Source: an uncultured Phycisphaera sp. (GTDB taxonomy: Bacteria; Planctomycetota; Phycisphaerae; Phycisphaerales; SM1A02). Taken from it: a stretch of 37,017 nt of DNA. This document shows, one piece after another, positions 1 to 37,017 of the stretch (position 1 is the stretch's first letter; the number at the start of each line of letters is the position of its first letter). The notes beneath the pieces are model-generated. The model was not told where the DNA came from, did no database searches, and was given only the letters and a program-made list of their open reading frames with translations. The stretch covers positions 1 through 37,017 of the forward strand of contig CALFOM010000218.1 in assembly GCA_937919685.1 (NCBI GenBank), written 5' to 3'. The translations under genes and the position numbers were made by a program.

Positions 1-69
1 ACCCGCGTGGGACATCGCAGTCACGAGCATCGAGAGGGCGAGGGCGCACAGGTGATGTGGAGTTCGCAT
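1..69 (-). CDS. Partial exported protein (signal peptide only)
   Basis: Only the first 23 codons are in the window; the gene runs off the left edge. The visible residues form a signal peptide: MRTPHH, then a hydrophobic core rich in Leu, Ala and Val, ending in a small-residue stretch (MSHAG) that could hold the cleavage site. The ATG at 69 is supported by a TACGCT box at 81-76 followed by exactly six bases, the same spacing seen at seven other genes here, so the mRNA is probably leaderless. It is divergent from the copper-monooxygenase fusion at 200. Function cannot be told from this fragment. Confidence 0.55.
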   Translation of the reverse strand, partial: MRTPHHLCALALSMLVTAMSHAG

Positions 70-75
70 GACATG

Positions 76-81
76 AGCGTA
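76..81 (-). promoter_or_regulatory. -10 box of the left-edge gene (leaderless type)
   Basis: Minus-strand TACGCT, six bases before the ATG at 69. Transcription starting about seven bases downstream would begin at or next to the start codon. No convincing -35 box is seen. Confidence 0.45.
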
Positions 82-187
82 ACGATCGCATCGGAATCGA
101 GCGAGGCGTCGATCGGCCGGGACGGCTGATGAAAGTGATGCTGGCGTTCGAGTGCGGGCGATGCTTTGTCCCGCACGACGTTTCAGC

Positions 188-193
188 TACGAT
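188..193 (+). promoter_or_regulatory. -10 box of the copper-monooxygenase fusion gene
   Basis: TACGAT followed by six bases and the ATG at 200. A TTTGTC at 165-170 sits 17 bases upstream and could serve as a -35 element. This spacing supports 200 rather than 152 as the start and suggests a leaderless transcript. Confidence 0.5.
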
Positions 194-199
194 CAACAC

Positions 200-2218
200 A
201 TGCCCTGTTCCTCTGTTCAAGCCGTCGCCCTCGCGGTTCTCGCCTTCACCTCGCCGTGGGCCTGGTCGGCCACGAAGCCGGACGATCAGCCCGTACGGGT
301 GGGTCCGCAAGTCATCGAAGGCCGTGCGGTCGGCGTGGGGCGGCTCGCGGTCCTTCCGAAGGTCGGTCTCGTGGCTGGGGGCGAGCTGACGCTCCGTGTC
401 GAGGACCGCGCCACGGTGTTGGTGATGACCAGCACCACCTGTCCCTTGAGCCGGAAGTGGTTGCCGATTCTCTCAACGCTCGAGAAGGGCTGGCGACGCC
501 GAGGGGTTCGCGTGGTGCTCGTCGATGTGCAGGGGACGGATGCGGTGGACGAATTCGCCGCGTTCCTCGCGGCCGCAGACTTCCAGGGTGAAGCGGTGCA
601 TGATCCGGAACGGGTGGTGGCGAAAACGATCGGGGCGTCCACCACGACCGAAGCCTTCCTGCTCGACGACCGAGGCACCGTGCGGTACCGAGGTGCCGTC
701 GACGATCGAATCGGGCTGGGATACGTTCGAAACGAACCGAGATCGACGCCGCTCGTGGATGCGGTCGACGCCGTGCTGGCCGGCCGCTCGGCCGAACCGG
801 CGGCGACGACCTCGCCGGGATGCGAGCTCGGCCTCGAGGTGGGGCAGCCGAGGCTTGAACGGACGCCGACCTGGCACGGTTCGATCTCGCGTCTGTTCAA
901 CGTCCACTGCGTGGGCTGTCACCGGGCCGGCGGAATCGGACCCTTCCCGCTCGACGTCGAGGAGGAGGCTCGGGCGAACGCCGGCATGATCGCCCGCCAG
1001 GTCTCCGCCGGACTGATGCCACCCTGGTTCGCCGAATCCGTCGAGGGCCGAGGACACTCGCCCTGGTTGAACGACCGTTCGCTCACCTCCGAGGAACAGG
1101 AGGCGATCGTGACGTGGGCCCGGAACGGACGTCCGAGTGGGGAGCCGGGCCGTCATCCACGACGCGTCGCTGCCGAACGACCCCGTCTCGGTGCGGCCGC
1201 CGAGTGGACCATCGGAACGCCGGATCTGATCATTCCGATTCCGGAGGAGATCGCGATTCCGGCCGAGGGCTATTTGGACTACGTCAACATCGCCATCGAT
1301 CCGGGGTTCGAGGAGGACCGGTGGGTCGAGGCCTGGGAGTTGATCCCGACGGCCCTCGATGCGGTCCACCACGTCCTGGTCTTCATGAAGGAGCCCGGCC
1401 ACCGGCTCGATCAGGGGGGATACCTCGCGGCCTACGTTCCCGGCTACCGATCGATCGACTACGGCGATCCCCGAGTCGCTCGAGGACGGTCGATCGCCAA
1501 GCGCATCCCCGCCGGTTCGCAACTCGTCTTCCAGCTGCACTACACGCCGAACGGCCTGGCCACCAGTGATCGCACCCGTCTGGGGCTTCGTTTCGCTGAT
1601 CGTCCGCCCGAGATCGAGGTCGTGACCGCCAGTGCATCGAATCGTCGCTTCAAGATCCCCCCTGGCGCGCCGGCCCATCCCGTCGAGGCCGTCGTGACGC
1701 TACCCCGGGACGTCGAGATCCTGACCCTGATGCCGCACATGCATTTGCGCGGACGTTCGTTCCGATACGAACTCGAGTCGCCCGAAGGGGTCCGGTCGAC
1801 GATGCTCGACGTACCGCGGTACGACTTCAACTGGCAGTTGAACTACGTCTATCGGGAGCCGCTCGCCATCAAACGAGGTTCGAGGATCATCGCCTCCGCG
1901 ACCTTCGACAACTCCGAAGGCAATCCCGCCAATCCCGATCCGACCGACACGGTGAGGTGGGGCGACCAGACCTACGAGGAGATGATGATCGGCTATTTCG
2001 AATTCCTGTTGCCGACCGAAGCCGGGGCCTCAACGGCCGGAAATCTCTCGGCCGAAGGGATCTTCGCGCTTCTGGATCGGAACCGGGACGGGGTGCTCAG
2101 CCGTCGGGAATGCCCGGAGCGGTACCGGGGGTTCTTCACGCGGATCGACACCGATGGGAACGACCGGGTCATGCTCGAGGAGATGGAACGGGGGCTCCGG
2201 CGTCAACGAGGTGAGTGA
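200..2218 (+). CDS. Secreted redoxin-cytochrome c-copper monooxygenase-EF-hand fusion
   Basis: 672 residues, predicted exported. A signal peptide (residues 1-24, ending WAWSA) is followed by a thioredoxin/redoxin domain (about 40-210) with a CPLS site instead of CxxC. Next is a c-type heme site CVGCH (Cys237, Cys240, His241), then a domain like the copper type II ascorbate-dependent monooxygenases (PHM/DBH fold). All expected copper ligands of that fold are visible: the pair His390-His391, His447 in LHYT, His513 and His515 in MPHMH, and a late Met595/596. Two EF-hand-like loops begin at Asp626 and Asp650. By family knowledge the monooxygenase hydroxylates an organic substrate using O2 and single electrons from an outside donor. 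My inference is that the fused heme and redoxin domains supply or sense those electrons. The substrate is unknown. The start at 200 rests on the signal peptide and the TACGAT box; 152 is an alternative. Confidence 0.8.
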   Translation: MPCSSVQAVALAVLAFTSPWAWSATKPDDQPVRVGPQVIEGRAVGVGRLAVLPKVGLVAGGELTLRVEDRATVLVMTSTTCPLSRKWLPILSTLEKGWRRRGVRVVLVDVQGTDAVDEFAAFLAAADFQGEAVHDPERVVAKTIGASTTTEAFLLDDRGTVRYRGAVDDRIGLGYVRNEPRSTPLVDAVDAVLAGRSAEPAATTSPGCELGLEVGQPRLERTPTWHGSISRLFNVHCVGCHRAGGIGPFPLDVEEEARANAGMIARQVSAGLMPPWFAESVEGRGHSPWLNDRSLTSEEQEAIVTWARNGRPSGEPGRHPRRVAAERPRLGAAAEWTIGTPDLIIPIPEEIAIPAEGYLDYVNIAIDPGFEEDRWVEAWELIPTALDAVHHVLVFMKEPGHRLDQGGYLAAYVPGYRSIDYGDPRVARGRSIAKRIPAGSQLVFQLHYTPNGLATSDRTRLGLRFADRPPEIEVVTASASNRRFKIPPGAPAHPVEAVVTLPRDVEILTLMPHMHLRGRSFRYELESPEGVRSTMLDVPRYDFNWQLNYVYREPLAIKRGSRIIASATFDNSEGNPANPDPTDTVRWGDQTYEEMMIGYFEFLLPTEAGASTAGNLSAEGIFALLDRNRDGVLSRRECPERYRGFFTRIDTDGNDRVMLEEMERGLRRQRGE

Positions 2219-2283
2219 GTGGGAGGGCCGGGCATCCGGGCCGCCGCTAGTCTTCGGTCCTCAGGCCGAACCCACGGTGGTGA

Positions 2284-3126
2284 TCAGGCGCACGGGCCCC
2301 ATTCCACCAGAAGAAGTCCCAGATCCTGAGCATCGACGACACCATCATCGTTGAGGTCGGCGGCGCTTCCTGCAGCGCCCCAGAGGGCGAGCATGGCACC
2401 CATGTCCGCCGCGTCGACGAGACCATCGCCGTTCAAGTCGGCGGGGCAGGCAGTGCCCTGGTTGACGGTGATCGTGACGTTGTCGATCCGCAGGTCGAAG
2501 TCGGTGAGCCCGAAGACGAGTCCCGGCTGGCCGGTGGTGAAGACGATCGAGTCGGCGCCGGCCAGCACGTCCGCAAAGGTGCGGTCTGCCGGAAGTCCCG
2601 GTTCGAAGGTCCGGGGGTCCTCGGCGCCGGTGCCGCCCCAGCCTTCCGGGAGCTCGGCGGCAGCGGGATTCTCGACGTGTACCGACCACGTCGTCCACTC
2701 GCCCTCGCCAACCCAGGAGAAGAGGTACCAGACCGAGACCCAGGCGTATCCCGGCGGGGGATCGTCGTGGTCGCGGATCTCGACCAACCAGGGTCTGGTG
2801 ACGTCGGTTCCCGCGAACGAGATGGACTCGGCTTTCAGATCCACGGAAAGGGTGAAGTTTTCGAGCGTGGAGAAGTCGCGCACGAACTGAGGGTTCGACG
2901 AGTTTCGGAAGCCGACGAAGAAGTTGCTGAAGACCGTGTGCATGTTCCGGGCGGGATTGCCACCGGCTGGATCGATCGAGGTTGCGCCGCCCGGGCCGCT
3001 GGGGCCGGACCATCCCTCGCAGGTGGTTCCGGCGCAATCTTCGAAGTCGACGACGGTGGTGTCGCTGGCGGGGGCCGCGGCGGTGATGATGGCGAGCGAG
3101 ACGAAACCGATGGTCGAGCAACGCAT
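2284..3126 (-). CDS. Secreted protein with C-terminal dockerin-like repeats
   Basis: 280 residues. The start at 3126 gives a signal peptide (MRCSTIGFVSLAIITAAAPAS) and has a GGAGGAG ribosome site seven or so bases upstream; the open frame extends further but without support. The middle (about 25-215) looks like a beta-rich, laminin-G/jelly-roll-type domain. The C-terminus has two dockerin-like calcium loops, DLNGDGLVDAADMGAMLALW and DLNDDGVVDAQDLGLLLVEW, ending in Pro-Cys-Ala. This tail is common in exported proteins of Phycisphaerae; whether it binds a cohesin there is not established. It is convergent with the upstream fusion gene. No catalytic motif is recognised. Confidence 0.8.
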   Translation of the reverse strand: MRCSTIGFVSLAIITAAAPASDTTVVDFEDCAGTTCEGWSGPSGPGGATSIDPAGGNPARNMHTVFSNFFVGFRNSSNPQFVRDFSTLENFTLSVDLKAESISFAGTDVTRPWLVEIRDHDDPPPGYAWVSVWYLFSWVGEGEWTTWSVHVENPAAAELPEGWGGTGAEDPRTFEPGLPADRTFADVLAGADSIVFTTGQPGLVFGLTDFDLRIDNVTITVNQGTACPADLNGDGLVDAADMGAMLALWGAAGSAADLNDDGVVDAQDLGLLLVEWGPCA

Positions 3127-3383
3127 GGAAGACTCCTCCGCATCCACGGTAGCACGGGGCGGGGCCCGATCCAATCCTCGAGGCGGGGGGTATGTGAGGA
3201 ATCAGGACCTTTCCTCGCGCATCCACTCGAGGATCTCCGAACTCGGGCGGCGGTCGAACACGGTGGCCGGCATGGTGGGAGTCGCGGGCGTGCGATGAAG
3301 CCGATTCAGACCTAGAAGCTCGCCGATACCGGTCCGACGAACGCAAGCCCGCCCCGAACGACGGTGGTCGGCCGGGCCCGGAA

Positions 3384-3414
3384 AGCGAAAAGCCCCCGTG
3401 ATGCGGGGGCTTTC
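3384..3414 (-). terminator. Intrinsic terminator of the tRNA-Arg gene
   Basis: Ten-base-pair stem (3404-3413 pairing with 3389-3398, five-base loop). Read on the minus strand it ends in GGGGGC followed by TTTT. It lies about ten bases beyond the tRNA 3' end. Confidence 0.75.
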
Positions 3415-3423
3415 GGAGGGGAA

Positions 3424-3497
<74 letters not shown>

Positions 3498-3515
3498 TCG
3501 GTTTTTCGATCAGGG

Positions 3516-3521
3516 ATCATA
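3516..3521 (-). promoter_or_regulatory. -10 box of the tRNA-Arg gene
   Basis: Minus-strand TATGAT, 18 bases upstream of the tRNA 5' end, just beyond the nuoN stop codon. No clear -35 hexamer is visible. Confidence 0.5.
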
Positions 3522-3549
3522 ACGGAAACACCCGGCGGCGAACCCCGCG

Positions 3550-5178
3550 TCAGGCTTGGGGGAGCTCCGGCGTCTGGTCTTCCGGCCGGGCGTCCCCGGT
3601 ATTCAGCGTGGTCTCCACCGGTTCGAGCCAACTGTTTTTCGTGCTCGCTTCGGCCTTCTCCATCAACGTTCGAGCCCCGAACGGCAGGATCAGGATGCCA
3701 ATGCCGAACACCATCGCCGCGATTCGCGGCCAGGCGGACGGACCGGCTTCGACCCCTTCAGTTCGAGCATCCGGCTTGCGAATGACCGGAAGGCCGGCCA
3801 GGTGGAGGTAGTAGTACGCGCTCACCGCACTGGTCGCCATCATGATCACGACCAGTGGCGTCTCGCCCGCAGAAATGCCGGCGATCACGAGGTCCAGCTT
3901 GCCCCAGAACCCGAGCAGCGGTGGAAGTCCCAACATTGAGAACGCGCTCAAGGCCAGTACGAAGGCCATGCCGGGATGTCGCTTCCAGAGTCCGGAGAGA
4001 TCGTCCAACGTCTCGACCTCGCGGCCGTGCCGTTGCAGACCGCACAGGACGCCGAAGACCGCGACCGTCGCGACGCCGTAGGTCACGAGGTAGAAGAACA
4101 CCGCATCGATGCCTTCTGCGGTGCCCGCGATTACCCCAACCAGTAAGTAGCCGGAATGGGAGATCGAGGAATAGGCGAGCAGTCGTTTGATGGACGTCTG
4201 AAGCAGGGCGCCGATGTTTCCGAGGATCATCGTCAGGACCGCAATCACCCAGAGCGTTGCGTGGACCGGGCGGGGGAGGCCTTCGGTCGGCACCTTCACG
4301 CCGGCGTTGTCGATGATGTGGTGACCGCTCCATCCGAGTGCGGCACAAAGCATGATGATCGCGGTGAATCCCGCGACCTTCGGCATGAAGGAGATGAAGG
4401 CGGTGACCGGCGTTGGGGCGCCTTGGTATACGTCCGGAGCGTAGAAATGCATCGGGACCGCGGTAATCTTGAAGCACAGGCCAACGAACGCGAGAACCAT
4501 GCCGATCAGGCCGAAGAGGGGAATGCCGTCCGCTGCCGCCTGGTCTGCGAAGACTTCCTGCATCCCGGTGAGGGACAGCGTGCCCGACGCACCGTAGAGC
4601 AGGGCGAACCCGTAGAGGAAGGTTGCCGAACTCATGGCACCGAGGAAGAAGTACTTGATCGCCGCTTCCTGGTTGCGGCGGGTTCCCCGGCCCAGCGCGA
4701 CCATGACGTAGGTGGGAAGTGACGAGAGTTCGATCGCGAGGAACAACCAGATGAGGTCGTTCGCATTGGCGATCAGCATCGTGCCCGCGATCGAGAGCAG
4801 CAGGAACGCGTGGTATTCGCCACGAACCACTCGGAGCGGATCAAAACTGGTTCGCCCGTCCCGGACCGCTTCTTCGTATCGGCGGTCGACCATGCCGATG
4901 CCCAGCAGGACGAGACCGATGGCGATCACGCCCACCATCACCTTGAGATAGAGCCCGAGGTTGGGGAACAGCAGGTCGGCATCGGTAACGGTTTCCGAAC
5001 CGTCGTACACGTATTGCGTGGCCACGATCGCCGCGACCAAGAAACCGACGGTGGTCCAGGGGACGGCATTGCGGATCCGCCGATGCGTGGAGAGTCCGAG
5101 CACCGCGACGACGACCGCGCCGATGAACAGCAGGATCTCCGGGGTGATCAGGATCAGCTTGGAACTCATTTCAATCAT
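3550..5178 (-). CDS. nuoN: NADH-quinone oxidoreductase subunit N
   Basis: 542 residues, a multi-pass inner-membrane subunit of complex I. It is one of the three antiporter-like subunits that couple quinone reduction to proton pumping. Recognisable are the Proton_antipo_M core, with NQEAAIKYFFLGAMSSATFLYG, then APDVYQGAPTPVTAF, and IKRLLAYSSISHSGYL, which carries the conserved lysine/serine/histidine set. About fourteen hydrophobic segments are present, as expected. It is the last gene of nuoJKLMN and starts four bases after the nuoM stop; Met4 (5169) is an alternative start. The C-terminal 45 residues are hydrophilic and acidic. Confidence 0.95.
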   Translation of the reverse strand: MIEMSSKLILITPEILLFIGAVVVAVLGLSTHRRIRNAVPWTTVGFLVAAIVATQYVYDGSETVTDADLLFPNLGLYLKVMVGVIAIGLVLLGIGMVDRRYEEAVRDGRTSFDPLRVVRGEYHAFLLLSIAGTMLIANANDLIWLFLAIELSSLPTYVMVALGRGTRRNQEAAIKYFFLGAMSSATFLYGFALLYGASGTLSLTGMQEVFADQAAADGIPLFGLIGMVLAFVGLCFKITAVPMHFYAPDVYQGAPTPVTAFISFMPKVAGFTAIIMLCAALGWSGHHIIDNAGVKVPTEGLPRPVHATLWVIAVLTMILGNIGALLQTSIKRLLAYSSISHSGYLLVGVIAGTAEGIDAVFFYLVTYGVATVAVFGVLCGLQRHGREVETLDDLSGLWKRHPGMAFVLALSAFSMLGLPPLLGFWGKLDLVIAGISAGETPLVVIMMATSAVSAYYYLHLAGLPVIRKPDARTEGVEAGPSAWPRIAAMVFGIGILILPFGARTLMEKAEASTKNSWLEPVETTLNTGDARPEDQTPELPQA

Positions 5179-5182
5179 GGGT

Positions 5183-6802
5183 TCAGCGGCTCCCCTCGAG
5201 CGTGGTATCGGTCAGAAGGCTGACCTTCGCGGCCGCATCCAACTTTTCGAAGTGGATCTCGACAAGGGCCGGGTAGGGCTTGAGGACCGCTTCAGCCACC
5301 GGTTCGACCGCGTGGAGGATTGGCCAGGGCATGATGCCGAAGACCAAACAGACCAAGGCGATCGGCGCTACGGCGGCGATCTCTCGCAGGCTCAGGTCCT
5401 TGGGCAGTTCCTCAGACTCGTGATGGTCGGCAGGCTCTCGCAGCGGACCGAAGCACAGTTTTCCGGTCATGTAGAGGAGGTACATCGCGCCGAGGATCAT
5501 GCCGGTTGCGGCGATTGCCGCGAACCATGGTCCAAGGACACCGGGGTATCCCGTCTGGGCGCCCGGCACGGCGGTAAAGGTGCCGATCAGACAGAGGAAC
5601 TCGCTCACGAATCCATTGAGACCGGGAAGGCCGACACTTGCGAACACCAGCACGATGAAGAAGAACGACCAGACCGGCATCTTGAAGGCCAGTCCGCCAA
5701 CCTCACGAAGGTCCTTGGTGTGGTAACGCTCGTACATCATGCCGATGCAGAGGAACAAGCCGCCGGTCGCAAATCCATGGCTGAGCATGTAGAAGACCGA
5801 GCCCTGCAGTCCGAGGGGGTTCAACGCCAGCAGTCCCAGCACCGCGAAGCCCATGTGACTCACCGACGAATAGGCGATCAACTTCTTGACGTCAGTCTGT
5901 ACCCAGCAAATGAGCGCCGCGTAGACGATGCCGATGACCGCGAGTACCGCGATGGTTGGTCCCCAGGTCACGACGGCCTCGGGCACCATCGGAAGCACGA
6001 ACACATACAGGCCGTAAAGGCCGAGCTTGAGAATGACCGCAGCGAAGTTGACCGAACCCGCGGTCGGGGCCTGGTTGTGAGCAAGGGGTAGCCAAGTGTG
6101 CAGCGGGAAGAGCGGGACTTTGACCGCAAGGCCGGCCAGCAGGGCGAGCAAGATCCACCCTTGTTCGCCGGCGGAGAGGGTGGGCGCGAAGGTGGTCAGG
6201 TCGCTGATCGCGAAGGACCAGTTTCCGGTTTGCTCAGCGTGCTGCCAGGCGACGTAGGCGAGGCCCAGCAGCATGAACAACGAACCCACGAAGGTGTAGA
6301 TGAAGAACTTGAACGACGCTTCGCGTCGATCCGGACCGCCGTAGATCGCCAGCATGAAGAAGCCGGGGACCAGCGACGCCTCGAAGAACGTGTAGAAGCT
6401 GATGACGTCACGGGCGACGAAGACGCCCATCACACAGGTGGAGAGCACCAGAAGCCAGATGTAAAACTCGCGGCGTCGTTCCTTGATCGCGACCCAGGAT
6501 CCCAGCACGCAGCAAGGCATCAGGAAGACGTTCAGTAAGACCAGAAGCAGGGAAACGCTGTCGACGCCGAGCTCGATCGCGATACCGAGACCCGGAAGCA
6601 CCGGGAACGCGTTGTCCTCAGGAGCGGGCCAGTAGAGCCACTGCTCTGCTTGCCAATGCGGGAACTGCATCGCCAGCACCACGGCCCAGGCGAAGGTCAC
6701 CAAAGATCCGCCGAGCGCGATGGCTCGGGCGTTGCGTTCGCCGCCGAAGGCGACGCCGACGCAGGTGATCAAAGGAAGAAGAAGGAGGATCCAGAGTTGC
6801 AT
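5183..6802 (-). CDS. nuoM: NADH-quinone oxidoreductase subunit M
   Basis: 539 residues, second antiporter-like subunit of the complex I membrane arm. The conserved glutamate segment FEASLVPGFFMLAIYGG, the HTWLPLAHNQAPTAGS motif near residue 234, and VKKLIAYSSVSHMGF are all present, so the proton channel looks intact. Its ATG shares a base with the nuoL stop (TGATG), which suggests translational coupling. The length fits the family (about 500-540). Confidence 0.96.
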   Translation of the reverse strand: MQLWILLLLPLITCVGVAFGGERNARAIALGGSLVTFAWAVVLAMQFPHWQAEQWLYWPAPEDNAFPVLPGLGIAIELGVDSVSLLLVLLNVFLMPCCVLGSWVAIKERRREFYIWLLVLSTCVMGVFVARDVISFYTFFEASLVPGFFMLAIYGGPDRREASFKFFIYTFVGSLFMLLGLAYVAWQHAEQTGNWSFAISDLTTFAPTLSAGEQGWILLALLAGLAVKVPLFPLHTWLPLAHNQAPTAGSVNFAAVILKLGLYGLYVFVLPMVPEAVVTWGPTIAVLAVIGIVYAALICWVQTDVKKLIAYSSVSHMGFAVLGLLALNPLGLQGSVFYMLSHGFATGGLFLCIGMMYERYHTKDLREVGGLAFKMPVWSFFFIVLVFASVGLPGLNGFVSEFLCLIGTFTAVPGAQTGYPGVLGPWFAAIAATGMILGAMYLLYMTGKLCFGPLREPADHHESEELPKDLSLREIAAVAPIALVCLVFGIMPWPILHAVEPVAEAVLKPYPALVEIHFEKLDAAAKVSLLTDTTLEGSR

Positions 6803-9012
6803 CAGACGCTCCCTCGCATCCAGACCCAGACGATCCAGGCGATCACGAGTGCGAGACCGCCGGCCATCGAGGTGGCGTATCCCTGGAGTTTGCCGTTGTA
6901 GAGCGGCTGGAAGATCGATGCCGCGATCTTCGGCAAGCGAGCGGTTCCATTGACCGCGATGCCGTCGACGAAGACCCGATCGAACATGTAGAGGGCCTGA
7001 CTGGTGATCCAGAGCGGGAAGCGGATCGTCGCGATGTAGATCTCATCGACGTACCACTTGTGCTCCATGGCCCGCGGGAGCCAGGCGATCCAGCCGCGTG
7101 CGGTGAGCCAGTTGCGAAGATCGTCCGCGGACTTTCGGTTGGCACAGTGGAGCCACCAGGCGATGGTCAGTCCGACCAGGCCGAAGGTGCCACTGACGAA
7201 GTACATCGCGGTGTGCGGATCGAATCCGAAGAGCGTCGGATGTTCACCAGCAGGCATGAGTTGGAGCCCGGTGCCGGCGCTCGAGTGCATGATCGCGTTC
7301 TTGATCCACACCTGCGTGCCCCAGATGTCTCCGACGAAGTAGCCGACGGCGAGCCAGATCGCGCCGAGCGAGAGGATCGCCAAGACAAGATTGATTCGGA
7401 GGCCGGGGGCGTGCGGATGGAAGCCATGAGCATGATGATCATCATCATGGCCGTGGGCATCGTCGGGCTTGAAGTGGGTCGGTCCGGTGAAGATTCGGAA
7501 CCACACGCGGAAGGTGTAGTAGGCCGTGAGGCCCGCGGTGATGATGCCGATCCAGCCGAGGATCGGGAAGCCGGCGCCGTCGGTGATGAACGCCTGCGCG
7601 AGGATCTCGTCCTTTGAGAAGTAACCAGCGCTGCCGGGAACGCCCGAAAGCCAGAGGCTTCCGATCAGCATCGTCCAGCAGACCACGCCCCATCCAGGAA
7701 CCCGACGGATGCCGCCGAGCTTGCGAAGATCGAGCTGGCCGCCGAAGCCGTGCATGACGGCACCGCAGCAGAGGAAGAGCAGTGCCTTGAAGAAGGCATG
7801 GGTGAGGACGTGGTAGCAGGCGCCGAAACTCGTCGCGAGGCCGAGTCCCATGAACATGTAGCCGAGCTGCGAGACCGTCGAGTACGCCATGACCCGCTTG
7901 ATGTCGTACTGGGCCATCGCGATCGTCGCCGCGAGCAGGGCGGTCAGGCCACCGACCCACGCGACGGCTTCGAGGGCGTGTCCGCCACTGGCCTTATTCA
8001 TCAGGAAGAACGGCATGGTGCGGGCGATCAGGTAGATCCCGGCGGTCACCATGGTGGCGGCGTGAATCAGCGCGGAGACCGGCGTCGGTCCTTCCATCGC
8101 ATCGGGAAGCCAGACGTAGAGTGGAAACTGTGCGGACTTGCCGAAGGCGCCGAGCATCAGGCACCAGGGGATCAGCGTCGCGGCCCAGCCGTCGTACTGA
8201 CCGGCGCCAGAAGCACCGGACTGCAAGGCTGCAAAGAGCACGCCGAACTCAAGGCTGCCGTATTCGAGCCAGATCAGGTAGATGCCGAGGGCCAAGCCCA
8301 GGTCACCGATCCGGTTCATGATGAAGGCCTTTTTGGCCGCCGCGACTGCTGCGGGCTTCTTGTAGTAGTAGCCGATCAGCAGGTAGCTGGCGAGGCCCAC
8401 GCCTTCCCAGCCGAGGTAGAGCATGGCCAAGTTTTCGCCGAGGACCAACGCGGTCATGGCGAAGAGGAAGATGCTCACGCCGGCGAAGAACCGGCAATAC
8501 CCCGTGCCCTTGTCCTCTTCCATGTACTCGCTCGCGTAGAACGCGATCATCGTGCCGAGGAACGTGACGAAGAGGATCCAGTAGGCGCTCAAGCCGTCAA
8601 GATAGAGGGCGAAGTTCGCCCGAAGCCCGTGCCATTGGTCACCAGCACTCCCCGAGCCGCTCGACCAAGAGATGTCGATCCAGTCGAAGAGGTGGACGAC
8701 CACCGGTTTGGCGAAATCGAGCTTGGAGACGGTCATCGCCGCGATCACGAACGATCCGGCAAGGGCGGCGACGGTGGTCCAGGCGGGCAGCCGACTCTTG
8801 ACACCGAGTGCGGCGTAGATGCCGCAAAGAACGGCGCTGATCACCGGAAGCCAGATCATCCATGCCGCGAGCGCGAAGGACTGTTCGTCAACGACCGGTG
8901 CGATGGGCACCTGGAACCCGAAAGGTTCGCCGGCGGGAAGTCCGTGGGACGAGTCTCCGCCGCCGGCCATGGCGACGGTCGCGAGTGCGGTGTGCGCGAT
9001 GGCGCTCAGCAT
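6802..9012 (-). CDS. nuoL: NADH-quinone oxidoreductase subunit L
   Basis: 736 residues from the ATG at 9012, which overlaps the nuoK stop by seven bases; the frame stays open to 9213, but that part overlaps nuoK and is not membrane-like. NuoL is the distal antiporter-like subunit with the long lateral helix. Family motifs are seen: YLGWEGVGLASYLLIGYYY, LYVWLPDAMEGPTPVSALIH and VMAYSTVSQLGYMFMGLG. Odd features are a Gly/Ala-rich N-terminal extension of about 50 residues and a loop at about 515-537 very rich in histidine and aspartate (HGHDDDHHAHGFHPH). Confidence 0.95.
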   Translation of the reverse strand: MLSAIAHTALATVAMAGGGDSSHGLPAGEPFGFQVPIAPVVDEQSFALAAWMIWLPVISAVLCGIYAALGVKSRLPAWTTVAALAGSFVIAAMTVSKLDFAKPVVVHLFDWIDISWSSGSGSAGDQWHGLRANFALYLDGLSAYWILFVTFLGTMIAFYASEYMEEDKGTGYCRFFAGVSIFLFAMTALVLGENLAMLYLGWEGVGLASYLLIGYYYKKPAAVAAAKKAFIMNRIGDLGLALGIYLIWLEYGSLEFGVLFAALQSGASGAGQYDGWAATLIPWCLMLGAFGKSAQFPLYVWLPDAMEGPTPVSALIHAATMVTAGIYLIARTMPFFLMNKASGGHALEAVAWVGGLTALLAATIAMAQYDIKRVMAYSTVSQLGYMFMGLGLATSFGACYHVLTHAFFKALLFLCCGAVMHGFGGQLDLRKLGGIRRVPGWGVVCWTMLIGSLWLSGVPGSAGYFSKDEILAQAFITDGAGFPILGWIGIITAGLTAYYTFRVWFRIFTGPTHFKPDDAHGHDDDHHAHGFHPHAPGLRINLVLAILSLGAIWLAVGYFVGDIWGTQVWIKNAIMHSSAGTGLQLMPAGEHPTLFGFDPHTAMYFVSGTFGLVGLTIAWWLHCANRKSADDLRNWLTARGWIAWLPRAMEHKWYVDEIYIATIRFPLWITSQALYMFDRVFVDGIAVNGTARLPKIAASIFQPLYNGKLQGYATSMAGGLALVIAWIVWVWMRGSV

Positions 9013-9374
9013 TCCTTCAACTCCGACCAGGCTTCGGCGTCCAGCGTCGGCTTTCGGCGGTAGAGGAGCACCACGAGTCCGAGGGCGAGTGCCGCCTCGG
9101 CCGCGGCGACCGTGAGAATGAAGATCACGAAGACCTGGCCTTCGGGGTTCAAGTGCATGCGCCCGAAGGCGATCATCGCGATCGCGGAAGCTTGGAACAT
9201 CAGTTCGGTGCACAGGAACATGAGGATCATGTTCCTGCGGATGAGGAAGCCGACCATTCCGATGGCGAACATCACGGCACTGACCAGCAGCACGATCTGG
9301 ATGGTGCCGGTAGTGATCGGGACCATCGTGGATGCTTCACCAGCCTGGGTGAGCGAGACGGCGACGTCGTTCAT
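9006..9374 (-). CDS. nuoK: NADH-quinone oxidoreductase subunit K
   Basis: 122 residues with three transmembrane helices, somewhat longer than the usual 100 because of extra N- and C-terminal residues. Both membrane-embedded glutamates of the family are present, in CTELMFQASA and in VAAAEAALALG. They form part of the proton path linking the quinone site to the antiporter subunits. Its ATG overlaps the nuoJ stop (ATGA) and its own stop overlaps the nuoL start. Confidence 0.95.
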   Translation of the reverse strand: MNDVAVSLTQAGEASTMVPITTGTIQIVLLVSAVMFAIGMVGFLIRRNMILMFLCTELMFQASAIAMIAFGRMHLNPEGQVFVIFILTVAAAEAALALGLVVLLYRRKPTLDAEAWSELKEC

Positions 9375-10363
9375 GACGAACCTCCCGCGAAGTCCGATTC
9401 CTCGTCTTCAAGCAGCGGGGTCATGCCGGCGGCGACGCGGAGTTCGTCCTCGCCAAGATCGATCTGTCTTCGAGCGAGGACCACGGCTCCGAACATCGCC
9501 ATGAGCAAGATCACGCCCGCGACTTCGAGACTCACCGGGAAGGTCGCCACCAGCGACCATCCGACGAGTTGGGCGTTGGTCGGCATGGCGCTGACCGGAA
9601 GCACGAGATTTCGAGATTCATCCGCGATCTTCACATCAACGCTGGCGTACGTTCCGTCGAACCGGATGGCCCGGCCGTCGACGCGTTCGATGGTGAATTC
9701 CGCGGCCGGGGCGTGAGTCGCCTCTGCGTCGAGAAGTTCGGCGACGGTTTCTTTGAGTTGGATTGGGAGCCCGTCGAGGACCATCCATCGATCCTCTTCG
9801 ACCGACGCCAGCGTCGGCGTCATTCCCCGGGCGTCCGGGCGAACCCCGCCATCGACCAACAGGAACGCATCACTGAGGATTGCGAGCAGGACGAATCCGA
9901 CCACCAGCGCGGCGATCGGTTCACGGGGGATTCGATCGTAAAGGGCTTCGCCGGCGGTAGACGTGGCGTCCTGAGCCAGCATTAGCACGAACAGATAGGT
10001 GATCAGGATCGCACCGGCGTAGACGATGATCAGCGAAAAGGCCATGAACTCCGCATCCATCAGCAGGAACATGCCGGCGGAACTCACCACGACCACCACG
10101 AAGTAGATGGCGGCGAAGACCGGGCGGGGATGCGTCACCATGCGGGCGGCGCCGGCGATGGCGGCGAGGCCGAAGATCACTTCGAGGATCGGAACCGGCG
10201 CGTCGGCGTCAAGGCCTTCGAGGATCTTGACCATGATGAACGCGAGAGCCCCCGCGCCAGCGATGGTTCCGACGATCCGTGTGGCCTGCCGGTGCGGCCG
10301 CATGATGAGGTAGAGGCCGATCGCCCCGACGACGCACGCTGTGTAGAGGATGGATGGCGTCAT
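9371..10363 (-). CDS. nuoJ: NADH-quinone oxidoreductase subunit J
   Basis: 330 residues from the ATG at 10363; the open frame extends to 10789, but the extra part is Arg/Ser-rich and not membrane-like. Five transmembrane helices are expected, and the signature YFVVVVVSSAGMFLLMDAEF followed by IIVYAGAILITYLFVLMLAQ is clear. Compared with E. coli NuoJ (184 residues) there is a hydrophilic insertion of about 100 residues (roughly 180-285) before the last helix. First gene of the nuoJKLMN run; nuoA-I are not next to it, pgsA being divergent upstream. Confidence 0.94.
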   Translation of the reverse strand: MTPSILYTACVVGAIGLYLIMRPHRQATRIVGTIAGAGALAFIMVKILEGLDADAPVPILEVIFGLAAIAGAARMVTHPRPVFAAIYFVVVVVSSAGMFLLMDAEFMAFSLIIVYAGAILITYLFVLMLAQDATSTAGEALYDRIPREPIAALVVGFVLLAILSDAFLLVDGGVRPDARGMTPTLASVEEDRWMVLDGLPIQLKETVAELLDAEATHAPAAEFTIERVDGRAIRFDGTYASVDVKIADESRNLVLPVSAMPTNAQLVGWSLVATFPVSLEVAGVILLMAMFGAVVLARRQIDLGEDELRVAAGMTPLLEDEESDFAGGSS

Positions 10364-10651
10364 GCCTGTCTGAATCCGTCGCGTACGGCGTGAACGGCCG
10401 GTCGAATCCCTTCGACCGATTCCAGCCCGTGGCTGGGACCGTCTGAGGGCCGCCCGGTCGAGGGTCGGTGGGGGAGAATGGCCCTTTGAAGGACCGCGAA
10501 GTGCCGAAGAATACGCCCCGCCGCCCGGGGTCGCAACCGGCACGCGTCTCTCGATCCTCGAAATTGGCGGCGGTAGGATGGATTTGGGTCGTCGATCGGT
10601 TCGATTTCGCTCCGCCCGGCGGCTTTCACGCTCCCCGGCTACCTTGCTCGC
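10364..10651. other. Divergent nuoJ / pgsA intergenic region
   Basis: 288 bases with no convincing gene. It must hold the nuoJ operon promoter and holds the pgsA promoter at its right end. No hairpin terminator, riboswitch or repeat was recognised. Confidence 0.4.
10640..10645 (+). promoter_or_regulatory. -10 box of pgsA (leaderless type)
   Basis: TACCTT, then six bases, then the ATG at 10652. The spacing predicts transcription starting at or within a base or two of the start codon. Confidence 0.45.
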
Positions 10652-11368
10652 ATGTCCGATTCCGTCCGTCGAATGATTCCCAATCTCCTCACCTTGGCTC
10701 GGGTTGGCCTTGCGGGTTGCTTCTTCGCCATCGTGGCGGTGGCGTTGTGGCCGAAGCAGGGGGCCGGATACGACCTCGCTGACCGGCAATTCTGGGGCAA
10801 TGTGGCGGTTGTGATCTTTGTGGTGGCGGCCATTACGGATTTCGTGGATGGGCTGCTGGCCCGTCGATGGAAGGTCGTCAGCGTCTTCGGACGGGTGATG
10901 GACCCCTTCGGCGACAAACTGCTGGTGATCGGAGCCTTTGTCTTTCTGGCCTCTCCCGCTTTTCTCAAGGTCACCCCGATTGATGGCGGTGTCTTCCTCT
11001 TGGTGCCGTTCGATGAGACCGGAAGTGTGGAGATGACGACTGGGGTCCGTCCTTGGATGGTCGCGATCATCCTCGCTCGGGAATTGCTGGTGACCAGCAT
11101 CCGTGGTGTCTTTGAAGGACTAGGAATCGACTTCTCCGCCGGATCCAGCGGGAAATGGAAGATGGTCCTGCAGTCGATCGCGGCGCCATTCGCCCTCTTT
11201 GTCGCGGTCAATCCGTTCGCCCAGGATTCCGTGGGGCTTCTCGCGACTCGCGATATTCTGATCTGGCTGACGATTGTCATCACGGTCTGGTCGGCGTGGC
11301 CCTATCTCTTTCGGGCTCGCTTGATCCTGGCAGGAACCAAATCATCCGAGACCGGGAGCAAAACGTGA
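10652..11368 (+). CDS. pgsA: CDP-diacylglycerol-glycerol-3-phosphate 3-phosphatidyltransferase
   Basis: 238 residues, inner-membrane enzyme that joins glycerol-3-phosphate to CDP-diacylglycerol, giving phosphatidylglycerophosphate and CMP. The CDP-alcohol phosphotransferase signature DG-AR-G-D-D is complete: DFVDGLLARRW, then G and DPFGDKL. Several hydrophobic helices follow. It starts like other PgsA proteins (MIPNLLTLARV from residue 8), so 10673 is an alternative start, but the upstream TACCTT box favours 10652. The stop overlaps the pgpA GTG start, so two successive pathway steps are coupled. Confidence 0.93.
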   Translation: MSDSVRRMIPNLLTLARVGLAGCFFAIVAVALWPKQGAGYDLADRQFWGNVAVVIFVVAAITDFVDGLLARRWKVVSVFGRVMDPFGDKLLVIGAFVFLASPAFLKVTPIDGGVFLLVPFDETGSVEMTTGVRPWMVAIILARELLVTSIRGVFEGLGIDFSAGSSGKWKMVLQSIAAPFALFVAVNPFAQDSVGLLATRDILIWLTIVITVWSAWPYLFRARLILAGTKSSETGSKT

Positions 11369-11955
11369 CCGCGGACGATTCGAATCCGTCGACCCGACCT
11401 TCGCCTGCCGAGGTATTCCGTTCGATGGGCGTGATTCCGGCTCTTGCCGTCACCGCCGGGGGGCTCGGTTTTCTCAGGCCTGCTTCGGGTACCTGGGGCT
11501 CGCTGCCACCGGCCGTGGTGGCCGCGTTGCTGGCGGTTTTCGGCGCCCCGGGCTGGCAGATCGATCTGGTGCTCGTTCTGCTCCTGGGAATCGGCGTTGT
11601 TGCGTGTCTTCGATTCGGCCGGTCCGCGGAAGCGATCATGGGGAAGAAGGATCCGGGCCAGGTGGTCGCGGATGAGATTGCCGGCCAGGCGCTCACCTTG
11701 CTCGCGCTCCCCTGGGCAATCGCCGATGGCTGGGCGGGTTCGCCCACGTTACCTGTGGACATCACGCCAATGGCCTTCAACATTGGTCTTGCCGTGGTCG
11801 GGTTCCTGCTCTTCCGAATCTTCGACATTCTGAAGCCGCCACCGGCCAACGGGCTTCAGCGGCTCGGCGGTGGAATGGGAATCCTGGTCGACGACCTGAT
11901 TGCCGGCGCCATGGCCGCCGCGGTCCTGCAGATCGGTGTCCGATTCATCTACTGA
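11365..11955 (+). CDS. pgpA: Phosphatidylglycerophosphatase A
   Basis: 196 residues, membrane phosphatase that removes the terminal phosphate from phosphatidylglycerophosphate to give phosphatidylglycerol, the step after PgsA. PgpA family motifs are visible: GFLRPASGTWGS near the N-terminus and VADEIAGQ in the middle, plus the late FDILKPPPA and GILVDDLIAG segments with the conserved Asp pair. The GTG start at 11365 overlaps the pgsA stop and has GGGAG seven bases upstream. The frame is open further upstream, but only antisense-like residues would be added. The first 25 residues are hydrophilic, making it slightly longer than usual. Confidence 0.92.
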   Translation: MTADDSNPSTRPSPAEVFRSMGVIPALAVTAGGLGFLRPASGTWGSLPPAVVAALLAVFGAPGWQIDLVLVLLLGIGVVACLRFGRSAEAIMGKKDPGQVVADEIAGQALTLLALPWAIADGWAGSPTLPVDITPMAFNIGLAVVGFLLFRIFDILKPPPANGLQRLGGGMGILVDDLIAGAMAAAVLQIGVRFIY

Positions 11956-11973
11956 CCAGCACGCTGGTCGCGA

Positions 11974-13284
11974 TCACTCTTCATCAAGCGGGACGGTCGC
12001 CAGTCGATCGAACAGTGGCATCAGCCGGGCCGACCAAGTCAAGATGCCGGGATGGCCGACCTGCGCCGCGCGGATTCGACCGTCGGGCGAGATGATCACC
12101 AGCGTCGGAAGTCCGCTGAGTCGCCAGTTTGCGCCGCACTTTGCGGCATCGACGGTCAGATCGTGATCAGCATTCGGAAGTGCGTGCTCCTCTGACGTGA
12201 GTTGGACTCGATATCCCCGGAACCGGCTATCGCCTTCGATGAGCCTCGCGAAGTCCTGCGAGGCGAGGTCATTGAGTGCATCGTCGGCAGTGAAGAGCAG
12301 GGCGACCGGGACCGTCATGTCAGTAAGAGGATCAACCATGTTGCCCTCAGCATCGCGCATCGCCATGCGAGGAGCTTGCCGCCCGATCAGGGCTTCGACG
12401 GGAGCTCGGGCCTCGCCGGTCTTGGCGATCTCCGTGAGCGAAGCGACCTGCATCCAGTTCGGAGGCGGGGTCATCGAAAACCGAGGTCGCCCGTCATGGG
12501 GGTCGGCTGCGGCGTCTCTGATCCAGTGCGAGAAGGCCATGGAGATTGTGTTTCCGTCCGCGAGCGGCATGCGAACTTCGAGGAGGATCGGATCCCCCTC
12601 GGTCGCGACCGTCAATTCCACGCGTTGGGGATGGTCAGGGTCGGTTGATCGGCAGTTGAGGACCGCCGCTTCGATGCCTGCGACGTCGACGAATCTCGCG
12701 TCTCCCACGGTTGTCAGATCCGCGAAGGTGTGCTCACTCATCGCCGAAAAGAGAAAGGCGGCGCCGAGTCCGAGGCGGATCGAGAGATCACGATTCGTGA
12801 GCATCGTTCTGAAGTCGGGCGGCGCGACGCGGAGATCAAATTGTCGGAGAAGGGGATCTCCGACCAGAAGGGAATGACCGTCGCATACCAGATCGCTGCC
12901 GCCGCTCGGACCGCTCCAGCTGTGGACGCTGAATCGAAGAGGGCGCTTCGCTGACTCACGCGAGTACGCGAGGGCGGATCGTTTGGGTGGCGCTGCGACT
13001 TGGGCGTTCTTTGTGACGACGCTGGTCTCGACCATCACGTCGAGTTCGCTCAGCGAGCGGAGATAGTTTTGAGACGCCTTGAGTAGTGCGCCGCCGTTGA
13101 ATGTCTCCTTGGCGGAACCGCCGACTTCCTCGTCGACGAATGCAGATCCGAGGGCCCGAGGCGTCAGGACCGTGGCGACCGCAATCGCGGCGAGTGCGCA
13201 TCGAGTGCGGAAGGGAAAGGTTGACGCTCGCGAGGTGGTGGGGTTCATCGGGTTCATCGGGTTCATCGGGTTCATCGGGTTCAT
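11974..13284 (-). CDS. Exported DUF2092-like protein with cysteine-less redoxin domain
   Basis: 436 residues. The N-terminus is five MNP repeats followed by a signal peptide (FRTRCALAAIAVATVLTPRALGSA). Residues about 60-270 resemble the DUF2092 family of exported proteins (LKASQNYLRSLSELDV; beta-rich, lipoprotein-carrier-like). Residues about 290-430 are a TlpA/redoxin-like thioredoxin fold with LSGLPTLVIISPDGRI carrying the cis-proline, but the CxxC position reads LLFTADDALND and has no cysteine. A disulfide reductase role is therefore unlikely. The AAGAGGA ribosome site touches the first ATG and lies nine bases before the second (13275), so initiation at 13275 is more likely. Convergent with pgpA. 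Function unknown. Confidence 0.7.
   Translation of the reverse strand: MNPMNPMNPMNPMNPTTSRASTFPFRTRCALAAIAVATVLTPRALGSAFVDEEVGGSAKETFNGGALLKASQNYLRSLSELDVMVETSVVTKNAQVAAPPKRSALAYSRESAKRPLRFSVHSWSGPSGGSDLVCDGHSLLVGDPLLRQFDLRVAPPDFRTMLTNRDLSIRLGLGAAFLFSAMSEHTFADLTTVGDARFVDVAGIEAAVLNCRSTDPDHPQRVELTVATEGDPILLEVRMPLADGNTISMAFSHWIRDAAADPHDGRPRFSMTPPPNWMQVASLTEIAKTGEARAPVEALIGRQAPRMAMRDAEGNMVDPLTDMTVPVALLFTADDALNDLASQDFARLIEGDSRFRGYRVQLTSEEHALPNADHDLTVDAAKCGANWRLSGLPTLVIISPDGRIRAAQVGHPGILTWSARLMPLFDRLATVPLDEE
13241..13284 (-). repeat. Five 9-bp tandem repeats spanning a start codon
   Basis: Five units of ATGAACCCG on the minus strand (last one imperfect), giving five in-frame ATG codons at 13284, 13275, 13266, 13257 and 13248. 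Changes in copy number keep the frame but alter the distance to the ribosome site and the N-terminus. Confidence 0.9.
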
Positions 13285-13496
13285 TCCTCTTGATCAGGCA
13301 TCGATCGCGGGGGTTCGTTGGAAGATGCGGCGACGTCCGGCGCAGGAAGCCACTTCGGGACGTCCATTCCAAGAATCGTCACTTCGTACCTTCGACTTCA
13401 CCGAACCGACACCAGTTCTTGAATTGAATGACCGGCCGACCGGCAGGAATTGCGCCGGTTTAAGGGGTTTCGAGGGCAGATCGATGCGCCGGGCGG

Positions 13497-14783
13497 TCAA
13501 CGCTCGTGGGTGAGAAGGTCTTCCACGGTCTCCCGACGTCGCACCACTCGGAAGTCCGAGCCGTCGACCATGACCTCCGCGGGGAGCGGCATCGCGTTGT
13601 ATCGGCTCGCCATGGTCATGCCATAGGCTCCGGTGGCGAAGATCGCGATCAGGTCGCCTCGGTCGCAGGGGGGAAACGATCGATCGCGGGCGAGAAAGTC
13701 ACCGGTCTCGCAGATCGGTCCGACCAAGTCAACGACTTCGAGGCCGTCCAGTTCCGGGCGCTCGGTTCGAATCGTCGGAACCAGAGACGGCGGTACCGTG
13801 GTCGGCCACGCGAAGTGGAAGGCGTCGTAGTGACTCGGTCGAAGCAGGGCGTTCATACCACCGTCACAGACCAGGAAGGTTTTGCGGCCGGAGGTCTTCC
13901 GCACCACGACCTCGAGCAGGAGAATTCCCGCGTTGGCGGCGATCGCTCGGCCGGGTTCGAGGATGACCTTGGTTCCACGACGGACGCGGTCCGCAAGCAG
14001 CGGACAGATGGCCTTCGCGTACGTCGCGGCGTCCGGGGCGCGGCCGGTCTCGTAGTCCGCGGCGAACCCGCCGCCGATGTCGAGTCGGTCGATGGTGCCA
14101 CCGTCGTGTTCCACGCGTTCCGCGAGTTCGAGCATTCGTGTCAGCCCCGCGACGAACGGCCCGGTCTCGTAGATCGGCGAACCGAGATGCACGTGCAGGC
14201 CGGTGACGGCGACGGCCGGGTCGTCCCGCACCGAGGCGAATACGTCGGGCACTCGCTCCGCATCGATTCCGAATTTGGTCTCGCGAGTACCGGTGGTGGT
14301 ATGTCGATGGGTGTGCGGATCAACGTTGGGATTGATGCGGATCGAAACCGGCGCCACGCGGTCGAGGTGCCGGGCCACCGTCGCGATGGTTTCGAGTTCC
14401 TGTTCGCTCTCGACGTTGATCGATCCGATGCCTGCCCGCAGCGCGGCTTCGATCTCGGGTGCGGTCTTGCCGACTCCGGCATAGACGCACCGTGCCGCGG
14501 GAATGCCGGCTTCGAGCGCTCGATGGAGTTCGCCGCCGCTCACCACGTCCATGCCCGAGCCGAGGTCACCCAGCAGGCGGAGCACCGAGAGGTTCGCATT
14601 GCTCTTCACGGCAAAGCAGATGAGTGGATCAATCGGCGCGAACGCTTCGCGGAATCGCTGATAGTGGGCGGTCAGCGTCGCGGCCGAATAGATGAACGTC
14701 GGCGTGCCGACTTGTTTCGCGATCGCCGCGACGTCGACGTCCTCGGCGTGGAGGCGGCCGGATCGATGTTGGAAGTGGTCCAT
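13497..14783 (-). CDS. lysA: Diaminopimelate decarboxylase
   Basis: 428 residues, cytoplasmic PLP enzyme that decarboxylates meso-diaminopimelate to lysine, the last step of lysine synthesis. The fold III (alanine-racemase-like barrel) pattern is complete: the PLP lysine in CFAVKSN, GSGMDVVSGGEL, the phosphate-binding GGGFAADY, EPGRAI, the active-site CETGDFL, and GAYGMTMASRYN near the end. The start at 14783 is 38 bases from the pheA stop; the longer frame to 14840 would overlap pheA. A TATCCT box nine bases before the ATG could give an own, nearly leaderless transcript besides read-through from pheA. Confidence 0.95.
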   Translation of the reverse strand: MDHFQHRSGRLHAEDVDVAAIAKQVGTPTFIYSAATLTAHYQRFREAFAPIDPLICFAVKSNANLSVLRLLGDLGSGMDVVSGGELHRALEAGIPAARCVYAGVGKTAPEIEAALRAGIGSINVESEQELETIATVARHLDRVAPVSIRINPNVDPHTHRHTTTGTRETKFGIDAERVPDVFASVRDDPAVAVTGLHVHLGSPIYETGPFVAGLTRMLELAERVEHDGGTIDRLDIGGGFAADYETGRAPDAATYAKAICPLLADRVRRGTKVILEPGRAIAANAGILLLEVVVRKTSGRKTFLVCDGGMNALLRPSHYDAFHFAWPTTVPPSLVPTIRTERPELDGLEVVDLVGPICETGDFLARDRSFPPCDRGDLIAIFATGAYGMTMASRYNAMPLPAEVMVDGSDFRVVRRRETVEDLLTHER

Positions 14784-14792
14784 GCGAGGGGC

Positions 14793-14798
14793 AGGATA
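14793..14798 (-). promoter_or_regulatory. Possible -10 box of lysA
   Basis: Minus-strand TATCCT in the pheA-lysA gap, nine bases before the lysA ATG. No ribosome site is seen there. Confidence 0.3.
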
Positions 14799-14820
14799 AG
14801 CGGAGACGTCTCGGTGTGAG

Positions 14821-15939
14821 TCAGAGCACACGGACCGCACGGGGGTAGGAGCCTCTCACGTAGAGGCTGCTGCAGTGTGCGCGGGCATCTTCGATCGCTG
14901 CCGCGACCGGGGCATCGTCGCGATGCCCTTCGAGGTCCGTGAAGAAGGTGTATTGCCAGTTGTCGAGGCGGGACGGGCGCTTGTCGATGTGAGTTAGATT
15001 CACGCCGGATTCCCGGAACGATGCGAGCACGTCGACCAGGGCGCCGGGTCGGTTGGCGGTCTGGAACTGGACGGTGGTGCGATCGTTGCCGGTGGCCGCG
15101 GGTGCCTGTCTTCCGATGATCAGGAATCGAGTGATGTTTTCGGCACGATCCTGGATTCGATCGAAGACCACCTTGACCCCGTGGATCTCGCCGCCGAGTC
15201 GGCAGCCGACGGCGGCGGTCCGGCTGGCGGTCGAGGCTCGCATCACGGCGGCGGAGGTGCTCGAGGTCTCGATGATCTCGACGTGGGGGAGCGTCGCGGC
15301 AAGGAACTTGCCGCACTGAGCCAGCGCCTCCGGCTTGCTGGCGACCGCTCTGATGTCTTCCGGACTGCAGTTGGCCATCAAGGCCTGGTCGATCGCGATC
15401 AGGCTCTCGGCGCAGACCGGCGCCTCATGTTCAGCGAGTGCGTCGAGGGTCTCGGTGATCGAGCCGCCAATGGAATTCTCGTAGGGCACGAGGCCGTAGT
15501 CGGCGCGGTCCGTCATGACCTCTTCAACGACTGAATTGATCGAGGTCATTGGAGCGAGTTCGGTGCTGGATCCAAAGTGCCGCAGGGCCGCCAGGTGACT
15601 GAACGAGCCTTCCGGTCCGAGGTAGCCGATTCGGAGGGGTCGTTCGAGTCGAAACGAGCCCGACATCAGTTCTCGCCAGATCGCTTCCACGGTTCTATCG
15701 GGGAGCGGCCCCTGGTTCAAGGCCAAGACTTTTTTCAGCACGGCGGACTCTCGATCTGGAGCGTAGATCGGGGTTCCATCACCCCGCTTGGCCAGTCCGA
15801 CGTCGACCACGATGCTCGCTCGTTCGCTGAGGAGTTCGATCAAACGCTGATCCAAATCGTCGATTCGACCCCGAAGATGGTCGAGATGGCGAGCGTTCTC
15901 GGCGTCGGGCGGATCCGGATTGGTGGTTTCCTCAGGCAT
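14821..15939 (-). CDS. pheA: Bifunctional chorismate mutase / prephenate dehydratase
   Basis: 372 residues, cytoplasmic. It converts chorismate to prephenate and then phenylpyruvate in phenylalanine synthesis. Domain order is chorismate mutase AroQ type (about 15-100: LRGRIDDLDQRLIELLSER), prephenate dehydratase (about 103-280: GYLGPEGSFSH, ENSIGGSITETLDAL, and the catalytic TRF in ENITRFLIIG), and a C-terminal ACT domain (about 290-372). The ACT domain keeps the GAL motif (RPGALVDVL), but the usual ESRP effector motif reads DKRP (HIDKRPSR). The start is backed by a TACCGT box six bases upstream. lysA follows on the same strand. Confidence 0.95.
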   Translation of the reverse strand: MPEETTNPDPPDAENARHLDHLRGRIDDLDQRLIELLSERASIVVDVGLAKRGDGTPIYAPDRESAVLKKVLALNQGPLPDRTVEAIWRELMSGSFRLERPLRIGYLGPEGSFSHLAALRHFGSSTELAPMTSINSVVEEVMTDRADYGLVPYENSIGGSITETLDALAEHEAPVCAESLIAIDQALMANCSPEDIRAVASKPEALAQCGKFLAATLPHVEIIETSSTSAAVMRASTASRTAAVGCRLGGEIHGVKVVFDRIQDRAENITRFLIIGRQAPAATGNDRTTVQFQTANRPGALVDVLASFRESGVNLTHIDKRPSRLDNWQYTFFTDLEGHRDDAPVAAAIEDARAHCSSLYVRGSYPRAVRVL

Positions 15940-15945
15940 GGCTCA

Positions 15946-15951
15946 ACGGTA
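15946..15951 (-). promoter_or_regulatory. -10 box of pheA (leaderless type)
   Basis: Minus-strand TACCGT, exactly six bases before the pheA ATG at 15939. No ribosome site precedes the ATG. Confidence 0.5.
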
Positions 15952-15994
15952 CGCCATGCGAGGGGGGGGAGTTGGGCGGAGTGCGGCGGAAACC

Positions 15995-16984
15995 ATGATT
16001 TGGTCGATATCCACCAGCGTGCTGCTGCTTCTTCAAGAATCAATCGATCTCGCCGCGACGACGCCCGTTCCATGGTCGGCCGTTGATCCGGTCTCCCTTG
16101 CCGTCGTCGGCGGCGTCGGTGTGGTGCTGCTTTTCTTCGGGGGCCGCCTATTCCGGCCTTGTCTTGTTCTGGCCGCTTCGGTGGCGGGGGCCATGATCGG
16201 ATTTCAACTGGCCTCGGCGACGCGAGACAACACGCTTCCGGCATGGACGACGAGCCTCGACATTCCGCCGTTGGCCTGGGTGATCGGGATGCCGATTCTC
16301 GCGGGAATTCTCGCCGCCATTTTCTCACGACTGGTTCTGGCGATTCTGATCGGAGCCATCGGGGTCGTTGCCGTGATGCTGATCGCAGTGGCGTTGATCG
16401 GCCTTGGTAAAGACGGCGGAACGCCGGCGTCCAACAACGACGCATCCGCGGTCGTGTGGCACTCCGACCAGCAGGATCAACCGGCGGATCCTTCAGATGG
16501 GAATGACCAGGGGCTTCTGGAGGGGATCCGTGCGGCGGCCGTGGAGGAACTCGGAGGTTCGATCATCGACGTGGCGACGCAGCAGGGTCTTGAACAGGTT
16601 GAGGAATCCCGCCGGCGGCTGGGTGAGATCACCGATTCACTGTTTGGAGAGCTCCGGGCCTGGTGGGTGGATCGGACAAGCCATGTCGCGCCCGCCATGC
16701 TCGACTTGGTCATGGCCATTGCCGTCGTGGTCGGAATCGCCGGCTTCGTGATTGCCTTGATTCGGCCGGTCTTTGTGGCGTCCATCGGGACGGCGGTCCT
16801 CGGAGGTTGGATGCTCATGGCGTGCGGCGCGTTGCTTTGGTCCCGAGTTTCCTCGGCCGGGGATCTCCCGTCCCCATTCCTGATGCTGCTGGGTTGGGGG
16901 TTCGCGACCGGAGTCGGACTGCTGGTGCAAGCATCCACGGGCCCGGCCAAAAAGACCACAAAGGCGCCACCATCCGAGGCTTGA
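15995..16984 (+). CDS. Polytopic membrane protein with central soluble region
   Basis: 329 residues, not assigned to a known function. A hydrophobic N-terminus is followed by about four membrane segments (to about residue 140), a hydrophilic Asp/Gln-rich region of about 90 residues (145-235), and three more membrane segments, with a Lys/Thr/Pro tail. It resembles DUF4203/TMEM198-type membrane proteins, as does the next gene, so the pair may act together. The start at 15995 is chosen because the protein is hydrophobic from there and a GGCGGA stretch lies about five bases upstream; the frame is open to 15920. It is divergent from pheA. Confidence 0.65.
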   Translation: MIWSISTSVLLLLQESIDLAATTPVPWSAVDPVSLAVVGGVGVVLLFFGGRLFRPCLVLAASVAGAMIGFQLASATRDNTLPAWTTSLDIPPLAWVIGMPILAGILAAIFSRLVLAILIGAIGVVAVMLIAVALIGLGKDGGTPASNNDASAVVWHSDQQDQPADPSDGNDQGLLEGIRAAAVEELGGSIIDVATQQGLEQVEESRRRLGEITDSLFGELRAWWVDRTSHVAPAMLDLVMAIAVVVGIAGFVIALIRPVFVASIGTAVLGGWMLMACGALLWSRVSSAGDLPSPFLMLLGWGFATGVGLLVQASTGPAKKTTKAPPSEA

Positions 16985-17140
16985 GGATGCCCAAACGTCG
17001 GCAACAACGCCCCTGAAAGGCCATTGCCAGCGATATCTGGTCGCGCGTCTTGCATTGAACCGATATCGAGGCTTGACCCGGAATTCCGACCGAGGACCGC
17101 ATTGTGGTCGTCGGAATCGATCTCCAATGGAGCCGTTGCC

Positions 17141-17836
17141 ATGACCCCGCTGATCCTCGCCCAAGCAGCCGATCTCACATTCTCGAACACCTGGGAGACG
17201 ATCCTCAATTCGTTGGATCTCTTCCGACGTCCCGATGAGATCCTCCAGATGCTGCTGTCCCTGCCGATCCTCGCCGCCGCGGTCGTCACCGCGGTGGGAA
17301 TCGCGTGCGTGTTCCGCGGATACAAGTGGCACAAGCCCGTCGTAGTCCTTCTGTCCTTGTTGCTTGGATTCGCCGTGGGGCGGATGATCAGTCAGGACGT
17401 CGGAAAATCGGCGGTCGTCGCGATCTCTCTCGGGGTGTTGCTGGCCGCGATCGCGTCGCCCTTGCTGAAGTACGCGGTTGCGATCTTCGCGGGCATCGCC
17501 GGCGCAGGTATCGGCGCCACGGTGTGGTCCTTCTTCAGCCCGGGTGAGTCCGCATTGGCCTGGGCCGGTGCGGGCATGGGTTTTATCACGCTAGCACTGC
17601 TTAGTTTTATCTTCTTTCGAATCGTGGTGATCATCTTCACGAGCGTCGGCGGAGCGGCCATGATGGTGATGGGATCGATCGCGTTGCTCCTTCATATCGA
17701 TTCGATCTCCACGCAAGTGCAGGAACAGTTGTCACTCCATCCCGGCGTGCTTCCTCTGGTGGTGGTCACTGCCGCGGTGCTCGGCATCGTTCATCAACAG
17801 GGGGGTTCCACGGAATCCGCCGGCGAAGAGGATTGA
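17141..17836 (+). CDS. Polytopic membrane protein, DUF4203/TMEM198-like
   Basis: 231 residues with about seven membrane segments and short loops (for example [17 protein letters not shown] and [20 protein letters not shown]). The gene starts at 17141 with GGAG ten bases upstream; an upstream in-frame ATG at 17024 adds residues with no hydrophobic or conserved character. The tail (STESAGEED) is acidic. It overlaps the TTG start of the DUF255 lipoprotein by four bases, implying coupled translation. Together with the preceding gene it looks like a divergent paralogous pair. No transport or enzyme motif was recognised. Confidence 0.7.
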
Positions 17837-20355
17837 GTCGCATCAGTTATCTCCGCTCGACCAACGGCGGCGGTCCGCGATCCGTCGTTCTCGCCCACAT
17901 TCTTTCGACGGGGCTCTTGACGGTGGTGATCGCCGGTTGCTCGGGAGGATCGACCACGCCGGTGCCGAAGGCGCCGCCGACCTCTGACCCACCCGCGACG
18001 ACGGCTGCACCGATCGGCCCTTCGACAGAAACAAGCTCTGGAACAAGCATGAAACAGGATGAATCCGGCCACGGCGTGGCCGTAGGCGATCGATCGCCGA
18101 ACCGACTCGTCGATGAAACCAGCCCCTATCTTCTGCAACACGCCTACAACCCCGTCGATTGGCGGCCGTGGGGCGACGAGGCGTTCGCGGAGGCGAGACG
18201 CCGCGACGTGCCGATTCTCGTTTCGATCGGCTACTCGACGTGCTATTGGTGCCACGTGATGGAGCGGGAGAGTTTCGAGGACGACGCGATCGCTGCGATC
18301 ATGAATCGTGACTTCGTCTGCATCAAGGTCGATCGGGAGCAGCGTCCGGATGTGGATGAGATCCACATGACGGCGTGTCAGATCTTCACGCAGTTGACTG
18401 AAGGCCGCGCTTCCGGTGGCTGGCCGCTCAACGCATTCCTGAATCCCCTCACCCTCGAACCATTCCTGATCGGGACCTACTTCCCGCCGCAGCCGTCCTA
18501 CGGTCGGCCGAGTTTTGCGCAGATCCTTGAGAACATCTCGAATGCTTGGTCCACTCGACGCGAGGAGATCGTGGCGCAGGGGAATCGAATCGCGACGCTG
18601 GTCAAGGAACGGCTCTCTGCGGATTCCAGCGAGACAAGGCTTGAACCGTCTTTGGGGCGATCGACCGCGAGCGGGCTCCTTCAGTATCACGACTCGGTCA
18701 ACGGCGGATTCGGCGGCGCGCCGAAGTTTCCCCAGCCCGTCTTTCTCGAACTCATGATGGAAATCGGTTGGGATCAGCCGGCGATGCGGGCCGCGATTCT
18801 CAAGACGCTTGACCGAATGGCGGTCGGCGGCGTTCATGATCAGATCGCGGGGGGGTTCCATCGGTACTCGGTGGATGCGGAATGGACCGTCCCCCACTTC
18901 GAGAAGATGCTCTACGACAACGGGCAACTCGCCTCCATCTACGCGGAGGCTCACGCTCGAACCGGAGATCCCTATTACGCCGAAGTGGTCCGGGGAATCC
19001 TCACCTACGTTCTTCGGGAGATGACCGACTCCGACGGCGCGTTCTGGTCTGCGCAGGACGCGGAAGTGAACGCCCGTGAAGGTGGGACCCAGATCTGGCT
19101 GCCCGCGGAAATGGAAACGGTACTGACCGAAGCGAGCCTCGAAGCGGATCTGGATTTCGCGATGTCGCTCTACGGTCTGGATGCGGGTGCGAACTTTCGT
19201 GATCCACATCATCCGGACGCGCCGCCTTCCAACGTGCTCCGACTCCGTGATCGGCCCGAGGTTGTGGCGGCAACGATGGGGCTCGAACCCGCGGAATTCG
19301 CGTTGCGTCGCGGCCGTGTCGATGCGGCGCTGCTGGCCGCACGAGAGTTGCGTCCGCAGCCCGGCCTTGATGACAAGATCCTTGCGGGCTGGAATGGTCT
19401 GATGATCAAGGGGTTCGCGGACGCAGGCCGGGTGCTCCAGGAATCGAAGTACATCGATGCCGCCAATCGAGCCGCGGATGCGGTGCTCAAGAAGCTCGGG
19501 CGGGAGGACGGCGGTCTCTATCGAACGGCGCGTGGCGACGTTGTGCAGATCGATGCCTTTCTCGAAGACTATGCGCTGCTCACCGAGGGTCTCTTGGCGC
19601 TTCACCTCGCCACCAATGATCCCATCCGGCTGGAGCAGGCTGCCGCGCTGATGGAGGCGGCAAGAGTTCGATTCTGGAACGATGAACGGGGCGGGTGGTT
19701 CGACACCCAGGCCGGGCAGTCGGACTTGATCGTCCGCGCCGTCAACATGAACGACGGCGCCGTGCCCAGCGGTGCGGGAACCATGCTCCTGAACATGTAT
19801 GAACTGGCACAACGAACCGGCAAACCGTCCTATCTGGACGGGATGCAATGGGCGGTCGCCGGGATGTCGACCGGGATCGCCCAGAATCCGAGCGGGGCGG
19901 CTCGAAGTGTGATGGCGGTGGATCGTCTTGCGAAGTCCGATCCGTTTCGGCTCCCGGGCATGCGGCCGATTCCCGTCAAGGAACCCGCCGCCGAGCCGAC
20001 GAAGGTCGTCGCCAGTGTCGATAAGGGCGATGGTGCGGGGCGCTACGTCCTGCGCTTCGAGATTCCCGACGGTCAGCACCTCAACGCCCACGAGCCAGGC
20101 GGCGACACCCCCGAAGCCGTGGGGCTGATCGGGCTTTCGCTCGTCGAGGTCTCCGGCGGTGAGGTTCAGATCCAATGGCCGGAGGGAACGCCATGGCGTG
20201 ATGGAATCCGCGTGCATTCCGGAATGCTGGAGGTGCCCTTGGTGGTCAGCCGCGAGACTCCGGAATCCACAGTGGTCTTCATGGTTGGCTGGCAGGCTTG
20301 TGATGAGCGGGTCTGCTATCGCCCCGAAGAAGTCGAGTTCGCGATCCGTCCTTGA
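17833..20355 (+). CDS. DUF255 thioredoxin-like lipoprotein with DsbD-alpha-like tail
   Basis: 840 residues. The TTG start overlaps the previous stop. A lipoprotein signal ends at IAG-Cys36, so it should be lipid-anchored outside the cytoplasmic membrane, followed by a Thr/Pro/Ser linker. About 90-250 is the DUF255 thioredoxin domain (YyaL/SPATA20 family) with active site [12 protein letters not shown] (Cys137, Cys140). About 270-700 is the family's alpha/alpha barrel, related to glycan-processing folds ([37 protein letters not shown]). The last 120 residues resemble the N-terminal domain of DsbD, with [11 protein letters not shown] (Cys823, Cys828) like its disulfide site. Known family members usually lack the lipobox and this tail. 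The fusion suggests a periplasmic thiol-redox role (inference). Confidence 0.85.
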
Positions 20356-20381
20356 CGCGGCGCGCCGGTCGGCGTTGTCTC

Positions 20382-20387
20382 TACCAT
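20382..20387 (+). promoter_or_regulatory. -10 box of the asparaginase gene (leaderless type)
   Basis: TACCAT followed by seven bases and the ATG at 20395. It favours the first of several in-frame ATG codons as the start. Confidence 0.45.
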
Positions 20388-20394
20388 CTTCGGG

Positions 20395-20439
20395 ATGCGC
20401 ACCATGACCAACATGACCACCACGACCAACATGAGCACT
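20395..20439 (+). repeat. Five degenerate 9-bp repeats at a start codon
   Basis: Five 9-mers in frame from the start codon: ATGCGCACC, ATGACCAAC, ATGACCACC, ACGACCAAC, ATGAGCACT. Four begin with ATG. They encode the Met/Thr/Asn-rich N-terminus of the asparaginase. Confidence 0.7.
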
Positions 20440-20943
20440 CCTTTTCGAGTCATCATCATCTCGACCGGCGGAACCATCGAGAAGACCTACTGCGAGCTCG
20501 GCGGTGTTCTGAGCAACCAGATCAACGTCCTCGACGTGCTGCTCGCCCAACTCGAACTCGACGGCGTCGAGGTGTCGAGGCTGTCCTTGATGAACAAGGA
20601 CAGCCTCGACATGACCGACGACGATCTCGAATTGATCGTCGCGTCGGTGCGTGAGGTGCTGGCGGAGCATGACGGCGTGGTGGTGGTGCATGGCACCGAC
20701 CGACTCGCCGATACCGGAGATCTGCTTCACGAACGGATGCCCTCGCTGAACAAGCCCGTGGTACTCACCGGCGCGATGCGTCCGTTCGAGCTGCGGCAGA
20801 CCGATGCCATTCAGAACATCACGGAGGCCCTCTTGGCCGTCCAACTGCTTGAGCCGGGAATTTGGTGCGTGATGCACAATAAGGCCATGCGTTTTCCGGG
20901 CGTTCGGAAGGATCGGAATCGACTCACGCTGGTGAAGGACTGA
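20395..20943 (+). CDS. Short-chain L-asparaginase family protein
   Basis: 182 residues, predicted cytoplasmic. It contains only the N-terminal, catalytic asparaginase domain: the first threonine motif ISTGGTIEKTY, then KDSLDM, the second threonine motif VVHGTDRLADTGDLL, and KPVVLTGAMRPFE. The second domain of the usual 330-residue enzymes is missing, yet the gene ends cleanly. This matches the short asparaginases of about 170 residues such as that of Rhodospirillum rubrum, so it is a family trait, not a truncation. Expected reaction: asparagine to aspartate and ammonia. The first twelve residues come from a 9-bp repeat; initiation could also be at Met13 (20431). Confidence 0.82.
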   Translation: MRTMTNMTTTTNMSTPFRVIIISTGGTIEKTYCELGGVLSNQINVLDVLLAQLELDGVEVSRLSLMNKDSLDMTDDDLELIVASVREVLAEHDGVVVVHGTDRLADTGDLLHERMPSLNKPVVLTGAMRPFELRQTDAIQNITEALLAVQLLEPGIWCVMHNKAMRFPGVRKDRNRLTLVKD

Positions 20944-20984
20944 ACGTCGGCGTGCCATTGCGGACTTGAAGCTCAAGGAATGGG

Positions 20985-20990
20985 TATCCT
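20985..20990 (+). promoter_or_regulatory. Possible -10 box of the POT transporter gene
   Basis: TATCCT 27 bases before the ATG at 21018. In contrast to the leaderless genes, this leader contains a ribosome site (GGAG eight bases before the ATG). Confidence 0.35.
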
Positions 20991-21017
20991 CCGTCCTGAA
21001 CTTCTGGAGCCTCACGT

Positions 21018-23099
21018 ATGTCGACTTTTCTCACCTCTCCCATTCCTTCGAAGAAGCTTCCGGGCGGCATTCCCTACATTATCGGGAACGAGGCCGCCGA
21101 GCGGTTCAGCTTCTACGGCATGAAAGCAATTCTCGTCGTCTTTATGACGACGTATCTGTTCCTCATGCCGGGAGCGGTCAGCAACGAAGCGATGCCCGAC
21201 AGCGAGGCGATCGAGAAATACCACCTGTTCACTTCGGCGGTGTACTTCACGCCGATTCTCGGGGCCTTGATCAGCGACATCTTCCTCGGGAAGTACCTGA
21301 CGATCATGATCTTGAGCATCGTCTACTGCATGGGTCACGGAGTGCTCGCGTTGATGGGTCTCGACGAGGGCATCGACCCCGGTTGGATGCTCTTCCTCGG
21401 ACTCGGTCTGATCGCATTCGGCTCCGGTGGCATCAAGCCTTGCGTGTCGGCCCACGTCGGTGACCAGTTCGGCAAGACCAACGCTCACCTGCTCAGCAAG
21501 GTGTTCAGTGCGTTCTACTTCTCGATCAACGTGGGCGCGTTCGTTTCGACCCTGCTCACCCCGTGGTTCCTGGAGTGGTACGGGCCGCACCTTGCCTTTG
21601 GAGTTCCAGGTGTGCTGATGTGCATCGCGACCTTCCTGTTCTGGTGCGGGCGGAAGAAATTTGTCCACGTCCCCGCAGGTGGTCTGCAGTGGTTCCGGGA
21701 GACCTTCAGTTGGAAGGGCGTCAGTGCCATCCTGAAGCTCGGCGTGATCTACGTCTTCGTCGCCGTCTTCTGGGCACTCTTCGACCAGACGGGTTCCTCG
21801 TGGGTGCTTCAGGCGGAAGATCTGAATCGCAACTGGATGGGCGTCACGTGGCTTCCGTCGCAGATTCAGGCGGTGAATCCGATCATGATCCTGGTCTTCA
21901 TTCCGCTCTTTGCGTTCGTGGTGTATCCGTTGGTCAATATGGTGTTCAAGCTCACGCCGATCCGGAAGATCTCGATTGGGCTCTTCATCATGGTGGTCGG
22001 GTTCGCGATGGTGGCATGGGTCCAGGGACTGATCGACGCCGGTCAGCGTCCGAGCATTGGCTGGCAGATCGCGGCGTACGCGATACTCACGGCGTCCGAG
22101 GTCATGGTCTCAATCACCTGCCTTGAGTTCTCCTACACGCAGGCGCCGCGAACCATGAAGTCCGTGATCATGGCGCTCTTCCTGATCAGTGTGTCACTCG
22201 GCAGTCTCTTCACTGCCGGCGTGAATCACCTGATCTTGGTCGACTCAAATGCCACTCCGGCCAAGAACGTGGCCGTGCAGGTCGGATTGTTTGAGTCCTC
22301 CGATGATGGGACCGTCGTTGCACCGGCAGCCCTTGCGAAGGCTCAGGGACTTGGCTTCGAAACGATGCCAGGCGAGGGATTTGCGCTCAGGCATGCGGGT
22401 ATCGATGCCGTACTGGGCAATGATGACGATATCCAAATGGGGTTCGAACCAGACGGGACCATGGCCGGATTCGTGAACCAGGAAGCCGACGCCATCAACA
22501 AGGCGATCGATCGCATCGGGGAGTTCTGGGAAGACCAGAAGGAGCTCCCAAGTACCGCCAAGGGCACCGAGATCCTCGCGGGGATCACCGATCCCTGGGG
22601 ACAGCAGATCCGGTACCAGATCAAGACCAGAATCAGTTTCTTTGTCACCAGCGATGGGCCGGACAAGGTCTGGCAGAGTGAATACGACATTCGAGCCGAA
22701 GTGACCGTTTCATCCAAGACACCGTCGCAGCAGCACGAGGCGATCGCCAATGCAGGTTCTGAGGATTTTCTCGGATTTGCGCGTCCGGAGACCACTTGGT
22801 TGGAACGACGCAAGCAAGAGATCGCCGCCGAAGACGGCACGGATCTCCAGCCAGCGTCGCCGGGCGATGGCTCCGACTCGGGGCCAACCATCAACGAGGC
22901 TCCGGACTTTGCTCGGTCGATCCGATGGGACATCGGGGGTGCCAACCTACTCTCCGGCGCCAGCTACTTCTGGTTCTTCACCTACGTGATGCTGGGCACG
23001 GCGGTCCTCTTCGTGCCAGTCGGCTGGTTGTACCGACCCAAGACCTACCTCCAGGAAGAGGAAGGCGACGAGGGATCGACCGAAAAGTCGGCGGCGTGA
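21018..23099 (+). CDS. POT-family peptide transporter with pseudopilin-like insert
   Basis: 693 residues, inner-membrane proton-coupled oligopeptide transporter (PTR2/POT, major facilitator fold). The POT signature is at the N-terminus, NEAAERFSFYGMKAIL, with the ExxERF proton-coupling motif, and AFYFSINVGAFVSTL follows. Bacterial POTs are usually about 450-520 residues. The surplus is a hydrophilic block at about 410-640 before the last membrane segment. It includes GIDAVLGNDDDIQMGF, a helix-like stretch and ITDPWGQQIRYQ (Asp525) followed by SDGPDKVWQSEYDI, the pattern of the C-terminal part of GspG-type pseudopilins with a calcium-binding loop. GGAG lies eight bases before the ATG. Transport of di/tripeptides is inferred from the family. 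The Nudix gene follows four bases later. Confidence 0.88.
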   Translation: MSTFLTSPIPSKKLPGGIPYIIGNEAAERFSFYGMKAILVVFMTTYLFLMPGAVSNEAMPDSEAIEKYHLFTSAVYFTPILGALISDIFLGKYLTIMILSIVYCMGHGVLALMGLDEGIDPGWMLFLGLGLIAFGSGGIKPCVSAHVGDQFGKTNAHLLSKVFSAFYFSINVGAFVSTLLTPWFLEWYGPHLAFGVPGVLMCIATFLFWCGRKKFVHVPAGGLQWFRETFSWKGVSAILKLGVIYVFVAVFWALFDQTGSSWVLQAEDLNRNWMGVTWLPSQIQAVNPIMILVFIPLFAFVVYPLVNMVFKLTPIRKISIGLFIMVVGFAMVAWVQGLIDAGQRPSIGWQIAAYAILTASEVMVSITCLEFSYTQAPRTMKSVIMALFLISVSLGSLFTAGVNHLILVDSNATPAKNVAVQVGLFESSDDGTVVAPAALAKAQGLGFETMPGEGFALRHAGIDAVLGNDDDIQMGFEPDGTMAGFVNQEADAINKAIDRIGEFWEDQKELPSTAKGTEILAGITDPWGQQIRYQIKTRISFFVTSDGPDKVWQSEYDIRAEVTVSSKTPSQQHEAIANAGSEDFLGFARPETTWLERRKQEIAAEDGTDLQPASPGDGSDSGPTINEAPDFARSIRWDIGGANLLSGASYFWFFTYVMLGTAVLFVPVGWLYRPKTYLQEEEGDEGSTEKSAA

Positions 23100-23103
23100 T
23101 CTC

Positions 23104-23802
23104 GTGACCACGGAACCAGGCCGTCTGATCCGGCTCCGTCGACCGCCGGTCTTCAACGTCGTCCCTGAGCCGTGGATTCCCGAGTCCGTTGATCTCGAGT
23201 GCGTGGATGAGGCATGGGCCGCGCTGTGCGGGCGGAACCCTCGATACCACGATGGCGAGGTCCTGCACGTACTCGGCGTGGTTCGCAACGGACATGGTGG
23301 GGCAATCGTGCATCTCGCGCCATCGAGCTACCGGTTCCACGCGGTGCGGGCGATGGGAATCGACACCGGCATTCGTCCACTCGGTCTCAAAGGGTTGTGC
23401 GTGGTGGCCGAAGGGGGCGAACTCGGCCTCCTCGCGGGGCGTCGCAGTGACGCGAGCGGATCTTATCCAAGCATGTGGGAATACCTTCCCGGCGGTGGCG
23501 TACCGCCCGAGGAGGACGGTTCGGTTCGGCCGGATCTGGTCTTCAAGCGAGAACTCCACGAGGAGTGCGGCGTGGTGGCCACCAGCGAGCCGGTTGCGAT
23601 CGCCATCCTGTGCGATGACGTGGTCGGAACTTGGGAGGTGGTCTATCGCTGCACCCTGGTGTCCACGCCGACCGTCTCGCCGGGGTGGGAACACGACGAA
23701 TTCGCGGTGGTGACTCCCGTGACTCTTCCCGAGCCGTCGAGCGATGCGGCCCGAGCGATGGCTCCGCTCGCGATGCTCGTCCTCGAGGGCCTCGTGAAGT
23801 GA
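23104..23802 (+). CDS. Nudix-fold hydrolase-like protein
   Basis: 232 residues, GTG start four bases after the transporter stop, so co-transcribed. A Nudix box is recognisable at about residues 130-157: GGGVPPEE, then REL-HEE-CGV, which carries the metal-binding glutamates. The spacing between the first glutamate and REx2EE is about four residues longer than the consensus GX5EX7REUXEEXGU, so there is an insertion (DGSVRPDLVFK). Upstream, GLKGLCVVAE and LPGGG fit the Nudix fold. It probably cleaves a nucleoside diphosphate-linked substrate, but neither substrate nor activity can be assigned; the altered box leaves some doubt about catalysis. Confidence 0.72.
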   Translation: MTTEPGRLIRLRRPPVFNVVPEPWIPESVDLECVDEAWAALCGRNPRYHDGEVLHVLGVVRNGHGGAIVHLAPSSYRFHAVRAMGIDTGIRPLGLKGLCVVAEGGELGLLAGRRSDASGSYPSMWEYLPGGGVPPEEDGSVRPDLVFKRELHEECGVVATSEPVAIAILCDDVVGTWEVVYRCTLVSTPTVSPGWEHDEFAVVTPVTLPEPSSDAARAMAPLAMLVLEGLVK

Positions 23803-23859
23803 TCCTCGCGAGCCGTGGAGTTCGACGCCGAACACGTCGGTGATCTGGAATGGAAGGCG

Positions 23860-24531
23860 TCAGCGGTCGGTTGCGGCCGACGACAGCACTTGCCCGTCTT
23901 TGATGCCGGCGTCGACCCACTGTGACCTGCCGAGCCGGTCGGTCACGATCTGGCTCACGGTATCTCGCATCCTGATGGCGACCGTTTCATCCAGGGGAGC
24001 GCCGATCGAGCCCAAGAGTCGAGCGGGGGTGAGCAAGTCTCGGAATCCATCGGTCGAATCAAGCAGGGCGAGGTTTGATCCGGCAATGTTGAGACCGAAG
24101 CCAGTCTTGCCAGGCGTTCCCTTTGGCCAGCCGAAGCCACCGCCGCCGTACAGGCCGACCTCGCCGTCGACTAACACCACGTATCGGATACTGAGATTGG
24201 TAGCGTCGGTGCTGACCGGCGTCCGGCCCGCTCGTGGCGTCCAGAGCATTTGTACATGGGCGATCTGTGCTTCCTCGAAGTCGCCCGAAGCCAGGGTCTC
24301 CAGCGGCACCGTACTGAGAATGATCGAGACTTTCGCGGGATCGACCGTGTAGGCGCCGTAGCTGAAGGAGGCAGTCAGTTGCACGGGATTGGCGGTGCGT
24401 GAGGTCACGGTCACGAGGCCGGACGGCGAAGTCGGCGCGCAGGCGGAAACCACGATCGCCGCCAAGATGGCGGTGGTCGTCGTCCATGTCGAAGTTCGTC
24501 GGGCAGACGGTTCAGGCACCGGTCGGTTCAC
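23860..24531 (-). CDS. Putative lipoprotein of unknown function
   Basis: 223 residues if started at the GTG at 24531; a second GTG at 24519 and a longer frame to an ATG at 24624 are alternatives. All overlap the end of the upstream amidohydrolase-like gene, which suggests coupling. A lipoprotein signal is clear: Arg-Arg, hydrophobic AILAAIVV, lipobox VSA-Cys31. The mature part looks beta-rich, with a Gly-rich stretch GLYGGGGFGWPKG near the middle and GFRDLLTPARLLGS later. No family was recognised. It converges on the Nudix gene. Confidence 0.6.
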   Translation of the reverse strand: MNRPVPEPSARRTSTWTTTTAILAAIVVSACAPTSPSGLVTVTSRTANPVQLTASFSYGAYTVDPAKVSIILSTVPLETLASGDFEEAQIAHVQMLWTPRAGRTPVSTDATNLSIRYVVLVDGEVGLYGGGGFGWPKGTPGKTGFGLNIAGSNLALLDSTDGFRDLLTPARLLGSIGAPLDETVAIRMRDTVSQIVTDRLGRSQWVDAGIKDGQVLSSAATDR

Positions 24532-25438
24532 CGGTGGCTCCAGTTCGGCTCGTCGTGGCGGGGATGATCTTTGGCGAGGAGCCTCGTCCACCGGCGATTG
24601 GGATGCCGAGGGTGGTGGCCACATCGCGTTCGACGATCGATCTCAACTGATTGCGAGGAATGCCGGGGAGTTGCGTCCCCTGACTGAAGGCATTGATCGA
24701 GTAGATCGTTTCGATCGCCTTGGCCGGGGTTTCGGTCGGCCAGCCACTGGCGAAGAGAAGTTTGTCGATGATGTCCATGCTCGCGGCGCCAAGCAGCGCC
24801 TGAAAGAGTTGCCAAGGGCGATGGACGAGGCCGGCAGTGTCGGCGAAGATTCGTCGGTGCTTCTGAAGCAGGACGAGCGTCTCCTCCACCCACGGCGCGC
24901 CGATGCCACTGAGGACGACGGAGAGGTTTGGAAGTGATCTGGCGACCTCGTCCCAGGCCAACGGACGATCGAACTCCAGAATGGCGCCGGGTCCGACCGG
25001 GCCGGGACGGGAGACAAAGACGGGAAGTGCGAGCTCCTCGCAGCGTTCCCAGAGTCGCATGGCCGTCGAGTGCGTCGGGTGGAACCCTTGATCGGAAGGA
25101 CAGACCGTGATGCCGACGAATCCCATTTCGACCGCGCGGTCAAGTTCGCCGAAGACATCGGGGGCAAGGGGGTCGATGCCGGCGACGCCCATCAAAAGGC
25201 CTCGGCTCTTTGAGACGATCTCGGCGACCCACTCATTCGGAATGCAGGCGTCCTGCCGGTCTGCTCGATAGGCGAAGACCAGGGCGGCGTCGACGCAATC
25301 GAGATTTGCCTGAAGTTGTTCAGGCTCCGCGGATTCTTTGATCCAGCGATCGGCTCGAGCTCTTCGAAGGATCTCAGAGGTCTCTCGCCCCAGTCGGTCG
25401 ACCGAGGGCCAGATTCTGGTCTGTGCGTCAATCACCAT
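24512..25438 (-). CDS. Amidohydrolase-2 fold protein lacking metal ligands
   Basis: 308 residues. It aligns in outline with the amidohydrolase-related (Amidohydro_2, TIM-barrel) family: VIDAQTRIW at the N-terminus, AGIDPLAPDVFGELDRAVE, LPVFVSRPGP, LPNLSVVLSGIGAPW and LLFASGWP. The metal-binding positions of that family are all changed: HxH reads Gln6-x-Arg8, the mid-barrel histidine is Ser143, the HxG histidine is Gly178, and the GSDWP aspartate is Gly232. Fold retained and metal centre lost suggests a non-hydrolytic binding or regulatory role (inference). The tail is Ser/Thr/Gly-rich. GTG at 25435 is an alternative start. The lipoprotein gene follows with overlap; ubiE is divergent. Confidence 0.78.
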   Translation of the reverse strand: MVIDAQTRIWPSVDRLGRETSEILRRARADRWIKESAEPEQLQANLDCVDAALVFAYRADRQDACIPNEWVAEIVSKSRGLLMGVAGIDPLAPDVFGELDRAVEMGFVGITVCPSDQGFHPTHSTAMRLWERCEELALPVFVSRPGPVGPGAILEFDRPLAWDEVARSLPNLSVVLSGIGAPWVEETLVLLQKHRRIFADTAGLVHRPWQLFQALLGAASMDIIDKLLFASGWPTETPAKAIETIYSINAFSQGTQLPGIPRNQLRSIVERDVATTLGIPIAGGRGSSPKIIPATTSRTGATGEPTGA

Positions 25439-25635
25439 AGTTGGTTGCTCGTTCCCGATGAGAAGACAGAAAACAAGACGATCGGGTCGTCTGAACCGGC
25501 TGGTCCACCATGGGACATATGGGACATGATACTCGGCCAGCCTCTATTCAATCGAATCTTCTGCGGTTGATCAATCAAATTGGAGCCACGAAACCCCGTT
25601 CCTGACCAATTCATCGGCGAAATGGTGGTCGGGCC

Positions 25636-25641
25636 TATACT
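25636..25641 (+). promoter_or_regulatory. -10 box of ubiE/menG (leaderless type)
   Basis: TATACT followed by six bases and the ATG at 25648. No ribosome site precedes the ATG. Confidence 0.55.
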
Positions 25642-25647
25642 TCGGGC

Positions 25648-26433
25648 ATGCCCGATATGTCCTCAAACCCTCAGAGCCGGGATGATGTCGCCTGGAATCC
25701 CACGGAACTGGCCGAAAATCCGCATCAGTCGACCGAGAAGGCCGGGAAGGTCCGGTCGATGTTTGCCTCGATCGCCGGATCGTACGACCTCAACAACCGC
25801 CTCCATTCCTTCGGGCTGGATCAATCGTGGCGGAAACGGACCGTGGCCTTGGCAGGCGTGCGGGACGGTGATGCCGTGCTCGACATGGCGTGTGGAACAG
25901 GCGATCTGACCGAGGCTTTTCTCAGGACCGGTGCCGCGGAAGTGATCGGAGGCGATTTTACGCCGGAGATGCTCGATCAGGCTCGTCGCAAAGCGGCGCG
26001 TCTGCCGGAAGGAGCCCGGCCGGTCTACGAGCATGCCGATGCCATGAATCTCGAATACGAGGATCAACGGTTTGACGTGGTGACGATCGCCTTCGGCATC
26101 CGCAACGTCACGGACCCTGCAATCGCGATCCGGGAATTCGCCCGCGTCCTGCGGCCGGGCGGCCGACTGGTGATCCTCGAATTCGCGGAACCTCGGAATC
26201 CTTTCATTCGATGGGGAAACCGGTTCTACACCATGCGGGTCATGCCTTGGACGGCTTCGATGGTCGCGCGTGACGGATCCGGGGCCTATCGGTATCTTCC
26301 GCGCTCGATCGAGACCTTCCTTGATCCAGAGCAACTCGCGGCGTTGATGCGTGGGGCGGGATTCGTCGTCAAGCGGCAGGTTCCACTGACCTTCGGCGTC
26401 TGCGTGGCCTCGCTCGGCGTCCGGGAATCCTGA
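25648..26433 (+). CDS. ubiE: Demethylmenaquinone methyltransferase (UbiE/MenG family)
   Basis: 261 residues, SAM-dependent methyltransferase for the last step of menaquinone (and, in some bacteria, ubiquinone) synthesis. Family motifs: FASIAGSYDLNNRLHSFGLD, SAM-binding VLDMACGTGDLTEAF, GGDFTPEMLDQAR, FGIRNVTDP, LRPGGRLVILEF and YRYLPRSIETF near the C-terminus. The product probably serves the respiratory chain that includes the Nuo complex encoded in this window. The start at 25648 is supported by the TATACT box; Met4 is an alternative. Confidence 0.94.
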   Translation: MPDMSSNPQSRDDVAWNPTELAENPHQSTEKAGKVRSMFASIAGSYDLNNRLHSFGLDQSWRKRTVALAGVRDGDAVLDMACGTGDLTEAFLRTGAAEVIGGDFTPEMLDQARRKAARLPEGARPVYEHADAMNLEYEDQRFDVVTIAFGIRNVTDPAIAIREFARVLRPGGRLVILEFAEPRNPFIRWGNRFYTMRVMPWTASMVARDGSGAYRYLPRSIETFLDPEQLAALMRGAGFVVKRQVPLTFGVCVASLGVRES

Positions 26434-26636
26434 GAGTCCGGATGCTCAAGTAGGTTCTGTATCGATTCTGCGGGGGATCGGTTTGGGGCGAACGCCCCCA
26501 ATGGCAATCGTTGCGAAACGAAGCGGTCGCGCCATGAGTTCTTCAGGTGCCCCCCTCGACGGAAAAGTTCGTCGCTCACAACCCCGGTGCATCGTCGGAG
26601 GATCCGACCGCCCTCACTGAATGTGGAGTACACACC
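26434..26636 (+). other. Leader region of the B12-fold gene with small hairpin
   Basis: 203 bases between ubiE and the next gene. It holds a GC hairpin at 26485-26498 (GGGGC-GAAC-GCCCC) without a following T-run, so it is more a leader structure than a terminator. No known riboswitch was recognised. Confidence 0.25.
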
Positions 26637-27356
26637 ATGTCGTATGACAAAGATGTCGAACGTCTTCTAGAACTCGCCCTTCAAGGAACGCGAACAGTGC
26701 TCCGGCACTTCGTTGACGAATGTCTCGATCGAGGAAACATCAAGCCTGAGGAATTCCTCTCCGAGGTCGTTTCGCCAGCCCTGGCACGGATCGAACAGTG
26801 CCGACGGGAGGATCGCGTCACCACGTCCGCCATCTCGATGGTGATGGGCTCGTTGCGGCTTGCCGCGGGACGCGTGATCGAGCGAATGGCCGATGCGCCG
26901 AAGATCAAGTTCGGGCACCGCCGACGGATTTTGTTGTTCTGCGGCGAGGGGGCGGCAGAGCAACTCGATGCCGAGATCATGACCGCGGAGTTGGAGATCG
27001 ATGGACATGAGGTTCGTTTCGCCGGAGGCGGTGTTCCGAGCGACGAGATCTTGGCCGATGTCGGGCAGTGGTCGCCCGATGTCCTCCTTCTGTACGCGTC
27101 GTGCCCGAGTGATGCGCCAGGAATTCGAGAGATCATTGACACGATTCGTAACGTCGGGGCCTGCCCCGATCTGCAGATCGCCGTGGGTGGCGGCGTGTTC
27201 CGTCGCGTTCCCGGTCTCGCCGAGGAGATTGGTGCGGATCTCTGGGCCGACGACGCCGGCGATCTTCGCCGAGCGATCATCGATGACCCGGATCGTCGAT
27301 CGATTCCGGAACAACGAACCGTCGGACGAGGCAGGCGACTTCCCAAGGCGGCGTAA
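26637..27356 (+). CDS. B12-binding-fold regulator-like protein without cobalt histidine
   Basis: 239 residues, cytoplasmic. Residues about 1-85 are all-helical like the B12-binding-2 cap domain of CarH/MerR-type and methionine-synthase-type proteins. Residues about 97-215 match the Rossmann-like B12-binding domain: RRILLFCGEGAAEQLDAEIM, DGHEVRFAGGGVPSDEIL, PDVLLLYASCP and LQIAVGGGVFRRV. The cobalt-ligating histidine (DxHxxG or GExH) is replaced: the site reads GEGAAEQLD, so it may bind another ligand or bind cobalamin base-off without His. There is no DNA-binding domain. The ATG at 26637 has GGAG about ten bases upstream; the frame is open to 26547. A terminator then separates it from the sigma factor gene. 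Confidence 0.72.
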   Translation: MSYDKDVERLLELALQGTRTVLRHFVDECLDRGNIKPEEFLSEVVSPALARIEQCRREDRVTTSAISMVMGSLRLAAGRVIERMADAPKIKFGHRRRILLFCGEGAAEQLDAEIMTAELEIDGHEVRFAGGGVPSDEILADVGQWSPDVLLLYASCPSDAPGIREIIDTIRNVGACPDLQIAVGGGVFRRVPGLAEEIGADLWADDAGDLRRAIIDDPDRRSIPEQRTVGRGRRLPKAA

Positions 27357-27390
27357 AGGCAGTTGATGCATGATCAGAGGATCATTGGAG

Positions 27391-27445
27391 ACCTCCCGTG
27401 GTTCGATGTGCGTGCCGAACGCCCGTCGGAACTCGGGAGGTTTTT
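27391..27445 (+). terminator. Intrinsic terminator after the B12-fold gene
   Basis: Eight-pair stem ACCTCCCG (27391-27398) with CGGGAGGT (27434-27441), followed by TTTT. The 35-base loop has its own small hairpin (GTTCG 27401-27405 with CGAAC 27416-27420). Confidence 0.65.
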
Positions 27446-27520
27446 CTTCCATCGGTGTTTCACACCGTCGATGCCGCCGCTCGGAGGGGCGTTTTTGGAG
27501 AATTGACGCCGATTGCGGCT

Positions 27521-27526
27521 ATACTC
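27521..27526 (+). promoter_or_regulatory. -10 box of the ECF sigma factor gene (leaderless type)
   Basis: TATACT followed by seven bases and the ATG at 27534. A TTGACG at 27504-27509 is only 11 bases upstream, too close for a normal -35. Confidence 0.5.
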
Positions 27527-27533
27527 TGCGGTC

Positions 27534-28142
27534 ATGGAGCGGAACTTCGAACTCAGTTTGATTCAACGTGCGAAGCGTGGAGACGCTGAAGCGCTTGAGG
27601 CGTTGATCGACGGTCATCGGCCTTCGCTTCATCACTTCCTGCTCCGTCTGACTCGGCGTGAGGACGTGGCCGAAGACATCGCCCAAGAGGCGTTCGTCCG
27701 GGTCCTGCGAAATCTAGATCGATTCGACGAACGTTTTCGATTCAGCACCTGGCTCTTTACCATCGCTCGGCGTCTCTGGATCAATCACATCCAGAAGTTC
27801 CGGCCGGTGCCGGACACCGATACCGTCGACGGTCGTGCCGGCCGAGGCGATGGTCCTCAAGCTATTGCGGAGATGGACGAGCGGCGTGGACGAGCATCGC
27901 AGGCGGTGGCCCATGCCCTCGCATCGCTCAACCCCCGGCAGCGCGAGATCGTGGAGCTCTTTCACGGGCGGCAACTCGCGATTCAAGAGATCGCGCATCG
28001 GCTGGATCTTCCCCTTGGGACGGTGAAGAGTCACCTATTCCGGGCGAGACGGCGGATGGGGGCCGCATTGATCGAGGACGGTCGGTTCGGCGACGAATCG
28101 GCGATCCTCGGAATCGAGCAGTTCGAAGGAGTCCGCGAATGA
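27534..28142 (+). CDS. ECF-type RNA polymerase sigma factor
   Basis: 202 residues. Region 2 (about 10-80) includes EDVAEDIAQEAFVRVLRNL and FRFSTWLFTIARRLWINH, for core binding and -10 recognition. Region 4 (about 125-180) includes LNPRQREIVELFHGRQLAIQ and a helix-turn-helix LDLPLGTVKSHLFRARRRM. The linker is short, as in extracytoplasmic-function sigmas. The start at 27534 is set by the ATG after a TATACT box. The next gene overlaps by four bases (ATGA) and encodes a one-helix membrane protein, the usual place for an anti-sigma factor. The ECF group cannot be named from sequence alone. Confidence 0.92.
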   Translation: MERNFELSLIQRAKRGDAEALEALIDGHRPSLHHFLLRLTRREDVAEDIAQEAFVRVLRNLDRFDERFRFSTWLFTIARRLWINHIQKFRPVPDTDTVDGRAGRGDGPQAIAEMDERRGRASQAVAHALASLNPRQREIVELFHGRQLAIQEIAHRLDLPLGTVKSHLFRARRRMGAALIEDGRFGDESAILGIEQFEGVRE

Positions 28143-28519
28143 CCGACCGATCGAAAGCATCGGATTCGTTCGCCAAGGCCGTGATGGAACGACTGGACGG
28201 CGTTGAACCACGGGATCGACGGCGATGGCTTGATCGCGACGCACGACGCGGCTTGTTGGCCGTGGGGTGTCTGACCGCAGCCGTCGTGATCGCGGCAGGA
28301 TTGAGCTGGATGATCCGGGCGCCGAAGCCAGAGTCGATTTCATCGCCGGTGATGGGTACGCAAGGGGTCCAGGATGCCTTCCGAAGACTCTCGATAGATC
28401 CCGCAGACCTCCCGAATTCGACGAACGATCCGCTCGAGAATTCCGACGGATCGGCAACTTCCGGTGAGGCTGACCGGTATGACTCGGCAGTCGCTGCCGG
28501 CCCCGGTCATTCGACCTGA
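28139..28519 (+). CDS. Small single-pass membrane protein, possible anti-sigma factor
   Basis: 126 residues. A charged cytoplasmic N-terminus of about 37 residues (Asp/Arg-rich) is followed by one membrane helix (about 38-59: LLAVGCLTAAVVIAAGLSWM) and an acidic, Ser/Asp-rich outer tail. Its start overlaps the sigma factor stop, so the two are co-translated. It lacks the HxxxCxxC zinc motif of typical anti-sigma domains, and the cytoplasmic part is shorter than usual. A partner role is inferred from position only. Confidence 0.6.
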   Translation: MTDRSKASDSFAKAVMERLDGVEPRDRRRWLDRDARRGLLAVGCLTAAVVIAAGLSWMIRAPKPESISSPVMGTQGVQDAFRRLSIDPADLPNSTNDPLENSDGSATSGEADRYDSAVAAGPGHST

Positions 28520-28634
28520 TCGGGATTCCGAAAAGCGTTCGCTCATCAATCCGCCCGCCTTCGACCGAATCGAGGGCGGGAGCAGCAGGCCTTTTTCGAA
28601 GTCACTCGTGATCACTCCTCTTCTTCAATCCGCG

Positions 28635-30344
28635 ATGTCCGTCCTCCGGTCGATCGGTTCCATCCGCTCCGTCGGGTGGAATCGCCGTCACCCCGGAATG
28701 CTCCGGCCGGACTTACGTGCACTCTTCGTGGTCTTTGCATTCGGGACGATCAGCGTCTCCGGGGAGGTCCGCAGCGTCGCGGCAGGAGATGCGTACGCCG
28801 CCGCGGGGCTCGCGCCGACGGATGCCGTTGCGGTCCTTCGGATCCGCGCGGGAACCGAAGACCGGGATCGCTGGTCCGAAGTGATCTTAGATGCGATCGG
28901 AATCAGTGCCGTCGACATGAGTCGAAATTGGAATTCCGCCACTGGGATCACGAGCCAACTCGTCGATCACGACGTCGAATGCATCCACGCCGTTGATTCA
29001 ATGGGTGGGAACTGGCTGCACGCGGTTCGTTGGAATGATCCGGTCTCGCTCGAGCGGCGATTGCAGCATCTCGGCCCGCGGGCGCTTGGGCGCGGTCGGT
29101 TTCGATTCGTTGAGCGGTCGATCGATCTTGTGATCGCCGGTCCCTGGCTGGTGCTTGCACCGACGGGATCATCATGGCTGGATCACGCGATGGAACGGGC
29201 GCGGGTCGACGACTTCGGTTCCGAACGGAACGAATTCAAGACCGATGAGTTGCCTTCGGCGCCGATCGAAGTGCTGCTTCGACACGAGGCACCGACCGGC
29301 GGAGAAACCCTGGTCAGTCTTATTCCGTGCGGGCCAGGCGAAGCGACTCTCGAGATCGCGGGACGATACGTGTCGAGCCCGCTTCCAATCCGACCTCGGG
29401 GCAATTTCGCCGCGCGCTTGATCCCGTCGCTGCAAGGCCGGGTCGCACTGGCCGTGCTCGAGTCGGGCGTCGGAGTTCTCGATCCGGCACTGATTCAGAT
29501 GTCCGCCGACCTGCCGGCGTTGATTCCCGCCGCGGAAGTCCGCCAATCGCTGGCCAGCCGCCGCTTGCTCGTGCTTGATGGTGAGACGATCAGGATCCCT
29601 CGGGTCGGCCTGGTCGACGTGCCCGCGGTCTGCGTTGCGATTCCCTGCCGCGATGTCGCCGGTTCGACGGCGGTCTCCGTGATCGTCTGTGAACAGGCGA
29701 TTCATGAATGGTTGGCGAACGCCGGACTGGCGGTTCAGGCTCGATTCTCTTCACCACCGGAGGGGGTTTCGAATCAGTCGATGTCCGCGGCGCCGCCGAA
29801 GGGCATCGAGATCGCTCGAGATGGCATCCGCCATCTTGAGTTCGGCCCGGAGTTCACATCCTTGATGGGTGGGCACCCGGCATCTCTGGCAGCAAGTCTG
29901 AATTGGACGATCCGCCGCATCGAAGTCGATGGCGATTGTGAGTTGGAATCGTCGTCGATGAATGGCGCGTGGGTACTGGTCGGAACTTCCCCCGGGATCG
30001 TCCGGCGAGTCGGCGATGCAATTCAAGGATCGAAGGCGGAAGGGCTTGAGGATCCGGTCTGCATGCGTGGGGTCGCGAGTCCGGCAAGGCTGGGGCTCCA
30101 GTTTGCCGATCTAGCGGCGCTTCGCGCCCGCAGCGCCGATCAGGATGCCTCGGAAGACGCTTCAGTTCTCCAGGAACTCTCGCGTTTTCTTGCTCGCCTT
30201 GATCGCGTCGAATGGTCGACGTCGCTTCAGTCCAACGATGCCGTGCGGGCGTCGGTCAGAATCACCATGATTCCGGATTCCGTCGATTCGCGGGTTCAGC
30301 CCGTGCAACGTGAGCAGGGTGGCCACGGAGTAGAGGAGCGGTGA
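28635..30344 (+). CDS. Large exported protein of unknown function
   Basis: 569 residues if started at 28635; the frame is open to 28464 (overlapping the previous gene), and Met at 28698 gives a compact signal peptide (MLRPDLRALFVVFAFGTISVSG). The mature protein has mixed alpha/beta character with repeated patterns of the type APTDAVAVLRIRAG, like large planctomycete exported proteins without assigned function. No catalytic motif, heme site or membrane helix beyond the signal was seen. Its position after the sigma factor and membrane protein suggests one operon. The stop overlaps the GTG start of tilS. Confidence 0.65.
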   Translation: MSVLRSIGSIRSVGWNRRHPGMLRPDLRALFVVFAFGTISVSGEVRSVAAGDAYAAAGLAPTDAVAVLRIRAGTEDRDRWSEVILDAIGISAVDMSRNWNSATGITSQLVDHDVECIHAVDSMGGNWLHAVRWNDPVSLERRLQHLGPRALGRGRFRFVERSIDLVIAGPWLVLAPTGSSWLDHAMERARVDDFGSERNEFKTDELPSAPIEVLLRHEAPTGGETLVSLIPCGPGEATLEIAGRYVSSPLPIRPRGNFAARLIPSLQGRVALAVLESGVGVLDPALIQMSADLPALIPAAEVRQSLASRRLLVLDGETIRIPRVGLVDVPAVCVAIPCRDVAGSTAVSVIVCEQAIHEWLANAGLAVQARFSSPPEGVSNQSMSAAPPKGIEIARDGIRHLEFGPEFTSLMGGHPASLAASLNWTIRRIEVDGDCELESSSMNGAWVLVGTSPGIVRRVGDAIQGSKAEGLEDPVCMRGVASPARLGLQFADLAALRARSADQDASEDASVLQELSRFLARLDRVEWSTSLQSNDAVRASVRITMIPDSVDSRVQPVQREQGGHGVEER

Positions 30345-31390
30345 CCGGCCGGCCGGTGGACGCGTCCGATCGGTCGAGGATCGAACTGGCGGCCTCTCGA
30401 TCGCCTCTGGCGGATCTGCTTGATCGAAGGCTTGAGCATCACGGAATTCGGGATGCCCACCCGGTACTGGTGGCCGTCAGTGGTGGGATCGACTCGACCG
30501 CTTTGCTTGCGGTCGCCGCAGCGATCTCGCGACGACGCGAACCCGTTCGGATTCGCCCGATCGTCGCGCACATCGATCATGCACTTCGAAAGGAATCCGC
30601 GGCCGACGCTGCGGCGGTGGCGAAACTGGCGAGTCTTCTCGACCTGCCTTGCATGCAAACTCGGATCGACTGGTCTGCGGTCAACGGTGCCAGCTCGCCG
30701 CCTTCTTCCGCAGACGCGCGGGACGAACGCTGGAAGGCGCTCGCGTCGATGGCCGAAGCCGCCGGCGCGACCACCGTGCTCGCCGGTCACCATGGTGATG
30801 ATCAGGCGGAGACGGTGCTTCTTAGGCTCGCCCGGGGATCCGGCCTCGACGGGCTCTCAGGAATTCCCGAGCAGCGGATGCTCAACGAAGTCTGTCAGGT
30901 GATCCGGCCGTTCCTGACGAGTCGCCGAACCGCAATCGCGGCCCTAGTCACCGAGACCGGAATCGAGATCCGGCACGATCCCACCAATGACCGCCGTGAT
31001 CGGGCTCGTGAAATGGTTCGTCACGAGGTTCTTCCGCGCTTGGAGTCCATTCACCCCGGGGCGGCCGGGCGGATCGCAGCGTTGGCGGCCGAATCCAACG
31101 ACCTCGCGGAGATCGGCGGATTGATGCCGCCGCCATGGGAGCGTGCGGTCTTCAGATTCTTCGATGAACCGATGGTGATGACCCTGCTCCGAGGCGCCGT
31201 GGGCCGAATCGATCCGATGGTCGCAGAGGTCGTTCGGAGTCAATGGCGAACTGCGGCCCGCATGATCGTCGATCTCGATCCGTCGCCGCGTCGACTCCGG
31301 CTCACGGCGGGCACGGAGTTGTGCGTCGGCAAGGAGGCCGTCGACTTGAAGACCGAGTCAAATGTCCGGGGAATCGTGGCGAAATCGTGA
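30341..31390 (+). CDS. tilS: tRNA(Ile)-lysidine synthase
   Basis: 349 residues, cytoplasmic. It adds lysine to C34 of the CAU-anticodon tRNA-Ile, using ATP, so that AUA is read as isoleucine. The PP-loop motif is LVAVSGGIDSTALLAV (about 42-57). Also present are AHIDHALR, AGHHGDDQAETVLLRLARGS and the family's DPTNDRRDRAREMVRHEVLP. The GTG start overlaps the preceding stop (GTGA). C-terminal domains are shorter than in E. coli TilS (432 residues), as in many bacteria. Confidence 0.94.
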   Translation: MTGRPVDASDRSRIELAASRSPLADLLDRRLEHHGIRDAHPVLVAVSGGIDSTALLAVAAAISRRREPVRIRPIVAHIDHALRKESAADAAAVAKLASLLDLPCMQTRIDWSAVNGASSPPSSADARDERWKALASMAEAAGATTVLAGHHGDDQAETVLLRLARGSGLDGLSGIPEQRMLNEVCQVIRPFLTSRRTAIAALVTETGIEIRHDPTNDRRDRAREMVRHEVLPRLESIHPGAAGRIAALAAESNDLAEIGGLMPPPWERAVFRFFDEPMVMTLLRGAVGRIDPMVAEVVRSQWRTAARMIVDLDPSPRRLRLTAGTELCVGKEAVDLKTESNVRGIVAKS

Positions 31391-31430
31391 AGCGTCGCTT
31401 GAATCGTGATCTTCGTTTTTATTTTGAACC

Positions 31431-31436
31431 TATCCT
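31431..31436 (+). promoter_or_regulatory. Possible -10 box of the receiver-like gene
   Basis: TATCCT just after an AT-rich stretch (CGTTTTTATTTTG) and about 100 bases before the start at 31535. Confidence 0.3.
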
Positions 31437-31534
31437 TTCACACGTCTCTCGCATGTCTGCCGCAGACAGGGGCATCGTCCCAGGCCCCGGCGGTTCACCG
31501 GATTCCAGAGGCCTCAAGGTTCCAAGGAATGACC

Positions 31535-31975
31535 ATGACTGATCCCACGCCCCCACGCGATCAAATTGTCCCGACCACCGTACTCCTCGTCGGTCATTGC
31601 ACGGCCGATACCTGGATGCTTCGCACCACGCTCGGTCGGATCCTGCCTGATGCGGTGCTTCGGCCCGTCAACGACGAGACGTCCTTGAATAACCAGCTCA
31701 CGACCACGATCGGGCCGGTGGTGATGCTGGTGAACCGGTTGCTGGATGGCCGGTTTCCGCACGCGGATGGAATCCGACTTCTCGAACATCACTCGTCTTC
31801 CCCGGCGGTCGGAATGTTGATTTCGAATCTCGCCGATGCGCAGGATTCGGCACGAGGGGTCGGTGCGGTCGATGGCTTCGGAAAGACGGCTCTGAATGAC
31901 GACCAGACGGGGTTGCTCCTCCGGGAAGCGGACGAGGCGGCGCGTAAAATCCATGAGGCCGCCAGTCATTCCTAA
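31535..31975 (+). CDS. Pseudo-receiver (response-regulator-like) protein
   Basis: 146 residues. The layout matches a stand-alone CheY-like receiver: strand VPTTVLLVGH, helix, PVVMLVNRLLDG, then AVGMLISNL and DGFGKTAL. The phospho-acceptor aspartate is Asn67, and the acidic pair after strand 1 is replaced by Gly20-His21. The Ser97 and Lys117 positions are retained. Phosphorylation is therefore unlikely and it probably acts as a constitutive or ligand-gated adaptor (inference). An ATG six bases earlier (31529) touches the AAGGA ribosome site, so 31535, six bases from it, is preferred. It is convergent with the redox cassette. Confidence 0.6.
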   Translation: MTDPTPPRDQIVPTTVLLVGHCTADTWMLRTTLGRILPDAVLRPVNDETSLNNQLTTTIGPVVMLVNRLLDGRFPHADGIRLLEHHSSSPAVGMLISNLADAQDSARGVGAVDGFGKTALNDDQTGLLLREADEAARKIHEAASHS

Positions 31976-31997
31976 TACGGGAGACAGGTCACTCGGG

Positions 31998-32972
31998 TCA
32001 CTCTGATTTGATGATCCGGCTTTCCTCTTCTGCGAATTGAGCGACGGCTTTCGTCGATGCGTCGTCGACACATCGTTGGAAGTCCTCCGTCGAGACGCAG
32101 GCTACTTTTCCGTCGACGAATTCCACGAGCAGCGGGGATTCCACGAGCCACACCGGGCCCTCGGGGAGTGCTAATTTCACGCAGTCGGCACAGTAGACGT
32201 CGTCGGGGAGGTCGCTCTCGGTGAGTTCTACGCCGTCGGCCGGAGGGACTTGGACCGCGACCACTCGGACCGGAAGACGCTCGCTGAAGAAGCCATCAAA
32301 GAGGTCGTGGCACGATCCGCAGTTCGGACGATAGAACGCGACGAGCGTGGGTTGGTCGAGCACCAGGGCGCGCAGTTGCGGCAGATACTCGAGGATCTCC
32401 GTCTCCTCGATGGGAAGTCCAACCCAACTCTCCCACAATGACGCGGTGAGGTCGTGCACCAGGTAGCGACCATCCGTGCCACGACCGCTGGCGGTCGGGA
32501 AGGGATCCACGGTCACTTCGACGTTGGCGGCGATGGCGGAACCGATGAGCAGCGCGACGATCACGCCGAATCCAGCCATGAGCGGATGACGCAGGCGCCG
32601 AGGATCGGGTTGGGCGCGGAGGAGGGTCGTCAGGGCGACAAGGCCAATCAGAATCTGCACCGCGGGCCGCACGAAGCGAGCCGATCCTTCTTCGAGGGAG
32701 ATCGACGCGGAGAGATCGGCGACGCCCGAGAAGAGAACCAGTCCGGCCACCAGAATGGCAGGCACCCGGCCTCGGCGGCCAAGGGCCAGCAGAATGCCCG
32801 CGAAGGCGGCGGCCATCCCGATCGTGATCCGCGCGCCGAAGTCGGGAACGAATCCGGATTTTATAGAGAGTCCGATGATCCAGGCGGGTATCGCGGCGTC
32901 ACCGGCGATCGCCATGGTGAAGGCTGCGGCCACGAGGAAAATGGCGAGCGAGATGCGGGCGGCATTGGTCAT
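31998..32972 (-). CDS. Membrane-anchored CxxCH thioredoxin-like protein
   Basis: 324 residues. The N-terminal half (1-150) has four or five membrane helices in a MauE/DoxX-like layout but contains no cysteine. The C-terminal half (about 178-310) is a thioredoxin-like domain with Cys218-Gly-Ser-Cys221-His after the strand TLVAFYR, a second pair Cys261-x-x-Cys264 in VYCADCVKLALPEGP, and the cis-proline Pro280 in VESPLLVEF. It shares WESWVG, LPEGP and the cysteine layout with the gene at 33758-34846 and, in part, with the lipoprotein at 33036-33608. Likely a membrane-linked disulfide oxidoreductase. CxxCH could in principle bind heme c, but the fold argues for thioredoxin. Confidence 0.68.
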   Translation of the reverse strand: MTNAARISLAIFLVAAAFTMAIAGDAAIPAWIIGLSIKSGFVPDFGARITIGMAAAFAGILLALGRRGRVPAILVAGLVLFSGVADLSASISLEEGSARFVRPAVQILIGLVALTTLLRAQPDPRRLRHPLMAGFGVIVALLIGSAIAANVEVTVDPFPTASGRGTDGRYLVHDLTASLWESWVGLPIEETEILEYLPQLRALVLDQPTLVAFYRPNCGSCHDLFDGFFSERLPVRVVAVQVPPADGVELTESDLPDDVYCADCVKLALPEGPVWLVESPLLVEFVDGKVACVSTEDFQRCVDDASTKAVAQFAEEESRIIKSE

Positions 32973-33035
32973 TCGGGCAAGATCCGGGGGTGGTCGGTCG
33001 CCTTGGTCCAGCGGCGATTTCGGGGGGGGCGGTAT

Positions 33036-33608
33036 TCACTCTGCGTTGGAGGCGATGCATGCATCCACCGAGGCGGCATCATCTGGATCGCTCGCGAAAC
33101 CAGTGATCACCCCGTCTTTCACGGCAAAAAGAGCCGGGGTCGAGATGACGTAGTCGGGGCCGCGCGGAAGTGCCTTTCGTTCCACGAGCGTACTTGGGAA
33201 TGGCATCGCGTTCGCCGGGTCGGTGTCGTCGACGAGGACGGCCACGGTCGGGGCGGGGACCGATTCGGTGAACCACTGTTCGAGCAGGTGGTGGCAGTGT
33301 TCGCAGTCCGACCGGTAGAGCATCACGAACCCTCGGCCGGTCTTCAAAGCGTCGGGAATCGGGCGGTTGATCAGCCTGGCGAGTTCTTGATCCGCGAGGG
33401 GCTTGCCGACCCATTGGTCGAAGTCCGTGAAGTAGAAGGGGTTCACCTGCGTCGGCATCTCGCCCCAGGGATCACCCGTCGTGGCGATCGTGGCAGGGCC
33501 GGTCTCTTTTTGGCCGCCGCCATCGTCCACGACGGGATCGCATCCGAGGATGAGTCCGAAGGTGGTCGAGATCATGAGGAGGACGAGAGATCGGGCGTGC
33601 GTGTTCAT
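33036..33608 (-). CDS. CxxCH thioredoxin-like lipoprotein
   Basis: 190 residues. A lipoprotein signal ends at GLILG-Cys23. The mature domain matches the C-terminal domain of the gene at 33758-34846: FDQWVGKPLADQELARLINR, then MLYRSDCEHCHHLLEQWF (Cys102, Cys105), DDTDPANAMPFP, LPRGPDYVISTPALFAV with cis-Pro158. The second CxxC of its neighbours reads Ser-Thr-Leu-Val here, so it is a one-pair, soluble, lipid-anchored form. The start at 33608 is chosen for the signal peptide; the open frame begins at 33728, inside a tandem repeat. It is likely the shuttle partner of the membrane forms (inference). Confidence 0.7.
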   Translation of the reverse strand: MNTHARSLVLLMISTTFGLILGCDPVVDDGGGQKETGPATIATTGDPWGEMPTQVNPFYFTDFDQWVGKPLADQELARLINRPIPDALKTGRGFVMLYRSDCEHCHHLLEQWFTESVPAPTVAVLVDDTDPANAMPFPSTLVERKALPRGPDYVISTPALFAVKDGVITGFASDPDDAASVDACIASNAE

Positions 33609-33724
33609 CGGGGGTTGGTATCCATCGGCGGGGTTGGTATCGAGTGCGAAACCTTCGAATCGGTCGAGTTGGTCTATAGGGAGGTGATTCTTCTGGTTGG
33701 ATTCGTGGGCGTCGCAACGCTTAA

Positions 33725-33767
33725 TCATGGCTTGTTCATGGCTTGATCATGGCTTGATCATGACTCA
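33725..33767 (-). repeat. 11-bp direct repeat across a gene end
   Basis: Three near-identical 11-base units on the plus strand (TCATGGCTTGT, TCATGGCTTGA, TCATGGCTTGA) and a diverged fourth (TCATGACTCA). The minus-strand stop codon of the upstream MauE-like gene lies in the fourth unit, and each unit holds a minus-strand ATG. The unit is not a multiple of three, so copy changes alter frame. Confidence 0.85.
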
Positions 33768-34846
33768 TCGGCCGGGGGAAGCGGGGCGGCGAGGGTGGCG
33801 ACGACCAGCGCCTGGTCTTCCGAGTTCTCGCAGACGGCAAGGACCGTGCCGCGTTCAACCGTCAGCAAGACCGGCGTGGCAATGACGTACTGAGGTCCTT
33901 CGGGAAGCGTATGCAGCGAGCATTCCTCGCACGGCATCGGCATCGCATTCGCCGGATCAATGTCGGGAATGGCGACCGCGATGGCCTTGGTATCGAGGCT
34001 GCCAAAGAAGAAATCTTCGAGCAGCGTGTGGCAGTGCTCGCAGTCGCCTCGGTAGAAGATCACGTGAAATCGATCGGTATCGATCCAGTCGGGAAGCGGC
34101 CTGGAGATCAGCCTTGCGAGCGGGTGCGAAGCGAGTGGGGTGCCCACCCAGCTTTCGAAATCAGCGACGTAGAAAGACTCGAGGGTCGTCGGCATGGTTC
34201 CCCAGCCGTCCATGGTCTGCGGCGCGGGATCGGGCGTTGTCTCCGTGGGCGCGATGGGGATGAGGGTGATCTTCGCGGCGGGCATACTGAAGGCGAGACC
34301 GAATCCGATGGCAACCGCGGCAAGAACCGACAAGAATCGGCCCGGAGGATTCGCCTCGCGGATCGGTCGAAAGAAGATCACGCCCAAGAGCAGAATGGCG
34401 TCGATCGCGAACATGCCGAGCGGCGGGGGGCTGACGGAGCCGAAGCATCCGCAACTCCCGTTCCAGATCGCGCTGATGCCGTCTCGCTGGGCGTCCATTG
34501 CCATGGTGGCGACCAGTACCGCGAGAAAGATTGTCAGGATGAAGGACGCGGCAAATCGGGCGAGCCGCGGGGCGGAGATCATGATCAGCGCGAGCATGAT
34601 TTCCACGGCGATCATCGTGCGGAGCGATGTTCCGAGCCACCAGTTGAGGTTCTCAATTCCAAAGAGCCGGGCCGAGTCGCGCACCACCAGCAGCACCGGT
34701 TCGGGAAGCAGCTTGGGATTGAGGGTGTAGAGCTTGACGCTCGCGCCAGCCAGCAGCCAGAGTGGGACGACCAGGCGGACGAGCAGGGTGCCAATCAGCG
34801 AGCCTCGGTGGGACGGAAGGTTGTCGGTCATTTGGGGACTGGGCAT
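33758..34846 (-). CDS. MauE/DoxX-like membrane protein fused to CxxCH thioredoxin
   Basis: 362 residues. Residues 15-190 have five or six membrane helices like MauE/DoxX-type redox membrane proteins, with the typical Cys132-Gly-Cys134-Phe-Gly loop. Residues about 215-355 are a thioredoxin-like domain: FESWVGTPLASHPLARLISR, FYRGDCEHCHTLLEDFF (Cys269, Cys272), IPDIDPANAMPMPCEECS (Cys306, Cys309) and YVIATPVLLTV (cis-Pro325). By analogy with MauE/VKOR-type systems the membrane part could pass electrons between quinone and the outer thiol domain; that is inference. The ATG shares a base with the gmhA stop (TGATG); Met6 (34831) is an alternative. The end lies in an 11-bp repeat. Confidence 0.72.
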   Translation of the reverse strand: MPSPQMTDNLPSHRGSLIGTLLVRLVVPLWLLAGASVKLYTLNPKLLPEPVLLVVRDSARLFGIENLNWWLGTSLRTMIAVEIMLALIMISAPRLARFAASFILTIFLAVLVATMAMDAQRDGISAIWNGSCGCFGSVSPPPLGMFAIDAILLLGVIFFRPIREANPPGRFLSVLAAVAIGFGLAFSMPAAKITLIPIAPTETTPDPAPQTMDGWGTMPTTLESFYVADFESWVGTPLASHPLARLISRPLPDWIDTDRFHVIFYRGDCEHCHTLLEDFFFGSLDTKAIAVAIPDIDPANAMPMPCEECSLHTLPEGPQYVIATPVLLTVERGTVLAVCENSEDQALVVATLAAPLPPADES

Positions 34847-35439
34847 CAGGCTTCATGTTCCGGTTCAAGCATCTCGCAGCAGGCGTGCATCAAGAATTGA
34901 TGGACTTCCTGAATCGTGGCGGAGTCATCGCCTGGGATCACCACGGCGGCGCGACATCCGGACTTCGCCTTGCCGCCGTCTCCACCGAGGAAGCCGATGG
35001 TCGTGGCCCCCTTGCGGTTGGCGACCTCAAGGGCGGCGAGGATATTGGGGCTTCGCCCGGAGGTCGAGAAGACCACCAGTGCATCCTGGTCCGTGAGCAT
35101 CGCCTCGCACTGTCGACTGAAAATCGACTCGAAGCCGTAATCATTGGCGATGCAGGTGATGGCGGTCGGGTCTGCGTTGAGGCAGGCGCTTCGGATCGGG
35201 GCACGATCGGCCCGAAACCGCCCGACGAGTTCTTCGGCAAAGTGCAACGCTTCGGCCGCGGAGCCACCGTTGCCGCAGGTGTAGATGGTCCCGCCGGAAG
35301 CAATGGTGTCTCGGACCGCCTTCAGGACCTTGACGGCACCGTCGGTCTCAGCCTCCAGGGCGTCAAGGGCGGCATCGAGCTTCTGGCGGCGACCCGTCAA
35401 CAGCGTGCGGATCAGATTTTCGGAAGACGTGGCAGGCAT
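34846..35439 (-). CDS. gmhA: Sedoheptulose-7-phosphate isomerase (SIS domain)
   Basis: 197 residues, cytoplasmic SIS-fold enzyme of the GmhA family, which isomerises D-sedoheptulose 7-phosphate to D-glycero-D-manno-heptose 7-phosphate, first step towards ADP- or GDP-heptose for surface glycans. Seen are TCGNGGSAAEALHFAEELVG with the substrate-binding Ser and catalytic Glu, FSTSGRSPNI, and QEVHQFLMHACCE with the conserved histidines. A TACCAT box lies six bases upstream of the ATG. It is the first gene of the minus-strand run leading into the redox cassette, although no functional link to it is evident. The related DiaA is less likely, as GmhA residues are conserved. Confidence 0.88.
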   Translation of the reverse strand: MPATSSENLIRTLLTGRRQKLDAALDALEAETDGAVKVLKAVRDTIASGGTIYTCGNGGSAAEALHFAEELVGRFRADRAPIRSACLNADPTAITCIANDYGFESIFSRQCEAMLTDQDALVVFSTSGRSPNILAALEVANRKGATTIGFLGGDGGKAKSGCRAAVVIPGDDSATIQEVHQFLMHACCEMLEPEHEA

Positions 35440-35445
35440 CCGTGA

Positions 35446-35451
35446 ATGGTA
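35446..35451 (-). promoter_or_regulatory. -10 box of gmhA and the redox cassette (leaderless type)
   Basis: Minus-strand TACCAT, six bases before the gmhA ATG at 35439. Because gmhA is coupled to the next gene, this box probably serves at least those two. Confidence 0.5.
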
Positions 35452-35554
35452 GGTCCTCGAGGGCGATCTGGGGCCGGCCGAAGCCTCGAGATGACGTTTC
35501 CTGAGACACTGCGTCCAATCACCGGCCGGTGGCGAACCGGTATCAGTGCATCTG

Positions 35555-37017
35555 ATGGCAACCGCCTACACCCGCATTCAACTGGAAGACAGAACCAAGA
35601 TGTCCGATTTTCCGATCCATGCCAGCGCCGGTGGCAGCCGAACCTTCACGCATCAGAGCGAGATGCCGGTTCCCCATTCGGCGCTCGCCGACTGGCACTT
35701 CCGTTGCGGTGCCCTCGATCGCCTTCTGCCGCCGTGGCAGGATGTTCGGGTGATCGAAGACTCTGGTCCACTTCGAGCGGGCGCGGAAACGGTGCTCTCC
35801 GTGCCACTCGCCCCCGGGATTCGGAAACGATGGCACGCCCGGATCGAAGAGGCGATTCCCGGTGAACGATTCGTGGATGCGCAGGTCACGGGCCCGTTCG
35901 CCGCATGGCGGCATCAACATTCCTTTCTCGAAAGCGCCGACGCCGGTTCAAGTTGTCTTCGCGACGCCATTGAATATCGCATTCCCTTCGGACCACTGGG
36001 CGCTTTGGGGGCGGGTTACATTCGGAAGGATCTGGAGCGGCTTTTCCGATACCGACATTTTCGGACCGCGAGTGATCTGCGGCGGCATGCCGAAGAAGGC
36101 CCGGGCCGATCGCTCACCGTGGTGATTTCCGGCGCCAGCGGTTTGGTCGGCACGCAGTTGACGGCGTTTTTGGAAACCGGCGGTCATGTGGTTCGACGAT
36201 TGGTCCGTCGGACACCGGATGCGACTCGCGGCGAGTATCGCTGGAATCCCGACTCGGGAGAAATCGACTCGGCGGTGTTCGAGGGCGCCGACGCGGTCGT
36301 GCATCTGGCCGGCGCAGGCATCGCGGATCGACGTTGGTCCGACCAACGAATGAAACTGATTCGCGAATCACGGACCATCGGTACGCGGGTGATCGCCGAA
36401 GCCATGGCAGCGTGTTCGTCGCCGCCTTCGGTGTTCGTTTCCGCCAGTGCGGTGGGCTATTACGGGGATCGCACCGAGCAGGTTGATGACGCGTCGCCCG
36501 CCGGCGAGGGGTTTCTCGCGGACGTCTCGACGGCTTGGGAGCGCGCGGCGGATCCGGCGCGGGCCGCCGGCATTCGGGTCGTTCATCCACGGATCGGCAT
36601 CGTGCTCACCCCCAAGGGTGGTGCGTTGGGCAAGATGTTGCTCCCCTTCAAGTTGGGTGCCGGGGGCCCGATCGGATCCGGGCGTCAGGGGATGAGTTGG
36701 ATCGGCATGGACGATCTGATCGGCGTGTTGCACCGGGTGATGGTCGATGATCAATTCGAAGGTGGTCTGAATGCGACGGCGCCCGAGCCAGTGTCGCAAC
36801 GGACGTTCGCGAAGACCCTGGGCGCCGTCTTGCATCGACCCGCATTCGCACCGATGCCCGCCTTCGCCGCGAAAATTCTCCTGGGTCGGATGGCGGGGCC
36901 GTTGCTCCTTCAAGGCGTCGAGGCAATTCCATCAACCTTGAATGATCGCGGCTTTCGTTTCGAGGCATCGAATCTCGAAACCTGTCTTCGTCTCTTGCTT
37001 GATGGAACGCCACCGTC
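35555..37017 (+). CDS. SRPBCC-epimerase fusion, TIGR01777/YfcH type (partial)
   Basis: About 487 codons in frame with no stop; the gene runs off the right edge but seems nearly complete. Residues about 15-180 are an SRPBCC-like (START-fold, hydrophobic ligand) domain with WHFRCGALDRLLPPW and FRYRHFRTASDL at its end. From about 188 a short-chain dehydrogenase/epimerase domain follows: VVISGASGLVGTQL (Rossmann GxxGxxG), HLAGAGIADRRW, SASAVGYYGDR with the YYG of this family, and HPRIGIVLTPKGGALGKML. TIGR01777 proteins are widespread and poorly characterised; some are linked to cell division or chloroplast biology (SulA-like). The start may be 35555 or 35600, both in frame. Confidence 0.88.
   Translation, partial: MATAYTRIQLEDRTKMSDFPIHASAGGSRTFTHQSEMPVPHSALADWHFRCGALDRLLPPWQDVRVIEDSGPLRAGAETVLSVPLAPGIRKRWHARIEEAIPGERFVDAQVTGPFAAWRHQHSFLESADAGSSCLRDAIEYRIPFGPLGALGAGYIRKDLERLFRYRHFRTASDLRRHAEEGPGRSLTVVISGASGLVGTQLTAFLETGGHVVRRLVRRTPDATRGEYRWNPDSGEIDSAVFEGADAVVHLAGAGIADRRWSDQRMKLIRESRTIGTRVIAEAMAACSSPPSVFVSASAVGYYGDRTEQVDDASPAGEGFLADVSTAWERAADPARAAGIRVVHPRIGIVLTPKGGALGKMLLPFKLGAGGPIGSGRQGMSWIGMDDLIGVLHRVMVDDQFEGGLNATAPEPVSQRTFAKTLGAVLHRPAFAPMPAFAAKILLGRMAGPLLLQGVEAIPSTLNDRGFRFEASNLETCLRLLLDGTPP

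Follow-up and report, generated by a model that had tools for sequence, protein, structure and literature searches.

The minus strand of the window (the whole stretch of DNA analysed here: 37,017 nucleotides of contig CALFOM010000218.1, GenBank assembly GCA_937919685.1, from an uncultured Phycisphaera sp.) encodes a MauE-type membrane module fused to a thioredoxin-fold domain (gene A, 362 aa, positions 33758..34846) together with a full-length paralogue of this fusion whose membrane module has degenerated (gene C, 324 aa, 31998..32972), and the conserved A+C pairing is new, as a variant and not as a new category. MauE, MauE/MauD pairs and membrane redox modules with an attached thioredoxin (Trx) domain are kinds already known, and because of the MauE/MauD precedent we class the system as a variant; a search of open-licence papers returned no description of an active MauE-Trx fusion paired with a full-length, membrane-silent paralogue. 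To our knowledge, MauE has been tied to disulfide formation for decades and its mechanism has never been proven. The fusion and its paralogue point to residues worth testing (K38, E82, CGC and D149 of A); C, which has lost A's invariant membrane residues K38, CGC and D149, is a built-in inactive control; and A/C is a candidate disulfide pathway for Planctomycetes without VKOR, DsbA or a complete DsbB.

Organisation of the locus

Gene A was assigned from its open reading frame (ORF), its MauE match and its AF2 model, and gene C from its ORF, profile alignment with hhalign, its AF2 model and its residue losses. Between them on the same strand lies gene B (most likely 33036..33608), a Trx-fold lipoprotein recognised by its ORF and lipobox. 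The upstream neighbour of A is a gene for a SIS-domain (GmhA-like) isomerase (34846..35439, minus strand; SIS_2 E-value 1.1e-23), the stop codon of which overlaps the start of A (TGATG). A preliminary description of this DNA had proposed three adjoining minus-strand genes with one common outer domain; the ORFs are found there, and all pairwise sequence comparisons were significant (A against B: 48% identity over 153 aa, E-value 8e-47; A against C: 30% over 204 aa, 3e-16; B against C: 27% over 122 aa, 1e-10). On these alignments the outer domain common to A, B and C is truly homologous, and coincidence of motifs is ruled out. Further points of that description also held, namely a second CxxC in A (CEEC) and C (CADC) that B lacks, a third copy (B) in the form of a free lipoprotein with its lipobox at C63, and a CxxCH that is no c-type haem site, the His following the CxxC being present in only 50/98 first Trx domains of A proteins and 38/56 of C. 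Haem attachment at CxxCH was accordingly rejected, since this His is not conserved and the CxxC sits at the Trx active-site position.

The MauE-thioredoxin fusion

The membrane module of A (aa 13-193; 34268..34810, minus strand) has five transmembrane (TM) helices in the AF2 model (pLDDT 88.3, pTM 0.81). Pfam MauE (PF07291) matched the window's A weakly (E-value 1.4e-3, under the curated cut-off) and 28 of the 29 aligned A proteins with E-values ≤ 0.01 (best 2.9e-11), which upholds the MauE relationship suggested earlier. Standalone MauE proteins of sister families reach about 1e-25 against the same Pfam family and have in common with A a Lys in helix 1, a Glu in helix 2 and the CGCF sequence. 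Four features of the module, K38, E82, the CGC at 132-134 and D149, are invariant in 99/99 A modules; these A loci were selected without regard to CGC, and all features of C were likewise unselected. The CGC motif (34445..34453, minus strand) falls in the TM3-TM4 loop. By helix count and the positive-inside rule, it and the Trx domain are both predicted to be on the outer side of the membrane, while Arg-rich turns face the other way.

In addition to C132 and C134 (the CGC, within CGCFG), A has cysteines at 269/272 (the active-site CxxC, CEHC; 34031..34042, minus strand), 306/309 (the second CxxC, CEEC; 33920..33931, minus strand) and 339. The second CxxC is present in 41/43 single-Trx A proteins paired with C, and in single-Trx A proteins without C its two cysteines are kept in 30/44 and 38/44, respectively; since CxxC was part of the pattern used in the scan, its counts for A in the scanned loci are subject to partial selection. 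No conserved Cys pair was found inside the membrane helices in the A alignment. A through-membrane path of the DsbD/CcdA type needs a Cys pair within the helices, so its absence from A favours the oxidase direction. DsbD/CcdA does resemble A in having a membrane module with an outer Trx domain, but A belongs to a different family without that conserved pair, and DsbD is encoded elsewhere in the genome. Pfam scans of the A and C families gave no VKOR or DsbB domain.

The outer domain of A (aa 214-355; 33782..34207, minus strand) matched ResA, CcmG, TlpA and DsbE-like chains by Foldseek (best E-value 4.3e-3) and ResA, CcmG and TlpA by VIA, with a Z score of 9.0 against CcmG (3kh7; rmsd 4.4, 131 aligned residues). 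Models of both A and C match Trx proteins of the CcmG/ResA/TlpA/DsbE type, in agreement with the Trx fold first proposed for the outer domain. All Trx domains carry CxxC, and a later Pro at the cis-Pro place occurs in 174/174; by CxxC, this Pro and the predicted models, the outer domains are of the Trx-fold oxidoreductase type (TlpA/ResA/CcmG-like). A PDB sequence search with A alone gave no match; in PDB profile searches, apart from a few chance hits, only the CxxC region matched, locally, and the matching chains were PDI-like. In a viral structure library just generic thioredoxins and one MauE-domain protein matched, all weakly. Pfam matches to EndA_linker, Sugar_tr and NnrS were discarded as chance, being under cut-off or confined to single members.

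Among known membrane proteins, the NCBIfam family BT_3928 (NF045576, 358 positions) matches the membrane module of some relatives over its first 160 positions, but the match is limited to those positions and attains at best 29.5 bits against a cut-off of 250. By structure, NACHO (TMEM35A; 9h9e_B) aligns with the membrane module of A at a Z score of 8.5 (rmsd 3.9, 127 aligned) and with that of C at 8.0, and DoxX is a further Pfam match of the MauE proteins from sister families. This NACHO/DoxX helical-bundle likeness is only suggestive, as the Z scores fall in a range where a common arrangement of helices may suffice and with which other membrane folds are compatible. A search of open-licence papers found none that dealt with BT_3928 or with MauE in connection with DoxX and thioredoxin. 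At two sister-family loci (L074:6238-7509 and L075:5910-7133), a CGC-bearing MauE module is linked to DUF1573/HYDIN-like domains, not to Trx.

A paralogue with a degenerated membrane module

Alignment of C with the A profile by hhalign (E-value 3.9e-43) extends over 303 columns and includes the membrane part, from which it follows that C is a full-length paralogue of A; the Pfam scan of the C family gave no membrane-module match, and the AF2 model of C has a pLDDT of 79.5. The preliminary description had seen two different membrane modules in A and C. They are instead homologous over their whole length and constitute one family, with that of C degenerated: K38, C132, C134 and D149 are each retained in 0/55 C modules, and E82 in 21/55. 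No cysteine was found in the membrane part of the window's C, as had been stated earlier, but the statement does not extend to other C proteins, which carry 0-5 scattered, non-conserved membrane cysteines.

All six outer-domain cysteines of C are kept in 56/56 proteins, most of which share only about 24-34% identity with the C of the window. They form the active-site CxxC (CGSC, 218/221; 32310..32321), the second CxxC (CADC, 261/264; 32181..32192) and a third invariant pair (C292 and C301; 32070..32099), all on the minus strand, the last of these being additional to the pairs noticed before. These patterns of conservation suggest an active membrane unit in A and a redox-silent twin of it in C; without K38, CGC and D149, the membrane part of C probably does not exchange electrons with the membrane.

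Distribution and gene neighbourhood

Gene A is present in 44/49 genomes of the window's family (own genus included), mostly as a single locus, and is rare in the order's remaining families. Scanning 84,980 species genomes returned 141 relatives; most are Phycisphaerales-type metagenome-assembled genomes (MAGs), and a few are Acidobacteria or Thermoanaerobaculia. Organism names follow the records, and some of them look wrongly assigned. In a sample of the phylum the A profile matched 69/392 genomes, and full-length MauE-Trx proteins from other families were among the matches; strong C matches (E < 1e-60) in this sample were confined to the window's family. C lies directly downstream of A, in many cases overlapping it, in 52/99 distinct A loci, almost all of them Phycisphaerales, so that the neighbourhood is conserved among relatives. 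MauE-Trx fusions without C occur in other Planctomycetota and some Acidobacteria. The three-part layout, taken earlier for the system itself, was not borne out as the conserved unit, which is A+C; A alone is more widespread, and a separate B is mostly a genus-level feature.

Gene order around A is broadly kept within the family. The SIS isomerase gene is directly upstream of A in 46/99 loci, and at most C-bearing loci the flanking genes are TilS and one of the TIGR01777 type; these conserved neighbours (SIS isomerase, TilS, TIGR01777 protein and an M20 peptidase) gave no hint of a substrate. In the window, the TIGR01777 epimerase-like protein (35546-37015, plus strand) has an N-terminal polyketide-cyclase-like (SRPBCC) domain, and a 189-aa protein with no Pfam match (31406-31975, plus strand) holds its place between TilS and C within the genus.

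Genomic background of disulfide chemistry

Domain searches found no VKOR in genomes of the window's genus and no DsbA above cut-off in the window's own genome. The DsbB-like protein of the genus has a CPLC but lacks the other periplasmic Cys pair, the second one, that canonical DsbB has; in the own genome it is encoded on contig C134 (L169:7412-8167, minus strand), and it is conserved in the genus. DsbD_TM was detected in 77/81 genomes, the own genome included, and a reductive supply therefore exists. Within the family, a complementarity of A with VKOR/DsbB is suggestive: both VKOR and DsbB are absent from 18/44 A-bearing genomes, and all five genomes without A carry one or the other. The association is not significant (Fisher's exact test, p 0.14) and is weakened by incomplete MAGs, and many A-bearing genomes also retain VKOR or DsbB. 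The methylamine dehydrogenase small subunit (PF02975) was above cut-off in 0/81 genomes; identity with a Mau cluster was thus ruled out.

Proposed mechanism and alternatives

We tentatively favour, with slightly less than even confidence, an extracytoplasmic thiol-oxidising relay in which MauE takes the place of VKOR/DsbB, and for which we infer direction, acceptor, contact between A and C, and substrates. A and C probably help to make or rearrange protein disulfide bonds. A would be a self-contained extracytoplasmic thiol-redox enzyme, whose MauE module, with CGC in the outer TM3-TM4 loop and the charged K38, E82 and D149 in or beside the helices, passes electrons to or from the Trx domain tethered to it. 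Electrons would likely pass from substrate thiols to the active CxxC, the second CxxC, the CGC and finally a membrane acceptor, e.g. quinone; we know of no proven electron acceptor of MauE. A would in this way do the job that VKOR or DsbB and a DsbA-like protein do elsewhere. C, a paralogue presumably kept in the same transcription unit, with the three invariant Cys pairs of its Trx domain intact, would most likely serve as a membrane-held partner oxidoreductase that A oxidises in trans or that rearranges disulfides, perhaps as part of an A-C heteromer, while B would be a lipoprotein copy adding reach. The membrane electron relay with a soluble shuttle that was first proposed for this locus is plausible. 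We consider unlikely a more far-reaching version, by which part of the Phycisphaerales would make disulfides mainly through an obligate MauE-thioredoxin heteromer of active A and inactive C in place of VKOR/DsbB-DsbA, A passing electrons to the membrane and C being a redox-silent anchor with a three-disulfide Trx domain that oxidises or isomerises clients.

Comparison with known systems places this relay next to MauE and MauD of the mau cluster, which share the K...E...CGCFG membrane module, a Trx-like partner and a presumed disulfide function. In A, by contrast, Trx is fused to MauE and looks TlpA/ResA-like, and here the paralogue C lacks CGC and there is no methylamine dehydrogenase. A passage of PMC7794033, citing van der Palen 1997, gives MauE a presumed (speculated) role in disulfide formation. 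The DsbB/DsbA system and VKOR-Trx/DsbA fusions offer a functional analogy in that a membrane Cys pair works with a Trx-fold partner, although the membrane module of A is MauE and VKOR is absent from the window's genus.

ResA, CcmG and TlpA work mostly as reductants, and the nearness in fold of the A Trx domains to these proteins speaks against the oxidative reading, as do the near-universal DsbD_TM and the VKOR or DsbB that many A-bearing genomes retain. Because the Trx fold is of this ResA/TlpA kind, we also consider a reductive or isomerising alternative, which we hold to be somewhat unlikely: A, B and C would be a branch in which DsbD reduces the TlpA/ResA-like Trx domains. These domains would rearrange disulfides or hold particular cysteines (those of cytochrome c or copper sites) in the reduced state, and the MauE module would be a platform for binding or sensing. 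The nearest folds (ResA, CcmG, TlpA, DsbE), the near-universal DsbD_TM, the own genome without DsbA and the retention by C of Trx cysteines without a redox membrane motif are all consistent with such a branch, yet it leaves the invariance of CGC, K38, E82 and D149 in 99 A proteins unexplained, and no cytochrome or copper biogenesis gene recurs beside A loci.

It is unlikely that A and C form disulfides in one specific client encoded elsewhere, as MauE/MauD would for methylamine dehydrogenase. Such dedicated maturation would follow the MauE precedent in the passage of PMC7794033 and fit both the single A locus of most relatives and one sister-family standalone MauE that also matches HvfX, a RiPP maturation family, but no client gene is conserved beside A across loci, and the 0/81 count for the methylamine dehydrogenase small subunit likewise counts against it. 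That C is a decaying, roleless duplicate, staying beside A merely through slow change of a gene order that is broadly conserved in the family, would agree with its lost membrane motif but is highly improbable given six outer-domain cysteines in 56/56 proteins despite identities to the window's C of mostly about 24-34%, and a position still directly downstream of A in 52 loci.

Gene B and additional thioredoxin domains

The mechanical ORF of B (33036-33728) comprises 230 aa, in the numbering of which its cysteines are 142/145 (CEHC; 33294-33305) and the lipobox C63 (33540-33542). Its start is most likely the internal ATG at 33608 (MNTHARSLVLLMISTTFGLILGC, LILGC lipobox), giving 190 aa, which is the length of the B ORF of a relative (L032); the longer version extends upstream into a tandem repeat of 11 bp at 33719-33762. 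This repeat, of four copies (GCTTGATCATG), lies between A and B and overlaps the A stop codon.

Two independent cases elsewhere aside, a separate B gene is confined to the window's genus and its near relatives, and 11/99 A loci have two tandem Trx domains on A. In a tree of Trx domains, the B proteins of the genus form their own clade (100/100), unresolved in position and apart from the tandem clades. Origin of B by splitting off the second domain of a tandem is therefore unsupported, and extra Trx domains were gained several times, in many cases in tandem on A. Outside the C-bearing clade, MauE and Trx are two separate genes at L070:6411-7585, the Trx protein having a lipoprotein-like start, and at L057:97-2363 an extra Trx lipoprotein adjoins a MauE-Trx fusion.
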